The notes beneath the pieces are model-generated. The model was not told the origin of the DNA. It saw only the letters and a program-made list of their open reading frames with translations, and did no database searches. Shown in pieces: positions 1 through 64,000 of a stretch of 64,000 nt of DNA; within the stretch, counting starts at the first letter, position 1; the number at the start of each line of letters is the position of its first letter. This stretch comes from Paraflavitalea pollutisoli. GTDB taxonomy: Bacteria; Bacteroidota; Bacteroidia; Chitinophagales; Chitinophagaceae. The translations under genes and the position numbers were made by a program. The DNA is taken from positions 558,001 through 622,000 of the forward strand of contig NZ_JARKMX010000002.1 in NCBI RefSeq assembly GCF_029360705.1, in the 5' to 3' direction.

Positions 1-40
1 ATAATATTAAGCTTGTCTTAAAATTTTAATACCTCGCAAA

Positions 41-106
41 GACAGGTGAGATCGCCAAAAAGCCCGTTGGGCGATCATTATGAGCAGGTTGTGGTGTTCG
101 CCTGTC
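41..106. repeat. Nested inverted repeat
   Basis: Outer arms GACAGG (41-46) and CCTGTC (101-106) enclose inner arms GATCGCC (50-56) and GGCGATC (70-76). It could form a small branched RNA or DNA structure. There is no U-tract next to it and no gene to assign it to. Confidence 0.4.
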
Positions 107-274
107 AGAAAACGGCCCCATGTCTCGCGGGATGGCCGGCACCCTTTCACCCACTTGCCTTGATATTGCCTAAACATGGTCTTCTAAGGGGCGTACTCCA
201 GGCAGGTACGTGAAAGGGTACAGACAGTGTTCAGACTATAACCAGCGGATCGCGACCGGATCTACACCCAATCT

Positions 275-318
275 GAGACCCGGCACCAGCTCGGCAGGAC
301 CTCGGCATGAGCTCGGCA
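275..318. repeat. 11-bp tandem repeat array, 4 units
   Basis: Four consecutive 11-mers are visible: GAGACCCGGCA (275), CCAGCTCGGCA (286), GGACCTCGGCA (297) and TGAGCTCGGCA (308). The second half of the unit, nCTCGGCA, is conserved and the first half varies. The same 11-bp period, with unrelated unit sequences, recurs between 45770 and 46209. Confidence 0.75.
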
Positions 319-597
319 GTAAATCACACATGCTGAAATTATATATTTGTTATTAACTGATAATAGGCAATTTGGTAGCAGTCCAGGTCCCTTGAAGGGG
401 TATGCTATACAAGGTGCGGAAAACAGGTTCATGGCTGGTCAAAGCGCCATCGAAATGGAAGCCTGGTTTGCTGAAGACATCGTTGCCAGGTCTGGCCCTC
501 AAAAAAATAGCGATAGCATACCTGACCTGGCTGAGAACAAAGTGGGTGGGTGAGGCCCCAAGTAGTGATAGCGCACCAGATTTGGCGGGTGCAGGCA

Positions 598-626
598 TAA
601 AAAAAGAGCAACCCCGGGGGCTGCTC
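598..626 (-). terminator. Intrinsic terminator of msrB
   Basis: Arms GAGCA (606-610) and TGCTC (622-626) close a GC-rich inner stem. Seven A on the plus strand (599-605) give a U-tract on the minus strand. It lies just downstream of the msrB stop. Confidence 0.75.
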
Positions 627-651
627 TCTACTTGAATCCTATTCCTTTATT

Positions 652-1242
652 TTATTCTTCGCTCTTCTTGTGCTGCTCGTTGTATTTCGTTTCAGCATCT
701 TTTGCTTTTTCGAAATCGAGCACTACGCCATTGATGCAATAGCGGAGACCTGTGGGCGGTGGACCATCTTCAAATACGTGCCCCAGGTGCGCCTTGCAGC
801 GTCCGCATTCGACTTCGGTGCGGGTCATGCCGTGCGAATTGTCGGGCAGGTAGATGATGCTGGTTTTGCTGATCGGCTGGTAGAAACTGGGCCATCCGCA
901 ACCACTTTCAAATTTCGTGTCACTTTTGAACAGCGGGTTGCCGCAGGCTGCACAGTAGTACGTGCCTACTTCCTTTGAATGCTCAAAGGCACTGGTGCCG
1001 GGACGTTCGGTACCCTTCATACGGGCAATATAGTATACGTCTTCGGGTAGTACTTTCTTCCATTCCGCGTCGGTCAGGGCCACTTTTGACGAGTCTGTCC
1101 GGGAATAGACGGGATTGGTGGAGTCTTTTTTGGTATTATTATTCATAGCTTCTTTTTTCGGGGCTGGTGTCTGCGAATAGGAGCATTGCTGCAAAAGGGT
1201 TGCCAGTAATGCGATGCAGATATAACGGATGTATAGTTTCAT
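652..1242 (-). CDS. msrB: Peptide-methionine (R)-S-oxide reductase, exported
   Basis: MsrB reduces the R epimer of methionine sulfoxide in oxidised proteins. The SelR domain covers roughly residues 55-185. Zinc ligands are visible as two CxxC pairs (C97/C100 and C146/C149), the family motif CGWPSF is at 115-120, and the catalytic cysteine is C169 in RYCING. The first 20 residues are a hydrophobic export signal ending in LLQQC, a poor but possible lipobox, so the enzyme probably works in the periplasm or as a lipoprotein repairing envelope proteins. A low-complexity Asn/Lys/Asp linker (about 28-52) separates signal and domain. It is transcribed alone, divergently from adk, and followed by its own terminator. 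Confidence 0.93.
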   Translation of the reverse strand: MKLYIRYICIALLATLLQQCSYSQTPAPKKEAMNNNTKKDSTNPVYSRTDSSKVALTDAEWKKVLPEDVYYIARMKGTERPGTSAFEHSKEVGTYYCAACGNPLFKSDTKFESGCGWPSFYQPISKTSIIYLPDNSHGMTRTEVECGRCKAHLGHVFEDGPPPTGLRYCINGVVLDFEKAKDAETKYNEQHKKSEE

Positions 1243-1257
1243 ATGTACCTATTATAA

Positions 1258-1265
1258 CAAAACTA
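1258..1265 (-). promoter_or_regulatory. Promoter -7 box for msrB
   Basis: Read on the minus strand this is TAGTTTTG, an exact TAnnTTTG box, 15 nt before the msrB start. No matching -33 TTTG was found at 19-21 nt. Confidence 0.45.
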
Positions 1266-1410
1266 CGTAACAAGGGTTCGTTGGGGATTGGCCGGCGCGT
1301 GGACCGGCTCACAACTTAACATTTTCTTTTCTACTAAGGAAGGGGTGATTTTCTCACCGTTTTTTAACCAGAATCATAAGGTTGTTAAAGGATTTTTAAA
1401 GGTCTTCCTT

Positions 1411-1418
1411 TATATTTG
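1411..1418 (+). promoter_or_regulatory. Promoter -7 box for adk
   Basis: TATATTTG matches TAnnTTTG exactly and lies 28 nt before the adk start. The nearest TTG upstream (1382-1384) is too far for an ideal -33. A small hairpin with a T6 run (1344-1365) lies upstream and may end a transcript entering the gap. Confidence 0.45.
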
Positions 1419-1446
1419 TCCATTCATTAAGTGAAGTAAGTCAAAC

Positions 1447-2022
1447 ATGTTCAATCTTATTTTATTTGGCCCTCCCGGTAGCGGTAAGGGTACGCAGTCG
1501 GAGAAACTTATTGATAAATATGGCCTTCTCCACCTCAGTACAGGTGATTTGCTGCGTAAAGAGATTGCTAATCAGACCAAACTGGGCCTGGAAGCAAAAA
1601 GCTTTATGGACAAAGGACAACTGGTTCCGGATGCAGTAGTGATCGGCATGATCAACTCCGCCCTGGAAGCCAATCCCGCCGCCAAAGGTTTCTTATTTGA
1701 TGGTTTCCCCCGTACGGTGGCCCAAGCGGAAGCCCTGGACAACCTGCTGGCCAGCAAAAATTCCGGCATCTCCATCGTGTTGGCTTTGGAAGTAGACCAG
1801 GAAGAACTGGTAAAGCGGATCCAGATCCGTGGCCAAAGCTCCGGCCGCAGCGATGACTCCGATCCCAATGTGATCCGCGCCCGTCTCGTAGAATACGAGA
1901 ACAAGACCGCTCCCGTTGCCGGACATTATGCCGGTGTTGGTAAAGTGGTGTATGTAAAAGGCGTAGGAACGATCGATGAGATCTTCCAGTCGCTTTGCAG
2001 GCAGATCGACTCCCGTAAATAA
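1447..2022 (+). CDS. adk: Adenylate kinase
   Basis: Adk interconverts ATP + AMP and 2 ADP in the cytoplasm and sets the energy charge. The P-loop GPPGSGKGT is at residues 8-16, followed by the AMP-binding segment STGDLLR and the family motif DGFPRT. At 191 residues it is the short form: the LID is a small loop without the four zinc cysteines found in long Gram-positive enzymes. This length is common in Bacteroidota. The start is placed at the only ATG in front of the P-loop. It is a single-gene unit with a -7 box upstream and two hairpins downstream. Confidence 0.97.
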   Translation: MFNLILFGPPGSGKGTQSEKLIDKYGLLHLSTGDLLRKEIANQTKLGLEAKSFMDKGQLVPDAVVIGMINSALEANPAAKGFLFDGFPRTVAQAEALDNLLASKNSGISIVLALEVDQEELVKRIQIRGQSSGRSDDSDPNVIRARLVEYENKTAPVAGHYAGVGKVVYVKGVGTIDEIFQSLCRQIDSRK

Positions 2023-2024
2023 GT

Positions 2025-2092
2025 ATTGGTCGCCCCCGGTCGACCAATCGATATACTCAAAAGGCTGCAGCGCAATTGCACTGCAGCCTTTT
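2025..2092. terminator. Terminator region between adk and esterase gene
   Basis: Two hairpins follow adk. The first has arms ATTGGTCG (2025-2032) and CGACCAAT (2041-2048). The second, stronger one has arms AAAAGGCTGCAG (2059-2070) and CTGCAGCCTTTT (2081-2092). The A and T ends of the second suit termination on both strands for the two convergent genes. Confidence 0.8.
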
Positions 2093-2139
2093 GGCTTTTG
2101 ACTGGAGTTGGTCGCCCCACGCAACTTGCCGCTCCTCCC

Positions 2140-3849
<1,710 letters not shown>

Positions 3850-3984
3850 TGCAGGTAGTTTTCTGCTACAAAAGTTACTGATTATTACCAAGAAAGCAGT
3901 GCATGGGCTTTAACAATGCTTTTGTAAACGAAAGGCGCAGCCAGCCATCTATTACAGTATAAAACAAAATGGAGGAAACAAGTT

Positions 3985-4431
3985 ATGAAAAAGCTCTTTA
4001 CACTCGCCGCGATCCTGATTGGTTTTAGTGTTGCATCTTTTGCTGCCGATCGTCCGAAGAAGGGAAAAATCTCCGTGACCAGTGCCAGCAATACGACCAT
4101 CTTTGTTAAGATCGATGGTAAGAACTATAACATGGGTCGAAATGATTTTGTGCTAGACAATATCAAAGCCGGTAACCACCGCGTAGAGATCTTCAAGATC
4201 GAAAGAGGCGGTTTCTTAGGAAAGTCCCGCACCAAAGTGATCTTCAGCAACAATATTTTCGTGGCGCCCGATCAAATGGTGAACCTGAATGTGAACAGGA
4301 ATGACTATGTAGTAGTGCGGAAGTCAGGTGGCAACGGCTACGATCGTGATGACAGGTGGGGCCGTGACCGGGATGGAGACCATGACTATGGCCGTCGCGA
4401 CGACAACCGTGGTGGAGACCGTAAATGGTAA
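3985..4431 (+). CDS. Small secreted basic protein, unknown function
   Basis: A 148-residue protein with a clear Sec signal peptide (residues 1-20, cut after SFA). The middle (25-105) is beta-rich, with a segment like surface-anchoring PEGA-type repeats (residues 35-60, DGKNYNMG then AGNHRVEIFK). The last 35 residues are low complexity, rich in Asp, Arg and Gly. A purine-rich GGAGG lies about 10 nt before the ATG, unusual here. No specific family was recognised. It is probably periplasmic or at the cell surface. It is convergent with the next gene and shares its terminator. Confidence 0.7.
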   Translation: MKKLFTLAAILIGFSVASFAADRPKKGKISVTSASNTTIFVKIDGKNYNMGRNDFVLDNIKAGNHRVEIFKIERGGFLGKSRTKVIFSNNIFVAPDQMVNLNVNRNDYVVVRKSGGNGYDRDDRWGRDRDGDHDYGRRDDNRGGDRKW

Positions 4432-4459
4432 CCTGCAAGAAGTTTTGTTAGGATGATTG

Positions 4460-4498
4460 AACTCCCGCTGCCTGCTGGCAGTGGGAGTTTCTTTTTTA
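4460..4498. terminator. Shared terminator of convergent genes
   Basis: Arms AACTCCC-G-CTGCC (4460-4472) and GGCAG-T-GGGAGTT (4477-4489) form a long stem, followed by a T-run on the plus strand that overlaps the stop codon of the minus-strand gene. Confidence 0.8.
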
Positions 4499-4951
4499 GT
4501 ATACGGCGCCGTAATCGGCTTTGATGGTCACTTCGGTGTATTTTCCTTTCTCTACAGCAACGGGGGCAATGTTATTCTTGTCATCGAACATGTTGGCGTA
4601 AAACAGGTTGTCCTTTTTGACGAAGAGGGAATAGTTACCCGGCGGCAACTTTACCTTGAAATTTCCCGTTTTATCAGCCTTTACCGTTTTCACCAGCCTG
4701 GTATGGATCGCTTCGTAGAAGGCAGGCGTGGCAGGCTTCACCTGGGAGAGATTGGTAAGCTCGTAGATATACAAAGTGGTTTGAAAAGGCTGTGGAACGC
4801 TGGCCGGTTCGCCAGGTGATGGCATCTGGTTGCCCTGTATCCGGTAAATAATTCCCCGGATACCCGCCTTTTTACAGAAAAGGCTCGTATATGAAGTTAG
4901 GAATATAAGTAAGGGCAGTAATAACAATGGTTTTACCAGCTTTTTGACCAT
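4496..4951 (-). CDS. Envelope protein with carboxypeptidase-regulatory-like domain
   Basis: A 151-residue protein with an N-terminal hydrophobic signal (residues 5-25). The signal ends in TSLFC, a weak lipobox that may anchor the protein as a lipoprotein. The remainder looks like one beta-sandwich of the carboxypeptidase regulatory type, with the pattern ADKTGNFKVKLPPGNYSLFV. Such domains often serve as surface or carbohydrate-binding modules in Bacteroidota. No catalytic residues are apparent. It is a single gene; the exact family is uncertain. Confidence 0.65.
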   Translation of the reverse strand: MVKKLVKPLLLLPLLIFLTSYTSLFCKKAGIRGIIYRIQGNQMPSPGEPASVPQPFQTTLYIYELTNLSQVKPATPAFYEAIHTRLVKTVKADKTGNFKVKLPPGNYSLFVKKDNLFYANMFDDKNNIAPVAVEKGKYTEVTIKADYGAVY

Positions 4952-5037
4952 AATCGGACAGTTTATGACTAAATTTAGGTGACTTTCGTATTTAAAGTAA
5001 TTTCAACTATCGTTTCTTACCCAACAGCTAAAACTTT

Positions 5038-8000
5038 ATGCCTACGCGGAAATTTGTACCTATCCTCCTTTTACTGTCAGGATTAAGTGCCGGTGTAGTA
5101 GCACAAACCACTACGCGCACCAACGAGCTACGGCTGGCAGCAGTAGAGGAAGCTAAGAAAGAAAAAGCGTTAACCCTCCAATTGCAACGACTGGCCCGGG
5201 AAAAAAACTGGCCACTCTCTTTCAAAAACAAGTTTGGAGAAGAAGTTGTATTGACGGGCGTAGACGCTAAAGGTTATCCGTTGTATACGAGTACCGAGAG
5301 CAACCTCAATGCCGCCAATACCATTGGCACCAGTAAGGTGTGGGCCAATGGAGGCCTGGGCTTTTCGCTGTCGGGCGCTACGGCCAATATGAAAGGTAAG
5401 TTGGGGGTGTGGGATGGTGGACGGGCCAGGCCCACCCATGTGGAACTGAACGGCCGCATAAACAACAAAAATGCCACGGTGGCCATCAGCGATCATACCA
5501 CACACGTGTCAGGCACCCTCATCGCTTCGGGCGTCAATCCCCAGGCCAAGGGCATGTCATATGGCGCCCAGGAACTGATCGTGTACGACTTTAACAGCAA
5601 TATATCCGAGATGGCGGGTGAGTTGGCTTCCGGCATGCTGATCTCGAACCACTCGTACGGCACCATATCTGGCTGGTATTACAACAGCGGTGTGAGCCCG
5701 GCCCGGTGGGAATTCCGTGGACAGGCTGGTACTACCGAGGATTATAAATTCGGCTACTACAACAGCGAAGCAAAAAAATTTGATTCCCTCTCTTACCTGG
5801 CGCCCTACCATTTGATCGTGAAATCGGCCGGTAATAACCGCAACCAGAACGGTCCCGCCGTAGGCGCCAATTACTGGCGTTATAATAGTGATGGTTCGAT
5901 GGCCGACGCTGGCCCCCGCCCGGAAGGCATCTATAGCAATAATGAATACGACATCCTGCCCACTTCATCAACCGCCAAAAATATCCTGACGGTAGGCGCC
6001 ATCGAGGCGATCCCCTCTGGTTATAGCCAACCTGCCGATGCGGTTATATCCGACTTCAGCAGTTGGGGGCCTACAGATGACGGGCGTATCAAACCCGACG
6101 TCGTGGCCGATGGTGTCAACCTGTATTCATCGATCGGCACCACCGACAATGCCTATGCTATCTACAGCGGTACGTCTATGGCATCGCCCTCGGCGGCGGG
6201 CTCCCTGTTTTTATTACAGGAACAATATTCAGCACTCCATAGCGGTACGTTCATGCGCTCTTCCACACTCAAGGCGGTCGCTATCCATACTGCCAATGAA
6301 GCAGGCCCCAGCGCAGGTCCCGATTATAAATTCGGGTGGGGGGTACTCAATATTGGCAATGCGGCCAAATTGATCAGCGGTGCCAATACCGGCAACAAAG
6401 TCGAGATCCGGGAAAGCACACTGTCCAGCGGACAGCCCGTGAGCTTTGATCTGGTGGCCTCCGGCAATGGAGAATTACGCGTTACCCTGGCATGGACCGA
6501 CCCCGAAGGTATACCGCACCAGGAGTCTATCGACGTCACCACGCCCAAACTCATCAATGACCTGGATATCCGGGTAACGCGGGGCTCCATCACCTATTTG
6601 CCCTGGGTAATGGATCCTGGTACGCCAACTGCTGCTGCCACCCGTGGCGATAACAAAATCGACAATGTAGAGCAGATCGTGATAACGGATGTAGAACCGG
6701 GTGCAAGCTATAGAGTGACTGTTTCCAATAAAGGAACCCTGGCGCGTGGCCCCCAGGCCTATTCGCTCATCCTGAGCGGCGTGGGTGGCGCTGTTTATTG
6801 CAATACCTCGAAACCCACCACGGCCAACGGCGCACGTATCGACAGTGTATCATTCGCAGGTATCCAGCACCAAACCGATCCAGGTTGTCTGGGCTATAAT
6901 AATTTCACGTCTATCACCGGTTCCGTCCAGGCCAACACGACGATTCCTATTTACGTTCGTGTAAACAGTTGCACCCCCGGAGCCGTCGACAAGATCGTCA
7001 AAGCCTGGATCGACCTGAACGGCGATGGCGACTTTACCGATGCCGGTGAATTGCTGGGTACCAGCTCCATCATCAATGGTGATGGCGTGTACAATACAAA
7101 TGTCACCATCCCTGCTGGTGGCGTAGCAGGCACGTTCAGTGTACTGCGCATCATCGTACAGGAAACTTCAAACGCCAATGATGTAGTGCCTTGCGGGCCT
7201 TATAGCAAAGGTGAAACACAGGATTTCCGGATTCGTTTTGCTGCGCCTGCCAACGATGCAGCGATTACGGCTTTTGTATCGCCCATCAGCCCCTCCTGCA
7301 CCGACGGCGCCCAATACGTGACGGTACGTTTCCGCAATTTCAGTACGTCTGCCAAGGCCAACTTCACGCTGACCGGTACCGTCAAGGACGGCTCAACCCT
7401 GATACAAAATCTATCCGGCAGTTTTGTGCCATCGGTAGCGGCATCCGGCGAAGTGGAGTATACCTTCCAAACACCTTTCGCGGCAGTAACTGGTAAAACC
7501 TATACCATCACGGCCAAAGTCTCCATAGCCGGCGACCAGGATCCCTCCAACGACGAATTGACCACCACAGTGGTGATCAGTCCTACGCCAGCCAATCCCA
7601 TAGCGAGTGCGGAAGTGTGTAACAATGCCAGTGTGTTGTTCAACGCCACGAATGCCGGCAACGATGCCATGCTGTGGTATGAAACAGCCAATTCTACCAG
7701 CCCTGTTGCTGTGGGCAACCCAGCCACCACGGCGTATAAAGCATCTGTGGGCACTTATTATGTAGCCCGCAATGACCTGGACGGAAAAGTAGGTCCTGCC
7801 ACCAAGAATACCCTGGGCGCCGGCACTTACAGCACTGGCAGCGGGTTCTTCCTTAAATTCTCAGCAGGCCTGCCACTCACGATCGAAACCATCCGGTTGT
7901 ATGTAGGCAATCCCGGCAAAGTGACCATCACAGTAGGCAAGTTTGGCGCCTGGACCAGTGGTACAGGTTATAATTATACCCCCATTTCAAGTACCACGCT

Positions 8001-8814
8001 GGTGGTGCAGGCCTCCAGAACCACCCCAGGACAAACAGCCGACGACCCCAATGATCAGGGCACGGTGTATACCGTCAACTTGCCTGTTCCCGAGGCGGGC
8101 ACAGATTATATATTACAAGCACAATTGTCAGATGGAGCTACGCTGTTTAGGAACACCAGTGTGGCCACCAACCCGTATCCTTTCTCTCTGGGTTCGGTGT
8201 TTTCCATTACCGGTAACAGCAATGGCGGCAATACCAGCCCGGATGCGTATAAATCCGTGTACTATGCTTTTTACGATATGCGGGTGCAGCTGAATGGCTG
8301 TCCCAGTGCCCGGGTACCTGTGGTACCGACGGTCAATGCGATACCGGTGATCACGCTGACGGGTAATCGGTTTACCAGCAGTGTTGCTACCGGCAATCAG
8401 TGGTATGTAAACGGCAATGAAATTCCCGGTGCTACCGGTCAAACGCATGATGCTACTGAAAGCGGCGTATACAAGACCATTGTCAGGTCGCCGTTGGGTT
8501 GCGAGTCGGTGTCGAACGAGATATCACATGGAGTGACCGGCATTCCCAATATCGATCCGGCAGAGATTGGATTGAAGGTAATGCCGAACCCCAATAATGG
8601 CCGGTTTACGCTCGACTTTACCGTGAGCCGTAAGGCAGACCTGGGTATCACGATCGTGAATGCGATCGGGCAACGGGTATTCACCAGCCGTACGCCTGGC
8701 TTTATTGGTCGCTACAACCAGGTGGTCGACGCAGGCAAGCTGACGCCTGGCGTATACCTGTTACAATTACAGCACGACAATAAGAGCTACCTGAAAAAGC
8801 TGTTTATACAATAA
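5038..8814 (+). CDS. T9SS-secreted subtilisin-like serine protease
   Basis: A 1258-residue secreted multidomain protease. Order: signal peptide (1-22), short pro-region, peptidase S8 domain (about 115-440), a proprotein-convertase-like beta domain (about 455-580), a GEVED domain (about 640-720, with DLNGDGDFTDAGE), CARDB/Ig-like domains, and a T9SS type A sorting domain (about 1180-1258) with MPNPNNGRF and GVYLLQL. The catalytic triad is visible: D126 in GVWDGG, H153 in DHTTHVSG (first His, where Gly is usual next), S380 in SGTSMASP, with oxyanion N266. It should cross the outer membrane by the type IX system and act outside the cell on proteins. It stands alone and ends in a strong terminator. 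Confidence 0.92.
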   Translation: MPTRKFVPILLLLSGLSAGVVAQTTTRTNELRLAAVEEAKKEKALTLQLQRLAREKNWPLSFKNKFGEEVVLTGVDAKGYPLYTSTESNLNAANTIGTSKVWANGGLGFSLSGATANMKGKLGVWDGGRARPTHVELNGRINNKNATVAISDHTTHVSGTLIASGVNPQAKGMSYGAQELIVYDFNSNISEMAGELASGMLISNHSYGTISGWYYNSGVSPARWEFRGQAGTTEDYKFGYYNSEAKKFDSLSYLAPYHLIVKSAGNNRNQNGPAVGANYWRYNSDGSMADAGPRPEGIYSNNEYDILPTSSTAKNILTVGAIEAIPSGYSQPADAVISDFSSWGPTDDGRIKPDVVADGVNLYSSIGTTDNAYAIYSGTSMASPSAAGSLFLLQEQYSALHSGTFMRSSTLKAVAIHTANEAGPSAGPDYKFGWGVLNIGNAAKLISGANTGNKVEIRESTLSSGQPVSFDLVASGNGELRVTLAWTDPEGIPHQESIDVTTPKLINDLDIRVTRGSITYLPWVMDPGTPTAAATRGDNKIDNVEQIVITDVEPGASYRVTVSNKGTLARGPQAYSLILSGVGGAVYCNTSKPTTANGARIDSVSFAGIQHQTDPGCLGYNNFTSITGSVQANTTIPIYVRVNSCTPGAVDKIVKAWIDLNGDGDFTDAGELLGTSSIINGDGVYNTNVTIPAGGVAGTFSVLRIIVQETSNANDVVPCGPYSKGETQDFRIRFAAPANDAAITAFVSPISPSCTDGAQYVTVRFRNFSTSAKANFTLTGTVKDGSTLIQNLSGSFVPSVAASGEVEYTFQTPFAAVTGKTYTITAKVSIAGDQDPSNDELTTTVVISPTPANPIASAEVCNNASVLFNATNAGNDAMLWYETANSTSPVAVGNPATTAYKASVGTYYVARNDLDGKVGPATKNTLGAGTYSTGSGFFLKFSAGLPLTIETIRLYVGNPGKVTITVGKFGAWTSGTGYNYTPISSTTLVVQASRTTPGQTADDPNDQGTVYTVNLPVPEAGTDYILQAQLSDGATLFRNTSVATNPYPFSLGSVFSITGNSNGGNTSPDAYKSVYYAFYDMRVQLNGCPSARVPVVPTVNAIPVITLTGNRFTSSVATGNQWYVNGNEIPGATGQTHDATESGVYKTIVRSPLGCESVSNEISHGVTGIPNIDPAEIGLKVMPNPNNGRFTLDFTVSRKADLGITIVNAIGQRVFTSRTPGFIGRYNQVVDAGKLTPGVYLLQLQHDNKSYLKKLFIQ

Positions 8815-8834
8815 CGACTATTCATCCACATAAT

Positions 8835-8877
8835 AAAGGGGGTGTATCAACAAATTGCTACGCCCCCTTTTTATTTT
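8835..8877 (+). terminator. Terminator of the subtilisin gene
   Basis: Arms AAAGGGGGTGTA (8835-8846) and TACGCCCCCTTT (8859-8870), one G-U pair, followed by TTATTTTT. Confidence 0.85.
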
Positions 8878-8892
8878 TGAAACAGGTTGTTG

Positions 8893-8943
8893 TACGCTGG
8901 CCGATGACTTCATCGCCATTGCTTGTGCAAGTCACCGATCAAG
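8893..8943. repeat. Decayed partial copy of the htrA-like gene
   Basis: About 50 bp here match 9029-9081, inside the PDZ-coding part of the neighbouring protease gene, in the same orientation and at roughly 80 percent identity by eye. Both carry an ACGCTGnCCGAT block followed by CTTCATCGC. It looks like a remnant of a tandem duplication of the gene's 3' end. Confidence 0.55.
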
Positions 8944-8961
8944 TTGACAGGCTTCCCGTTC

Positions 8962-9951
8962 TTATTTCATTTGACCGGGGATTACCGTGATCGTCATTTT
9001 ATGACCACCCCGCAATACCTGCATGGGCGTACGCTGACCGATCACTTCATCGCTGAGTTGCTGGTGCAGGTCATCGACCGAAGACACCGACTTGTTGCCA
9101 AACCCTACGATGATATCTCCATTGCGCAGTTCATTGTTGTACACAGGTCCGTCGGCCACGATCTCATATACGTATACGCCTGCCTGGTTGGTGAGCTTGT
9201 TGGCCGCACGCATCCGTTCCGTCAGGGTAACCGACTGGCCGGCGATACCCAGCCAGGCCCTTTTTACTGCTCCATGAATGATGAGCTTACCCGCTACATA
9301 AGCGGCGAGGTTGGAGGATACGGCGAAACAGATACCATGTGCGGTGGGGATCATGGCGGTGTTGACACCAATCACCTGTCCGAATGAGTTGACGAGCGGC
9401 CCGCCGGAATTGCCGGGATTGAGCGACGCATCGGTTTGAATGATGTCATCGATGAGCCGTCCATTGGTGGCGCGCAGGGTTCTGCCGAGCGCGCTTACTA
9501 CACCGGCGGTTACGGTGTGCTGCAGCCCAAGCGGGTTGCCGATGGCAATAGCGATCTGGCCGGGCTGTAGCTGGGCCGAGTCGGCAAAGTGAAGGGCCCG
9601 GAGATTGGTTTCATAGATCTTGAGCACCGCAATGTCAGTGGATGGGTCGGCTCCTTTTAGCTCGGCCGTGACCAGCCTTCCATCGGCGAGTGATGCTTTG
9701 ATGGAGGTAGCGTTTTCAATCACGTGGTGATTGGTCACGATAAACCCATCGGAAGATATGATGAAACCCGAACCACTGCCCGGCAAGAGACGTTCCTGCC
9801 GGGTTTGGCGATCCAGTACTTTTTTGGTGACCTGTATATGCACTACGGCATCGGCAATGGTATTGACGACCCCGGTGATGGTCTTCGAATAAACGTCGAG
9901 CAGGTCAGCATCGTTGTGCTGTACCAGCCGAACCGGTGTTGTTGTTTCCAT
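8962..9951 (-). CDS. HtrA/DegP-like serine protease with PDZ domain, no signal peptide
   Basis: A 329-residue trypsin-fold protease of the HtrA family. The catalytic triad is intact: H76 in TNHHV, D106 in STDIAVLK, S182 in GNSGGP. One PDZ domain follows (about 232-329). Typical bacterial DegP/DegS proteins have an export signal or membrane anchor. Here the N-terminus is polar (many Thr, Gln, Asp) and no signal is seen in frame upstream, so the enzyme is probably cytoplasmic. Its job may be protein quality control, but the substrate is unknown. It is a single-gene unit. A decayed copy of its 3' part lies just downstream. Confidence 0.88.
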   Translation of the reverse strand: METTTPVRLVQHNDADLLDVYSKTITGVVNTIADAVVHIQVTKKVLDRQTRQERLLPGSGSGFIISSDGFIVTNHHVIENATSIKASLADGRLVTAELKGADPSTDIAVLKIYETNLRALHFADSAQLQPGQIAIAIGNPLGLQHTVTAGVVSALGRTLRATNGRLIDDIIQTDASLNPGNSGGPLVNSFGQVIGVNTAMIPTAHGICFAVSSNLAAYVAGKLIIHGAVKRAWLGIAGQSVTLTERMRAANKLTNQAGVYVYEIVADGPVYNNELRNGDIIVGFGNKSVSSVDDLHQQLSDEVIGQRTPMQVLRGGHKMTITVIPGQMK

Positions 9952-10079
9952 ACCGGTTATCCGTCAAACTTGTGACCAATCGCATTTGCTGACAGGCTGG
10001 CCGGGCCCTTCGCTATTCCGGGAGCCTGACGGCCAGACTTATGAAGGGCTGGCAGGTATTCCGGTAGGGAATCTGCCAG

Positions 10080-10550
10080 TTAGGGTTGCTTTAACAAAGA
10101 GTCGGCCCGGTTCAAGGCCCCGAGGATCTGGTCTTTTACCAAGGTAACTTTCACCTTCTCCGACTCAAGGTATTGCGGGCGCAGGGGTTCGTTGCCTTTG
10201 GCAGAATCGTCTTTGTATTCCTCCATCCAGGTATTCATGCCTTTATCGGCCGCCGCGAGGTCGGCTTTCAGGGAGCTCAGTGCCTGCAGGTATTGTTTGT
10301 CTTGTTTGGCAACCGGTAGCTTACCGATGCTGTCTTCCCGCTGTTGTAGCTGGCCGATGCATTTACGCAGGCGGCCAATTTTGGCCATGCCTACATCATG
10401 TCCTTCCATGACTGCGTGGTGCAGGGAATCTTCTTTGCTGACGGGCGTATCGCCAAAACCATCCTTGCGACCAGCCTCGGTGGGGGCATCGTTGCAGGCT
10501 GCCGTCATGATACAGGCGATAGCCACGAATAATCTTATCCTTTTATGCAT
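10080..10550 (-). CDS. Small lipoprotein with helical domain
   Basis: A 156-residue putative lipoprotein. The signal ends in the good lipobox TAAC with C19 as lipidation site. The mature part is polar and helical, with a heptad-like stretch (about 50-110, IGRLRKCIGQLQQRED) suggesting coiled coil. It resembles small Chitinophagaceae lipoproteins that are sometimes loosely named viral A-type inclusion proteins; the function is unknown. It is divergent from paaZ. A TATTTTTG box (10587-10594, minus) gives a leader of about 30 nt. Confidence 0.7.
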   Translation of the reverse strand: MHKRIRLFVAIACIMTAACNDAPTEAGRKDGFGDTPVSKEDSLHHAVMEGHDVGMAKIGRLRKCIGQLQQREDSIGKLPVAKQDKQYLQALSSLKADLAAADKGMNTWMEEYKDDSAKGNEPLRPQYLESEKVKVTLVKDQILGALNRADSLLKQP

Positions 10551-10586
10551 AATTCTTTGTATTTAATTGTAGGTTGTAGTATAACA

Positions 10587-10594
10587 CAAAAATA
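10587..10594 (-). promoter_or_regulatory. Promoter -7 box for the lipoprotein gene
   Basis: Reads TATTTTTG on the minus strand, an exact TAnnTTTG box, 36 nt before the start. It lies back to back with the paaZ promoter. Confidence 0.45.
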
Positions 10595-10603
10595 CGTTGC
10601 CTG

Positions 10604-10635
10604 TTGAATTGAAGCTTTACCCTATTTTAGTATTG
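10604..10635 (+). promoter_or_regulatory. Candidate promoter of paaZ
   Basis: TTG (10604-10606), 21 nt, then TAGTATTG (10628-10635), one mismatch from TAnnTTTG. A GC-rich imperfect palindrome centred on CCGGTACCGG (about 10652) lies between it and the gene and could bind a regulator. Confidence 0.35.
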
Positions 10636-10693
10636 CTGCTACGGGACCTACCCGGTACCGGTCGGCAGGTATCTTCATAAATTGTATTGCTAT

Positions 10694-12739
10694 ATGACTA
10701 AACTGGCGAATTACGTTACGGGCCAATGGATCACCGGCGACGGTGATGGACAGGCTTTGTACCATGCTGTGAATGGCTCATTGATCGGTCATGCTACTAC
10801 CCAAGGGCTCGACTTCGGCAGTGTGCTCGATTATGGACGCCGCACGGGCGGACCCGCCCTGCGCAAGCTTACTTTTCACGACCGCGGCCGACTACTCAAG
10901 GCCCTGGCACTTCACCTGCGCGATCACCTCGACCGGTTTTACCAGATCAGCTACCAGACCGGCGCCACCAAAGCCGATAGCTGGATCGATATCGAGGGAG
11001 GCATCGGCAATTTATTCTCGTACGCATCCCTGCGCCGTCAATTTCCCGATGAGCCTTTTTGTATCGATGGTGACAGCATTGGGCTCAGCAAGCAAGGCAG
11101 TTTTATCGGGCAACACCTGCTGGTGCCCCGCGAAGGGGTGGCCATCCACATCAATGCCTTCAACTTTCCCGTATGGGGCATGCTGGAAAAGATTGCCGTG
11201 AACCTGCTGGCCGGCATGCCGGCGGTCGTGAAGCCAGCGACCGTGACCTCGTTTCTTACCGAAACTGTTGTACGGGAGATCATTGCTTCAGGGATATTAC
11301 CGGAGGGCTCTTTGCAGTTACTGTGTGGTTCGGCAGGCGACCTGCTCGATCATGTGCAGTCGCAGGATGTCATCACCTTTACCGGTTCTGCCACTACCGG
11401 ACTGAAACTGAAATCTCACCCCCGGGTATTGGCCGAAAGTGTGCCTTTCAATATGGAAGCCGACTCGTTGAATTGTATTGTATTGGGCGGCGATGTGGAA
11501 CCCGGCATGCCCGAGTGGGACATTTTTGTGAAAGAAGTGCGTAAAGAAATGACAGCAAAAGCCGGACAAAAATGTACGGCGATCCGTCGCATTTTCGTTC
11601 CGGCCGGTAAAATAGAAGACGTTTGGAAAGCCATCGCCAAATCGTTGTCGCAAACCACCATTGGCAACCCGCTGAATGAACAGGTGCGCATGGGATCGCT
11701 GGCCGGCCAATCGCAACGCGACGAGGTGCGGGCGCAGGTGCAAAAACTGCTCAGTTCCTCTCAGATCGTTTATGGATCACTGGACAGCGTACAGGTGGTT
11801 GATGCGGATGCAGAAAAAGGCGCGTTTATGAGTCCTTTATTGTTGCTTAACGAGAACCCTTTTGCGGATACAACTGTTCATGAGGTAGAAGCCTTTGGTC
11901 CGGTTAGCACCATTATGCCGTATCAATCACTGGAAGAAGCTACGCAGCTTGCCAGGATGGGCAAGGGATCGCTGGTCTGTTCCATCGTAACGGCCGATAC
12001 CACAATAGCGCGTCATTTTGTATTGGGGGCAGCTTCTCATCATGGCCGCATTCTTGTATTGAACAATGAATGCGCCAAAGAAAGCACCGGCCATGGATCT
12101 CCGCTGCCGATGCTGGTGCATGGAGGTCCCGGACGTGCCGGAGGCGGTGAAGAAATGGGCGGTGTTCGTGGTGTAAAACATTATATGCAGCGGGTGGCTG
12201 TTCAGGGTTCGCCTTCGATGATCACGGCGATCACGAATGTGTACCAGGCAGGAGCAGCCGTACATGAAGATGAAAAACATCCATTCCGCAAATACTTTGA
12301 AGAGCTGTCGATCGGTGATGCCGTGATCACGCACAAACGAACGGTTACGGAAGCGGATATCGTGAACTTTGCCAATGTGAGCTGGGATCATTTCTACGCC
12401 CACACCGATCACACATCGCTGGAGGGTACCATCTTTGAAAAACCAGTGGCCCATGGCTACTTCATTCTGAGTGCAGCGGCGGGTTTGTTTGTCGATGCGA
12501 AGAAGGGACCGGTATTGCTGAACTATGGACTGGAAGAGTGCCGCTTTTTGAAACCTGTGTATGCTGGCACTACCATCGGCGTGAAACTGACCTGTAAGCA
12601 AAAGACGGTACAGGAGAAGAAAGAAGCCAGCGATGTAAAAAAAGGCATCGTAAAATGGCTGGTAGAGGTCAGCGATCAAACCGGTGAAGCGGTGGCCGTA
12701 GCGACTATTCTGACAATGGTGAAACTAAAATTTCAATAA
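10694..12739 (+). CDS. paaZ: PaaZ-type aldehyde dehydrogenase / MaoC hydratase fusion
   Basis: A bifunctional enzyme of aerobic phenylacetate breakdown. The C-terminal hydratase opens the oxepin-CoA ring and the N-terminal dehydrogenase oxidises the resulting semialdehyde. The aldehyde dehydrogenase part covers about residues 1-520, with E255 in FNMEADS and the nucleophile C294 in AGQKCTAIRR. The MaoC hot-dog part (about 535-680) carries the D565-x4-H570 catalytic pair. The ATG at 10694 is preferred over an in-frame start four codons earlier, since MTKLANYV is the natural family start. Only 16 bp separate it from the enoyl-CoA hydratase gene, so the two form an operon. paaE and a TetR gene lie 33 kb away at 46976-48681. 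Confidence 0.92.
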   Translation: MTKLANYVTGQWITGDGDGQALYHAVNGSLIGHATTQGLDFGSVLDYGRRTGGPALRKLTFHDRGRLLKALALHLRDHLDRFYQISYQTGATKADSWIDIEGGIGNLFSYASLRRQFPDEPFCIDGDSIGLSKQGSFIGQHLLVPREGVAIHINAFNFPVWGMLEKIAVNLLAGMPAVVKPATVTSFLTETVVREIIASGILPEGSLQLLCGSAGDLLDHVQSQDVITFTGSATTGLKLKSHPRVLAESVPFNMEADSLNCIVLGGDVEPGMPEWDIFVKEVRKEMTAKAGQKCTAIRRIFVPAGKIEDVWKAIAKSLSQTTIGNPLNEQVRMGSLAGQSQRDEVRAQVQKLLSSSQIVYGSLDSVQVVDADAEKGAFMSPLLLLNENPFADTTVHEVEAFGPVSTIMPYQSLEEATQLARMGKGSLVCSIVTADTTIARHFVLGAASHHGRILVLNNECAKESTGHGSPLPMLVHGGPGRAGGGEEMGGVRGVKHYMQRVAVQGSPSMITAITNVYQAGAAVHEDEKHPFRKYFEELSIGDAVITHKRTVTEADIVNFANVSWDHFYAHTDHTSLEGTIFEKPVAHGYFILSAAAGLFVDAKKGPVLLNYGLEECRFLKPVYAGTTIGVKLTCKQKTVQEKKEASDVKKGIVKWLVEVSDQTGEAVAVATILTMVKLKFQ

Positions 12740-12755
12740 CGTTAATACTTAGCAT

Positions 12756-13529
12756 ATGATCCAAGAAGTGAAAAATGGCTACGTAAAGACTGAAACTCAT
12801 AATGGGGTAACGACGATCGAGTTCTTTCACCCCCAAAGCAATTCATTGCCCCATCGCATATTGGAAGAGCTGCACCATGCCATTCATGGTGCGGGCAACG
12901 AACGCGATACCCGTGTGGTCGTATTGCGCTCCTCGGGTAACGGGGCTTTTTGTGCCGGCGCCTCTTTTGAAGAACTGACGGCCATCAGCACCCAAGAGCA
13001 GGGGCTACATTTTTTCAACGGCTTTGCGCAGGTAATCAATGCCATGCGTAAATGTCCCAAGATGATCATCGCCCGTATACATGGTAAATGTGTGGGAGGC
13101 GGTGTCGGACTGGCAGCAGCGGCCGATTATGCCATTGCGGTAGAAGGAGCCGATGTAAAACTCAGTGAGCTGGCCATCGGTATCGGTCCTTTTGTAGTAG
13201 GACCCGCGGTGGAACGGCGGATCGGGGCGGCAGCTTTTGGACATCTCGCCATCGACGCCGCGATGTGGCGCAGTGCAGACTGGGCCAAACGCAAGAGCCT
13301 GTACGCCGAGCTTCACACCGGTGTAACGGAAATGGATGAAAGCATCGACCGCTTGTCGCACTCATTAGCACATGCCAGCCCGGAAGCCATGCATGAGCTG
13401 AAACAGGTGTTGTGGAAAGGAACGGAACACTGGGATCAATTGCTGCAGGAGCGGGCAGCAATCAGTGGCAAACTCGTATTGAGTACCTTCAGCAAAAATG
13501 CCATTGCGGCGATCAAGAAGAAAAAATAA
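12756..13529 (+). CDS. Enoyl-CoA hydratase/isomerase family protein
   Basis: A 257-residue crotonase-fold protein. The oxyanion-hole segments are visible as FCAGASFEEL (about 65-74) and HGKCVGGGVGLAA (about 109-121). Position next to paaZ suggests the PaaF or PaaG role in phenylacetate breakdown (hydration or isomerisation of ring-opened CoA esters). The usual acidic residue after the second glycine segment appears as E in KLSELAIG, but which of the two reactions it performs cannot be read from sequence. It overlaps no neighbour and ends in a perfect 20-bp hairpin shared with fabG. Confidence 0.85.
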   Translation: MIQEVKNGYVKTETHNGVTTIEFFHPQSNSLPHRILEELHHAIHGAGNERDTRVVVLRSSGNGAFCAGASFEELTAISTQEQGLHFFNGFAQVINAMRKCPKMIIARIHGKCVGGGVGLAAAADYAIAVEGADVKLSELAIGIGPFVVGPAVERRIGAAAFGHLAIDAAMWRSADWAKRKSLYAELHTGVTEMDESIDRLSHSLAHASPEAMHELKQVLWKGTEHWDQLLQERAAISGKLVLSTFSKNAIAAIKKKK

Positions 13530-13556
13530 GCTCAGGCGCGAGCTATGGGTTTGAAT

Positions 13557-13599
13557 AAAAGAAAACAGGGTGTACCGATGGTACACCCTGTTTTCTTTT
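13557..13599. terminator. Bidirectional terminator, paa operon / fabG
   Basis: A perfect 20-bp stem: left arm 13557-13576, loop GAT, right arm 13580-13599. AAAA and TTTT ends give U-tracts on both strands. It overlaps the fabG stop codon. Confidence 0.9.
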
Positions 13600-14353
13600 A
13601 GATATTTAAACCACCGCAGGTGCTGATGACCTGGCCAGTGATGTAAGAGCTAAGGTCGGAAGCGAGGAAGAGGGTGGTATCGGCTACTTCTTCTGCCTTA
13701 CCAAAACGTCCTAAAGGAATTTTCTCGAGGAAAGCCTTGGAAGCATCGCCGTCTTTCAGGTAATGGGTCATATCCGTTTCGATGAAGCCGGGCGCGATGG
13801 CATTGCAACGAATGTTGCGACTACCCAGTTCGTGGGCTACCGACTTGGTGAAACCGATGATGCCTGCTTTGGAGGCGGCATAGCTGCTTTGACCAGCATT
13901 ACCCCGGATACCGATGATCGAACTCATGTTGATAATAGAGCCTTTACGTGCCTTCATCATGGGGCGGATCACCTGCTTCGTCATATTGTATACGCTGTTC
14001 AGGTTTACATTGATCACATCATCCCACTGATCGGGGCTTAAGCGCAACAGAAGATTGTCTTTAGAGATACCGGCGTTGTTGACACATACATCGATGGCGC
14101 CAAATTCTTTTACGACATCATTCACAAACGCTTCGCTGGCGGCAAAATCTGCGGCATTGCTCTGGTAAGCTTTTGCCTTTACACCCAACGCTTCTATTTT
14201 TTGTTGTAAGGTATTCGCTTTTTCTGCACTGCTGTCGCTCACAAAGGTGAAGGCGATATTGGCTCCATGCTCAGCCAATTTTAGGGCAATGGCCTCCCCG
14301 ATTCCCCGGGCAGCACCTGTAACGATGGCCACTTTGTTCTCCAGTAATTTCAT
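13598..14353 (-). CDS. fabG: 3-oxoacyl-[acyl-carrier-protein] reductase
   Basis: FabG reduces 3-oxoacyl-ACP with NADPH in fatty-acid elongation. It is a classic short-chain dehydrogenase of 251 residues: cofactor motif TGAARGIG (12-19), NNAG (92-95), and catalytic S145, Y158 and K162 in the SS...YAASK pattern. The C-terminus ends GQVISTCGGLNI, as in FabG. It is transcribed alone rather than in a fab cluster. Being next to paaZ, it could also be a pathway-specific dehydrogenase, but the sequence looks like housekeeping FabG. Confidence 0.88.
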   Translation of the reverse strand: MKLLENKVAIVTGAARGIGEAIALKLAEHGANIAFTFVSDSSAEKANTLQQKIEALGVKAKAYQSNAADFAASEAFVNDVVKEFGAIDVCVNNAGISKDNLLLRLSPDQWDDVINVNLNSVYNMTKQVIRPMMKARKGSIINMSSIIGIRGNAGQSSYAASKAGIIGFTKSVAHELGSRNIRCNAIAPGFIETDMTHYLKDGDASKAFLEKIPLGRFGKAEEVADTTLFLASDLSSYITGQVISTCGGLNI

Positions 14354-14425
14354 ATTGGTTTTAAATTAAGGCCCGAATGTATTGAAAACATCGAATTTCA
14401 ACAATTTAAGTATGCCGGGAAGCCA

Positions 14426-15265
14426 TTACAGGAGGGCAAAGACGGTCAGGAAGAGAACGAATTTATAGAGCACGTACACGATAAAGGTTTGTACGACGAT
14501 CAAGACCAGTAATAGCAATAGACTGATCGGCCACGGAAACTGGTAGAACCGGGTAATGGCCCGGAAACTGAACAACAGGATCACGGCATACACGAGTATC
14601 GTAAGGACCAGGTCGGCCATACTCCCGGCTCCTCCCAACACAAAATGCAGTGCATTAAGCAAAGCCGGAAAGACCAGGAAGTTCAACAGGATAAAAAAGG
14701 AGTTGAGCTCCGTGGCAAAAACGAGGTTATCATAATACCAGGGTCGCTTGCGGTAACCCAATAGCCATAGGGGAAGCGCGGTAAGTGGTATGATGATAAA
14801 CAGCAGCAGCTTGGACGTGGTAGCCGATTTCTTCGCGAATGTATCCGATAATATCTGCTTCGTCACTTCGGGGTGTGATTGCAGGTAACGTTCTACCCGG
14901 CTGGTAGCATAACCGCCATAGGTGCCATTCTGCCCCATATGCCCCGACAGTGGCATGTTGAGGCCTGAAAAAGCCGGAAACAACAAGTAAATGACGACCA
15001 GCATCAGAAAAAAAGAAAGCGGCCGGAAGTAGGGACGCCGTACGCCGCGGCAGAAGTCGAATGAAAGTTTACCGGGCCGGGTAAGAATAGTCTTCAGGGT
15101 GGTGAAGAACTTACCGTCGAAATGGGTGATGAAATGGAAGGCTTCTTCAAAGAAATGACCAATGTATCGGTCGTGATCGTGCAGTACTTTTTCGCCGCAG
15201 CGATTGCAGTAGTTGCCTGTGAACACCTGTCCACAGTTGACGCATGATACGTTGGATACCTTCAC
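14426..15265 (-). CDS. DUF3667-type membrane protein
   Basis: A 279-residue inner-membrane protein. The N-terminus has a zinc ribbon, CVNCG (9-13) and YCNRCG (19-24). Then come the conserved segment around TRPGKLSFDFCRGVRRPYF and about five hydrophobic helices (roughly residues 85-105, 150-170, 190-210, 220-240, 250-275). This matches the Bacteroidota DUF3667 family, whose function is unknown. It starts 6 bp after the GH3 gene, so the two are co-transcribed. Confidence 0.8.
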   Translation of the reverse strand: MKVSNVSCVNCGQVFTGNYCNRCGEKVLHDHDRYIGHFFEEAFHFITHFDGKFFTTLKTILTRPGKLSFDFCRGVRRPYFRPLSFFLMLVVIYLLFPAFSGLNMPLSGHMGQNGTYGGYATSRVERYLQSHPEVTKQILSDTFAKKSATTSKLLLFIIIPLTALPLWLLGYRKRPWYYDNLVFATELNSFFILLNFLVFPALLNALHFVLGGAGSMADLVLTILVYAVILLFSFRAITRFYQFPWPISLLLLLVLIVVQTFIVYVLYKFVLFLTVFALL

Positions 15266-15271
15266 CGATGT

Positions 15272-16786
15272 TTACAAATTGGCGATCGTTAATATTTCTT
15301 CGAGGTATTTACGCTCGTTGCTGAGGCGGGGCACTTTGTGTTGACCACCCAACTTGCCTTTGCTTTTCAGCCAGGTATTGAAGATACCTTTTTTCAATGA
15401 CCTAAGCAATGGCAGGCGGAGGGCGATGTCTTTATGTCTTTTGGCTTCGTAGTCGCTGTTGATGCTTTTGAGTGCGGCATCGAGCGATTCGGTAAACGCG
15501 TGAAGATCGACCGGTTCTTTTTCAAACTCTACGAGCCATTCATGGGCCCCATTGCCGTTGTCGCTGAAGTAGACCGGGGCTGCAGTATAATCGTTGACGA
15601 TGGCTCCTGTATGCTCGCAGGCGATGGCCATGGCCTTGTCTGTATTATCCTGGATCACTTCTTCACCAAAAGCATTGATATAGTGCTTGAGGCGGCCACT
15701 GACCTTGATCCTGAAAGGCGACAGGGAGGTAAACTGTATCGTATCCCCTACCAGGTAGCGCCACAGACCACCATTGGTACTGATGACCAATGCATAGTTC
15801 TTCCCTAATTCCACTTCACTAAGGCCAATGGTTTGCGGATGGGGCTTGCCATATTCTTCTATGGGCATAAACTCCATGAACACGCCGTGGTCTACAAACA
15901 GCAGCATCCCTTCTTCACCGGGAATGTCCTGTGCCGCAAAGAAACCTTCGCTGGCATTGTACATTTCGAGGTAATGGATCGGCTTGCCGATCAGTTTCTG
16001 AAACTGCTCGCGGTAAGGCGTAAAAGATACACCACCGTGCATATACAATTCGAGGTGTGGCCACACTTCGGCCATGGTGCTTTTGCCGGTGATCTCGAGG
16101 ATGCGCCGGAACAGTACCAGCGTCCAGGTAGGTACACCCGATATGGAGGTTACATTTTCCTTGATGGTGCTTTGCGCCAGCATTTCGATCTTACTTTCCC
16201 ACTCATCCATGAGGGCAATGCTCAGGTCGGGCACCCGCAGCCAATGCCCCCAGAAAGGAGAATTCTGCAGCAGCACGGCGCTCAGGTCGCCATATTGTGC
16301 TTCCTGGTTGAGGGGATTGATGGTATGGCTACCGCCCAGCACCAGCCCCTTGCCGGTCAACAGATCTGATTCGGGATAGAACTGGTAATAAAAGGTCAGC
16401 ACGTCTTTGGCGGCCTTGTAATGGCATTCTTCCAGACTTTCGTCGCTGACGGGTATGAACTTGCTTTTATCGCTCGTGGTGCCGCTGCTCTTGGCAAACC
16501 AGTATATGGGTGTATTCCAAACCACATTCTGCTCGCCTTCCATGGTACGCTGGATATACGGCTTGATATCATCGTACTCGTGTATAGGTACCGTTTGCTT
16601 GAATGACCGGATATTGAAAAGGGAGGCAAAATCGTACTTGCGTCCGAATTCGGTATTCTGGGCAGACGTCACGAGGTCTTGTAATACCTCACGCTGCGCA
16701 TCAACGGGGTTGTTTTTCCACGCTTCGATGCGCCACAGTCGCATGCGGGCCAAAGATGATATGGCAGGCGATAATAGTTTCACCAT
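15272..16786 (-). CDS. GH3-family adenylate-forming enzyme
   Basis: A homologue of plant GH3 enzymes, which join small acids to amino acids through an acyl-adenylate. Visible signatures are YWFAKSSGTTSDKSKFIPVS (phosphate-binding loop, about residue 95), YNASEGFF (about 275) and GGLWRYLVGDT (about 345). The ATG at 16786 is preferred; an in-frame TTG two codons earlier is less likely. Three bases upstream sits TTATTTTG on the minus strand, one mismatch from the -7 box, so the mRNA may be leaderless. Bacterial substrates are unknown. It lies in a minus-strand run between lptB and the DUF3667 gene. Confidence 0.85.
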   Translation of the reverse strand: MVKLLSPAISSLARMRLWRIEAWKNNPVDAQREVLQDLVTSAQNTEFGRKYDFASLFNIRSFKQTVPIHEYDDIKPYIQRTMEGEQNVVWNTPIYWFAKSSGTTSDKSKFIPVSDESLEECHYKAAKDVLTFYYQFYPESDLLTGKGLVLGGSHTINPLNQEAQYGDLSAVLLQNSPFWGHWLRVPDLSIALMDEWESKIEMLAQSTIKENVTSISGVPTWTLVLFRRILEITGKSTMAEVWPHLELYMHGGVSFTPYREQFQKLIGKPIHYLEMYNASEGFFAAQDIPGEEGMLLFVDHGVFMEFMPIEEYGKPHPQTIGLSEVELGKNYALVISTNGGLWRYLVGDTIQFTSLSPFRIKVSGRLKHYINAFGEEVIQDNTDKAMAIACEHTGAIVNDYTAAPVYFSDNGNGAHEWLVEFEKEPVDLHAFTESLDAALKSINSDYEAKRHKDIALRLPLLRSLKKGIFNTWLKSKGKLGGQHKVPRLSNERKYLEEILTIANL

Positions 16787-16868
16787 CGGCAAAATAAAGA
16801 AAAGTAATGAGAGAATCAGGAGCAGCCGGTTGAGCAGCCTGATTTATCACAGTTTTTTAATAGCGGAA

Positions 16869-17675
16869 TTACTCTACGCCGTCAATCTCACGGAGATCCG
16901 ACAGGCTGGCCTGTCCTTTCATCGCTTCTTCGTGCAGGTAATCCTTCCGCTTCAATTCAAAATTGCGGCCAAGGTACAGGCGGCGTACCTGCTCGTTCTC
17001 GGCCAGCTCTTCGGCTGTGCCGTGTTTGAAGATCTTTCCATCGATGAGGAGGTAGGCCCGGTCGCAGATGGAGAGGGTTTCATTAACGTTGTGATCGGTA
17101 ATCAGTATACCAATATTTCTGTATTTGAGGCGGGCAACGACTGTCTGAATGTCCTCTACCGCAATGGGGTCAACGCCAGCAAAAGGTTCGTCGAGGAGGA
17201 TAAATTTGGGATCTACTGCCAGTGCGCGGGCAATTTCTGTACGGCGGCGCTCGCCACCACTGAGGCTATCACCATTGTTCTTGCGAACGTGGTGCAGGCG
17301 AAACTCGTCGAGCAACGCTTCGAGCTTTTCCCGCTGCTGCGCCTTTTTCAGCTTGGTCATCTCTAGTACCGCCATGATATTCTCTTCTACCGTCAGCTTG
17401 CGGAATACGGATGCTTCCTGCGGCAGGTAGCCGATGCCGAGCTGGGCTCTTTTGTACATGGGCAAGCGGGTGATCTCGGTGGTATCGAGGAATACCTGTC
17501 CCTCATCGGGCTTGATGAGGCCTACAACCTGGTAAAAAGTGGTGGTTTTGCCGGCCCCATTGGGTCCCAGCAAACCAACGATCTCTCCCTGCTTTACACT
17601 CACGGAAACATGGTTTACCACGGTACGGTTGCGGTAGATCTTGACGAGGTCGCGGGTATGAATTTCACTGATCAC
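16869..17675 (-). CDS. lptB: LPS export ABC transporter ATP-binding protein
   Basis: LptB powers extraction of lipopolysaccharide from the inner membrane together with LptF/LptG. Walker A is GPNGAGKT, the signature is LSGGERRR, and Walker B is [13 protein letters not shown], followed by the switch histidine in ITDHN. The start is set at the GTG at 17675: a TAnnTTTG box (17694-17701, minus) lies just upstream of it, and the in-frame ATG at 17723 would lie before the promoter and add 16 residues not typical of the family. About 269 residues result, with a C-terminal tail some 25 residues longer than usual. It heads the run lptB, GH3, DUF3667. Confidence 0.93.
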
Positions 17676-17693
17676 TTGCTGTAGCTTTAAGGA

Positions 17694-17701
17694 CAAAAAT
17701 A
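17694..17701 (-). promoter_or_regulatory. Promoter -7 box for lptB
   Basis: Reads TATTTTTG on the minus strand, exact TAnnTTTG. Its position decides the GTG start at 17675 over the upstream ATG. Confidence 0.5.
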
Positions 17702-17778
17702 CCGGAACTAATCGATTTGCCATGCCTGCACGGCTCTATTCGCCGCAAAATAATGTTAAACAGTCTGTATGGCAAGTA

Positions 17779-17809
17779 TTTGCCATACGGGATTCCTTGT
17801 TTATGTTTG
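17779..17809 (+). promoter_or_regulatory. Consensus Bacteroidota promoter of metF
   Basis: TTTG (17779-17782), exactly 19 nt, then TATGTTTG (17802-17809). Both elements match the primary sigma consensus of the phylum. Transcription should begin near 17815, giving a leader of about 80 nt. An 8-bp inverted repeat, TATGGCAA / TTGCCATA (17769-17788), overlaps the -33 element and could be an operator. Confidence 0.75.
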
Positions 17810-17896
17810 CACGCTGTTCAATAAAGGCCGTTTGACAGGTCAAATACCCGACAAGCGCGCGAATTGTTGAAAAATACGCAGTTATAACAATTATTC

Positions 17897-18850
17897 ATGA
17901 AAGTTATCGACCATATCCGGCAGGCCAGCAAGCCGTTGATCTCTTTTGAGATCTTACCTCCCTTGAAAGGAAAGACCATCAATTCGATCTTCGATCACCT
18001 GGACCCGCTTATGGAGTTCAAGCCCTCCTTTGTCAACGTTACCTATCACCGCAGTGAGCATGTGTTCAAAAAGAAAGCGGATGGCACTTTTGACAAAGTG
18101 GAAGTAAGAAAACGTCCCGGCACCGTAGGTATCTGCGCCGCCATTATGAACCATTACCGGGTAGATGCCGTTCCACACCTGATCTGCGGCGGGTTCAACA
18201 AGCGCGAAACCGAAGATGCTCTCATCGACCTGAACTTTATCGGGGTTGACAATGTGCTGGTATTACGCGGTGATGCAGCTAAAAATGAGGCTACTTTTGA
18301 ACCAGAACCGGGTGGCAACCGCTACGCCCTCGACCTGCTCAAACAGGTGATCAATCTCAACAATGGTATTTACCTCGAAGAAGATATCCGGGATGGCTTC
18401 CGTACCAAATTCTGTATTGGTGTGGCTGGCTACCCCGAAAAGCACTTCGAAGCGCCTAACCTGCAAAACGACCTGTCGTACCTTAAAGCCAAGGTGGAAG
18501 CCGGCGCCGAGTATGTTGTGACGCAGATGTTCTTCGACAACCAGAAATATTTTGATTTCGTCAAGCGCTGCCGCGAAGAAGGGATCGACATTCCCATTAT
18601 TCCAGGCCTGAAGCCAATTACGAATAAGAAGCAGCTGAGTGTGATACCACGCACCTTCCACGTAGATATTCCTACCGACCTGAGCAATGAGGTCATGAAG
18701 GCCAAGACGGATGCCGACGTAGAGCAGATCGGTACCGAATGGCTGTTACAGCAATCCAGAGAATTGCAGGCGGCCAACGTGCCCGTGCTGCATTATTATA
18801 CCCTGGGAAAGCCCAAGGTGATCTGGAATGTCGTAAAAGAGATCGTATAA
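17897..18850 (+). CDS. metF: Methylenetetrahydrofolate reductase
   Basis: MetF is an FAD enzyme that reduces 5,10-methylene-THF to 5-methyl-THF, the methyl donor for methionine synthesis. Its 317 residues form one TIM barrel. Family signatures include the start SFEILPPLKGK with catalytic Glu, VNVTYH, DNVLVLRGD and the flavin-binding segment after it, and MFFDNQKYFDF. The C-terminus is YYTLGKP. It is a single-gene unit with a strong promoter and a perfect terminator. Confidence 0.96.
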   Translation: MKVIDHIRQASKPLISFEILPPLKGKTINSIFDHLDPLMEFKPSFVNVTYHRSEHVFKKKADGTFDKVEVRKRPGTVGICAAIMNHYRVDAVPHLICGGFNKRETEDALIDLNFIGVDNVLVLRGDAAKNEATFEPEPGGNRYALDLLKQVINLNNGIYLEEDIRDGFRTKFCIGVAGYPEKHFEAPNLQNDLSYLKAKVEAGAEYVVTQMFFDNQKYFDFVKRCREEGIDIPIIPGLKPITNKKQLSVIPRTFHVDIPTDLSNEVMKAKTDADVEQIGTEWLLQQSRELQAANVPVLHYYTLGKPKVIWNVVKEIV

Positions 18851-18870
18851 GTTTTCAACAAAGAGATATA

Positions 18871-18907
18871 ACAAGAAGGCCCGTGCGATCTGCACGGGCC
18901 TTCTTGT
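18871..18907. terminator. Bidirectional terminator metF / PPIase gene
   Basis: A perfect 16-bp stem: left arm 18871-18886, loop GATCT, right arm 18892-18907. It ends at the stop codon of the convergent minus-strand gene. Confidence 0.9.
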
Positions 18908-20854
18908 TTATTTCGGCAGGCTTTTGACCACCTGTTCATTGATCTTTACCGGATATTTCTTCTTCAATTCGGCAATCCATTTTTCTTCCAGCGCCGTCTG
19001 GTAATCGTTGATCACAAAGCCACGCGCGTCGGCGAAATTGCGTGGAGAGCGATCACGGTATACTTTGATGATGTAAGCAAAGGTTACACTGTTGTCGGTT
19101 TCATTCTTCACGGACGCGGTGATCAATCCTGGTTGGAAATTGGTTCGCTCCGCCACGGGGATCTGCCCCAGTTCGAAGCGGCCCGAATCGGCCTGGATGG
19201 CCATCTCACTTTCGTCGCGTACTTTTTTCCAGCTATCCGGATTGGCATCCAGCTTCTTTTTGGCAGCCTCTGCGGCAGCCTCGTTGACGGCCGTAAAGAT
19301 GACAGCATCGGCACTGGCTTCCCACCAATAACTGCTCTTGTGGGCATCGTAGTACTGCTGCAGACCTACACTATCAGCCGCCGCTTTGTTCCAGATACGC
19401 TGTTGCATGATCTCGAACAACAGGTTGCCTTCTTTGAATTCATTGAGCTGCCAGGCGAAATCTTTATTATAGGTTTCCAGGTGCTCCCGGTAATAATCGA
19501 GCGCAGCGGTCTCCACATATTGATCATACAACTGGGTCTGCGTTTTACCAGCCCGCAATCCTTCCAGTTCACGGATCGATTCGAGGTAGGTGCGCCAATC
19601 TTTTACCCGGAAAGTTTGTTTGCCGATGGTAAACATCGGCGTAGTGAGGTTGAGCCCCGCCGGCACCACGCCTTCTTTGTGGTTGAGCACATTGCTGGTA
19701 AACTGGCTTAACAGCTTTTCATTGACCGGCAGCTTTTTATACCCCGTGGCTTGTAGTATTTTTTGGTTCAACGCTTTTCGCGCCACCAGCATCCGATCAC
19801 TCTGCAATACCTGCTGTTTCATCTCTTCCTGGTAGCCCTTGTCCTGGGCGTCGGCGGGAATGTTCAGGTGTTGGATACGTTTGATGATATGATAGCCATA
19901 TTCCGTCAGCACGGGTCTGGAGATTTCGCCATCCTTTTCCAGGGAGAAAGCCGCAGCTTCGAATGCCGGGGTATAGCGACCAACGCCAAAGGCCATCATT
20001 TCGCCACCGGTACTATAGGTAAGGTTATCATTGCTGTAGGCTGTCACCAGCTGACCAAAGTCAGCGCCCTTTTGCAGGGCCTGGTAGAGAGAGTCTGCCC
20101 GACGCCCCAGGGCCTGCCTTTGTGCGTCGGTCACTTCGGGCGGGAAGGCCAGCAGGATCTGGGCTGCTCTTAGTTTGCCATATGCTTTTCGTTCTTCTAT
20201 GACCTTAAAAAGGTGATACCCTGTTTTGCTCCGCAAGGGGGCCGTGAATTTCCCTAACGGCGTATTGTACACCAGGTTCTCCATTTCGTAAGGCAGCACG
20301 AATACGGTGATGAATCCGAGATCGCCTTTATTGAGTTGAACGCCGGGGTCTTCAGAATAAGCCAGGGCTGTTTTACTAAAATCATCTCCTGCCTGCAGGC
20401 GTGCATAGGCTGCTTTGATCTTCTTACTGGCTTCCTGGTCTTTTTGTGCGCTCACATTGATATCGGCCGCTACAAAGATGTGCGCGATATGGAGGTCTTT
20501 TGCACTGCGACGAATGGCTTCGTCGCGCAATACCTGTACACTGGCTTCATCGTTGAGATAACTTTCCACCACCTGGCTTCTAAATACGGCCAGTTCAGAC
20601 TTCTGTGTATCCAAGGTATCGAGGCGTGCATCGAGTGCAGCCTGCACTTTGATCTTGAAACGGGTATATAGATCCAGGTATTCGCGGTAAGCTTGTTCGG
20701 AACTGGCAGCTTCGGCGTTGTTCTTACTGAAGGCTTTCAGGAACTCTTCTTTCGACACCGACTTTGCACCGTAGGTAAAAAGGGTTTGTGCCTGGGCTGT
20801 CGTCAAGCTGGTGGCGCAGACCGCTGCCACCACAATTTTTCGCAGGAAAGTCAT
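18908..20854 (-). CDS. Periplasmic peptidyl-prolyl isomerase, two PpiC domains
   Basis: A 648-residue SurA/PpiD-like folding factor. A Sec signal (1-22, cut after AQA) exports it. Two parvulin domains are recognisable: about 118-215 (HIAHIFV ... YSEDPGVQLNKGDLGFI ... GYHLFKV) and about 225-325 (RAAQILL ... YSNDNLTYSTGGEM ... GYHIIKR). The rest is helical with a C-terminal SurA-like extension. It should assist outer-membrane protein folding. Its start lies 7 bp after the upstream thioredoxin-like gene, so both are one operon and both act on periplasmic client proteins. Confidence 0.88.
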   Translation of the reverse strand: MTFLRKIVVAAVCATSLTTAQAQTLFTYGAKSVSKEEFLKAFSKNNAEAASSEQAYREYLDLYTRFKIKVQAALDARLDTLDTQKSELAVFRSQVVESYLNDEASVQVLRDEAIRRSAKDLHIAHIFVAADINVSAQKDQEASKKIKAAYARLQAGDDFSKTALAYSEDPGVQLNKGDLGFITVFVLPYEMENLVYNTPLGKFTAPLRSKTGYHLFKVIEERKAYGKLRAAQILLAFPPEVTDAQRQALGRRADSLYQALQKGADFGQLVTAYSNDNLTYSTGGEMMAFGVGRYTPAFEAAAFSLEKDGEISRPVLTEYGYHIIKRIQHLNIPADAQDKGYQEEMKQQVLQSDRMLVARKALNQKILQATGYKKLPVNEKLLSQFTSNVLNHKEGVVPAGLNLTTPMFTIGKQTFRVKDWRTYLESIRELEGLRAGKTQTQLYDQYVETAALDYYREHLETYNKDFAWQLNEFKEGNLLFEIMQQRIWNKAAADSVGLQQYYDAHKSSYWWEASADAVIFTAVNEAAAEAAKKKLDANPDSWKKVRDESEMAIQADSGRFELGQIPVAERTNFQPGLITASVKNETDNSVTFAYIIKVYRDRSPRNFADARGFVINDYQTALEEKWIAELKKKYPVKINEQVVKSLPK

Positions 20855-20861
20855 AAGCTGA

Positions 20862-22301
20862 TCAGTTGGATTTTGCGGTTTTTAGTTTAAGGTTTATTAC
20901 TTCATCCAATTGCTGGTAGGTAAGTTTTTTGGCCATGATCCTTTTGTCTTTGTCCAGCAGGTAAATGACGGGCGTCTGATAGATATCATACAACTGCCGG
21001 AAACCGGGCTTGCCGGCATCGGATTCTGCTTTTTGCTGGGCTGCCGTTTGGTAAACGTGCATCCAATTCTTCAACCCTTTTTCACGAATGAACTGCGTCC
21101 ACAGTTCTTTGCCACCATCCACCATCACACCGTATAGTTTTATACCAAGGTTTTTCCATTTGGCATTGTAGATCGAATCGACCTTGGGCACCACCTCCTT
21201 ACAATGGCTACAAGTAGGATCCCAGAATACCACCACCACCATATCGCTTTTCACATTGTACAGTGGGAGGGGCTTATCGAGCGTATCGACCATGATCAGG
21301 TTGGCAGCGGGCTGACCGATCAGGTTGGCCATCAGGCTATAAGCCCGCTTGGTCATGTGCTCTTTGTATTGTTCGGTAAAGAAGTCGGCCTGTCCGGTAT
21401 TGATGTATTTTTCAAAGAGGTGTACAAAAACGGCATCCTGCCCCATATACTCGGGATTGATGTATTTCTGCACGAAGTGTACCAGCAGGTATTTGTACAT
21501 CTCCTTATTGCTGCGGGAAAAGAGCAGCATATGGTCTACTTCTTTTTTGATCGAATCGGGATTGGGTGATACCAGGTCTTTGTAATATTTGTCGAGCTTG
21601 AGCTCAAAGAAGGGTGTTCTGATTAATCGTTCATCGGTAAACTCTACCCCATCCCAGAAATGCTCTTTGTAATAATTGAAGGCATAAACAGTATCATATT
21701 TGCCTTTGGGATGTTTTGCAGCCGGGGGCACTACCGGTTCTTTCATGGCCAACAGGAGGGCCGAAAGAATGGCATCGGGGTGCTGTTTGATCAGACTATC
21801 GCGATGAAACTGCATTTTATCGGTCATTGTTTTCAGCCTGGCCTTCACGGCCGCTGAATCTTTGCCGTTGGCGACACCCGCCAGTTGTCCCGTAGCCTGC
21901 GCAATAGCCTGACCAGCCGTATTGGCAAATTTGGTATAACCCTGGAAAGAGGTATTATCAGCTGAGCCTGTAAATACCACCCCCGTCGGCAGGGTGGCAC
22001 TATCGGCCTTGATGGAGAAGTTTTGTTGTTTGTCGATGAGCAGTTCGAACAGGATCTCCTTTCGCGGAGATACCACAAAGTAGATCCCGCCGGGCAGGGC
22101 CTCTTTGCCTTTGAATACGCCGGCACTGTTCTCATCGAGCAGTGCAGAATCGGCCAATGCTTTCATTTTCCCATAGTGGTAGCCCAGGTAAACATAGGTG
22201 TTCTTGTACGGCTTCAGCGTGATATTGATGTTATAGCCTGTTTGCGATTGGGCCAACAGGGCCATCAGGAGCAGGCAGAGCACAGAAATGGTTTTCTTCA
22301 T
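20862..22301 (-). CDS. Exported thioredoxin-like protein (DUF5106/TlpA type)
   Basis: A 479-residue exported protein with a signal peptide (1-20), an N-terminal DUF4369-like beta domain (about 25-120), a helical DUF5106-like middle, and a C-terminal thioredoxin fold (about 325-475). The redox motif is C364-S-H-C367 in WDPTCSHC, followed by the cis-proline in TPVIYLLD. It is likely a periplasmic thiol reductase or disulfide-handling protein. It heads an operon with the two-domain PpiC isomerase, linking redox and proline folding steps. Confidence 0.85.
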   Translation of the reverse strand: MKKTISVLCLLLMALLAQSQTGYNINITLKPYKNTYVYLGYHYGKMKALADSALLDENSAGVFKGKEALPGGIYFVVSPRKEILFELLIDKQQNFSIKADSATLPTGVVFTGSADNTSFQGYTKFANTAGQAIAQATGQLAGVANGKDSAAVKARLKTMTDKMQFHRDSLIKQHPDAILSALLLAMKEPVVPPAAKHPKGKYDTVYAFNYYKEHFWDGVEFTDERLIRTPFFELKLDKYYKDLVSPNPDSIKKEVDHMLLFSRSNKEMYKYLLVHFVQKYINPEYMGQDAVFVHLFEKYINTGQADFFTEQYKEHMTKRAYSLMANLIGQPAANLIMVDTLDKPLPLYNVKSDMVVVVFWDPTCSHCKEVVPKVDSIYNAKWKNLGIKLYGVMVDGGKELWTQFIREKGLKNWMHVYQTAAQQKAESDAGKPGFRQLYDIYQTPVIYLLDKDKRIMAKKLTYQQLDEVINLKLKTAKSN

Positions 22302-22469
22302 GATCTGGAACGCAAAATTTACTCAAAATAAAGGCAAAACTTGTTAATTCAAGGTTATGGCACGGGTTAATCCGGAATACCCTATTAGAACGAATATCGA
22401 TACGGGATAGTCTGCAACAGGAGGGATCGTACAGAAAAGGGAGATGGCCAGGCTGGCCCTGCGGGGGGG

Positions 22470-22501
22470 AAAAAACAGGCGGGCACGCGGGAGCCCGCCT
22501 G
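22470..22501 (-). terminator. Terminator of the YceI gene
   Basis: Arms CAGGCGGGC (22476-22484) and GCCCGCCTG (22493-22501); A6 on the plus strand gives the minus-strand U-tract. Confidence 0.8.
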
Positions 22502-22507
22502 ACAGAA

Positions 22508-23152
22508 TTAATTATTGGGCTTCATCAACTCGGCATTGATGGTAACACTTACTTCTTTTCCTACTACGAGACCACCAGCTTCTGTAGCGCGGTCCCATTT
22601 CAGGTTGTAGTCGAAGCGGTTGATCACGGTATGCGCCACAAAACCGGCTCTCGCACCCCGTTGACCGTTGGTAGCTCCACCGTAGGTAACATCGAAGCTG
22701 ACGGCTTTGGTGATGTCTTTGACGGTCATATTTCCTTCCAGCTTGTATTTGTTGCCACCCAATGGTTTAAAAGCTGTGCTCTCAAACTTGATCTGGGGGT
22801 ATTTTTCAGCGTCGAAGAAATCAGCACTCTTCAAATGCTTGTCGCGGTTCTCATTGAAGGTATTGATAGAACCCGTTTCGATGGTGAAGGTGATTTTTGC
22901 GTCGGAATAATCGGGTTTGGTGTTCTCGAAAGTACCGTCAAAACCGGTAAATGCTCCATCCATTTGCGATACTACATTGTGGGTAATGGTAAAACGCACG
23001 TTGGAGTGTGACTTGTCGAGCTTCCACTGGTCGGCCCACAGTGGTGGGGTGGCAGTGGAGGAGGTACCAGGTAATACAGGAGCAGAGCGAAAGGCTTGCA
23101 GGGCGATGGCTGACGACGCCACTACGGCAGTGGCAAGGATAAATTTCTTCAT
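22508..23152 (-). CDS. YceI family protein
   Basis: A 214-residue lipocalin-like protein of the YceI family, which bind isoprenoid-type lipids in a beta barrel. The first 20 residues form a signal peptide. Family features: WKLDKSHSNVRFTITH near the start of the domain, DGTFENTK, and HLKSADFFDAEKYPQIKFES in the middle. It is likely periplasmic; the ligand is unknown. It is a single gene with its own terminator. Confidence 0.9.
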   Translation of the reverse strand: MKKFILATAVVASSAIALQAFRSAPVLPGTSSTATPPLWADQWKLDKSHSNVRFTITHNVVSQMDGAFTGFDGTFENTKPDYSDAKITFTIETGSINTFNENRDKHLKSADFFDAEKYPQIKFESTAFKPLGGNKYKLEGNMTVKDITKAVSFDVTYGGATNGQRGARAGFVAHTVINRFDYNLKWDRATEAGGLVVGKEVSVTINAELMKPNN

Positions 23153-23548
23153 GATTGCAGGTTGTTTTAATGTTCGAACGCTAATAAAGATAGTTATTAT
23201 AACAGTCTGTCGTGAAGTACGCAGAAAATAAGCTGGAGGTTGATGGGAGGGCGGCTTTTTTTACCCAAAACCATTGATTTACCGTCATATAGGGAATAAT
23301 TAAAATCAAACGCTTGCATCAACCGGGGTTTATTATTAGTTTGCGCCCTAATTCGGAAAATGAAGAGCCATTAAATGCACCTGGTTGGGGGCCTTCCCGG
23401 CAACAATGGCCCGCCTAATAGCCTGACACCCACAGTATAATTGTCTGATATTCTCCCTTCCGTCCCAATGCCCTTGAAATTCCCATTGCCATATCGATAA
23501 CTTAACTCAAACTCGTATTGGGCTTATTGTATCTGTATAAACCAAAAA
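23153..23548. other. Intergenic region with long leader of the glycan operon
   Basis: No gene is seen in this 396-bp divergent gap. A candidate promoter sits at 23314-23343, giving a leader near 200 nt for the glycosyltransferase gene. Short open frames in that leader (such as 23375-23440) show no supporting feature. Confidence 0.5.
23314..23343 (+). promoter_or_regulatory. Candidate promoter of the glycosyltransferase operon
   Basis: TTG (23314-23316), 19 nt, then TTAGTTTG (23336-23343), one mismatch from TAnnTTTG. Confidence 0.4.
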
Positions 23549-24292
23549 ATGAAAGTTTCAACCAACATGCATCCATTCAACAAGCTGTCGATCGTAGTTC
23601 CCGCTTACAATGAAGGACGTACCATTCACCTCATTCTGAACCGGATCAAGGAAGTCAAGCTGATCAACAACATCGAGAAAGAGATCATCATCGTCAATGA
23701 CTTCTCGAAAGACAATACCGAAGAGGCCATTCTGCAGTACAAGGCAGCCAATCCAGACATGAACATCCAGTACTTCAAGCATGAAGTAAACCAGGGTAAG
23801 GGTGCTGCCCTGCATACAGGTATTGCGAAGGCGACCGGCGACTATACCGTCATCCAGGACGCTGACCTTGAGTATGACCCTGAAGAGTTCAACGACCTCA
23901 TTAAGCCCGTGCTGCGCGGTTCTGCCGACGTGGTTTTCGGATCCCGTTTCCTCGGTGGCAACGCTCACCGCATCCTGTTCTTCTGGCACTCGATAGGCAA
24001 CAAGATGCTGACAATGGCCTCCAACATGTTCACCAACCTGAACCTGACCGATATGGAGACCTGCTACAAATTGTTCCGTACAGATATCATTCAGGGCATT
24101 CAACTGAAAGAAAAGCGGTTTGGTTTCGAGCCGGAAGTAACGGCCAAGGTATCGCGCGTAAAGGACGTCCGTATCTATGAAGTAGGTATCTCCTACTATG
24201 GCCGGACCTATGCCGAGGGTAAAAAGATCAACATGAAAGACGCTTTCAGAGCCTTATATTGTATTATAAAATACAATATCTTCAGTCGATGA
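23549..24292 (+). CDS. Family 2 glycosyltransferase, dolichol-phosphate-mannose-synthase-like
   Basis: A 247-residue GT-A enzyme without transmembrane tail. The nucleotide-sugar motif SIVVPAYNEG begins at about residue 13, and the metal-binding region reads IQDADLEYDPEE (about 110). It resembles enzymes that load a sugar onto polyprenyl phosphate. Start is either this ATG or the one six codons later (23567). Its stop overlaps the next start as ATGA, so translation is coupled. With the methyltransferase and the GT-C-like protein it may build or transfer a lipid-linked sugar. Confidence 0.88.
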   Translation: MKVSTNMHPFNKLSIVVPAYNEGRTIHLILNRIKEVKLINNIEKEIIIVNDFSKDNTEEAILQYKAANPDMNIQYFKHEVNQGKGAALHTGIAKATGDYTVIQDADLEYDPEEFNDLIKPVLRGSADVVFGSRFLGGNAHRILFFWHSIGNKMLTMASNMFTNLNLTDMETCYKLFRTDIIQGIQLKEKRFGFEPEVTAKVSRVKDVRIYEVGISYYGRTYAEGKKINMKDAFRALYCIIKYNIFSR

Positions 24293-25032
24293 CAGCTACT
24301 GACCGCTTCCATGAATCCGATCCAACTGGTTTTATAACACTTGAACGCTTTGCAGCAGCTACCCGCTTTAACCGGTGGATGTTTAATACCATCCGTCCGT
24401 ACTGCAAAGGTCATGTGCTGGAAGTGGGCAGCGGTATCGGCAATATCTCTGAGTTATTCCTGGAACACGGCTTTTCGCTAACGGCCAGCGACCTTCGGGA
24501 TACGTATTGTGAATACCTGAGAAAGCGGCTGGGGCAGCTGCCCGGATTGAAGGATGTCATATCTGTCGATCTGGAAGCCCCCTATATTACCACGCAATGT
24601 CCACAGCTGCTGGGCCAGTTCGATACGGTAGTAGCGCTCAACGTCATCGAGCATATCGAAAACGATGGGCTGGCGCTGGCCAATTGCTGGCAACTGCTGA
24701 AACCCGGTGGCAACCTGGTGATGCTCGTGCCCGCCTACCAGGCCTTGTACAACAAGTTTGATGAAGAGCTGGGCCACTTCAGGCGTTACTCAGCCAGGAC
24801 TCAACGCCTGCTGCTGCGGCAGTCCGGTTATGAAGTCGCTCATCAGCAGTATTTCAACCTGGCAGGTATTTTCGGCTGGATGGTAAACGGTCAACTGCTG
24901 AAGAAAAGGCTGATACCCCGTAAGCAGTTGATGTTGTTCGATAAATTGATGCCTGTAATCAGGCTGGCTGATATATTGTCGTTCCGCGCCTTTGGTCTGT
25001 CAACGATCGCCATCGGACGCAAACCCCTTTAA
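24289..25032 (+). CDS. Class I SAM-dependent methyltransferase
   Basis: A 247-residue soluble methyltransferase. The SAM site reads LEVGSGIGNISELF (about residues 40-53), motif II SDLRD and motif IV FDTVVALNVIEHI. The start is placed at 24289, where ATG overlaps the glycosyltransferase stop by 4 bp; an in-frame ATG ten codons upstream lies deep in the preceding gene. It is similar in layout to methyltransferases found beside polyprenyl-phosphate sugar synthases. The acceptor is unknown. Confidence 0.85.
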   Translation: MTATDRFHESDPTGFITLERFAAATRFNRWMFNTIRPYCKGHVLEVGSGIGNISELFLEHGFSLTASDLRDTYCEYLRKRLGQLPGLKDVISVDLEAPYITTQCPQLLGQFDTVVALNVIEHIENDGLALANCWQLLKPGGNLVMLVPAYQALYNKFDEELGHFRRYSARTQRLLLRQSGYEVAHQQYFNLAGIFGWMVNGQLLKKRLIPRKQLMLFDKLMPVIRLADILSFRAFGLSTIAIGRKPL

Positions 25033-25044
25033 ACAATCCTTTGT

Positions 25045-26331
25045 ATGGTTCAACCTACTTACGCTCCGCTCAACACAACGGTATCCAATTTGTTCCGGCT
25101 GGCGATGCTGGGCATGGCCCTGGTGTACCTGGTAAGCTGCTTTACCCCCCTGCACATTCACTTCGACAGTATTCGCTATTATAATATAAAAGATTGTATC
25201 GAGTTTGGTTGCGACCCCAACTCCTTTGCTGCCACCGACTACCTGCCCTATGGGTATACGGGCTTGCTCATCGCTTTGTCGAAGCTGGGCATCCTGAATG
25301 CCTTCATGATCACCTTCGTCAATTGCCTATACCTGTTCGCTGGTCTTTACCTGGTATACAAGATCTTTGCCGGCCAGGTGCATCCTTTCCTGTTTGCCGT
25401 ACTGGCCTTGTTCAACTGGACGGTGATCAAATTTGTAACGCACCCCCTGTCGGAAATGCAGTACATATTTGTTTCCAGTGTCAGTTTGTTCTGCTTCTTC
25501 CAGTTTACCAGGAAGAAGAGCTGGCTTTACCTCTTACTCGCCTTTGTATTTGCTATCCTGACCGTATTGACACGAACCATCGGCGTAGCGCTGATGCCCG
25601 CCCTGGTACTGGGCATCGCGTACGAATACCGGAATGAGTTGAAGCGTGTGGTGCAAAAGCATAAACTGATGTTGTTGGTCATTGTCGTATTGGGTATCGC
25701 CGGCGCCGTGTTTTCTGCCAGTAAACTCAAGATCACCGACTACAGCGGTCTGCTGAAGGAAGCTTTCGACAAAGGAGCTGGTCATTTCTTTGCTGAAAAC
25801 CTGAGCAACCACTTCTCCGAACTGACAGAGGTATTTTTCAATATGCCCGCCAGTAAACTGATGGGCTTTTTACCCGGCAAACTGGGACCAGCCTTGTTTA
25901 TCACCCTGGGCGTAGCGCTGCTCGGATGGATCATGTACAACCTGTTTAAGAAGAACAGTAAGATCCCTTTTTACATCCGGATGTACCTGTTGTTTTACTC
26001 GATCATTCTCCTCAACTGGCCCTATTATGACCCCCGTTTTTGGGTTCCTGTATTGCCTTTGCTGGTGGTGGTAGTACTGCAAACACCTTTTAACAGCCGC
26101 TCCTGGCTGAAAGGTGTTAGCCGCCTGTACCTGGGTGTATACCTGGCCCTGGGCCTGTTTGCTGCTGCTTATTCTTTGTATATAGGATTGGATAAGAATC
26201 GCTTTGCCCAGAAGCAGGCCAGTGGTGTCTACCGCAATGAGTATGAGACCGAATTCTTTGGCAAGCCACAAAACGACACAGCCACACATATCGACCAGGA
26301 TGTATTGAAGATCCTGAAGAAATACAATTAA
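25045..26331 (+). CDS. Polytopic membrane protein, GT-C glycosyltransferase-like
   Basis: A 428-residue inner-membrane protein with about ten hydrophobic helices. An acidic loop follows the first helix (HFDSIRYYNIKDC), as in GT-C enzymes that use lipid-linked sugars, and the C-terminus is soluble and charged. No firm family was recognised. Its place, 12 bp after the methyltransferase, suggests it transfers or flips the sugar made by this operon. It ends in a hairpin terminator. Confidence 0.7.
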   Translation: MVQPTYAPLNTTVSNLFRLAMLGMALVYLVSCFTPLHIHFDSIRYYNIKDCIEFGCDPNSFAATDYLPYGYTGLLIALSKLGILNAFMITFVNCLYLFAGLYLVYKIFAGQVHPFLFAVLALFNWTVIKFVTHPLSEMQYIFVSSVSLFCFFQFTRKKSWLYLLLAFVFAILTVLTRTIGVALMPALVLGIAYEYRNELKRVVQKHKLMLLVIVVLGIAGAVFSASKLKITDYSGLLKEAFDKGAGHFFAENLSNHFSELTEVFFNMPASKLMGFLPGKLGPALFITLGVALLGWIMYNLFKKNSKIPFYIRMYLLFYSIILLNWPYYDPRFWVPVLPLLVVVVLQTPFNSRSWLKGVSRLYLGVYLALGLFAAAYSLYIGLDKNRFAQKQASGVYRNEYETEFFGKPQNDTATHIDQDVLKILKKYN

Positions 26332-26354
26332 GCGCCTACTTTTCAACTCCTGAT

Positions 26355-26387
26355 AAAAAGGATGATCCGGACGGGTCATCCTTTTTT
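26355..26387 (+). terminator. Terminator of the glycan operon
   Basis: Arms AAAAAGGATGA (26355-26365) and TCATCCTTTTT (26376-26386) with an inner CC/GG pair, followed by more T. Confidence 0.85.
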
Positions 26388-26495
26388 GTTTTGCCTGCAC
26401 CGGTGTAATTTGCCAACCTCAGGCAATAATGGTGGCAAAAGGGCCATGGCTGATATCGGGTGAGACCTTTGTAACACCACTTCGGCATGTTTCTG

Positions 26496-26503
26496 TATTT
26501 TTG
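26496..26503 (+). promoter_or_regulatory. Promoter -7 box abutting aminotransferase start
   Basis: TATTTTTG, exact TAnnTTTG, then GTCT, then the ATG at 26508. Transcription would begin at or next to the start codon. A TTTG at 26468-26471 is 24 nt away, longer than usual. Confidence 0.5.
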
Positions 26504-26507
26504 GTCT

Positions 26508-27764
26508 ATGAAACTTAGCCATTTGTCCGAAACGCTCATCGGTTCGGAAATCGTAAAACTCGGCGGCGAGATCCGCGAGAAGATTAGCCAGGGTGAAAAG
26601 ATCTACAATTTTACGGTAGGGGACTTCGATCCATCGATCTTTCCCATACCCCAGGCCCTTGAAGATGAAATTGTTGCAGCCTATCGAAATCATTTTACCA
26701 ATTACCCGCTGGGAGATGGCAATACCGACCTACGCCAGGCTATCGCCGCTTTTCTGAAGCACCGCGAAAACCTCGAGTACAGCATTGCCGAGATCCTGGT
26801 GGCCTCCGGCGGCCGCCCCCTGATCTACTCCTTATTCCGCGCCATTTGCGATGCAGGTGATAAAGTAATCTACGCCGTCCCCTCCTGGAACAACAATCAC
26901 TATACCCATTTTGTGGGGGCAGAACATGTTGTGGTAGAAGCAACGCCCGAAAATAACTTTATGCCCCGGGTAGACAGCATTCGGCCACACCTGAAAGGCG
27001 CTTCGTTACTGGCACTTTGTTCGCCACAAAACCCCACGGGTACCACCTTTACCAAAGAGGACCTCGAAGCGATCTGTGATATGGTGATTGCCGAAAATGC
27101 GACCCGCGGTGAGGGCGAAAAGAAGCTGTATGTGATGTATGATCAGATGTACTGGCAGCTGACCTTTGGAAACATTCGTCACTACGATCCGGTGAACCTG
27201 CGTCCGGCCATGCGCGACTATACCGTTTATATCGATGCTATCAGTAAGGTGTTTGCTGCCACTGGCGTAAGGGTAGGCTGGGCATTTGGTCCCAAACTGA
27301 TCATGGACAAGATGAAAGCAATCCTCAGCCACGTAGGTGCCTGGGCTCCCAATCCCGAGCAAAAGGCCGTGGCGAAGTACCTTTATATGAATGACGACAT
27401 CGATGCCTACCTGTCGACATTCAAAACGGCTGTGGAAGCCCGTCTGCGCGGCATTTACGATGGACTGCAGCAGTTGAAATCCGAAGGCTTTTCGGTAGAT
27501 GCCATCACACCGCAAGCCGCTATTTACCTGACGATCAAGATCGACCTGGCCGGCATGCAAACCGCCGAGGGTGTGGTACTGAAAGACCAGGCAGCGGTAA
27601 CGGCCTACCTGTTGAATGAGGCCAAACTGGCCATCGTTCCTTTTTATGCGTTTGGCGCCCCAAAGAGTTCACCCTGGTATAGGTTGAGTGTAGGTACTTG
27701 CAAAGTAGAAGAGATCCCGGCTATGATCGGACAGTTGAAGCTGGCGCTGCAAAAGCTCGTGTAA
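26508..27764 (+). CDS. PLP-dependent class I/II aminotransferase
   Basis: A 418-residue fold-type I aminotransferase. The pyridoxal lysine is K247 in DAISKVFAATGVRVGW; other motifs are CSPQNPTGT (substrate carboxylate and Asn) and a tyrosine-bearing VMYDQMYWQLTF. It resembles aspartate-type aminotransferases, but the specific amino acid cannot be read. The ATG at 26508 is chosen over an in-frame ATG seven codons upstream because the upstream codons cover the -7 box. The mRNA may be leaderless. Confidence 0.87.
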   Translation: MKLSHLSETLIGSEIVKLGGEIREKISQGEKIYNFTVGDFDPSIFPIPQALEDEIVAAYRNHFTNYPLGDGNTDLRQAIAAFLKHRENLEYSIAEILVASGGRPLIYSLFRAICDAGDKVIYAVPSWNNNHYTHFVGAEHVVVEATPENNFMPRVDSIRPHLKGASLLALCSPQNPTGTTFTKEDLEAICDMVIAENATRGEGEKKLYVMYDQMYWQLTFGNIRHYDPVNLRPAMRDYTVYIDAISKVFAATGVRVGWAFGPKLIMDKMKAILSHVGAWAPNPEQKAVAKYLYMNDDIDAYLSTFKTAVEARLRGIYDGLQQLKSEGFSVDAITPQAAIYLTIKIDLAGMQTAEGVVLKDQAAVTAYLLNEAKLAIVPFYAFGAPKSSPWYRLSVGTCKVEEIPAMIGQLKLALQKLV

Positions 27765-27850
27765 CCATCCGGCAATCCGACCGCTTTTGAGCGGTTTACA
27801 TTATAACGCTACCCGGTCAAGACAGCAAGCTGAACACCGGTAGCCACAAA

Positions 27851-27879
27851 AAAAGACGACTACAAGAGTCGTCTTTTTC
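27851..27879. terminator. Bidirectional terminator
   Basis: Arms AAAAGACGAC (27851-27860) and GTCGTCTTTT (27868-27877), loop TACAAGA. It serves the aminotransferase gene and the convergent small genes. Confidence 0.85.
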
Positions 27880-27898
27880 TATTTACAGCAAAAAGTAC

Positions 27899-28147
27899 TT
27901 AGTTTTTATTACAGATGAAAACGAATGATCGCAACTCCGGCAGATTTATGATCTGCTGAATCTTCTCAGCCTTGCGAATGATCTTATACTTGTTAAGATC
28001 AAACACTTCGTGCGCTGCACAGAAGTTATCCATGGTCTCGAAGTAGACCAGTAACTCGTTGAGCTGGGCAAGCTCATTCTCCATAGCATCCTTATCAAGA
28101 CCTTCGTCTTTCATCAGGACAAGCAAATCGCGATTGGGCGTTTTCAT
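27899..28147 (-). CDS. Small cytoplasmic helical protein, unknown
   Basis: An 82-residue protein without signal or membrane segment. It is predicted largely helical and acidic in its first half (KDEGLDKDAMENELAQLNELL) and holds three cysteines (C43, and near the C-terminus FICNKN). No family was recognised. It starts 14 bp after the 46-residue lipoprotein gene, so they share a transcript, and it ends at a clear terminator, which supports it being real. Confidence 0.6.
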   Translation of the reverse strand: MKTPNRDLLVLMKDEGLDKDAMENELAQLNELLVYFETMDNFCAAHEVFDLNKYKIIRKAEKIQQIINLPELRSFVFICNKN

Positions 28148-28161
28148 TATCTATCAGGATA

Positions 28162-28302
28162 TTAATAACCTACGAATCCCTTGTTGAGCCCGCAACCACA
28201 CTTTTTGGATGATCCACCTGCGCCACGTCCGGAAGCACAAGCTGTCATTAACACGCTCAAAACCAGGGCCACCAAAACCAATTGATATTTAATCTTCTTC
28301 AT
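28162..28302 (-). CDS. 46-residue lipoprotein, Cys/Gly-rich tail
   Basis: A very short gene: ATG at 28302 (complement), stop at 28162-28164. The product begins MKKIKYQLVLVALVLSVLM and has the lipobox MTAC with C22. The 24-residue mature part is Gly/Ser-rich, then carries the CGC pair C35/C37 and ends GLNKGFVGY. A complete lipoprotein signal followed by a compact Cys-containing tail is unlikely by chance. It precedes the 82-residue gene by 14 bp. It could bind a metal or be a surface peptide; the function is unknown. Confidence 0.7.
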   Translation of the reverse strand: MKKIKYQLVLVALVLSVLMTACASGRGAGGSSKKCGCGLNKGFVGY

Positions 28303-28356
28303 ACCGTTCTTTACTAAATTAAACTATTTTACACACAAAATTATTATTTAACACTG

Positions 28357-29481
28357 GTGGTATCGGTAAATTTTAACAGTTCTACGCGTAAACCCTTAGT
28401 ACTGATTTGCCCGCTCGATTGGGGACTAGGGCACACCACCCGCTGCATTCCCATCATCCATTATCTCCATCAACTTGGCTGCGAAGTTCTTATCGGTTGT
28501 AACTCAATACAAAAGGAATTATTATGGAAAGAGTTCGGTGATACTGTCGCGTATACTCGCCTACAGGGATACGATATCCGCTATGGAAAGAGCAAGCGCC
28601 ATACCATTGCGCGTATTATGCAGCAGAGCGCCAAAATTTTGATCCGCATCAAGGCTGAAAAACGGTGGTTGGACACCCTTTTCACACAATACCCTATAGA
28701 TCTGGTCATTTCAGACAACCGGTATGGATTGTATACCAACGCTGTACCCGCTGTTTTTATCACCCATCAACTGCGCATCAAAACTGGCCTTGGGCACATA
28801 GCTGACAACTGGCTGCAGAAATGGAATTACCGGCTTATCCGGCGTTTTGCCGCCTGCTGGATTCCCGACGAACCCGGAACCACTTCGCTGGCCGGAGAGT
28901 TGTCGCACCCCAAACGGCAACCACCGATACCGGTAAGCTACCTTGGCCCCCTGACCCGCTTTACGAATTGCCCGTCGGCGCCGGAGGGTTACCTGTTGAT
29001 CATCCTGTCTGGCCCCGAGCCGCAACGTAGCTTGTTTGAACAGTTACTAATCGAACAACTGACAGACTATAAAGGAGATGTTGTCTTAATAAGAGGCCTG
29101 CCCCAGTCAACCGCCCTGCCCGTGGTGCCAGCCAATTGCCAGGTACTGAACCATGCACCAGCCAATCAGTTGCAACAACTGATTGGCGAAGCCGGTCTCG
29201 TCATCAGTCGTTGTGGCTACACCTCCGTCATGGACCTGCTGGTTTCGCAAAAAAAGACCGTATTGGTGCCCACACCTGGCCAGTCCGAACAGGAATACCT
29301 GGCTACGCACCTCCATAGCCAGGGTTGGTCATGTACCGTACCCCAACAGCAGTTTCAGTTGCACAGTGTATTGGAAATGGCTTCCCGGTTCAACTATCGG
29401 TTTCCCGCGCTTGACCACCAACAGTTCAGGCCGGTGGTAGCGAATATGATCGCGTCGCTACCGCAAAGAACACGATCCTAA
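28357..29481 (+). CDS. MurG-like (GT-B) glycosyltransferase family protein
   Basis: A 374-residue GT-B fold protein without membrane helices. The N-terminal glycine motif is CPLDWGLGHTTRCIPI (about 18-33) and the donor-side motif is GLVISRCGYTSVMDLL (about 285-300), typical of nucleotide-sugar GT28-like enzymes. The start is a GTG; no ATG exists in frame before the conserved motif, so the exact start is uncertain. It is divergent from the small lipoprotein gene with only 54 bp between. The sugar and acceptor are unknown. Confidence 0.8.
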   Translation: MVSVNFNSSTRKPLVLICPLDWGLGHTTRCIPIIHYLHQLGCEVLIGCNSIQKELLWKEFGDTVAYTRLQGYDIRYGKSKRHTIARIMQQSAKILIRIKAEKRWLDTLFTQYPIDLVISDNRYGLYTNAVPAVFITHQLRIKTGLGHIADNWLQKWNYRLIRRFAACWIPDEPGTTSLAGELSHPKRQPPIPVSYLGPLTRFTNCPSAPEGYLLIILSGPEPQRSLFEQLLIEQLTDYKGDVVLIRGLPQSTALPVVPANCQVLNHAPANQLQQLIGEAGLVISRCGYTSVMDLLVSQKKTVLVPTPGQSEQEYLATHLHSQGWSCTVPQQQFQLHSVLEMASRFNYRFPALDHQQFRPVVANMIASLPQRTRS

Positions 29482-29564
29482 CACCAGGTACATCAACTGC
29501 CCCATCGGCAAGACTGCCTTTATCATAGTTGGTTCTCGCCAGCATCGCTCCGACTATGCTTTTA

Positions 29565-29604
29565 CAAAAAAAACGCGTACCGGCGATCAGCTCACCGGTA
29601 CGCG
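29565..29604 (-). terminator. Terminator of the T9SS hydrolase gene
   Basis: Arms CGCGTACCGG (29574-29583) and CCGGTACGCG (29595-29604); A8 on the plus strand gives a minus-strand U-tract. Confidence 0.85.
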
Positions 29605-29656
29605 CTTCAATATCTATCAAGGACATCCCGGATCAAGCCGGATAGATCCTTCTATT

Positions 29657-31138
29657 TTACTGTTTGATCACCTTGTGGGTCTCCGTCTTCAGGTCGCTAC
29701 GAACCCGGATGAAATATACACCAGCCGGTAAATGAACCGTTGGAATATTGGCTTCCGTAACGCCAGATGGATACAGGGCGGTGGTACCGGATAATTTTCT
29801 GCCGTTATGGTCCACCAATTCCAGGGTGATCCGTTGTGCCCTGGTCGTATTGATGAAGGCAGTCAGTTGTGTGGTAAACGGATTGGCCCCCAACATAAGC
29901 AGCTGGGCGTTGCCTTCCCGGTTGAGGATTGTTTTGGTACCCAGTATGGCCTTTCTGCCGTCTATATCTGTTTGCGACAACCGGTAGTAGCTCAACTGCG
30001 CCAGCGGCTTCACATCGATATACTGGTAATCGTGCTCCATTGCATCCTTCGTCGCCGCGGGAATATTAGCGATGGCGGTATAGCGGCCATCTGCACCTGC
30101 ACGCTCGATGGTAAATGACGCGTTGCCAACTTCCTGGAAGGTCGTCCAGTTTAATTGTACGTGCTGGTCGACCAGTTTCGCCATAAATTGCTTTAAGTGC
30201 AGCGGAAGTGTGGTCCGGGCATTCTGGGCAAACCAGTTCAACATATTGGGCCCACCGGCATGGGTAAACTCCTGGCTATACAGCGCATACCAGGTAAGAT
30301 GCGGAAAGGGGCGGCAATACATGACCTCATCCTTTTCCAGCCAGGGCCAATGGGGCAACGGGTTGGGTGTTTGGCCGAGGCGAGAGTACCGAATGTTTTG
30401 AGCTCCGGCAGCCAGCAGATTGGCATTCCAGGTATCCGGCCATCCTACCACGCAAGGGTTGTCGGATTCGCAATGTACCATCCATACGGGCAGTCCGCCC
30501 GCGGCGATGTTGGCAGGCCCATTGGGGGCAAAGCTGGGGTTCCAGCACAGTGAACTGAGGGCAATACCAGCCAGGCGCTGCGCACGCGCCACGCTACTGG
30601 AGGCGTAGTCCATAACCAAATTAGCGCCACTGCTCATGCCTGTCATATAAATGCGGGTAGGGTCAACCCGGTAGTTGGCTACAGCATAGTCAATAAAAGC
30701 TTCCATATTACCACCATATCCCGTTTCGGAATAGGAGGTATACTGTGGCATCAGCACAAGGATCTGCTGGGCCACGCCATTGATGGTCATTGAGCCGGGG
30801 AAACTGCCGTCCTGGATACGTCCCGGCAGGGAAGAAGGTTGATCGGAAATGAGTTTGCAAAGATCCGTGGCAGATCCGCTGCCTCCAGCCTGCGATCCAT
30901 GATAATAAATAATGAGCGGATACTTTTGGATAGTGTTGGTGCTGTAGTCTGTCGGCATCATGCGGTAATATCCTTTGATGAAGCCGCCGGCAACCCACTG
31001 GGCGGGGGCGAGTGACACGGGCTCTAATCTGTTAAGGGTTGCAGGACATTGTGCCTGGCTGAGCCGGGCAATACTAAATAACACAAAAAAGCACAGTGCT
31101 TTTTGCAAGCAGGCGGGTAGCCGTGTAGGCATAGACAT
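29657..31138 (-). CDS. T9SS-secreted alpha/beta hydrolase, polyhydroxybutyrate-depolymerase-like
   Basis: A 493-residue secreted enzyme. A signal peptide (to about residue 30, SQAQ), an LpqC/feruloyl-esterase-like hydrolase domain (about 50-310) with oxyanion YYHGS and nucleophile S169 in GMSSG, and a C-terminal region ending in a T9SS sorting domain (about 415-493, LPAGVYFIRVR). It likely hydrolyses esters in extracellular polymers. It is a single gene with a long 3' region and a terminator. The start may also be the ATG two codons later. Confidence 0.85.
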   Translation of the reverse strand: MSMPTRLPACLQKALCFFVLFSIARLSQAQCPATLNRLEPVSLAPAQWVAGGFIKGYYRMMPTDYSTNTIQKYPLIIYYHGSQAGGSGSATDLCKLISDQPSSLPGRIQDGSFPGSMTINGVAQQILVLMPQYTSYSETGYGGNMEAFIDYAVANYRVDPTRIYMTGMSSGANLVMDYASSSVARAQRLAGIALSSLCWNPSFAPNGPANIAAGGLPVWMVHCESDNPCVVGWPDTWNANLLAAGAQNIRYSRLGQTPNPLPHWPWLEKDEVMYCRPFPHLTWYALYSQEFTHAGGPNMLNWFAQNARTTLPLHLKQFMAKLVDQHVQLNWTTFQEVGNASFTIERAGADGRYTAIANIPAATKDAMEHDYQYIDVKPLAQLSYYRLSQTDIDGRKAILGTKTILNREGNAQLLMLGANPFTTQLTAFINTTRAQRITLELVDHNGRKLSGTTALYPSGVTEANIPTVHLPAGVYFIRVRSDLKTETHKVIKQ

Positions 31139-31299
31139 AGATTTTAGCAGTAAATAATGACGGCTATCAAAGATGGTGGATTGGCAATATAGCCTTCAAA
31201 GGAAGATGGAAAAGTTGTGGCGGTAAGCCGGTAACTGCCTTCAAAAGGGTGGAGGATTGATATACGATGTAAAGCTATGCAAAAACCTTACCCGGTTGC

Positions 31300-31797
31300 C
31301 TATAACGTAAACGACTTGGGATAGTCGAAGAACCAGAAGGTTTTGGCCGCCTCCCGGAATTGCGCCCAGTGGGCCGTATCGACCTGTACTCCAAAGATAG
31401 CACAGGTAGGCATGTCATCAATCCTCACTTCTGTGAGCATATTGACAAATTCGGTGATGCCTGGGTTATGAGAAAATAACGCGATCGTATCGGCCTTGTC
31501 AGGCGCCTGGCTGATGGCGTCAAAAAACTGCTGTGGAGCTGCATGATACAACTCGCGCACCAGGATGACCGAATCTTTATCGACCTTGAATTCTTCTGCA
31601 AATAAAGTAGCTGTTTTGCGGGCTCTTTTGGCCGTGCTGGATATGAAAGCATCGATGGTGATGGAGCGGGCTATCAGCCGTTGGGCCATCTGAGGAGCAT
31701 CACGCTTGCCACGGTCGTTGAGCGGCCGTTCAAAATCTGGCTGGCCGGGATCGTCCCAACTGCTTTTGGCGTGACGGATTATCAGGATATGCTTCAT
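31300..31797 (-). CDS. SixA-like histidine phosphatase
   Basis: A 165-residue member of the histidine phosphatase superfamily, small SixA-type. The catalytic RHAKSSW begins at residue 8 (phosphate-accepting His 9), with ERPLNDRGKRD after it and the second His in SHNPGI. SixA removes phosphate from phosphohistidine in signalling proteins; other substrates are possible. The ATG at 31797 is chosen because homology begins there; an in-frame TTG 17 codons upstream would translate through the leader hairpin. A terminator-like hairpin and T7 run end directly at the ATG. Confidence 0.87.
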   Translation of the reverse strand: MKHILIIRHAKSSWDDPGQPDFERPLNDRGKRDAPQMAQRLIARSITIDAFISSTAKRARKTATLFAEEFKVDKDSVILVRELYHAAPQQFFDAISQAPDKADTIALFSHNPGITEFVNMLTEVRIDDMPTCAIFGVQVDTAHWAQFREAAKTFWFFDYPKSFTL

Positions 31798-31857
31798 AAA
31801 AAAATTTAAGGGGGAATACTCCCCCTTAAAGTACTTAATAAGTTTCAATCAAAGGAA
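31798..31857 (-). promoter_or_regulatory. Terminator-like hairpin abutting the sixA-like start
   Basis: Arms TTTAAGGGGG (31805-31814) and CCCCCTTAAA (31821-31830) form a perfect 10-bp stem. On the minus strand seven T follow, and then the ATG at once. A near-consensus -7 box, TTCCTTTG (31850-31857, minus), lies just upstream. It may be an attenuator, or the terminator of the response-regulator transcript. Confidence 0.6.
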
Positions 31858-32082
31858 TCAGACAATAATAAACAGGCCTGTTTTAGTGGTGGTTCCCCAT
31901 AGGAAGCTAAACGGTCGGCATTAATTATTTAGCAAAATCTTTGCCAGAAGTGGGTATTTTTCGCGCAAAAAACCAATTTCCGCCATTTTTTTTTGCTTTT
32001 TCCGCCGCTTCACCAATATGGCGTTCCCGGGGATCAGCGCAGCGCAGGAGTCGGCAGCGTGCCTAAACCACCCGCTTGCATA

Positions 32083-32718
32083 TCACAGTCCGCTGGCATT
32101 GATGTAGTTGATCAATGACGCAGTATTCTTCACCTTGAGTTTTTTAAGAATATTGTGGCGGTGTACTTCCACCGTTTTGATGGCGATATTTAATTTGGTA
32201 GCGATCTCCTTAGAGGAAAGCCCGTCGCGAATAAGGTTGATCACTTCGATCTCGCGTTCGGATAACTGATTGAGGCCCGGCGTGTTCTCATCATCACCCA
32301 GCATCTGCACCGAGATGATGTTCTTCACCTCCTGGCATATATAGATCTGACCACTGAATACTTCGTTGATGGCATCCAGCATTTCCTGGCGGGGTGAGTT
32401 TTTCGTCACATACCCGCGGGCGCCTAGGCGCAGCATTTTTTTGGCGTAAGATGGCTGGGAGTGCATGGACACCGCGATCACTTTGGACCCGGGTGACAGC
32501 TTACGGATCATTTTGAGGATATCGAACCCATTGAGGGGCGCCATATTGATGTCCAGGAGGATGATATTGGGGCGTTTGTCACGCGCCAGTTCAATGGCCT
32601 GCTGACCGTCGCCCACTTCTGCTATTACTTCAAAGCTCTCATTCCGGCTCAGGAGGAAGGACCAGGTTTCACGAATAAGCGTATGATCGTCAACAATCAT
32701 GATCGTAATTCTGCTCAT
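32083..32718 (-). CDS. NarL/FixJ-type response regulator (orphan)
   Basis: A 211-residue DNA-binding response regulator. Receiver domain 1-120 with acidic pair D10/D11, phosphoacceptor D56 in LLDIN and K at GYVTKNS; LuxR-type helix-turn-helix about 145-208 (LSEREIEVINLIRDG, SSKEIATKLNIAIKTVEVHRHNI). It is a close relative of the regulator at 35418-36059. No kinase is adjacent, so it may be served by the same PAS/GAF kinase. A candidate -7 box (32957-32964, minus, TAGATTTG) would give a long leader of about 235 nt. Confidence 0.93.
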   Translation of the reverse strand: MSRITIMIVDDHTLIRETWSFLLSRNESFEVIAEVGDGQQAIELARDKRPNIILLDINMAPLNGFDILKMIRKLSPGSKVIAVSMHSQPSYAKKMLRLGARGYVTKNSPRQEMLDAINEVFSGQIYICQEVKNIISVQMLGDDENTPGLNQLSEREIEVINLIRDGLSSKEIATKLNIAIKTVEVHRHNILKKLKVKNTASLINYINASGL

Positions 32719-32956
32719 AAGACATTCTTTTTACAATGGTATAATTGAGTAAGCTAGTGCACACGATGACCGGGAGATAGGGTACCTATCATGTCTTTAC
32801 TGTGGGTGCTACTAATGCGTTACCTTACCATTTAACAGCCGCTGCTACAGAATAAAAACTCATGCCACGATCTGGTGCATGATATTATGATTTTTTTCTG
32901 AAACTTTCGTTCCCAGCCTATAGTATGTTTATGATTTTTTTGACCCGTTGCGGGCG

Positions 32957-32964
32957 CAAATCTA
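32957..32964 (-). promoter_or_regulatory. Candidate -7 box for the orphan response regulator
   Basis: Reads TAGATTTG on the minus strand, exact TAnnTTTG, between the amidophosphoribosyltransferase terminator and the regulator gene. Confidence 0.35.
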
Positions 32965-32995
32965 CGGAGCAGGAGGTTGGGCGTGGATTAAAAGG

Positions 32996-33028
32996 AAAAT
33001 GCCAGGGATTAATAACCCCTGACATTTT
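32996..33028 (-). terminator. Terminator overlapping amidophosphoribosyltransferase stop
   Basis: Arms AAAATG-C-CAGGG (32996-33007) and CCCTG-A-CATTTT (33017-33028) with one mismatch; T-rich sequence follows on the minus strand. Confidence 0.7.
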
Positions 33029-34856
33029 TGCCTTCCATATAATTGATGAATGCTTTATTCACGACTTTATTACCGCCCGGCGTGGGGTAGTTGCCGGTAA
33101 AATACCAATCGCCCGTATTAGTAGGGCAGGCACGGTGCAAAGATTCGACTGTCTGGAAAATAACCTGTACCGGTATCTTCAGGTCTTTGGGCGTGATCAA
33201 CTGGGCGATCTTATCGGATATTTCCTCCGCTTTAAACGGCTTATAGACCAGGCGCACGAGGTTTTCCGTGTGCAGCTTGTCGAGACGCTGCAACTCCTTG
33301 CACTTGTCATAGATGTCCTGCAAGTTCTTTTCCATCCCCTTGTCCTTCATGAGCTCGATAGCCGCTCTGAACGCGATGAAATCACCCAGCTTACTCATGT
33401 CGATCCCATAACAATCCGGATAACGGATCTGCGGAGCTGAAGAAACAACAATGATCTTTTTGGGCTCGAGGCGCGCCAGCATCCGCACGATCGATTCTTT
33501 CAACGTGGTACCACGTACAATGGAATCATCGATCACCACCAGGGTGTCTTTCCCTTTTTCTACGGTACCATAAGTGATATCGTAGACGTGTTGCACCATT
33601 TCATTGCGGCTTGTATCGGCCGTAATAAAGGTGCGCATCTTCACGTCTTTAATCGCCACCTTCTCTACCCTGATCTTGCGGTTGATCATTTCCGCCAACT
33701 TATCTTCGGTAATGTCTTTTCCCCAGGAAAGGATACGCTCCATTTTTACCGTGTTCAGGTAATCATTGAGCCCTTTTTGCAAACCAAAGAAGGCCACTTC
33801 AGCCGTATTGGGTATAAAAGATAAGATCGTATTCTTGGTATCGTGGTTCACGGCATTCAGTACCTGCTCGGAAAGGTTATAACCGAGGGCACTTCTTTCG
33901 CGGTAGATCTTTTCGTCACTGCCACGAGAGAAATAGATGCGTTCGAAACTACAGGCACGACGCTCCTTGGCTTCTATTACCGTGTCGATGCTGTAATCGC
34001 CATTGGATTTTACAATAAGCCCCTTACCTGGCATCAGCTCCTGCACTTCATTCTCCCCTACGTTAAATACTGTACGGATAGGTGAACGTTCAGAAGCAGC
34101 TACGATCACATCTTCATCTATATAATAATAAGCGGGACGTATACCATGTGCATCCCGGAATACAAAGGAATCGCCGTTGCCGAGCAAACCACCTACAGTG
34201 AATCCACCATCAAACAGGGGCACCGATTTGCGTAGGATATCCAGCACATCAAGGTTTTCCTGACTGGCCTCATCGGCTTTGACGGTGAAGTGGTGTAACA
34301 CTTCCATCATGGCAGCCAGATCACTCTGCTTCTGGAAATCGCCCGGCTCCACATTGATGAGGTTAAACAACTCGTCGGTATTGACAAGGTTGAAATTACC
34401 GGCCAGCGCCAGGTTGCGTGAAGGAATCGTATTGCGTTTGATAAAAGGGTGGCAGAATTCAACATTGTTCTTACCCTGGGTACCATAGCGCAGATGCCCC
34501 AACAGCAACTCACCAACGAAAGAAATATTACCCTTCATCAAGCCTGGGTGCTTCATCAGGTCGGGCTGGTATTGCTCCAGTTCCTTTACTTCATTGTTGA
34601 TCTTGGTGAAAATGTCGGCGATGGGCTGATTGGCGTTGCTACGGATCCTGTTGAGGAAGGGATAACCTGGCTCAACATTTAATTTTACAGCTGCTACTCC
34701 TGCGCCATCCTGGCCGCGGTTGTGCTGCTTTTCCATGAGCAGGTACAGCTTGTTAAGGCCCCACATTACTGTACCGTAACGCTGTTGATAATAGGAGAAC
34801 GGCTTGCGTAAACGAATGAATGCCAGTCCGCATTCATGCTTTATTTCATCACTCAT
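33009..34856 (-). CDS. Long-form amidophosphoribosyltransferase (PurF-like)
   Basis: A 615-residue class II glutamine amidotransferase fused to a phosphoribosyltransferase. C9 in HECGLAFIR would be the N-terminal nucleophile after removal of eight residues. The NRGQDGAG, GHLRYGT and GNFNL segments mark the glutaminase; VVIDDSIVRGTT (about 465) is the PRPP loop. PurF commits PRPP to purine synthesis. This protein is over 100 residues longer than ordinary PurF (about 470-510), with inserts in the glutaminase and a C-terminal part containing TGDWYFTGNYPTPGG. A long paralogue of this kind is common in Bacteroidota, so it may be a second enzyme and no symbol is given. Confidence 0.85.
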   Translation of the reverse strand: MSDEIKHECGLAFIRLRKPFSYYQQRYGTVMWGLNKLYLLMEKQHNRGQDGAGVAAVKLNVEPGYPFLNRIRSNANQPIADIFTKINNEVKELEQYQPDLMKHPGLMKGNISFVGELLLGHLRYGTQGKNNVEFCHPFIKRNTIPSRNLALAGNFNLVNTDELFNLINVEPGDFQKQSDLAAMMEVLHHFTVKADEASQENLDVLDILRKSVPLFDGGFTVGGLLGNGDSFVFRDAHGIRPAYYYIDEDVIVAASERSPIRTVFNVGENEVQELMPGKGLIVKSNGDYSIDTVIEAKERRACSFERIYFSRGSDEKIYRERSALGYNLSEQVLNAVNHDTKNTILSFIPNTAEVAFFGLQKGLNDYLNTVKMERILSWGKDITEDKLAEMINRKIRVEKVAIKDVKMRTFITADTSRNEMVQHVYDITYGTVEKGKDTLVVIDDSIVRGTTLKESIVRMLARLEPKKIIVVSSAPQIRYPDCYGIDMSKLGDFIAFRAAIELMKDKGMEKNLQDIYDKCKELQRLDKLHTENLVRLVYKPFKAEEISDKIAQLITPKDLKIPVQVIFQTVESLHRACPTNTGDWYFTGNYPTPGGNKVVNKAFINYMEGKNVRGY

Positions 34857-34879
34857 GGATTAACTCCTGGTTAAGGGCG

Positions 34880-34887
34880 CAAATTTA
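34880..34887 (-). promoter_or_regulatory. Promoter -7 box for the PurF-like gene
   Basis: Reads TAAATTTG on the minus strand, exact TAnnTTTG, 23 nt before the start. Confidence 0.5.
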
Positions 34888-35093
34888 GGAATAGTTTCTG
34901 GTTTTCCTATAACGCGTTGAAGACGGCATAGTTCAATGTAACAACATTAACATTTCAGAGGGAGCAGTAACAACGGCCAGGAGGAAGGAGCAACCTTTTT
35001 GGATTAGAGGAACCGGGGATCAGAAGACATTAAACCGCAGGAAGTCGGGTGGTTCGGAGCCAAGGGGGATGAACGTTAACCAGACCAGTAGCT

Positions 35094-35128
35094 AAAAAAA
35101 GCCCCCAGTTTTCATAGGAACTTGGGGG
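35094..35128 (-). terminator. Terminator of the kinase/regulator operon
   Basis: Arms CCCCCAGTT (35102-35110) and AAC-T-TGGGGG (35119-35128); A7 on the plus strand gives the minus-strand U-tract. Confidence 0.7.
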
Positions 35129-35156
35129 TGGTTTCTTCAACAGGATTGGATCTTAC

Positions 35157-35199
35157 GCTGCGTGACTGGTATCCAAATACCAGCGGATCAGCTTTTTTT
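35157..35199 (+). terminator. Plus-strand terminator-like hairpin without a gene
   Basis: Inner arms CTGGTAT (35166-35172) and ATACCAG (35177-35183), outer arms GCTG (35157) and CAGC (35189), then seven T on the plus strand. Confidence 0.5.
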
Positions 35200-35417
35200 C
35201 ATAGTATACGGTTTCAAAATTCCTGGTCTAAAGTAGGGCCCGGTCATAACAGGTATTGGATTCGGGTGCAATTTGTTTGATTTTCGTCAATTATGCACGC
35301 TTCACCACACCGTTTTTCAATGATGTATGCAATTTTTTCAGAATTATTTAAGGGTATCCCCCTAGCTGGCGTAAGTGTAAAGTAGAACCGGCAGGGGTGG
35401 ACATTTGCTCGCCTCTG

Positions 35418-36059
35418 TTAGAGGCTGGTAGCGAGATTGTTGATGTAATTTACCAGTGAAGCGGCGTTCTTTAACTTGAGCTTCTTGAGAATGTTGTGGC
35501 GATGTACTTCCACCGTTTTCAACGATATTTTGAGGTGCGTAGCGATTTCCTTTGAAGATTGCCCCTCTTTGATCAGGTTGATAATCTCGATTTCGCGGCC
35601 GGTCAGGGCATTTACATTAGGCACCTCCTGCTTTTCGTCGAGCACCAGCTCGGAGATATTGTTCTTGATCTCATCGCAGATGTATTTGTTACCCCCATGC
35701 ACCACAAGAATGGCTTCGATCATTTCGTCTTTCGAGGAGTTTTTAGTCACATACCCCCGCGCACCGATCTGCAGCATTTTTTTGGCGTAGGCTGGCTGTG
35801 AGTGCATCGAGATACCTATTACACGGGAACCGGGAGAGAGCTTCCGGATCCTTTCGGTAGCTTCAAAACCGGATATAGGGGCAATATTGATATCCATTAA
35901 TACGATCTGTGGCTTCTTGTTCCGGGCATGCTCTACTGCTTCCTCCGAATCGCCGCATTCTGCCACTACCATGAAACGTGGGTCATTGTTCAGAATATAA
36001 CTCCAGGTTTCCCTGATTAGCTTGTGATCGTCGGCAATTAAGACACTGATCTTTTCCAT
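35418..36059 (-). CDS. NarL/FixJ-type response regulator, kinase partner
   Basis: A 213-residue regulator with the same build as the orphan at 32083: D10/D11, phosphoacceptor D56 in LMDIN, and a LuxR-type helix-turn-helix with SSKEIATHLKISLKTVEVHRHNI. The two share long identical stretches (DDHxLIRETWS, IRKLSPGS, HSQPxYAKKML, GARGYVTKNS) and look like products of a duplication. It starts 18 bp after the sensor kinase gene and is its likely partner. Confidence 0.94.
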   Translation of the reverse strand: MEKISVLIADDHKLIRETWSYILNNDPRFMVVAECGDSEEAVEHARNKKPQIVLMDINIAPISGFEATERIRKLSPGSRVIGISMHSQPAYAKKMLQIGARGYVTKNSSKDEMIEAILVVHGGNKYICDEIKNNISELVLDEKQEVPNVNALTGREIEIINLIKEGQSSKEIATHLKISLKTVEVHRHNILKKLKLKNAASLVNYINNLATSL

Positions 36060-36077
36060 AGTAAGGTTTTTTGCTTT

Positions 36078-38393
36078 TTATAGCGGCACTTTGATAAGTA
36101 TAGTACATCCTCGTCCGGGGGCTGTCTGTATCTTTACCGTTCCGTTGAACAGCTGTACCCTGCTGACGATATTCGACAAGCCCACGCCTTTCTTCACCTT
36201 TACGCGTTCCGGCTCAAATCCAACGCCATTATCCTTCACCGACAGGTTGATCCCTTCTGCATCGACCGACAGGTTAATGACTGTGAGCGACGCATTGGCA
36301 TGACGGATTACATTGTTCACCTGCTCCTGGATCACGCGGAATAACATCAGCTTCTTTTTTTCATCAATCGTTGCATCTACGTCGCCCTGATATTCAAATT
36401 CCATTTTCAGTTGACGGGCCGCATTGATGTTTTCGACAAGATCCTGGATGGATACCACGAGGCCAAGGTCGCCAATACTGGCCGGCACCAGTGATCGCGA
36501 TATCGTGCGGATCTCGTTGATCGCCTCGGCAATACTATCGGATACCCGGTTGATGAGTTGAGCGCCATCCACATCACCATGCTGTATCATCTCGAGGTAC
36601 AACTTGGCAGTGGTCAATATCTGGTTTACATTATCGTGCAGGTCTTTACCAATATCAGCCCGCTCCTTTTCCTGCGCATTCACCACCGCCTGCGCTACCA
36701 TGCTTTGCTTGTCCAGCTCCTGTTTGAGCAGTTGCTTTTCCAATTCTCTCTTTTCGGTAATGTCTTGCATAGAACCTACCATCCGGTTGATCTTGCCCTC
36801 ATGATCGAAAATGAGAAAGCCCCGATCATGTACCAGTGCATAGTCGCCGTTGGCCTTGCGGAACCGGTATTCATCTTCCCACACCCGCGAGCGATTACCC
36901 AGGATAAACTGCTCGAGCTTTTTCAACACACGGTCCTGATCGTCGGGATGCAGACACGACTCCCAAAAACCGGCAGCCGTTCGTACATTGTTGGGACGGT
37001 AGCCAAACAGGGAGTAAAATCCATCTCCCCAATGGGTGTGATCTTTGTTGACAATATCCCAATCCCAGATAACGTCGTTGGTGACACGGGTTATCAGCAG
37101 GTAACGTTCATGGCTGGCGCTGATGCGTGTTTCAGCATTTTTATTTTCGATGATGATGAGTAAGAGATTGCGGATACGCTCCAGCAAATTGAGCTCCTCC
37201 CGGGTAGGGCTTTTGACCACATTGTGGTAAGCTGCAATAGTCGCCAGTACCAAGTTCTGTCCGTTGATAATGGGCAACGACCAACAGGAACGTAAGCCAA
37301 ATATATCGGCCACCTCATGGCTGCCATGCCATAGCGGATCGGTGTAGATATCAGTCGTGATGACCATTTCTTTCCGGTAGATGGCGGTACCACAGGAGCC
37401 CACCGCCGGTCCGGGACGCAATTCGCGCACCTTGCTGGTAAACTCTGTAGGGATGCTCGGGGCCGACAGATGCGTCAGCCGCCCATCGTCCGGGTCGACG
37501 ATGATCACCGAACACATCATGCCCGGGAAAAATGCTTCGATGCCTTCGAGGAAATTATCGACAATGGTCTTCAGTGAAACGCCAGGCTGCGCCGTCAACT
37601 CCAGCACGTGTTTCTCCAGCAGCAACAACTGCTCCTGCTGGTAGTGACTGTTTTCTCTTTCGCGCAACTTGCTGATGTCTCTATGGATGCCGACCACGCC
37701 TATTCTGCGTCCTTCACGGTCTTTGATAAACTCGAGGTGGCAATCCATGTAAATCCTTTTACCATCAGTACGATCATAAAAGGCCGGCCCTTGCCAGGAT
37801 CCGTTCAGGTATAATTCATACAGCGCTTCTTCGCGCGTACAATCGGGGTATTTGTGTTGAATACTTTCGCGGATAGGTTTTCCGAGCACTTCGGCGGCAT
37901 CGACACCATAGGTCTGCTCGGCCACCTTATTGAATACCGTTACGCAGAAATCGAGGTCGGTGGCAATAACGATGTCAGATACACTATTCGCAGCTTGGGC
38001 CTGTGCAAATGCCGCATCGATGGCTTTCTTCCAGTCATGTATATCGGCAGTGGCAATGACATAGCCTTCATATATGCCCTGCTCGGTATATTTCGGAACG
38101 GCGCTGTCGCGTACCCAGCGGTATTCTCCCTGCCGTGTACGCAAGCGGTACTCTATCGTATAAGGTAAACCATCGGATGCGTGTTGCTCGAATTGGGTCG
38201 TGATGACCGGGCGATCATCAGCATGTACCCATTGCAACCAGCCATCTGCAAACAATTCGTCTGCGACTGATCCCGTAAAATGGCACCATGCTTCGTTGGC
38301 TTGCAGGCAATGTAATTGCCCTACGGCAATACGAACCATGACAGGCATTTCGGAATAAGGTGTAGTTATATTTAATTGTGCTGGCACAGGCAC
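36078..38393 (-). CDS. Soluble PAS/GAF sensor histidine kinase (HisKA_3)
   Basis: A 771-residue kinase of the NarX/DesK class. Order: PAS (about 10-125), PAS (about 140-250), GAF (about 280-420), PAS (about 440-560), HisKA_3 with H586 in DLHDNVNQIL, and a GHKL ATPase (about 680-771) with N box QEQVNNVIRHA and G box DNGVGF. No transmembrane helix is seen, so it senses a cytoplasmic signal, perhaps redox, gas or a small ligand through PAS/GAF. The first codon is GTG; an ATG 15 codons later (38348) is an equally good start. It is co-transcribed with the regulator at 35418. Confidence 0.92.
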   Translation of the reverse strand: MPVPAQLNITTPYSEMPVMVRIAVGQLHCLQANEAWCHFTGSVADELFADGWLQWVHADDRPVITTQFEQHASDGLPYTIEYRLRTRQGEYRWVRDSAVPKYTEQGIYEGYVIATADIHDWKKAIDAAFAQAQAANSVSDIVIATDLDFCVTVFNKVAEQTYGVDAAEVLGKPIRESIQHKYPDCTREEALYELYLNGSWQGPAFYDRTDGKRIYMDCHLEFIKDREGRRIGVVGIHRDISKLRERENSHYQQEQLLLLEKHVLELTAQPGVSLKTIVDNFLEGIEAFFPGMMCSVIIVDPDDGRLTHLSAPSIPTEFTSKVRELRPGPAVGSCGTAIYRKEMVITTDIYTDPLWHGSHEVADIFGLRSCWSLPIINGQNLVLATIAAYHNVVKSPTREELNLLERIRNLLLIIIENKNAETRISASHERYLLITRVTNDVIWDWDIVNKDHTHWGDGFYSLFGYRPNNVRTAAGFWESCLHPDDQDRVLKKLEQFILGNRSRVWEDEYRFRKANGDYALVHDRGFLIFDHEGKINRMVGSMQDITEKRELEKQLLKQELDKQSMVAQAVVNAQEKERADIGKDLHDNVNQILTTAKLYLEMIQHGDVDGAQLINRVSDSIAEAINEIRTISRSLVPASIGDLGLVVSIQDLVENINAARQLKMEFEYQGDVDATIDEKKKLMLFRVIQEQVNNVIRHANASLTVINLSVDAEGINLSVKDNGVGFEPERVKVKKGVGLSNIVSRVQLFNGTVKIQTAPGRGCTILIKVPL

Positions 38394-38520
38394 TGCGATA
38401 AATAGAATGAAAGTTGAGAATCCCTTAGCAACTCAAATAATAAATGCTGAACAAATTACTTGAAAGGGATTGCTTAACCGACAAGTGATCCTACTTTCTA
38501 CGCAATGTAGGGGTTTCCCC

Positions 38521-39876
38521 CTATTTACCTGATTTATTGGCGTACTGGTACCAGGTACCCAGGTTGGGGCAATGCGTAAAGTCGCTATCGATCATCAGAT
38601 AATAGGAAGGTATCTTGGTGCCGAACCATTTCTCCAACGCCTGCTGTTTTTTTACTTCCAGGGCCCGTTGTGAAACGCGATCGTAGTCATCTTTCAGGTT
38701 TTCGCGGTGGGGTTCTGTTCTGGACTTGAGGTATACGATACGTACGCCTTGTTTGCCACGCTCATCTTTAAAAGCGGTTGGCTTGGAAAACTCACCCACC
38801 TTCATGTTTGTTTTAGCCATCATTTCTACCAGGTCCTTATCGAGCTGGTCGATGGTCACCGGTGGGTGCATGCCACCAGTAAACTTGGAGTTGTCATCTT
38901 CACTGTATTTGTTCACCGCCTCACCGAATATGATGGTACCAGCGATCAGTCTTGCGCGAACGGAGTCGAGCCTGTTTACCGCTTCGTTGATCTCTGCATC
39001 GGTGATCTTGGGTACACGGAGAATGTGGCGTACCAGAGCATCATCGCCCGAGCGGCTTTCCATGTAAATGATGTGATAGCCAAACTTGGATTTGAATACA
39101 GGAGATACCTGCTTGTCTTTCAAGCGAAAAGCGTTGTTGATGAAAGCAGGGTCCCAGTTCTTTTCAGTGCGGTTGATGGAGTATTGACCGCCTGTTTCTT
39201 TACTGCCCGGATCTTCTGTATACAAGCGGGCGAGTACATCAAATTTCTGTTTGCCCGCTTCCACTTGTTGCTTCCATTCAGCCAGTTCATCCATCGCCAG
39301 TTTTTCCAATTCGCGGCTGGCCTTGGGATAGAGCACAATTTCACCGACTTCCACTTCAGATTCGTAGAACAGCAAACTGTCTTTGGGGATTTTATCGAAA
39401 TAGTCTTTTACTTCATTGGGGGTGATCTTGAGGTTGCCGACGATCTTATCGCGCATGTTCTCGGCCAATTTACCTTCCTTGATGGATTGGCGGAAATCTT
39501 CTTTGATCTGGTAAATGGTACGACCTGCGATTTCTTCCAGCCTTGTTTTACCGCCATACATCTGCACGAAAGCGCGGATACGGTTGTCGAGCAGGGCTTC
39601 CAGTTCATCATCCGTTACCAGAAGGGAGTCTTTTTCAGCCTGCAACACCAAAGCCTTCATGCCTAGGATCTGGTCGAGGATGAGACATTCAGCATTTTCA
39701 GGTACCGGTTCCTGCCGGCGTTGGCGATCGAGAATTTCGTTGTATACGTCAGACCGTAAAATGATCTTGTCTCCTACGATACCAACAACTTTATCAGCAA
39801 CTACTTTTCGGGGTGCCTGGGCAACAGTGACAGTTACCAACAAGAGGGCAGCAAATACGGTAAAAAAATGCTTCAT
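38521..39876 (-). CDS. SurA-like periplasmic chaperone/isomerase
   Basis: A 451-residue exported folding factor. Signal peptide 1-20, N-terminal SurA helical domain (VVGIVGDKIILRSDV ... AECLILDQIL), then two parvulin-like domains, the first recognisable by the YTEDPGSKETGGQY segment and GYHIIYMESR. It should guide outer-membrane proteins. The start at 39876 is favoured over the ATG 15 codons upstream because a TAnnTTTG box lies between them (39897-39904) and the signal peptide begins here. It follows infB after a strong terminator, so it is a separate unit. Confidence 0.9.
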   Translation of the reverse strand: MKHFFTVFAALLLVTVTVAQAPRKVVADKVVGIVGDKIILRSDVYNEILDRQRRQEPVPENAECLILDQILGMKALVLQAEKDSLLVTDDELEALLDNRIRAFVQMYGGKTRLEEIAGRTIYQIKEDFRQSIKEGKLAENMRDKIVGNLKITPNEVKDYFDKIPKDSLLFYESEVEVGEIVLYPKASRELEKLAMDELAEWKQQVEAGKQKFDVLARLYTEDPGSKETGGQYSINRTEKNWDPAFINNAFRLKDKQVSPVFKSKFGYHIIYMESRSGDDALVRHILRVPKITDAEINEAVNRLDSVRARLIAGTIIFGEAVNKYSEDDNSKFTGGMHPPVTIDQLDKDLVEMMAKTNMKVGEFSKPTAFKDERGKQGVRIVYLKSRTEPHRENLKDDYDRVSQRALEVKKQQALEKWFGTKIPSYYLMIDSDFTHCPNLGTWYQYANKSGK

Positions 39877-39896
39877 GTTCTTCTGGATGATAAGCT

Positions 39897-39904
39897 CAAA
39901 TGTA
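39897..39904 (-). promoter_or_regulatory. Promoter -7 box for the surA-like gene
   Basis: Reads TACATTTG on the minus strand, exact TAnnTTTG, 20 nt before the chosen start; it decides the start codon. Confidence 0.5.
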
Positions 39905-39957
39905 CCTTTTGAACAACACAAAAAGGGGTAGGCTTTCTGTTAATTAACAAAAGTTTG

Positions 39958-40015
39958 AAAAAAAAGACCGGTAAGGCATAAGACCCAATGGCTCTGCATG
40001 CCCTTACCGGTCTTT
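39958..40015 (-). terminator. Terminator of the rimP-nusA-infB operon
   Basis: A 14-bp perfect stem, AAAGACCGGTAAGG (39963-39976) with CCTTACCGGTCTTT (40002-40015); eight A on the plus strand give a long minus-strand U-tract. Confidence 0.85.
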
Positions 40016-40023
40016 CGACTATT

Positions 40024-43000
40024 TTACAATGTTCTCTTTACTTCTTCTATTTCAAAAGCTTCTACAATGTCACCAACCTGCATATCATTGAAGCCTTTGA
40101 TGGTCAGGCCGCATTCCATACCGGAAACAACTTCCTTGACGTCATCTTTATAGCGCTTGAGCGATTGCAGTTCGGCACTTTGTCCTTCGCCTTTGGGATA
40201 AGCCACGATACCGTCGCGGATAACGCGGATCTTGGAGTTGCGCAGGATCTTTCCATCCAGTACGAAACAACCAGCCACCGTTGCTTTGTCGAATTTGAAG
40301 ACGTTGCGTATCTCGACGTTGGCCACGACCTTTTCCTGGATCTTTGGCTCCAACATACCTTCCATCGCGCTCTTGATCTCGTCGATCGCGTTGTAGATAA
40401 TCGAGTACAGCTTGATTTCCACGCCTTCGTTCTCTGCGATGCGATTGGCCTGGGCAGAAGGACGTACGTTGAAACCAACGATGATCGCATCCGATGCGGT
40501 TGCCAGGAGCACATCGCTCTCGGTGATGGCACCCACTCCTTTCAATACCACGCTCACCACGATCTCTTCCGTAGAAAGTTTCTGCAGTGAGTCGGTCAGG
40601 GCTTCCACCGAACCGTCCACGTCACCCTTGATGATCAGGTTCAACTGTTTGAAGTTGCCCAATGCCAGACGACGTCCGATCTCATCGAGGGTAATATGTT
40701 TCTTCGTACGGATACCTTGTTCACGCAGGATCTGTGCACGACGGTTGGCCACTTCTTTGGCTTCTGCCTCGTCGGAATAAACCTTGAAGGTTTCACCGGC
40801 CTGGGGTGCACCATTGAGACCCAGGATCAGCACAGGCGTAGAAGGCGGTGCGTCGTCAACACGTTTGTTCCGTTCGTTAAACATGGCTTTTGCACGTCCG
40901 AAGTGTTGTCCGGATACTACCAGATCACCCTGTTTCAGCGTACCGTTCTGTACCAGTACGGTGGCCACATAACCACGGCCCTTGTCGAGGGTCGCTTCGA
41001 TGATGGTACCGGTAGCTGCTCTGTCGGGATTAGCCTTCAGATCAAGCAAATCGGCTTCCAGCAATATTTTTTCGAGGAGGAGGTCTACGTTCAGGCCTTT
41101 CTTGGCGCTGAGCTCCTGGCTTTGGTATTTACCACCCCATTCTTCCACAAGAAGGTTCATGCCGGCCAGTTGTTCGTAGATCTTTTTAGGATTCGCTCCG
41201 TCTTTATCGATCTTGTTGATGGCGAAGATCATCGGTACACCGGCAGCCTGTGCGTGGCTGATAGCCTCACGGGTTTGCGGCATCACAGCGTCGTCGGCAG
41301 CTACCACGATCACGGCGATATCCGTTACCTTGGCACCACGCGCACGCATCGCGGTAAACGCTTCGTGACCAGGCGTATCTAGGAAGGCGATCTTTCTTCC
41401 GTTGGCTACCGTTACCTCATAGGCACCGATGTGCTGGGTGATACCACCCGACTCACCAGCTACTACGTTGGCACTGCGGATATAGTCAAGCAAGGAGGTT
41501 TTACCGTGGTCAACGTGACCCATGATCGTAACGATCGGTGCACGTGGCTTCAGGTCTGCTTCATCATCCACCTCTTCTTCTTCCTCCATCTGCATTTGCT
41601 TCTCCATGTCGATGAACTCGACCTCATAACCAAACTCATTGGCCACGAGCTCGATCACCTCTGCGTCGAGACGCTGGTTGATAGACACCATCAGACCAAG
41701 GCTCATACACTTGCTGATCACCTCTGCAAAACTTACATCCATCAGGGTCGCCAGTTCGCTTACGCTGATGAATTCCGTTACTTGCAGCTTGTTATCCTGC
41801 ATATCGCCTCCGTCCTGATCGGCCATTTCCTGGCGTTTCTCACGGCGGTATTTCGCTTTCAGGCTCTTACCGCGGCCACTTGTGCCGGCCAGTTTAGCCT
41901 GTGTTTCGCGGATCTTATTCTGAATTTCCTTTTCGTTGATCTCTTTCGGCTCACGGCTGATCGTCGGGCGACCCGGGCGATTACCATGTTGACCAGGACG
42001 ATTTTGTCCGCCCCTGAACTGACCACCTTGCTGACCACCATGACCACCTTGCTGGCCGCCATGCGGACGTTGCTGTTGGTTGCCTTCGGGCTTTTTGAAC
42101 AGGTGCTGGGCACGCTGTTGCGGGGTTTGCTGATCCTTCTTTTCGATCGGAATACGCTTACGTTTGCGCTTTTCTTCGCTGTTGGCACCGGCTGCTCCCT
42201 GGTTCTGGGGCTGCGGCTGCACAGTAGGCTTATTCCTGTCACCTGCAACAGGCAACTGTATCTTTCCGAGGATCTTGGGACCTTCGAGTTTTTCTGCCTT
42301 AATATTTGAGATCACGGGACCTACTTCTTCTTCTTTTGTTTCCTGAACGACGAGAGGGGCTTGGGGCTCTTCTTTCTGCTCCACAACGGGTGATGCTTCG
42401 GCCACGACTTCCTTCACGGGTTCTTTCTCCACGACCGGCTTGGGTTCCGGCTCAGGCTCTTTCACCGGCGCTGGCTGCTCTACCACGGGCTCTGGTTTGG
42501 GCTCTTCGGCCTTTACAGGCTCCGCCACCTTTTCTTCGGGCTGGGGCAGCTCGGGCTTTACCTCTTCCTCTTTCTTCTTGACCACCTTCTTGGGGCGGGT
42601 AGAAGAATCGATCGCATCCAGGTCGATCTTATCGAAAACCTTGGGGCCTTCAATTTCGGGGGCTTCCACTTTCGTCACCTCAGGCTGAGCGAGCTCCTCG
42701 GCCACCACGACGGGGGCCTGGGGTTCTTCCACTACGACCGGTGGTTGCTGCTGAACTGGAGGCTGAGGCGGTTGTTCCTCTTTCTTTTCTTCCTCTTTCT
42801 TGGGAACAACGGGTGTTGGTGTCGCATCCTTCTTGAATACGACAGTTTCCTCTTCCTTCTTCTTCTTAGCTTCCAGGCTTCCTTTGGGAAGGTCGATCTG
42901 ATCGCTTTTCAGCTTTGCCACCTTATCGCTCTGGAACTCCTGTTGCAAAGCACGATACATATCCTCCGACAACTTGGACGTAGGTTTAAGATCGTCTTTG

Positions 43001-43098
43001 TCAAATCCCTTGCCAACCAAAAAGTCCACCAGTGTTTCCTTACCGATGTTGAACTCTTTGGCCGCGGCCATCAATCTGGGTGTTAATGTTTCTGCCAT
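40024..43098 (-). CDS. infB: Translation initiation factor IF-2
   Basis: IF-2 is the GTPase that brings initiator tRNA to the ribosome. At 1024 residues it is a long form. An IF2_N motif occupies about 5-55 ([17 protein letters not shown]). A long disordered region (about 60-400) is rich in Glu, Pro, Val and Lys, then Gln, Gly, His and Arg. The G domain begins near residue 525 with [20 protein letters not shown] and NKID. Domains II, III and C2 follow. It is the last gene of rimP-nusA-infB. Confidence 0.97.
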
Positions 43099-43297
43099 TC
43101 GTTATTGTAAGACAATTTTTTGTTTTGTTTGCTGTCTGGCATTGAAAAATAATCAGTCAAACAGGCAGTAAAGGTCTTAAAACTTCACCAATCGGCGGGC
43201 GTCATAAAAGTCATTATTTGCCATCCGATCTGCAAATCTGCCACAAATTAGGCCATCTGCACGGTTAATTTTTCATTTAAAGTGCTCAACTTGCCGA

Positions 43298-44545
43298 TTA
43301 TCCCTTGTCAAACTCTTCTTTCAATACTTTCCGTACCTCGTCGATTGTCTCTCTTTCGAGGTCAGTACGGCGCTCCAGCTCCTCGGGTGTGAGGTCGAGT
43401 ACGCTGCGGGCAGTATCGCAACCGATACGTTTAAATTCATCGATGATCCAGGTTTCAATTTCATCGCTAAACTCTTCGAGCGAGATATCGAACTCCTGGG
43501 GTTCACCTTCAGTATCACGGTAAACGTCTATGCTATAGCCAGTTAACTCCTGTGCCAGCTTGATATTCACACCTTTCTTACCAATGGCCAGAGAAACCTG
43601 GTCGGGCTTCAGGTAAACGTTTGCCTGTTTTTTATCGTTGTCCAGCTCCATGCTGGTGATCTTGGCGGGAGTCAGCGAACGCTGGATGAGCAGCTGGATA
43701 TTATTGGTCCAGTTGATCACGTCGATATTTTCGTTCTTCAGCTCACGAACGATCCCGTGGATACGGCTACCTTTCATGCCTACGCAGGCACCTACGGGGT
43801 CGATACGGTCGTCATAAGACTCTACGGCTACCTTGGCTCTTTCGCCGGGTTCCCGTACGATCTTTTTGATGACGATCAGTCCGTCGAAAATCTCAGGTAC
43901 TTCAATTTCCAGCAGTTTGGCCAGGAATGAAGGCGAAGTGCGGGACAGGATGATAACGGGAGAGTTATTCTTCAGTTCTACTTTCTTCACCACTGCACGG
44001 GTGTTCTCACCTTTCTTGAAATAGTCCTGGGGAATTTGTTCTGATTTTGGCAGTATCAACTCATTGCTCTCTTCATCGAGCAGTAGGATCTCTTTTTTCC
44101 AAACCTGGTACACTTCAGCGCTGATGATATCGCCTACACGGTCACCATATTTCTTGACAAGCACGTTTTTCTTCAGGTCGCTGATCCGGCTGGCCAGGGT
44201 TTGCTTGGCAGCGAGGATGGCGCGCCGACCGAAGTCAAGGATGTTTATTTCCTCATAAAGTTCTTCACCCACTTCAAAGTCGGGGGCTACTTTTACGGCA
44301 TCACTATACTGCACTTCTGCCAGGGGGTCCTGAACAGCTCCATCTTCCACGATAGTACGGCGACGCATGATCTCCAGGTCACCCTTTTCAGCATTTACGA
44401 TAACGTCAAAATTTTCATCACTGCCGAATTTCTTCCGGAGCAATGTTTTAAACACGTCTTCTACCACTTTCATCATCGTGGGACGGTCAATATTTTCCGC
44501 TTCCTTAAAATCCTGAAAAGCCTCAATAAGGTTAATACTTGCCAT
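43298..44545 (-). CDS. nusA: Transcription termination/antitermination protein NusA
   Basis: NusA binds RNA polymerase and modulates pausing, termination and antitermination. Of its 415 residues, the N-terminal polymerase-binding domain covers about 1-130, S1 about 135-200, then KH1 (DPVGACVGMKGSRI) and KH2 (PDQVSLAIGKKGVNIKLA). There is a short C-terminal tail but no pair of acidic repeats as in E. coli. It sits between rimP and infB with gaps of 81 and 199 bp. Confidence 0.97.
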   Translation of the reverse strand: MASINLIEAFQDFKEAENIDRPTMMKVVEDVFKTLLRKKFGSDENFDVIVNAEKGDLEIMRRRTIVEDGAVQDPLAEVQYSDAVKVAPDFEVGEELYEEINILDFGRRAILAAKQTLASRISDLKKNVLVKKYGDRVGDIISAEVYQVWKKEILLLDEESNELILPKSEQIPQDYFKKGENTRAVVKKVELKNNSPVIILSRTSPSFLAKLLEIEVPEIFDGLIVIKKIVREPGERAKVAVESYDDRIDPVGACVGMKGSRIHGIVRELKNENIDVINWTNNIQLLIQRSLTPAKITSMELDNDKKQANVYLKPDQVSLAIGKKGVNIKLAQELTGYSIDVYRDTEGEPQEFDISLEEFSDEIETWIIDEFKRIGCDTARSVLDLTPEELERRTDLERETIDEVRKVLKEEFDKG

Positions 44546-44626
44546 ATACTACATTTTTAAACTTGTTCACCGGCCTGGGGCATTCTACTGTTTGAAAGCA
44601 GCAAAACGGGGACAGGTGTCCGGGGC

Positions 44627-45097
44627 TTAAAACACTATTTGAATTTTAGTTGATTTTATTGATTCGAATGGGAAACGATGCTGGATAACTTCCATTTTCT
44701 TTCCTTTTCCCTTGGTTTCTTCCACCACTATCTCATTTTCCAGCACCTCCAGCAGTTTGCCGTCGACCTTCACACCATCCTTCAGCAATACCTCTACAAG
44801 GCGGCCGGCGTTCTTTTTATACTGGCGAAACGACTTCAATGGTTCATCCAGACCGGGAGAGGAGACTTCCAGCGAAAAATCGTCACCCGGGAAAAGGGCT
44901 GTTTCTTCCAGCTTTTTATACAAGGCCCTGTTGATGCTGATGCATTTTTCAATAGTAATACCCTGGTCTCCATCCAGGTACACTTTTACATTGTTGGTGG
45001 GCTTGATCTTAATTTCCACCAGGAAGTGCGCCGGATCTTCCGCCAGCAGTTCCTGTAACATCTTTTCAATCGTCGAAATCTGTGTATCTATACTCAT
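44627..45097 (-). CDS. rimP: Ribosome maturation factor RimP
   Basis: RimP assists 30S subunit assembly. At 156 residues it has the N-terminal alpha/beta domain and C-terminal SH3-like domain; the family motif DFSLEVSSPGLDEPL sits at about 83-97. The ATG at 45097 (MSIDTQIS) is chosen; an in-frame ATG 30 codons upstream would read through the leader hairpin and lie before the promoter. It is the first gene of the operon. Confidence 0.93.
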   Translation of the reverse strand: MSIDTQISTIEKMLQELLAEDPAHFLVEIKIKPTNNVKVYLDGDQGITIEKCISINRALYKKLEETALFPGDDFSLEVSSPGLDEPLKSFRQYKKNAGRLVEVLLKDGVKVDGKLLEVLENEIVVEETKGKGKKMEVIQHRFPFESIKSTKIQIVF

Positions 45098-45109
45098 AAC
45101 CTGCGTAGG

Positions 45110-45140
45110 AAATAAAGAAGGGAACGTCCCCGTTCCCTTC
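45110..45140 (-). promoter_or_regulatory. Attenuator-like hairpin in the rimP leader
   Basis: Arms GAAGGGAACG (45117-45126) and CGTTCCCTTC (45131-45140), loop TCCC, followed on the minus strand by TTTATTT and 13 nt later by the rimP ATG. It looks like an intrinsic terminator placed between promoter and first gene. Confidence 0.65.
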
Positions 45141-45160
45141 TCTTTGCTTCTTTTCCGATG

Positions 45161-45168
45161 CAAAGGTA
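45161..45168 (-). promoter_or_regulatory. Promoter -7 box for rimP-nusA-infB
   Basis: Reads TACCTTTG on the minus strand, exact TAnnTTTG. Transcription would start near 45155, upstream of the leader hairpin. Confidence 0.55.
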
Positions 45169-45269
45169 AGGTAAATGTTACATTCACTCCAAATCCGGTA
45201 TTTACGACAGTTGGGCGGGTTTTCGTTGAACGGGTGCCTGATCTAATTACATTTTAACATAACAAAACG

Positions 45270-45557
45270 GTGCAGGCTACCGTTATCGATAGTACATTTG
45301 CCATCATTATGTTACCTGTTATTCTCTGGATATTGCTTGGATATTTTCTCTACAGGTTTGTAGTCAACTTCCTGTGGCCTGTTATCAAGGTGTCGCGCCA
45401 GATGCGTCGCCAGGTGAAAGATTTTCGCCAACACATGAACCAGGCTCAACAACAACAGCAGCAATACCAGCCATCTTCATCCGCACAAACGCAGCAGCAT
45501 GCAGCTTCCCCCAAAGAAAAGGCGGGCGATTATATCGATTTTGAAGAGCTTAAATAA
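45270..45557 (+). CDS. DUF4834 family protein
   Basis: A 95-residue protein with one N-terminal transmembrane helix (about 10-32), a basic stretch (VSRQMRRQVKDFRQHM), a Gln-rich linker (about 58-68) and the conserved end KAGDYIDFEELK. This is the DUF4834 layout, a Bacteroidota family of unknown function. The first codon is GTG; an ATG 13 codons later is an alternative but would cut the helix. It is divergent from rimP. Confidence 0.78.
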   Translation: MQATVIDSTFAIIMLPVILWILLGYFLYRFVVNFLWPVIKVSRQMRRQVKDFRQHMNQAQQQQQQYQPSSSAQTQQHAASPKEKAGDYIDFEELK

Positions 45558-45769
45558 CCTCCAGGCGTTTCTGCACGAATTCCTTCCAACACCCGCCAGG
45601 GGTCGAGCCTTCCTGTTTTTTCCAGAAATCGCCGCGAAGACACTGGCGACAATTACTATTTCAGATCAAACTGCACCGTAAGACGGGAAAGGGGCAGTAA
45701 TTGGTTGCAAACTCCGTTTTAAGGGTGCGGCCTGCCTTTCTTGTAGCCGGGACTGTATCGGGTATTCGG

Positions 45770-45846
45770 TACTACTCCTATGCAACTGGTATACTACTGG
45801 TATGGAACTGGTATGGATCCTCTATAGAGCAGTACCAGTATGGTAG
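45770..45846. repeat. 11-bp tandem array A, 5 units plus inverted part
   Basis: Units TACTACTCCTA (45770), TGCAACTGGTA (45781), TACTACTGGTA (45792), TGGAACTGGTA (45803), TGGATCCTCTA (45814). The sequence then reverses around CTCTATAGAG, and TACCAGT and TAGGAGT appear on the other arm, so the array can also form a hairpin. Confidence 0.75.
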
Positions 45847-45934
45847 GAGTTTCCGGCCTGTTTCGTAGAAGTGATGAGCTGGTCCTGGGCCAGCAACACC
45901 GGTTTGCCACCGGGATGCCAACGAATTTTCTTCT

Positions 45935-46035
45935 AATTGCCTACGGTATGCCTGCGCGCTCAATGAAAGAGACCCGGTTTTCCCCAGTATCCAGGCAATC
46001 CTCAGGCATACCATAGGCAATTCGCAGGCCAATAG
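45935..46035. repeat. 11-bp tandem array B with inverted copy
   Basis: Forward units CAGGCAATCCT (45992), CAGGCATACCA (46003), TAGGCAATTCG (46014), CAGGCCAATAG (46025). The stretch 45935-45954 is the reverse complement of 46003-46022 with 19 of 20 bases matching. Confidence 0.75.
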
Positions 46036-46165
46036 CAACTTATTGGTACGCAAAACATTACCATCAAATATAGCCAAAACCCCGTTTAAGCTGATCCAGT
46101 TGATAAGATTTCATGGCTTTCCGGACTTTTTTGGGATAAAAACCAGGCGAATGCCCAAGCCGGTC

Positions 46166-46209
46166 TTCCGGCACTATTCTGGCACAGTTCTGTCACAGTT
46201 CTGGCACTG
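46166..46209. repeat. 11-bp tandem array C, 4 units
   Basis: Units TTCCGGCACTA (46166), TTCTGGCACAG (46177), TTCTGTCACAG (46188), TTCTGGCACTG (46199). Confidence 0.78.
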
Positions 46210-46242
46210 CTCTAAACCCCTGTGCTTTGCCAGTGCAGTGGA

Positions 46243-46863
46243 CTAGAACTTCCAGGGGATGTCCAGCACTGTTTTACCGGGTTCGAGGTGGTACCCCTGC
46301 AAGCCGACGGCCCTGGCGCCTTCCACGTTGGCGAGCGCATCGTCGACAAACAGGGTTTCAGCCGCCTGCAATCCTGCATCCTGCAGCACATATTCAAAGG
46401 CCTTCAATTCGGGTTTGCGCAGTTTGATGTGGTGCGAATACCAGGTTTTCTCAAACAGGTCGTCGAGCCGGCTGCCGGCGTAGCTATTGCTGTAGGAGTC
46501 TTGTAAAGACTGCAGGTGGATGGCGTTGGTATTACTGAACAAGAACAGGCGGTATTGGGATTTGAGCCGTTGTAACAATTTTACCCTTTCGGCCGGAAAA
46601 TCTCGCAACATGGCATTCCAGCCAGCAATCACCTCCCCACGTTCAGCCTGGATTCCCGCCAGGTTTTGTAGCGAAGTAATGAATTGATCGTCGTCAATGA
46701 CCCCAATTTCATATTCTTTGAAAAAGGAAGCAGCATGACCTAAGGCAAAAAGGCTTTTGAAATTCTTCACCCCCATGGAAGTGAAAGCGTCTTCGGTTTG
46801 CTGCATATCGAGGTTGAGCAGCACGCCGCCCAGGTCGAAAATGATGTTGCGGATGTTTTGCAT
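46243..46863 (-). CDS. HAD-family hydrolase, YihX-like
   Basis: A 206-residue phosphatase of the haloacid dehalogenase superfamily. Motif I is IFDLGGVLLNLD with nucleophile D10; the usual second Asp is Gly, as in the YihX/epoxide-hydrolase-type subgroup. Motif II is FLFSNTN, motif III K in LRKPE, motif IV FVDDALANVEGA. The substrate is likely a sugar phosphate. The ATG at 46863 is preceded by TATTTTTG plus GTGC, so the message may be leaderless; an in-frame ATG 23 codons upstream lies before that promoter. Confidence 0.88.
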   Translation of the reverse strand: MQNIRNIIFDLGGVLLNLDMQQTEDAFTSMGVKNFKSLFALGHAASFFKEYEIGVIDDDQFITSLQNLAGIQAERGEVIAGWNAMLRDFPAERVKLLQRLKSQYRLFLFSNTNAIHLQSLQDSYSNSYAGSRLDDLFEKTWYSHHIKLRKPELKAFEYVLQDAGLQAAETLFVDDALANVEGARAVGLQGYHLEPGKTVLDIPWKF

Positions 46864-46867
46864 GCAC

Positions 46868-46897
46868 CAAAAATAAGCGCGGTATGGAAATCTCAAA
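46868..46897 (-). promoter_or_regulatory. Promoter of the HAD gene, possibly leaderless
   Basis: On the minus strand TTTG (46894-46897), 18 nt, TATTTTTG (46868-46875), then four bases and the ATG. Confidence 0.6.
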
Positions 46898-46975
46898 ATC
46901 CTGGCGTAAAAAATGGTGACCGCAGATCCCAATCTCTGCTGGGCGTAAGGGGCATCATTTAAAAGCAGGAAACGG

Positions 46976-48061
46976 CTACCGCACGTCGAAGTCGATCATC
47001 ACCGCCGGGCTGCGGGGGTGCGATTGACAGGTGAGGATAAAACCTTGTTCGATCTCTTCGGGCTCCAGGGCATAATTGACGTCCATCTCCACTTCGCCAG
47101 CGACCAGCCTGGCCCGGCAGGTGGCACATACCCCACCTTTGCAGGCATAAGGCAGATCAGCGCCTTCGTACATCGCCGCATCGAGAATAGATGCCCCTTC
47201 ATAAGGCAGGTTAAAATCGACCGCAATGCCATCGAGCTTTACAGTCACGCGGCTGGTCTTGCCAGCGCTACTGGCCTCCTCTGCGTGGGCGGCAGCCTTG
47301 CTGCCCGCACGGGCGTCGCCGGGCGTGGTGAACAACTCAAAGTGCACTTTCTTTTTATCGACACCCTTCGCTTCGAACCAATCCCTGACGGAAAAGATCA
47401 TGGCCTCTGGCCCGCAGAGGAAGACTTCATCCATTCCCGCGAGGTTGATGAGTTGTTGAAACTGATCGCATTTCACCGCATCGATACGGCCATGGTTGAT
47501 CACAGAATCGGTCTTCTCCCGGCTGAGGATATGGTGCAGGGCAAACCGGTCCATGTACCTGTTCTTGAGCGCTTCCAGTTGCTCGCGAAAGATGATGGAA
47601 GCGCGGTTGCGGTTTCCGTAAAGGAGGGTGAACTTACTATTGGGCTCAATGGCCAGCGTAGCCTTGATGATAGACAGAATAGGGGTAATACCGCTACCTG
47701 CCGCAATGGCGAGGTAGTGTTTCCGATGTGTTGGAGAAAGCTCGGTAAAAAAGCGGCCCGTTGGGGGGAGCACCTCTATCGCATCACCCTTTTGCCACTG
47801 CCGATTGGCCCAGGGTGAAAAGCGGCCTGCCTCTACTGCTTTGATGGCCACGCGTAACTCTCCGTCGACGGGGTTTCCGCAGATCGAATAGGAACGGCGT
47901 AGTTCTTCACCATCAATCACCGCCTTGACGGTAATGTTTTGTCCTTGCTTGAACTGATAAATCTCGCGCAGGTGTTCCGGTACCTCAAATAGCACGGAAA
48001 TACATTCCGGCGTTTCTTTCTGTATGGCAGCAATGGTAAGTGTATGAAAATGGGTAGCCAA
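46976..48061 (-). CDS. paaE: Phenylacetyl-CoA epoxidase reductase subunit PaaE
   Basis: PaaE passes electrons from NADPH to the di-iron PaaA oxygenase that epoxidises phenylacetyl-CoA. Of its 361 residues, the FAD domain covers about 1-110 (RRSYSICG), the NAD(P) domain about 112-240 (AAGSGITPILSI, CGPEAM), and a C-terminal plant-type 2Fe-2S ferredoxin about 270-361 with CKGGVCATC and a last Cys in LTCQS. paaA-D are not in the window; paaZ and a hydratase are 33 kb away, so the pathway is split. It lies directly downstream of a TetR gene, 29 bp apart. Confidence 0.9.
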   Translation of the reverse strand: MATHFHTLTIAAIQKETPECISVLFEVPEHLREIYQFKQGQNITVKAVIDGEELRRSYSICGNPVDGELRVAIKAVEAGRFSPWANRQWQKGDAIEVLPPTGRFFTELSPTHRKHYLAIAAGSGITPILSIIKATLAIEPNSKFTLLYGNRNRASIIFREQLEALKNRYMDRFALHHILSREKTDSVINHGRIDAVKCDQFQQLINLAGMDEVFLCGPEAMIFSVRDWFEAKGVDKKKVHFELFTTPGDARAGSKAAAHAEEASSAGKTSRVTVKLDGIAVDFNLPYEGASILDAAMYEGADLPYACKGGVCATCRARLVAGEVEMDVNYALEPEEIEQGFILTCQSHPRSPAVMIDFDVR

Positions 48062-48090
48062 TCGTCGATGTTTTAGATAGCTGGCGGGGA

Positions 48091-48681
48091 TTATTTCTTC
48101 AACCCTTCAACCAAAATCATGACCATATTGTCTTCGAGCACATGCCCCTCGATCTTCCGCGTGCTGCGGTGCCAGGATTCGATACCGCTTACGGCATGCA
48201 GCATGATGAGCACGGCCGTAGGCGCATCGATATCCTTGATCTCTCCTTTACGGATTCCTACGTCGATGATGGAAGCAATGCGCTGGCGATAGGCACGGCG
48301 CTGGCTCTGCATATTCTGCATATAGGGCTCGGTGAGGTGTTTCCACTCCCGGTCGCTGACATATACCTCTTCGTAGTGCTCGATCATCTGCCGGATATGG
48401 AAGCGCAGGATGGCTTCTATTTTGGCGATGGCCGATACGGGACTGTTGTCGACCTCTTCTATATGGGTCATAAACAGGTTAGCCACCTTGAAACAGATCT
48501 CCTGCAGGATCTCGGCTTTGGAGCTGATATGGTTGTACAGGCTGGCCGCCTCCACCCCCACATGCTCAGCGAGATCGCGCATGGAGGTAGCGCTGAATCC
48601 CTTTTCGCGGAATAGTTTGGCAGCTTCGGTAATGATGACCTCTTTACGTGTGCTGTTACGGTTACTTTTAATTTTTGCCAT
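48091..48681 (-). CDS. TetR-family transcriptional regulator, likely of phenylacetate genes
   Basis: A 196-residue one-component regulator. The N-terminal helix-turn-helix is at about 12-58 (AAKLFREKGFSATSMRDLAEHVGVEAASLYNHISSKAEIL); the C-terminal ligand domain is helical. Its place in front of paaE suggests it senses phenylacetyl-CoA like PaaR-type repressors; this is inference from context. A perfect 14-bp palindrome (48711-48724) overlaps its own promoter and is a candidate operator. Confidence 0.88.
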   Translation of the reverse strand: MAKIKSNRNSTRKEVIITEAAKLFREKGFSATSMRDLAEHVGVEAASLYNHISSKAEILQEICFKVANLFMTHIEEVDNSPVSAIAKIEAILRFHIRQMIEHYEEVYVSDREWKHLTEPYMQNMQSQRRAYRQRIASIIDVGIRKGEIKDIDAPTAVLIMLHAVSGIESWHRSTRKIEGHVLEDNMVMILVEGLKK

Positions 48682-48694
48682 AAGCGGTAAAGTT

Positions 48695-48724
48695 CAAAGA
48701 TAATAAAACACTAACAGCTGTTAG
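48695..48724 (-). promoter_or_regulatory. TetR promoter and palindromic operator
   Basis: On the minus strand a TATCTTTG -7 box (48695-48702). The perfect palindrome CTAACAGCTGTTAG (48711-48724) sits in the spacer and -33 zone, where a repressor would block polymerase. Confidence 0.6.
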
Positions 48725-49010
48725 CGAAAATATCCAAATTATCCGCGACAGTGAAAAAGATTCTGGCTAACGGCCCTTGACAGTCCGTTGCCGGCAGGCC
48801 TACCACGACCTAACCCCGAATAGGTCGATCACCCCATCGCCAGACTTCCCATCTCCCTGCAAAGAGGGGCACAACCAGCGCAGTGACCGGCAAAAGCCCG
48901 TGGCTAGTTGGTAATATTGGTAAGATAATACCGGCTCCCGGTTTCATAGCTGGCAAAATTCGTGTAGGTTTGCGCGCTGTTTATTATCAACTTAAAATTT
49001 CAAATACTTT
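48725..49010. other. Divergent gap between the TetR and PfkB genes
   Basis: No gene is seen. The right part carries the PfkB promoter (48942-48972); nothing else is recognisable. Confidence 0.5.
48942..48972 (+). promoter_or_regulatory. Promoter of the PfkB kinase gene
   Basis: TTTC (48942-48945), 19 nt, TAGGTTTG (48965-48972); the -7 box is exact and the -33 has one mismatch. The leader is about 32 nt. Confidence 0.65.
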
Positions 49011-49940
49011 ATGTCTCTGATCTCTGTAGGAACGATGGCCTTTGACGCTATCGAAACACCGTTTGGCAAAACCGACCAGATCATTGGTGGCTCTGCCACT
49101 TATGTTGCTTATGCGGCCAGCAAGTTCGTACAGCCCATCAAGCAGGTGTCGATCGTAGGCTTCGATTTTCCCAAAGAAGAAATGGAGGAACTGAGCAGCC
49201 GCGGCGTTGAGCTGGATGGCGTGGAAGTTGTTCCCGACAAGAAGTCTTTCTTCTGGAGTGGCCGCTACCATATGGACATGAATTCGCGCGATACACTGGT
49301 AACCGACCTCAATGTACTGCTCGACTTCAACCCGGAATTGCCTGAATCTTACCAGGGAGCAGAGTTTCTGATGCTGGGCAACCTCGATCCGGTAATTCAG
49401 AAGAAGGTGATCACACAGTTGAAAACCCGTCCCAAACTGATCGTAATGGACACCATGAACTTCTGGATGGAAGTGGCCATGCCGCAGCTGGAAGAAACGT
49501 TGAAACTGGTAGACGTACTGATGGTGAACGATAGCGAAGCCCGCCAGCTGAGCGCTCAGTACTCGCTGGTAAAAGCTGCCAAAGAGATCATGAAGATGGG
49601 GCCCAAATACCTGATCATTAAGAAAGGGGAGCATGGTGCTTTGTTGTTCCATGGCGACCAGGTCTTCTTTGCACCGGCACTCCCGCTCGAAGCAGTATTC
49701 GATCCCACAGGCGCCGGCGATACATTTGCCGGAGGTTTTATGGGTCATATTGCCCGCACCCGCGATATCTCTTTCGAGAATATGAAGACGGCGATCATCG
49801 TAGGTTCGGCCATGGCTTCCTTCTGCGTGGAAAAATTCGGTCCGCAACGTTTGAAAGAGATCACCCAGCAAGATATCGACGAGCGTATCCAACAGTTCGT
49901 CAACCTGGTAAATTTCGATATCGAACTTACCCATTCCTAA
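49011..49940 (+). CDS. PfkB-family carbohydrate kinase
   Basis: A 309-residue ribokinase-fold kinase. The N-terminal signature GGSATYVAYAASKF lies near 26-39 and the C-terminal signature DPTGAGDTFAGGF carries the catalytic base D237. It phosphorylates a sugar or nucleoside with ATP; the substrate cannot be assigned, and the short N-terminal motif GTMAFDAIETPFGK differs from classic ribokinase or fructokinase. It is a single gene with clear promoter and terminator. Confidence 0.88.
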   Translation: MSLISVGTMAFDAIETPFGKTDQIIGGSATYVAYAASKFVQPIKQVSIVGFDFPKEEMEELSSRGVELDGVEVVPDKKSFFWSGRYHMDMNSRDTLVTDLNVLLDFNPELPESYQGAEFLMLGNLDPVIQKKVITQLKTRPKLIVMDTMNFWMEVAMPQLEETLKLVDVLMVNDSEARQLSAQYSLVKAAKEIMKMGPKYLIIKKGEHGALLFHGDQVFFAPALPLEAVFDPTGAGDTFAGGFMGHIARTRDISFENMKTAIIVGSAMASFCVEKFGPQRLKEITQQDIDERIQQFVNLVNFDIELTHS

Positions 49941-49958
49941 CCTCACGGTAGGAGTAAC

Positions 49959-50001
49959 AAAAAAAGGATCGGGGCGCCCATGGCGCCCCGATCCTTTTTT
50001 T
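49959..50001. terminator. Bidirectional terminator
   Basis: A perfect 13-bp stem, GGATCGGGGCGCC (49966-49978) with GGCGCCCCGATCC (49982-49994), flanked by A7 and T7. Confidence 0.92.
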
Positions 50002-50051
50002 GTACAGGTCCGGCATTCACTGCCTGCCCCTGTGTTAGCTATTGCCGCTGC

Positions 50052-50588
50052 TTACTCAACAGCTACCGCTACGGTTACACGAGTACCTTCGAAGAACAGG
50101 TTAAGCCCCTTAGGTTTGCTACCGGCAGGGATCTTATAGGTGATGCCTGTGATGTCCTTGGTCGACTCAGCATCTACACCATTTCCAGAACCGGAATACT
50201 GGGTAATGTTGTTGCCATTTTCGAGGGTGAGTCTCGATTCGCTGGGCGTGAAGAACACGCTGTTACCACCAACCTGGTTCTTATTGGTCAGCTCGAGATC
50301 ATACGTAAATTCAATACCTTCAGACTTTCCGTCTGGATCTTGCAAAGCCACGGCTTTGGCATTCTTAATCTTTACGAACAGTTCTTTGCTTTTGCCCAGG
50401 TAGAGGGTATCGGGTGTAAAGGTCACCTTATACGTTTTAGGCTCATTGGTAGCAGCACTGGTTTCCTCACTGGCCTTCGTGGACTCAGTAGTAGCAGTTG
50501 TTTCTGCATTACCTTCTTTAGCCTTGTCCTTACAGGCGAATAAAGCAAGGGTCGATACTGTTGCAATGGCTAAGAGCGTTTTTTTCAT
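50052..50588 (-). CDS. Lipoprotein, unknown function
   Basis: A 178-residue lipoprotein with lipobox LFAC and C19. A Thr/Glu/Ala/Ser-rich linker (about 24-50) precedes a beta-rich domain (about 52-178) with PDTLYLGKSKELFVKIKNA. No family was recognised. It starts 30 bp downstream of the lamin-tail gene and is probably co-transcribed with it. Confidence 0.7.
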   Translation of the reverse strand: MKKTLLAIATVSTLALFACKDKAKEGNAETTATTESTKASEETSAATNEPKTYKVTFTPDTLYLGKSKELFVKIKNAKAVALQDPDGKSEGIEFTYDLELTNKNQVGGNSVFFTPSESRLTLENGNNITQYSGSGNGVDAESTKDITGITYKIPAGSKPKGLNLFFEGTRVTVAVAVE

Positions 50589-50618
50589 GCAAAAGATGGT
50601 TTTAATATTTAAGATTAG

Positions 50619-52328
50619 TTACAAGCGTCGTGCTAATGTTACAGTATTCCGAAACTTTTTTGTTTTACCCTGACCATCAAATATTTCCGTATACATTATA
50701 TAAGTGCCTAAGGGCAGCTGACGCCGGTTATTATCCATCCCGTCCCAGCGAAAGGTTCCCTCCCTGCCCAGTAAGGCATTCCGGGCCAGGTGACGTACTG
50801 GTACTCCATTGGCAGTAAACAGGATGATGTTGCCGGTACATCCCGGCTCTGCCGCCTGGTATTGCACCGTTACATAATCATCGATGCCATCGTTGTCGGG
50901 CGAAAACACGGCGGGCGATACGGTGATCGCACCTTTTGCCTGCAGATCGGCCCTGAACTGCGAATTGCGTAAACCGGGCGTACCAAACCCTGCTGTTGCT
51001 GCTGCCGACATCCAGTTTTGAGCGTGCTGTCCAGGCTTACTATAATCGATCCTTTCCAATGCTACGCCTTCTTCATTACCCAATAACGGTGAATGCCAGT
51101 TTTTATCATAGTGCAATTCGTCGATGACTACTTCCTGTTGATCCATCACCACTATTACACCTCTGTCATCAGGCAGCGAAGGTATTGACGAAGGTTGCAA
51201 TGTTGTGCCTATGGCGTTTGGGTAATGTTGCAGAAGCCAGGACGCATTCTCTGTCAGCACCCTGTATTCGCCCGGATACAACTGGTGAGGATTAGACGTT
51301 AATTGCTGCACATTCGTAAACTTTCCCGTGGCGGAACGATTGGCAATGTACAGCTGTTTACAATCTATGATCTTTCGGCTGCGATTGTACAACTCAATAT
51401 AGTCTGCGCCATCAGGCGGTGGGTTAAATAACAATTCGTTAATGACCACGTCGCCCGCTGCCACTGCCTGGGGTAAGCCTACACTGGCATGGTTCATCAT
51501 GCCGATCGTATTGCTACTGCAATCAGTAAGGTCTTTTACGGTGAGCCCCAATACCTGTGTCGCCGGCAAAGGCGTAGCCCATTCGAGCACTACTTCGCGG
51601 AACAAGGGAGGCTGCGGACGCGCTGCTACCGGCTGGCCTTTGCCTCCATCCAACTGATAATGGACCGGCTGCGCGGCCACAAGACTGTCGAGCGACTCAT
51701 CGAAGATAGCCACGACTGTAAGACTATCGGGCGAATAGGTGTTGATCAATGCCGGGGGCATTTCATCGGGATTGCTGGCCTGTACCGAGTTGACAGCGCC
51801 TGGTGTACCACCACTGGCATGTATGGCTGCTTTCCAGTTGTTGTTGCCGCAAGGGTTGGAGAGGTCGATCATCTCGAGGCTCCAGCCTCCACCGATCTTG
51901 ATGCTATTCTGGTACCAGGCATCGGTGTAAGCAACTGTATGAACCGTGCTGCCATCCGGTGCATATAAGGAGATCACATCAGCATCGTTGTTGAGGGAAG
52001 GGAAATTACTGACACCCGCCACTGGTCCCAATGGCTCGAATTGCATAACCGCCGAATTGGGGCATACGATGAGCCTGGCACCGGACTGCAGGTCTATGGC
52101 CTGGTTGATCGTTGCCGTCGCTGCGCCATCGCTGAGTTTCCATCCTTTCAGGTTGATGATCCTCGCTGATACATTGGTAAGTTCGATAAACTCGTGGTTG
52201 GGCAACCCCACAGGAGGAGTGGGATCGGGCATGAGCTCGGTGATAAGCACTTCATAACGTTGGGCTGGTTGCGCAAACAACACAGTGGCTGGCAGGGCCA
52301 GCAAAATGACAAGCAGTTTTATAGACAT
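50619..52328 (-). CDS. Secreted lamin-tail-domain protein
   Basis: A 569-residue exported protein with a signal peptide (1-19, VLFAQ). Two lamin-tail-like beta domains are visible: about 25-165 (ITELMPDPTPP ... HEFIELTN) and about 295-430 (INELLFNPPPDGADYIELYN), with a linking Ig-like region. The C-terminus (about 470-569) begins VSPAVFSPDNDGIDD and ends in a FlgD-like fold with GTYIMYTEIFDGQG, like surface proteins of gliding bacteria. It is likely exported to the cell surface; the role is unknown. Confidence 0.82.
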   Translation of the reverse strand: MSIKLLVILLALPATVLFAQPAQRYEVLITELMPDPTPPVGLPNHEFIELTNVSARIINLKGWKLSDGAATATINQAIDLQSGARLIVCPNSAVMQFEPLGPVAGVSNFPSLNNDADVISLYAPDGSTVHTVAYTDAWYQNSIKIGGGWSLEMIDLSNPCGNNNWKAAIHASGGTPGAVNSVQASNPDEMPPALINTYSPDSLTVVAIFDESLDSLVAAQPVHYQLDGGKGQPVAARPQPPLFREVVLEWATPLPATQVLGLTVKDLTDCSSNTIGMMNHASVGLPQAVAAGDVVINELLFNPPPDGADYIELYNRSRKIIDCKQLYIANRSATGKFTNVQQLTSNPHQLYPGEYRVLTENASWLLQHYPNAIGTTLQPSSIPSLPDDRGVIVVMDQQEVVIDELHYDKNWHSPLLGNEEGVALERIDYSKPGQHAQNWMSAAATAGFGTPGLRNSQFRADLQAKGAITVSPAVFSPDNDGIDDYVTVQYQAAEPGCTGNIILFTANGVPVRHLARNALLGREGTFRWDGMDNNRRQLPLGTYIMYTEIFDGQGKTKKFRNTVTLARRL

Positions 52329-52532
52329 TGGTTAACCGTTTTTCAAAGGATTGGCAGGTCATTACCAGGTGTATCAAGCCTTGAAAATAGCTACTTAATA
52401 TTAAACATTAAAATAATTCATCAAAGGACCGAGCAACACCCCTGGTGCCTGAACACCAGACTTTGGCTGGCTACCTTCCGCTTAGTGATGGTTAATGCGC
52501 TAAGTAGTCATTCGCTTATTTTCCAACAAAAA
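52329..52532. other. Non-coding part before the asd leader
   Basis: AT-rich sequence between the lamin-tail gene start and the asd promoter. No gene or strong structure is seen. Confidence 0.5.
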
Positions 52533-52564
52533 TTTGCGGATTCTATGTTTGGGGACTACATTTG
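52533..52564 (+). promoter_or_regulatory. Consensus promoter of the asd leader
   Basis: TTTG (52533-52536), 20 nt, TACATTTG (52557-52564); both elements match. A second exact -7 box, TATGTTTG, overlaps at 52544-52551. Transcription would begin near 52570. Confidence 0.72.
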
Positions 52565-52573
52565 CTGCTCGCT

Positions 52574-52636
52574 ATGCAAAAAATGATGAAACATACAAAG
52601 CGCACGAAGAAGCAATCCAGACATGGGGAAGGCTAA
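52574..52636 (+). CDS. Candidate asd leader peptide, Lys/Thr/Met-rich
   Basis: A 20-codon ORF about 4 nt from the predicted transcription start. The product is MQKMMKHTKRTKKQSRHGEG: three Met, five Lys and two Thr, half of all residues. These are the end products of the aspartate pathway in which asd works. Its last codons (52625-52633) can pair with the terminator downstream. It may instead be a small basic protein in its own right, but the composition and RNA geometry favour a leader peptide. Confidence 0.65.
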   Translation: MQKMMKHTKRTKKQSRHGEG

Positions 52637-52693
52637 GTACTGCTTTGTATAGCAAAATATTTAAACGGCCTTCCCCACCAGGAAGGCCGTTTT
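52625..52693 (+). promoter_or_regulatory. Antiterminator/terminator pair upstream of asd
   Basis: Terminator: AAACGGCCTTCC (52663-52674) with GGAAGGCCGTTT (52681-52692), loop CCACCA, then T-rich sequence. Competing stem: GGGGAAGGC (52625-52633, last three leader codons) pairs over 9 bp with GCCTTCCCC (52668-52676), the 5' arm of the terminator. The two structures exclude each other. Confidence 0.7.
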
Positions 52694-52759
52694 GTTTTCA
52701 TCGGCTGGCGAATCAACAAGTCTATATTCATAAACTATAAACAAGCCAATCAACACACC

Positions 52760-53767
52760 ATGAAAGTTGCAGTAGTAGGCGCTACCGGCCTTGTAGGCAC
52801 CAAAATGTTGCAGGTATTAGCCGAGCGCAGTTTCCCCGTTACAGAACTCATTCCCGTAGCATCTGAAAGATCAGTAGGCAAGGAAGTTGAATTCAAGGGT
52901 AAGAAGTACAAGATCGTCAGCATGACCGACGCTATTGCTGCAAAGCCTGCTGTAGCCATCTTTTCGGCCGGCGGCAGCACTTCTCTGGAGTGGGCTCCCA
53001 AATTTGCAGAAGCGGGCATTACCGTGATCGATAACTCTTCGGCCTGGCGTATGGACCCTACCAAGAAGCTGGTAGTTCCTGAAGTAAATGCCGATGCACT
53101 GGGCAAGGACGACAAGATCATCGCCAACCCCAACTGTTCTACTATCCAAATGGTGGTAGCGCTGAATCCCCTGCACAAAAAGTACAATATCAAACGTGTG
53201 GTGGTATCTACCTATCAAAGTGTTACCGGCACCGGTAAGAAAGCGGTAGATCAGCTATTCGGTGAGCGTGCAAAAGCTGAAAAAGGTTCACAGGAAGAGT
53301 ATCCTATGGCCTACAAATATCCCATTGACCTCAATGTAATTCCCCAGATCGATGTATTCCTCGACAACGGATATACCAAAGAGGAAATGAAGATGGTGAA
53401 CGAGACCAAGAAGATCATGCGCGATGACAATATCCGTGTTACAGCTACCACCGTGCGTATCCCGGTAATGGGCGGCCACAGTGAAAGCGTAAACGTCGAG
53501 TTTGCCGAAGACTTCAAGCTGGAAGAAGTACGTGAGCTGCTGAGCAGCGCGCCCGGTGTAATCGTGGTTGATGAACCCGGCACGCAACAATATCCCATGC
53601 CGATGGATGCACACGACCGTGATGAAGTATTTGTAGGCCGCCTTCGTCGTGATGATACGCAGCCCAATACACTTAACCTGTGGGTAGTGAGCGACAACCT
53701 GCGTAAGGGAGCCGCCACCAATGCTGTGCAGATTGCAGAATACCTGACATCCAAGAACCTGTTATAA
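52760..53767 (+). CDS. asd: Aspartate-semialdehyde dehydrogenase
   Basis: Asd reduces aspartyl phosphate to aspartate semialdehyde with NADPH, the branch point to lysine, threonine, methionine and diaminopimelate. Of its 335 residues, the N-terminal cofactor motif is VVGATGLVGTKML, the nucleophile is C126 in NPNCST, and a catalytic His is H240 in VMGGHSESV. Nothing is missing. It is a single gene preceded by an attenuator-like leader and followed by a hairpin terminator. Confidence 0.97.
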   Translation: MKVAVVGATGLVGTKMLQVLAERSFPVTELIPVASERSVGKEVEFKGKKYKIVSMTDAIAAKPAVAIFSAGGSTSLEWAPKFAEAGITVIDNSSAWRMDPTKKLVVPEVNADALGKDDKIIANPNCSTIQMVVALNPLHKKYNIKRVVVSTYQSVTGTGKKAVDQLFGERAKAEKGSQEEYPMAYKYPIDLNVIPQIDVFLDNGYTKEEMKMVNETKKIMRDDNIRVTATTVRIPVMGGHSESVNVEFAEDFKLEEVRELLSSAPGVIVVDEPGTQQYPMPMDAHDRDEVFVGRLRRDDTQPNTLNLWVVSDNLRKGAATNAVQIAEYLTSKNLL

Positions 53768-53791
53768 GGGAAGTATAGCCATTGTTTCCCG

Positions 53792-53820
53792 GTCCCGCCC
53801 AAAAGGCGGGACTTCTTTTT
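53792..53820 (+). terminator. Terminator of asd
   Basis: Arms GTCCCGCC (53792-53799) and GGCGGGAC (53805-53812), then TTCTTTTT. Confidence 0.85.
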
Positions 53821-53828
53821 ATGTGGGG

Positions 53829-53857
53829 ATGGGATCAACCCGGTGGGTTCATCCCAT
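53829..53857. repeat. Long inverted repeat after asd
   Basis: ATGGGAT-C-AACCC (53829-53841) pairs with GGGTT-C-ATCCCAT (53845-53857), a 12-bp stem with one C-C mismatch and a 3-nt loop. No U-tract follows. Confidence 0.6.
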
Positions 53858-54020
53858 TTGGGAACGATTACGCGGGAACCATTTTTCACCTCGCCGATCA
53901 ATGCAGGACGGATAGCTTTGGCTGAAACCCGTTACCGGCCAGTTGCCCAAATCGGACCAGGACCAGCGGGGCCGACTAACGGTTGAGTTTGTTCCGGAAA
54001 CTTATCCCGGGAGGCTGGCA

Positions 54021-54689
54021 CTATTCGTCCATGGCCCGGTTCAGGAACAACAATAATGGCTGCAAAGCTTCAAAAGCGGCGCCGGTTTTCTTGACCAATT
54101 CGCCAGAAGTAAGATCAGCATCTTTCAATTCCTGGGTCGCCAGCCAACTTTTCAAGCGGAGGTATTCGGCAGCCGGATTATCTTTCTCAAATCCCTGGGG
54201 CACCCGTGACAGGGAAAACTCTTCCCCCCGGTCTAAATCTCCATATACAGCCTGGAATTTCTTGTTGCCGACTATTTTTTTGAACTCGTCGAAGCAATAA
54301 TCGATCTCCTGCCTGATCTTTTTCACCTCGGCAGGCATGGGCATCCAGATACCGCCACCCACAAAACTTTGTCCCGGTTCGCAGTGAAAATAATACCCGG
54401 CGTAGATCGATTTCTTTCCGCCCCGGTTGATGCTGGCGCCGAAATTGGACTTATACGGGCTTTTATCTTTGGAAAATCGTACATCCCGGTTGATGCGGAA
54501 CATACAATCTTTGGCGGTCAGCTCCTTGATCGTGGGATCTTGTTTTCCCTGCTTATCTATAACGGCCTGGATGAATTGACCGAAATCCTTTTTAGCCGCT
54601 TCGTATTGTGGGCGGTGCGCATCGAACCAGGACTTGTCATTGTTCTTTTTAAGGTCTTTCAGAAACTTGAGCGTGGCAGATTGCAACAT
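54021..54689 (-). CDS. DUF2461 family protein
   Basis: A 222-residue cytoplasmic protein of the DUF2461 (TIGR02453) family. Typical segments are NNDKSWFDAHRPQYEAAKKDF (about 16-36), FRINRDVRFSKDKSPYKSNFGA (about 64-85) and the GYYFHCEPG stretch. The function is unknown. It appears to be a single gene. Confidence 0.87.
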   Translation of the reverse strand: MLQSATLKFLKDLKKNNDKSWFDAHRPQYEAAKKDFGQFIQAVIDKQGKQDPTIKELTAKDCMFRINRDVRFSKDKSPYKSNFGASINRGGKKSIYAGYYFHCEPGQSFVGGGIWMPMPAEVKKIRQEIDYCFDEFKKIVGNKKFQAVYGDLDRGEEFSLSRVPQGFEKDNPAAEYLRLKSWLATQELKDADLTSGELVKKTGAAFEALQPLLLFLNRAMDE

Positions 54690-54729
54690 GCGTTTATTTT
54701 TTAAAAGCCGGGCCGCAGGGGGGCCCTAT

Positions 54730-54779
54730 AAAAGTTAAGTGGTGTGCGGATGTCCCTAACATCCCAACACACCACTTAA
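54730..54779 (-). terminator. Terminator of the HNH gene
   Basis: A 12-bp outer stem, TTAAGTGGTGTG (54735-54746) with CACACCACTTAA (54768-54779), plus an inner GGATG/CATCC stem; a short U-rich run follows on the minus strand. Confidence 0.7.
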
Positions 54780-54801
54780 ACAAATTTACCGGCGGAGGAG
54801 T

Positions 54802-55362
54802 TTAGATCCTTCCCCAGTTCTCACCACTCTTGATGCGGTACATGGTCATCTCGCTGACGCCATATTTTTCCGCTAACTTTTTGATGGTGATCTTCCGGTT
54901 CTTGTCTGAAAGGACCTTTTTGATGCTCTTCACCTGGTTCGCATTCAGCTTCAGACCTTCAGTGCGGTTTGCCTGCACTTTCTTGTAAGCGATCTTAGCC
55001 GGGCTGTTTTGCTGGTGGCTAATCATCTCTTCCAGTGAAGCCCATTTCAGGTTTTTCACTGTGTTGTCGAGCTTGTTGTGATTCAGGTGGATCACATACT
55101 TGTTTTTCGCCGTGGGCTTACCGAGGAATAACCGGGCAATTTCACGGTGAATGTACAGGGTGCCATTGTTTCCGGGGCGGTGCAGGTTCAACGTCCGGTA
55201 ACCGGTAGTCAAAGAACCTTGCAACAATTTACCATCTTCAATAACATCTTCTGTGTAGCTGGCTATGCGACCGTGCGAAGACAGTGCATACTTTTTACGG
55301 AGGTGTTTCCAGCCTGGAAACTGCAAAGGTTTCCACACCTCGTTGGGGAGTTTTTTGATCAT
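54802..55362 (-). CDS. NUMOD4/HNH protein with C-terminal helix-turn-helix
   Basis: A 186-residue protein built like a free-standing homing endonuclease: a NUMOD4-like N-terminus (EVWKPLQFPGWKHLRKKYALSSHGRI), an HNH motif of the HNH_3 type (about 88-108, IHLNHNKLDNTVKNLKWAS), and a C-terminal helix-turn-helix (about 160-182, TIKKLAEKYGVSEMTMYRI). It could be a mobile endonuclease or a domesticated DNA-binding protein. Single-gene setting and an ordinary gene neighbourhood favour domestication, but this is inference. Confidence 0.78.
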   Translation of the reverse strand: MIKKLPNEVWKPLQFPGWKHLRKKYALSSHGRIASYTEDVIEDGKLLQGSLTTGYRTLNLHRPGNNGTLYIHREIARLFLGKPTAKNKYVIHLNHNKLDNTVKNLKWASLEEMISHQQNSPAKIAYKKVQANRTEGLKLNANQVKSIKKVLSDKNRKITIKKLAEKYGVSEMTMYRIKSGENWGRI

Positions 55363-55433
55363 CGCCTTTTCCTTTTGGCTAAAGTTACAAAAAAAGATAT
55401 GCGAAAATCAAATCATTTGTAAGAAAGATATAA

Positions 55434-57536
55434 TTAGCGGTTAACCAAGGTCAGGAACTCGGCTTCGCTGATGATCTTTATAGATGTAATCTTCTTTGCT
55501 TTCTCCAGTTTGGACCCTGCTTCTTCACCCGCTACCAGGTAATTGAGCTTGCTGCTGACAGAGCCCTGAAGCTTGCCCCCATTGGCTTCTACCAAAGCCT
55601 CGGCCTCACTGCGTTTCAGCGTAGGCAGGGTACCGGTAAACAAAAACGTTTGTCCTGTCAGGTTGCCGTCAGTAACGATATCCTTTTTATCATTTTTTAA
55701 CTTCAATCCCAGTCCTTCCAGCTCCTGAAGCATGGCTATGTTGTCGGGATTATGGAAAAACTGGTATATGCTGCCAGCTACTTTGGGGCCCACATCTTCC
55801 AGGTTCTTCAGTTCTTCATCCGAAAATTGAGCGAAATCAAGCAGGTGCTTTACCGCGTTGGCCAGGGTCTTGGCGGTTGACTCTCCTACATAACGTATAC
55901 CCAAGGCAAAGATGAGTCGATGCAACGGTTGCGCTTTGGAGGCTGCGATGGCCGTTTGCAGGTTGGTGATACTCTTGGCCCCGAATCCTTCCAGGCCCTG
56001 GATCTTGTCGAAGGGGATCGTGTAAATACCAGGAATCGTTTTCAGGTATCCGAGATCATAGAACTTCTGCACGATGGCTTCCCCCAAACCGCGGATATCC
56101 ATGGCATCTTTGCTGGTAAAATGGAATATGCGTTGTAAAACCTGGGCTTCGCAATTGATGTTCACACACCGCCAAACAGCCTCTTCGGTTGTTTTTACCA
56201 GTTTATCATGGCATACCGGGCAATTGGCCGGAAACACAATCGGTTGTTCGTTACCTGTTCTAACGTCTGCCAGCGACTTTACTATATATGGTATCACATC
56301 GCCTGCCCGCTCTACCAGTACCGTATCGCCGATCATCAGGTCTTTTTCGCGGATCACTTCTTCGTTAAAAAGCGAAATACTGCCTACCGTTACCCCGCCA
56401 ATGGGTACGGGCTCGATCTTGGCTACGGGGGTGATGGAACCGGTACGGCCTACCTGAAATTCAACTGCCCGCAGTTTACTGGTAGCCTGTCGCGCTTTGA
56501 ATTTGTAGGCGATGGCCCAACGTGGGTGGTGGGTGGTCATACCCAGTTGATCCTGCAAGGCTGTTTGATTGACCTTGATCACCATACCATCGATCTCATA
56601 CGGCAGGTCATCGCGGTGCTCCTCGAACTCGTGGCAGTATTTCACCACCGCATCGATCCCTTTAAAAATCTTCTTTTCTTTCATCGGGCTGCGGAAGCCC
56701 AATTGCCACAGTAACTCCAGCGATCCACTGTGCGACTCCAGCAAGGGGTGTAGGGCGGCACCGGGTAGGGTTACATAATAACTAATATGATATAAGAAGG
56801 CTTCGAGATTCCTTTTGCTGACCTCTTTGGGGTCTTTGATGCGGAGTGAACCGGCCGCGGCGTTGCGGGGGTTTGCCAGTGGTGCCAGGCTTTGCTCGAT
56901 CAGCTGATCGTTGTATTTCTTAAAATTGGCCTTGGTCAGTAATACCTCGCCCCGGATCTCGAGCTGCTGCAGTCCATAGGCGGAGATCTTGGCACTGAGG
57001 GGCACCGAACGGATCTGTTTAATATTGGTGGTGATCTCATCACCCTGCACGCCGTCGCCGCGGGTAGCGCCCCGTGCCAGCAGGTCATTTTCATAGATCA
57101 GCGAAATGCTGGCGCCGTCGAACTTGGGCTCTACACAATACTCGATCTCGTTCACCTTTGCCAGTTCGCGTGCTTTGCGGTCCCAATCTACCAGGTCCTG
57201 TTCATTATAAGAGTTCTCGAGCGACAGCATGGGCACCAAGTGGGGGGCCGGCGGAAACTCCTTGGTCAGCCCTTTCGCTACCCGCATCGTGGGCGAATCG
57301 CTGGTAACCAGTTCCGGGTGTTGTGCCTCCATTTTCTCCAATCCTTTGTACAATTGGTCATACTCTACATCGGCCACCAGCGGATCGTTGATCACATAAT
57401 ACCGGTACTCATGAAACCGGAGCACCTCGCGCAGATCCTGTATATCTCTGGCAGGATCGATCTTTTCCTTATTGATCTTTTCGAGTAAATCGACACTGAG
57501 CTGCTGCAATGACTTGGTTTGGCCGGTGGAGTACAT
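55434..57536 (-). CDS. ligA: NAD-dependent DNA ligase
   Basis: LigA seals nicks in replication and repair using NAD. With the ATG at 57536 it has 700 residues, the usual length. Order: Ia/adenylation domain with K138 in EPKFDG, OB fold, zinc finger (CPVC ... CVNINCEAQ), helix-hairpin-helix repeats, and a C-terminal BRCT (about 620-700). An in-frame ATG 32 codons upstream is unlikely, since MYSTGQTKSL is followed directly by the LigA helical start. Confidence 0.96.
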   Translation of the reverse strand: MYSTGQTKSLQQLSVDLLEKINKEKIDPARDIQDLREVLRFHEYRYYVINDPLVADVEYDQLYKGLEKMEAQHPELVTSDSPTMRVAKGLTKEFPPAPHLVPMLSLENSYNEQDLVDWDRKARELAKVNEIEYCVEPKFDGASISLIYENDLLARGATRGDGVQGDEITTNIKQIRSVPLSAKISAYGLQQLEIRGEVLLTKANFKKYNDQLIEQSLAPLANPRNAAAGSLRIKDPKEVSKRNLEAFLYHISYYVTLPGAALHPLLESHSGSLELLWQLGFRSPMKEKKIFKGIDAVVKYCHEFEEHRDDLPYEIDGMVIKVNQTALQDQLGMTTHHPRWAIAYKFKARQATSKLRAVEFQVGRTGSITPVAKIEPVPIGGVTVGSISLFNEEVIREKDLMIGDTVLVERAGDVIPYIVKSLADVRTGNEQPIVFPANCPVCHDKLVKTTEEAVWRCVNINCEAQVLQRIFHFTSKDAMDIRGLGEAIVQKFYDLGYLKTIPGIYTIPFDKIQGLEGFGAKSITNLQTAIAASKAQPLHRLIFALGIRYVGESTAKTLANAVKHLLDFAQFSDEELKNLEDVGPKVAGSIYQFFHNPDNIAMLQELEGLGLKLKNDKKDIVTDGNLTGQTFLFTGTLPTLKRSEAEALVEANGGKLQGSVSSKLNYLVAGEEAGSKLEKAKKITSIKIISEAEFLTLVNR

Positions 57537-57699
57537 AAAAGCTTGGTTATGTGATTGTGTTTGTAAAATTAAGGCTTTATGAAAAAGGTCAAGGGGCCGA
57601 AAACGGCTTCCTGATAGCGTTTCTGCGACCAAAAATGGCTTTCCGGCGAAAGGTGGCCTTCCCCGAAAGGGAAAGACAGCTAGCTCCCGCCCTATCCGT

Positions 57700-57707
57700 T
57701 ATCTTTG
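57700..57707 (+). promoter_or_regulatory. Promoter -7 box abutting rlmD start
   Basis: TATCTTTG, exact TAnnTTTG, then CGGC, then the ATG at 57712. This spacing predicts a leaderless message. Confidence 0.5.
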
Positions 57708-57711
57708 CGGC

Positions 57712-59115
57712 ATGAGAAAAAAGAACGTGGTACTGCAAAAACTGGCGGTACAGGATTATGCTGCGGAAGGAAAGGCGCTTAGCAAGGTAGATGGCAAGGT
57801 TATCTTTATAGAAGGGGCAGTACCTGGCGACGTCGTGGATGTGCGACTGTCGAAGAATAAAAAGGAATGGGCCGAAGGCAAGGCCATACATTTTCATGCC
57901 TTTTCGCCGGACCGGGTAGCTCCGTTCTGCGAACATTTTGGGGTTTGTGGCGGTTGTAAATGGCAGATGCTGCCTTACAACAATCAACTGGTGTACAAGC
58001 AACATGAGGTAGAGCAGCACCTGCGGCGGATTGGGAAAGTAGCGCTACCGCCGATCGCACCGATCGCCGGATGCGACAAAACGGCTCGCTATCGCAACAA
58101 ACTGGAGTTTACTTTTAGCAACCGCCGGTACCTGCTACCCCACGAAATTGCGGGTCAGGAGACCTTCGAGCCGGAAAATGCGCTTGGGTTTCACGTTCCC
58201 CGGTTGTTTGACAAGGTTATTGATATCAATACCTGTCACCTGATGGAGGAACCGACCAATGCCATCAAAAACACGATCCGTCAATATGCCCTCGATCATC
58301 AATTGGCGTTTTATGATATACGAATGCATACCGGCTGGTTGAGAACGCTGATCATCCGGGTCTGTACGACAGGAGAAGTGATGGTCAACGTTTGTTTCGG
58401 GTACAATGACCAGGAGGCAATGAAAAAACTATTTGACCATTTACTGGAAAAAGTTCCTGGTATCACCACCCTGCTGTATACCATCAATCCGAAGAAGAAC
58501 GATACGATCTACGACCTGGAGCCTAAAGCATATTATGGAAAAGGATATATAATAGAAAAGCTCGAAGAGCTCGAATTTAAGATTGGTCCGAAGTCATTTT
58601 TCCAAACGAATACCCGACAAGGAGAACGTTTATACCAGATCACGCGTGAGTTTGCAGAATTGACGGGCAAGGAAACAGTTTATGATCTTTATTGTGGAAC
58701 GGGCAGTATCGGGCTTTTTGTAAGTGCCCAGGCCAAAAAGATTATCGGAGTGGAAGTGATTGCCGAAGCAATCGAAGACGCTAAAGAAAATGCGACCCTG
58801 AATAATATCGGGCATGCCGACTTTTTTGCGGGTGACGTTATAGATATTTGTGACGATGCTTTTTTTGCCAGCCACGGTAAACCGGATGTGATCATCACCG
58901 ATCCACCGAGGGCCGGTATGCACGAAAAGCTGGTACAAAAGATACTGGATATGGAGGCGCCGCTGGTGGTGTATGTAAGTTGTAACCCTGCCACGCAGGC
59001 ACGCGACCTGAGCCGGCTCGATGAAAAGTACATCGTGACGCGGGTACAACCCGTTGACATGTTCCCCCATACCCATCACATCGAGAATGTGGTGCAACTT
59101 AAATTGAGAAAATAA
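57712..59115 (+). CDS. rlmD: 23S rRNA (uracil-C5)-methyltransferase, RlmD-like
   Basis: A 467-residue RumA-class methyltransferase for 5-methyluridine in 23S rRNA. An N-terminal TRAM domain (about 1-60), an iron-sulfur cluster site (C73, C79, C82 and probably C175), and the SAM domain with DLYCGTGSIGLF (about 324-335) and nucleophile C424 in VYVSCNPAT. The closely related RlmC/TrmA activities cannot be fully excluded, and many Bacteroidota have two paralogues. It starts the plus-strand run to cysS. Confidence 0.88.
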   Translation: MRKKNVVLQKLAVQDYAAEGKALSKVDGKVIFIEGAVPGDVVDVRLSKNKKEWAEGKAIHFHAFSPDRVAPFCEHFGVCGGCKWQMLPYNNQLVYKQHEVEQHLRRIGKVALPPIAPIAGCDKTARYRNKLEFTFSNRRYLLPHEIAGQETFEPENALGFHVPRLFDKVIDINTCHLMEEPTNAIKNTIRQYALDHQLAFYDIRMHTGWLRTLIIRVCTTGEVMVNVCFGYNDQEAMKKLFDHLLEKVPGITTLLYTINPKKNDTIYDLEPKAYYGKGYIIEKLEELEFKIGPKSFFQTNTRQGERLYQITREFAELTGKETVYDLYCGTGSIGLFVSAQAKKIIGVEVIAEAIEDAKENATLNNIGHADFFAGDVIDICDDAFFASHGKPDVIITDPPRAGMHEKLVQKILDMEAPLVVYVSCNPATQARDLSRLDEKYIVTRVQPVDMFPHTHHIENVVQLKLRK

Positions 59116-59162
59116 GACTTTAGATTTTATAACTAAAAGCAATTAGCGTGTATTCGAACAGG

Positions 59163-59963
59163 ATGTTTATGCCCTTAACACCCGTGGTGAAGAACCTGAT
59201 GATCGTCACCGGCCTTGTTTTCCTGGCACAGCTCACTTTCCAGAGCAAGTTTCCGGTGTATGATTGGTTTGCCATGCACCATTTCTTGTCCAAAGACTTC
59301 AAGCCGCATCAGTTGCTGACTTACATGTTTATGCACAGTACCCAGGGTTTTGGGCATATTTTGTTCAATATGCTGGCGCTGTTTATGTTTGGCACCAAGC
59401 TGGAAATGGTTTGGGGCGCCAAACGTTTCCTGACCTTTTACCTGATCTGCGGTATCGGTGCGGGTGTGATCAGCGGACTGGCGACCTTGATAGAGACCTA
59501 TCCGGTGATCAGCGACCTTAATTTTCTGCAAGACCATCCCACCATCCGGAACCTGAACATGCTGCTGAACAAATATCCCTGGGTCAATAATTTAGTACAA
59601 ATCAACCCCAATGCCGTGGTGGATCCTAATTCGGTCGAGGTGCAGAAGGAGATCTTCTCCATCGCCAACCACCTCAAAGAGGCTGCTACCCAGTCTTCCA
59701 CGGTTGGTGCATCTGGCGCCATTTTCGGGATACTGGCCGGTGTAGGCTACCTTTTCCCCAACGACATTGTCAATATCTACTTCGTTTTACCCATTAAGAT
59801 GAAATGGTTTGTAGTGATCTACGCGGGCCTGGAGCTTTACATGGCGTACCGGAACGACCCGAATGACCAGGTGGCACACGTTGCGCACCTGGGTGGTGCC
59901 CTGGTAGGCTTTTTGATAGTTTACTTCAGTTACCGGCGGGGAAATCGACGTAGATTATTTTAA
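59163..59963 (+). CDS. Rhomboid-family intramembrane serine protease (1)
   Basis: A 266-residue membrane protease with about six helices. The catalytic pair is S184 in GASGAIFG and H242 in AHVAHLGG. A soluble insert of about 60 residues (about 125-175, rich in Asn and Pro) sits between helices, longer than in GlpG. The ATG at 59163 is used; a GTG five codons earlier is possible. It is followed 104 bp later by a second rhomboid, so the pair may have arisen by duplication. Confidence 0.88.
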   Translation: MFMPLTPVVKNLMIVTGLVFLAQLTFQSKFPVYDWFAMHHFLSKDFKPHQLLTYMFMHSTQGFGHILFNMLALFMFGTKLEMVWGAKRFLTFYLICGIGAGVISGLATLIETYPVISDLNFLQDHPTIRNLNMLLNKYPWVNNLVQINPNAVVDPNSVEVQKEIFSIANHLKEAATQSSTVGASGAIFGILAGVGYLFPNDIVNIYFVLPIKMKWFVVIYAGLELYMAYRNDPNDQVAHVAHLGGALVGFLIVYFSYRRGNRRRLF

Positions 59964-60067
59964 TCCAACATTAGACGTAATCCGAACGTTAATTTATTAC
60001 CAATATCGCAATGCCCCGAAAGGGGATGTTCTGAGCGGGGTTTTGTACATTCACCAAAATTATTTTC

Positions 60068-60991
60068 GTGTTGCGGGAAGATCGATACAAGAAACGGATA
60101 TTACTCGGCCAGGATGGGAACTCCCTGGTTATGTTGCTGGCCATTCTGGCCATCTCCTTCTGTCTTTTCAAATTCTTGTGGACAATCTACTGGATGTCGG
60201 GCTCCAAGATCGATATATACAATAGCGAAATCCTGAACTGGTTTACCCTTCCATCGAACCTGGGCGTACTCGCTACCCGACCCTGGACTGTTTTCACGTA
60301 TATGTTCCTGCACGAAGATCCGATGCACCTGATCGGAAATGTGTTGTGGCTGTGGGCTTTTGGCTATATTCTGCAAGACCTGGCCGGCCCGCGCAAGTTG
60401 ATCCCTTTATTTATCTATGGAGGCCTGGCAGGCGGTCTTTTCTATATTTTAAGCTTCAACCTGCTACCCGTTTTGTCGGAAGCAGCTAAATACAGTACCC
60501 TGATCGGCGCTTCGGCGGGTGTGATGTCGATAGCCATCGCAACGACCGCCCTCGCGCCCGGTTACCGGATATTTCCGATGATCAATGGCGGCATTCCACT
60601 GTGGGTGCTCACCCTAATCTTTGTTGTACTTGACTTTGCCATGGTGACAGGTAACAATACCGGCGGGCACCTGGCACACCTGGCAGGGGCGGCTATGGGC
60701 TTTATTTTCGTATGGCAGCTTCGCCGCGGCAGGGATTGGGGCGAATGGATGAACCGCTCCTTCGATTGGATCAGTAACCTCTTCAACCCCGATAAGAAGA
60801 ACTGGAAGAAAACGGCCAAGGAAGAATTACACTACGAAGCCAAAGGCACTCAGCCATATAAAAGGATTCCCAATATCACGCAAAAAAGGATCGATGAGAT
60901 CCTGGACAAGATCAGCCAGCAAGGCTATCGCTATCTGACCGAAGAGGAAAAAGACATTCTGAAGCGTGCCTCCGAAGATGAAGACCTGTAA
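60068..60991 (+). CDS. Rhomboid-family intramembrane serine protease (2)
   Basis: A 307-residue rhomboid with six helices and a cytosolic C-terminal tail (about 225-307) of charged residues. The pair is S149 in GASAGVMS and H204 in HLAHLAGAAMG; the usual GxSG reads GASAG. The HEDPMHLIGN loop motif is intact. The tail ends with a helix-rich segment (RIDEILDKISQQGYRYLT) common in Bacteroidota rhomboids. The start is a GTG. The next gene starts 8 bp after the stop. Confidence 0.88.
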   Translation: MLREDRYKKRILLGQDGNSLVMLLAILAISFCLFKFLWTIYWMSGSKIDIYNSEILNWFTLPSNLGVLATRPWTVFTYMFLHEDPMHLIGNVLWLWAFGYILQDLAGPRKLIPLFIYGGLAGGLFYILSFNLLPVLSEAAKYSTLIGASAGVMSIAIATTALAPGYRIFPMINGGIPLWVLTLIFVVLDFAMVTGNNTGGHLAHLAGAAMGFIFVWQLRRGRDWGEWMNRSFDWISNLFNPDKKNWKKTAKEELHYEAKGTQPYKRIPNITQKRIDEILDKISQQGYRYLTEEEKDILKRASEDEDL

Positions 60992-60999
60992 ACAGCATC

Positions 61000-62124
61000 A
61001 TGGCTATACGAACCATCGCGAAACGATTTTTCATCATTTTTCACATTGGCATTGTAGCACTTTTTCTGCTCGCTTGTGCCAATGTATTCCTGCATCCTGA
61101 AAAATGGTGGTTCATAGCCATACTGGGACTCGCTTTTCCCTTTTTGCTCATCCTGGTGATCCTTTTCCTGCTGCTCTGGACATTATTCCGCTCACGCTGG
61201 GCATTTTTATCTTTGGCAGCGCTGCTACTCGGCTACTCCAACATACGCGCCCTGATCGGCATTCATCCAGGCGGATTCACCCCCAACAAAAAAGAAAAAA
61301 GTATCCGGATCCTCACCTGGAACGTACGCTGGTTCGACGAACAAAAACGCATTACCAAGGGCGCTTATCCCAGCCGAAAACAAATGCTGGCCTTCATCCA
61401 GGAGCAAAATCCCGACGTATTGTGCTTCCAGGAATACTTCGAGACCAATAAGGTCAGCTATAGCAATATGAAGGATATTCAGAAAATGAACTACCCCTAT
61501 TGCTACCGCGTGATCGATTACGGCCGCAAAGGAGGTCCGTTGGAAGTAGGAGTGGCGATTTTTTCACGGTTTCCTATTGTAGATAGTGTGCGGATCCGCT
61601 ATCCCGGTCCCGTACACCTGCGCGCAGCAGAAAGTCTTATCTACTGTGATATTTCGACAGGTACTCAAACGATCAGGGTCTTCACTACACATCTTCAGTC
61701 CGTGCTCTTTCAAAAAGAGGATTACGCACGTCTAAAGATGATCAGAACAGCCGACGACAGTATGCTGGATGCGTCTAAATCGATCCTGAAGAAATTGCGC
61801 CAGGGCTATTCTTCGCGTGGCACGCAGGTCGATATTGTACGCGAACAGCTCGATAAGAGCCCTCACCCTTTCGTGTTATGCGGCGATTTCAACGATGTAC
61901 CCAATTCCTATACTTATTTCAGGATCCGGGGCGGGCACCAGGATGCATTTATCGAAGCCAGTAATGGTATCGGGCGTACCTACCGGGATGTAGCCCCCAC
62001 TTTGCGCATCGATTACATCATGGCCGACAAACAGTTTGATGTGCTGCAATGCAAACGATTTGCAGTTCCGTATTCGGACCATTATCCCGTATTGGCCGAC
62101 CTGCGGCTGAAAGCTCCTGAATAA
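61000..62124 (+). CDS. Membrane-anchored endonuclease/exonuclease/phosphatase-family protein
   Basis: A 374-residue protein with three N-terminal hydrophobic helices (about 8-28, 36-62, 66-84) and a soluble EEP domain (about 105-372). Metal and catalytic segments are visible: TWNVRWF, CFQEYF with Glu, CGDFNDVPNS, and SDHYPV with the general base His. The substrate may be a nucleic acid or a phospholipid. It is co-transcribed with the second rhomboid, which suggests a membrane role. This layout is common in the phylum. Confidence 0.87.
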   Translation: MAIRTIAKRFFIIFHIGIVALFLLACANVFLHPEKWWFIAILGLAFPFLLILVILFLLLWTLFRSRWAFLSLAALLLGYSNIRALIGIHPGGFTPNKKEKSIRILTWNVRWFDEQKRITKGAYPSRKQMLAFIQEQNPDVLCFQEYFETNKVSYSNMKDIQKMNYPYCYRVIDYGRKGGPLEVGVAIFSRFPIVDSVRIRYPGPVHLRAAESLIYCDISTGTQTIRVFTTHLQSVLFQKEDYARLKMIRTADDSMLDASKSILKKLRQGYSSRGTQVDIVREQLDKSPHPFVLCGDFNDVPNSYTYFRIRGGHQDAFIEASNGIGRTYRDVAPTLRIDYIMADKQFDVLQCKRFAVPYSDHYPVLADLRLKAPE

Positions 62125-62130
62125 ATTTGC

Positions 62131-62138
62131 TACATTTG
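62131..62138 (+). promoter_or_regulatory. Promoter -7 box of the cysS leader ORF
   Basis: TACATTTG, exact TAnnTTTG, then AGCC and an ATG at 62143. No good -33 is seen. A second exact box, TATTTTTG, lies at 62203-62210. Confidence 0.4.
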
Positions 62139-62142
62139 AGCC

Positions 62143-62199
62143 ATGGCCATCCATTTCTTTCTTTCGTGTTGTTTTACCTGCGCTGTTCTGGCCGGATAA
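62143..62199 (+). CDS. Candidate Cys-rich leader peptide of cysS
   Basis: An 18-codon ORF, product MAIHFFLSCCFTCAVLAG, with cysteines at positions 9, 10 and 13. It lies 74 nt before cysS and starts four bases after a -7 box, so it could be leaderless. Cysteine is rare in these proteins, and a three-Cys peptide before a cysteinyl-tRNA synthetase gene suggests cysteine sensing. A short ORF this size can arise by chance. Confidence 0.35.
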   Translation: MAIHFFLSCCFTCAVLAG

Positions 62200-62273
62200 A
62201 TCTATTTTTGTGATGCCTGCATGGCATTTTTCCCTGTTTAATTTAATTCGCAGACCGATATCAACGATTCATT

Positions 62274-63782
62274 ATGAGTGAGCTGAAAGTGTTTAATTCC
62301 TACACCAGGCAAAAAGAAGTTTTTACCCCGCTTACACCGGGCCACGTAGGTATGTATGTTTGCGGCCCCACGGTGAGCGGAGAAAGTCACCTTGGCCACG
62401 CGAGACCTTATATTACGTTTGATGTGATCAACCGATACCTCGTGCACCTTGGGTATAAGGTGCGCTACGTGCGCAATATTACCGATGCCGGGCATTTTGA
62501 AGAAGAAGGCAGAGAGGCTGAAGACAAGATCGCCAATAAGGCAGTGTTGGAAAAACTGGAACCCATGGAGCTGGTTCAGAAGTACACAAACCTGTTTCAT
62601 TGGGCGATGCTCGAGTTCAACAACATCGAGCCCAGTATTGAACCTACCGCCACGGGCCATATCGTAGAGCAGATCGAGATGATCAAAAAGATCATGGAAG
62701 ATGGCTATGCTTATGAAGTCAATGGTTCCGTTTACTTCGACGTCAAGAAATATGCCGAGCACTATCCCTATGGACAGCTCAGCGGCCGGGTGCTGGATGA
62801 TCAACTCGAAACAACCCGTGACCTGGAAGGACAGGACGAGAAGCGAAACAAACAGGATTTTGCGTTGTGGAAGTCGGCGCCCCCCAAGCACATCATGCGC
62901 TGGGTAAGCCCCTGGGGTGAAGGGTTCCCCGGCTGGCATATCGAATGCTCTGCCATGAGTACCAAATACCTCGGTACGCAGTTCGATATTCACGGCGGTG
63001 GTATGGACCTGCAGTTTCCCCACCATGAAAGCGAGATCGCCCAAAGCACCATTTGCAATAAACACGTCCCTGCGCGCTACTGGCTGCACAATAACATGAT
63101 CACGGTGAATGGCAAAAAAATGGGAAAAGCCTATAACAACCAGATCAGGCTCACTGAAATGTTTGCGGGTACCCATCCCCTGCTGGAACAGGCTTATAGC
63201 CCCATGACCATCCGCTTTTCGATCCTGCAGACCCACTACCGCAGCACACTCGACTTTAGCAACGAGGCACTAAAAGCAGCGGAAAAAGGCATGAAGCGCT
63301 TGTGGGAAGGTTACGAGAACCTGAAGAAGCTTAGCTATGGTACAGGTCAGTACGCCGCACAAAAAGGTACTGACGGAGAATTGCTGGACGCTAAAGTCAA
63401 CCGCCTGCTAACGGAGATGGACGAATTTATGAATGACGATTTCAGCACAGCCAAGGTATTGGCCAACCTGTACGAACTGTTGCCCATCATCAACTCGGTG
63501 CGCGACCAGCTGATCCCGATTACGGCTATTTCCGAAACAACCTTTTGCCGGTTACAGCAATATTTCAAGGCTTACCTGGAAGACATCCTGGGCCTGAAAG
63601 GAGAATTGGCCAATGAAGATGGTAAACTGAATGGTGTGTTGGAGCTGTTGATCGATATCCGCAAAGATGCCAGAGGCCGGAAGGATTTCGCAACCTCCGA
63701 TAAGATCCGCAACCAATTACAGCAGCTGGGTATCCTGCTAAAAGATGAGAAGGATGGCAGGGTTAGCTATACGCTTGAATAA
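62274..63782 (+). CDS. cysS: Cysteinyl-tRNA synthetase
   Basis: CysS charges tRNA-Cys. It is a 502-residue class I synthetase. HIGH is HLGH (39-42), zinc ligands include C30 and C225, and the HHE segment is [10 protein letters not shown]. The second signature reads K282-M-G-K-A286 instead of KMSKS. The DALR-type anticodon domain ends the protein. The start ATG overlaps a short preceding frame and no Shine-Dalgarno is seen. Confidence 0.96.
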
Positions 63783-63804
63783 ATGTGTCGATCCTATATT
63801 TCAC

Positions 63805-63833
63805 ACGGCGCGGTTTCCGCGCCGTTTTTATTT
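63805..63833. terminator. Terminator of cysS
   Basis: A perfect 9-bp stem, ACGGCGCGG (63805-63813) and CCGCGCCGT (63817-63825), then TTTTTATTT. It may also serve the minus-strand gene, whose stop it overlaps. Confidence 0.85.
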
Positions 63834-64000
63834 GGCGGGAGGCCGGTGTGCCCGCACCATCTCCCGCTTACCCAGCGGGCCAGGAATCTTCTCTACCGTG
63901 AAGCCGGCAGCCTGCATGGCCCGCCGTACATTTCCCTTCGAACAGTAGGTCACCAATATGCCACCGGGCAACAGCAGGTTGTACAAAAGCGTGAAGGCTT
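63828..64000 (-). CDS. mnmD: tRNA mnm(5)s(2)U methyltransferase MnmD-like, 3' end only
   Basis: A gene cut by the window edge; only its last 57 codons are present. The translated end reads [17 protein letters not shown], then [19 protein letters not shown], ending RPPAK. This matches the C-terminus of MnmD, the stand-alone version of the MnmC methyltransferase domain that finishes the wobble uridine modification in tRNA. The stop is at 63828-63830, inside the terminator shared with cysS. Confidence 0.75.

Follow-up and report, generated by a model that had tools for sequence, protein, structure and literature searches.

Among the closest described systems, thrL combines a short ORF of end-product codons with alternative hairpins, controls thrABC and senses Thr and Ile, and the lysine riboswitch (L-box) binds lysine directly, without a leader ORF. 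In the accessible text of PMC1262725, the control of lysine-pathway genes by RNA is otherwise named as that of a riboswitch. For asd itself, PMC2864571 lists an RNA element of Lactobacillales, the asd RNA motif (RF01732), and cites attenuator-like sequences that were proposed ahead of asd in Streptococcus mutans (Cardineau and Curtiss 1987). Within Bacteroidota, Bacteroid-trp (RF01692) is a peptide-leader RNA, amino acid operons of Flavobacterium psychrophilum show signs of attenuation by leader peptides (excerpts of PMC9723704), and leader-like short ORFs appear in Bacteroides (excerpts of PMC7366714). Attenuation as such is thus not new in this phylum. The words asd, lysine, threonine and Bacteroid- are absent from the main text of PMC2965389 (2010), in the version accessible to us. 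Within the portion of the open-access literature covered, we have recognised no description of a leader-peptide attenuator for asd or lysine in Bacteroidota, and we have found no described case of a leader-peptide lysine sensor; an earlier sequence-only reading of this DNA knew of no case for asd in this phylum.

We have analysed the region upstream of asd in a 64-kb stretch (the window, meaning that whole stretch) of the 8.76-Mb Paraflavitalea pollutisoli genome. The leader sits between a divergent ORF (start at 52328, minus strand) and asd (52760..53767, plus strand), the proposed target gene. The identification of this gene as encoding aspartate-semialdehyde dehydrogenase was confirmed by NCBIfam TIGR01296 (449.6 bits, cut-off 324.2). 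A terminator-like hairpin follows asd at 53791..53813 (plus strand), so the gene looks monocistronic, with asd the only apparent target of the leader. The order on the plus strand is a Bacteroidota-type promoter, a 20-codon ORF, a spacer, a 12-bp terminator and asd. The promoter (52533..52564, plus strand) comprises a -33 TTTG at 52533-52536 and a -7 box, TACATTTG, at 52557-52564, and fits the pattern TTTG / TAnnTTTG given for Bacteroidota in the accessible part of PMC7366714. A search for a sigma-70-like promoter ahead of the leader found none; the consensus promoter reported earlier is thus of the Bacteroidota type.

The leader ORF (52574..52636, plus strand) starts 9 nt past the -7 box, encodes MQKMMKHTKRTKKQSRHGEG and ends with TAA, and the same frame is kept across the 99 distinct asd leaders collected. 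Lys, Thr and Met make up 10 of the 20 residues when the start Met is included, as had been read directly, and 9 of 19 without it; they are concentrated in a control-codon zone at codons 2-13 (52577..52612, plus strand), delimited by the K/T/M/I content of the 99 leaders. The last three codons, GGGGAAGGC (52625-52633), are exactly complementary to GCCTTCCCC (52668-52676). The 9-bp pairing previously proposed is therefore present in the sequence, and extends to 11 bp once flanking U-A and U-G pairs are counted. Hence, the antiterminator would be formed by a 5′ strand that overlaps the ORF end (UGGGGAAGGCU, 52624..52634, with the 9-bp core at 52625-52633) and a 3′ strand at 52667..52677 that overlaps the 5′ arm of the terminator, both on the plus strand. 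The intrinsic terminator (52663..52698, plus strand) has a 12-bp stem (52663-52674 / 52681-52692), a loop at 52675-52680 and a T-rich tail. A further candidate helix, P1, would join ATACAAAGC (52593..52601, within codons 7-10) to GCTTTGTAT in the spacer (52642..52650), both on the plus strand.

Such an arrangement was rare by chance. On both strands of the window we counted 36 terminator-like sites, 10 of which were preceded by a short ORF, and the asd leader had the top pairing between ORF end and terminator arm among those 10 ORFs (score 13, the next being 9). An equally strong 9-bp pairing arose in 8 of 5000 Markov-shuffled upstream sequences, and in none of the 5000 together with at least 50% K/T/M.

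The leader resembles the known systems in plan and differs from each in detail. For the asd leader, an Rfam scan of the window and of relatives returned no family at its gathering score, the permissive matches being sub-threshold or at chance level. Like Thr_leader (RF00506), the leader has an end-product-codon ORF, a terminator before an aspartate-family gene and alternative hairpins, but it is Lys-dominated and does not match that model; one asd leader (L235:1214-1337), with the peptide MKLAIKHTTTTKKMHPKEEVA (KHTTTTKKM), reached 37.2 bits against a gathering score of 55. It shares with Bacteroid-trp the nature of a peptide-leader RNA in Bacteroidota, whereas the latter has Trp codons and precedes a trp gene, and the window has neither a match to it nor Trp codons in the leader. 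RF01732, an RNA element, and the attenuator-like S. mutans sequences share its position ahead of asd; these come from another phylum, and the window has no RF01732 match. With the lysine riboswitch it shares RNA control of lysine-pathway genes (PMC1262725, in part), but the window has no Rfam match to it.

We have then compared asd upstream regions among relatives. A near-identical leader was present in four genus mates. Across 85 asd loci (80 retrieved, that of the window and those of the four genus mates), the layout was found in 29, of which 28 were detected by script and one (L011) by eye. The titles of the leader-bearing loci include Niastella, Flavihumibacter, Filimonas, Sediminibacterium and Chitinophagaceae, and some are titled only Sphingobacteriales or Bacteroidetes. 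Among the same 85 loci the layout was absent from those titled Mucilaginibacter, Pedobacter, Hymenobacter, Dyadobacter and Flavobacterium, and also from three titled Chitinophaga pinensis and one Sediminibacterium; two (L031 and L045) have less than 100 nt of upstream sequence, too short to judge. In a further sample of the family, mostly one region per genus and taken among the better Asd matches listed, the layout preceded asd in 60 of 60 regions. The script detected 58 of these and missed two (G143 and G348, one with a GTG start) that were recognised by eye, which shows that it can overlook leaders.

A covariance model was built from the 29 leaders with a structure set by hand, because RNAalifold on the MAFFT alignment gave only 4 terminator pairs, the terminators being misaligned. 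At E<=0.05 this model matched 285 of 394 family genomes and 85 of 98 genera, some of the weak matches being other leaders or chance. Inspection of 10 matched loci gave three asd, one dapA, four hisG (identified by likeness to the hisG of our own genome), one contig end and one chance match. When 392 genomes were drawn from across the phylum, 19 matched at E<=0.001, with 12 of them within the family; of the seven matches outside it, five resemble leaders that belong to other pathways, and two (L230 and L232) look like chance. A set of 30 genomes was chosen mainly because the model matched them weakly or not at all, one of them with 100 masked bases at the locus; the leader was seen by eye in four, so that part of the family lacks it. 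The conservation that was to be expected in relatives, namely a Lys/Thr/Met-rich ORF with its pairing and with synonymous changes, was thus found.

Altogether, 115 leaders were gathered and 110 analysed after five identical ones were dropped; L103 was left out as a repeat of L012, and L141, L142 and L144 as unrelated ORFs. The codon, pairing and folding counts exclude three asd leaders (L272-L274), the contig-end leader L266 and three dapA leaders (L265, L278 and L280). The peptides of the 99 distinct asd leaders are 13-22 residues long, and in them K/T/M/I account for 827 of the 1188 residues at codons 2-13 (69.6%) and for 53 of 484 after codon 13 (11%). Dinucleotide-preserving shuffles gave 42.4% for codons 2-13, with a maximum of 45.1% over 200 shuffles, and the other two frames gave 23.7% and 32.9%. 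Since the ANN codons of the asd leaders (n=905) comprise 414 Lys, 63 Asn and 1 Arg, A-richness alone does not explain this composition. The conserved core KHTKR also carries His (75/99) and Arg (50/95), neither of them an aspartate-family amino acid, and RNA pairing is one possible explanation for the conservation of these codons.

A copy of the leader elsewhere in the genome bears on what these codons specify. The second match of the model in our own genome (71.7 bits) precedes dapA (TIGR00674, 295.3 bits), the first step of the lysine branch, and is a Lys-rich, Thr/Met-poor leader (L087 = G000:C11:134050-134168, minus strand). A leader before dapA was found as well in the four genus mates, in three genomes whose loci were chosen by model match (G166, G250 and G032) and, by one further model match, in G119. 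Where dapA upstream regions were picked by genus or DapA similarity, 5 of 43 had a leader, three detected by script (G006, G027 and G039) and two by eye (G212 and G102). Besides L087, these dapA leaders are numbered L094-L100, L118, L143, L150, L265, L278 and L280. Thr and Met together contribute 24.9% in the 99 asd leaders versus 9.8% in 11 dapA leaders (Fisher 5e-5, with kinship ignored), and the dapA leaders of G027 and G119 contain no Thr at all. The dapA leaders thus keep Lys and lose Thr and Met, as would be expected if the codons set specificity. In a tree of 113 leaders, which includes L265, L278 and L280, five label changes are needed. Pairwise scores had hinted at two or more origins of the dapA copy, but this reading was dropped, a single dapA clade not being rejected (p-AU 0.635).

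These data also bear on the alternative that survives best, an attenuator acting in effect as a sensor of lysine, or of slow translation of a basic peptide, with the Thr, Met and Ile codons as bystanders. Lys is indeed the commonest residue (34.8% of codons 2-13 in the 99 asd leaders) and equally frequent in the dapA copy (39.4% in the 11 dapA leaders), Met could serve initiation, and the genome already has a SAM riboswitch ahead of a metB-like gene (RF00162, 77.6 bits; L155:3210-3323, plus strand; gene named by reading). Against this, Thr falls from 18.2% in the asd leaders to 8.3% in the dapA leaders, and Lys-poor leaders rich in Thr and Ile occur (MINFTNTTIKTIKGFPRGKA and MKLAIKHTTTTKKMHPKEEVA). 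We therefore regard a sensor of lysine alone as unlikely, and favour an attenuator that reads several amino acids. The earlier proposal that Lys, Thr and Met are sensed holds in that these codons are enriched; it overlooked Ile, which is enriched in relatives, and Met sensing appears to be the weakest part of the set, because ATG codons could also act in initiation or as alternative starts. Nor did that reading mention the dapA copy or how close the promoter lies to the ORF.

A structured non-coding RNA or riboswitch, for instance a lysine aptamer, with its own terminator and a fortuitous ORF could account for the strong conservation of the core in DNA within the genus and for an RNA folding better than that of shuffled sequences (z -4.26). 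The constraint, though, follows the reading frame: single-base codon differences that are synonymous occurred at 1.82 times expectation in the ORF frame and at 0.60 and 0.81 times in the other two, in a test on pairs of related, hence non-independent, sequences. Codon choice is specific and the bases are not fixed, the residues permuting among K/T/M/I so that some lineages have the same mix in another order (MINFTNTTIKTIKGFPRGKA, MNITMTKKSIKKHISTREGA and MKLAIKHTTTTKKMHPKEEVA). Such permutation is more readily understood for control codons than for an RNA motif with fixed bases or a protein that folds. In addition, Rfam gave no family at its gathering threshold in the window and none at E<0.1 in the region. 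Taken with the synonymous excess, this makes a riboswitch very improbable; the ORF is probably translated. In the window, an alternative 5′ helix of GCTATGCAAA with TTTGTATAGC, which would sequester the start codon, was considered and rejected: compensating changes occur in L084 and L085, but L082 and L083 disrupt it. A functional small protein, or a small RNA in its own right, lying upstream of asd by chance, would agree with the short RNA (about 125 nt) that a terminated leader leaves, but it is the least credible alternative, given peptides of 13-22 residues with a tail variable or missing among relatives and a constraint on composition rather than sequence, an ORF end tied to the terminator arm, and copies that, where the neighbours were read, precede asd or dapA, which also contradicts a protein conserved far from asd.

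The preferred reading, a ribosome-mediated attenuator, requires the ORF end to switch partners, and we have examined this pairing in the 110 leaders. At its best, the ORF end paired with the terminator arm over 5-14 bp, and over at least 8 bp in 82 leaders. The antiterminator pairing score was 13.2 for the own strands versus 7.7 for shuffled ones, and the own partner strand scored above the average partner taken from other genomes in 81 of 110. A GAAGG/CCTTC core was present in 77 leaders, in which the first flanking pair is nearly invariant. The second flanking pair was formed in 57 of 77 versus 41.9 expected (0 of 2000 permutations), a clear covariation, and the third in 26 versus 19.1 expected (38 of 2000), with p-values that are overstated since the sequences are related; in the same 77 leaders the fourth (22 versus 23.4) and fifth (8 versus 18.6) had no excess. 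Larger co-occurring changes were seen as GGGGCT with AGGCCCC in L018 and as GAGAAG with CCTTCTC in L143 and L172. For P1, the scores were 9.9 (own), 9.0 (swapped) and 7.5 (shuffled), own exceeding swapped in 66 of 110, a weak support for this helix.

We have then folded the asd leaders with a ribosome in place, its footprint masked from -15 to +15 of the P site. With the A site at codons 4-12, the antiterminator formed in the nascent RNA of 97-99 of 99 leaders; this fell to 92 of 99 at codon 13, to 55 of 98 at codon 14 and to none from codon 16 on, including 0 of 99 at the stop codon. This permissive window for stalling matches the K/T/M/I-rich zone. In these models the antiterminator would exclude the terminator, and would be hidden once the ribosome has reached the stop codon. 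When the full-length leader was folded, the minimum-energy structure still contained the terminator in 64-87 of 99 for a ribosome stalled at codons 4-12, and in 99 of 99 for one at the stop. Since the terminator is often preferred at full length, the switch would need the antiterminator to form first and to persist. Without a ribosome the nascent fold was mixed (antiterminator in 77 of 99, P1 in 22 of 99), and this preference for the antiterminator suggests that the untranslated state is not clearly off.

The position of the promoter is compatible with a nearly leaderless RNA. Transcription would start about 5-7 nt past the -7 box. With a loose pattern, 89 of 99 asd leaders have a -7-like box; it lies 7-9 nt ahead of the start codon in 72 of them, and it was accompanied by a -33-like box in 81. 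This spacing, combined with the 5-7 nt offset, would place the start of the ORF within a few nt of the RNA 5′ end. In Bacteroides, 5′ UTRs shorter than 10 nt make up about 3.7%, according to the accessible part of PMC7366714.

The asd model also led to leaders for other pathways. In our own genome a His-rich leader, MNIFTHIHHHHHTYLQG, precedes hisG (L088 = G000:C15:3045546-3045667, minus strand) and by its layout would use the same mechanism; such His-rich leaders scored 37.9-44.1 bits with the asd model. Four relatives (L267, L268, L269 and L271) have similar His-rich leaders before hisG-like genes. The model picked up, in addition, leaders of another Bacteroidota family (L227, L228, L229 and L233) whose peptides contain WWW and which precede genes named trpE-like by reading, L227 matching RF01692 at 66.4 bits. 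In genome G710, a Cys-rich leader-like peptide, MKNLFTVCMPCNCCAKCGEVAAMV, with a terminator lies before a siroheme-synthase-like gene named by reading (L231, about 1500-1620, plus strand). A candidate Thr/Ile leader is located upstream of thrA (L155:12142), at L155:12247-12336 on the minus strand; its frame ends with TATTTTTIITTR (...SSSSIVASTATTTTTIITTR*), has no ATG (TTG is possible), and a clear terminator was not evident there. Two weak matches in our own genome near thr and met genes (22.8 and 22.7 bits) were discarded as not being leaders, the one at metB overlapping the SAM riboswitch.

Taken together, the asd leader is very probably a ribosome-mediated transcription attenuator that reads tRNA charging for Lys, Thr and Met and, in relatives, Ile. 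The attenuation logic first suggested from the letters of this DNA has gained support from conservation, the synonymous excess, some covariation and the ribosome-blocked folding. In this attenuator, the polymerase would transcribe a short leader whose ORF begins near the 5′ end. A ribosome stalling at K/T/M/I codons, within the first 12 or so, would leave the ORF end free to pair with the 5′ arm of the terminator, and the polymerase would run on into asd. Once the whole peptide is made, the ribosome, then at the stop codon, would cover the ORF-end strand, the terminator would fold and transcription would stop. P1, pairing the ORF with the spacer, may hold the leader off when no ribosome is present. 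The events in the cell, from the start of transcription and the translation of the ORF to stalling, termination and readthrough, are predictions of this model, as is the role of P1.

An ORF of end-product codons, a terminator before the gene and coding selection on the ORF are hallmarks of attenuators and were all found here, so that the leader would join the known class of ribosome-mediated attenuators. Its new elements would be the sensing of several amino acids at a shared branch-point enzyme and the sensing of lysine by a leader peptide. A broader reading, to which we give an even chance, is that one attenuator scaffold serves Chitinophagaceae as an interchangeable sensor: an OR gate for any shortage of Lys, Thr, Met or Ile at asd, a leader-peptide lysine sensor in the copy at dapA through loss of Thr and Met codons, and a His version at hisG, with the ORF translated from a nearly leaderless RNA. 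The asd leader is a defined regulator candidate in Bacteroidota, and the asd/dapA pair would offer a natural experiment in which the effect of control codons on specificity can be compared. If the proposal is true, a large bacterial family would have the branch point to Lys, Thr, Met and Ile under the control of one multi-amino-acid leader.
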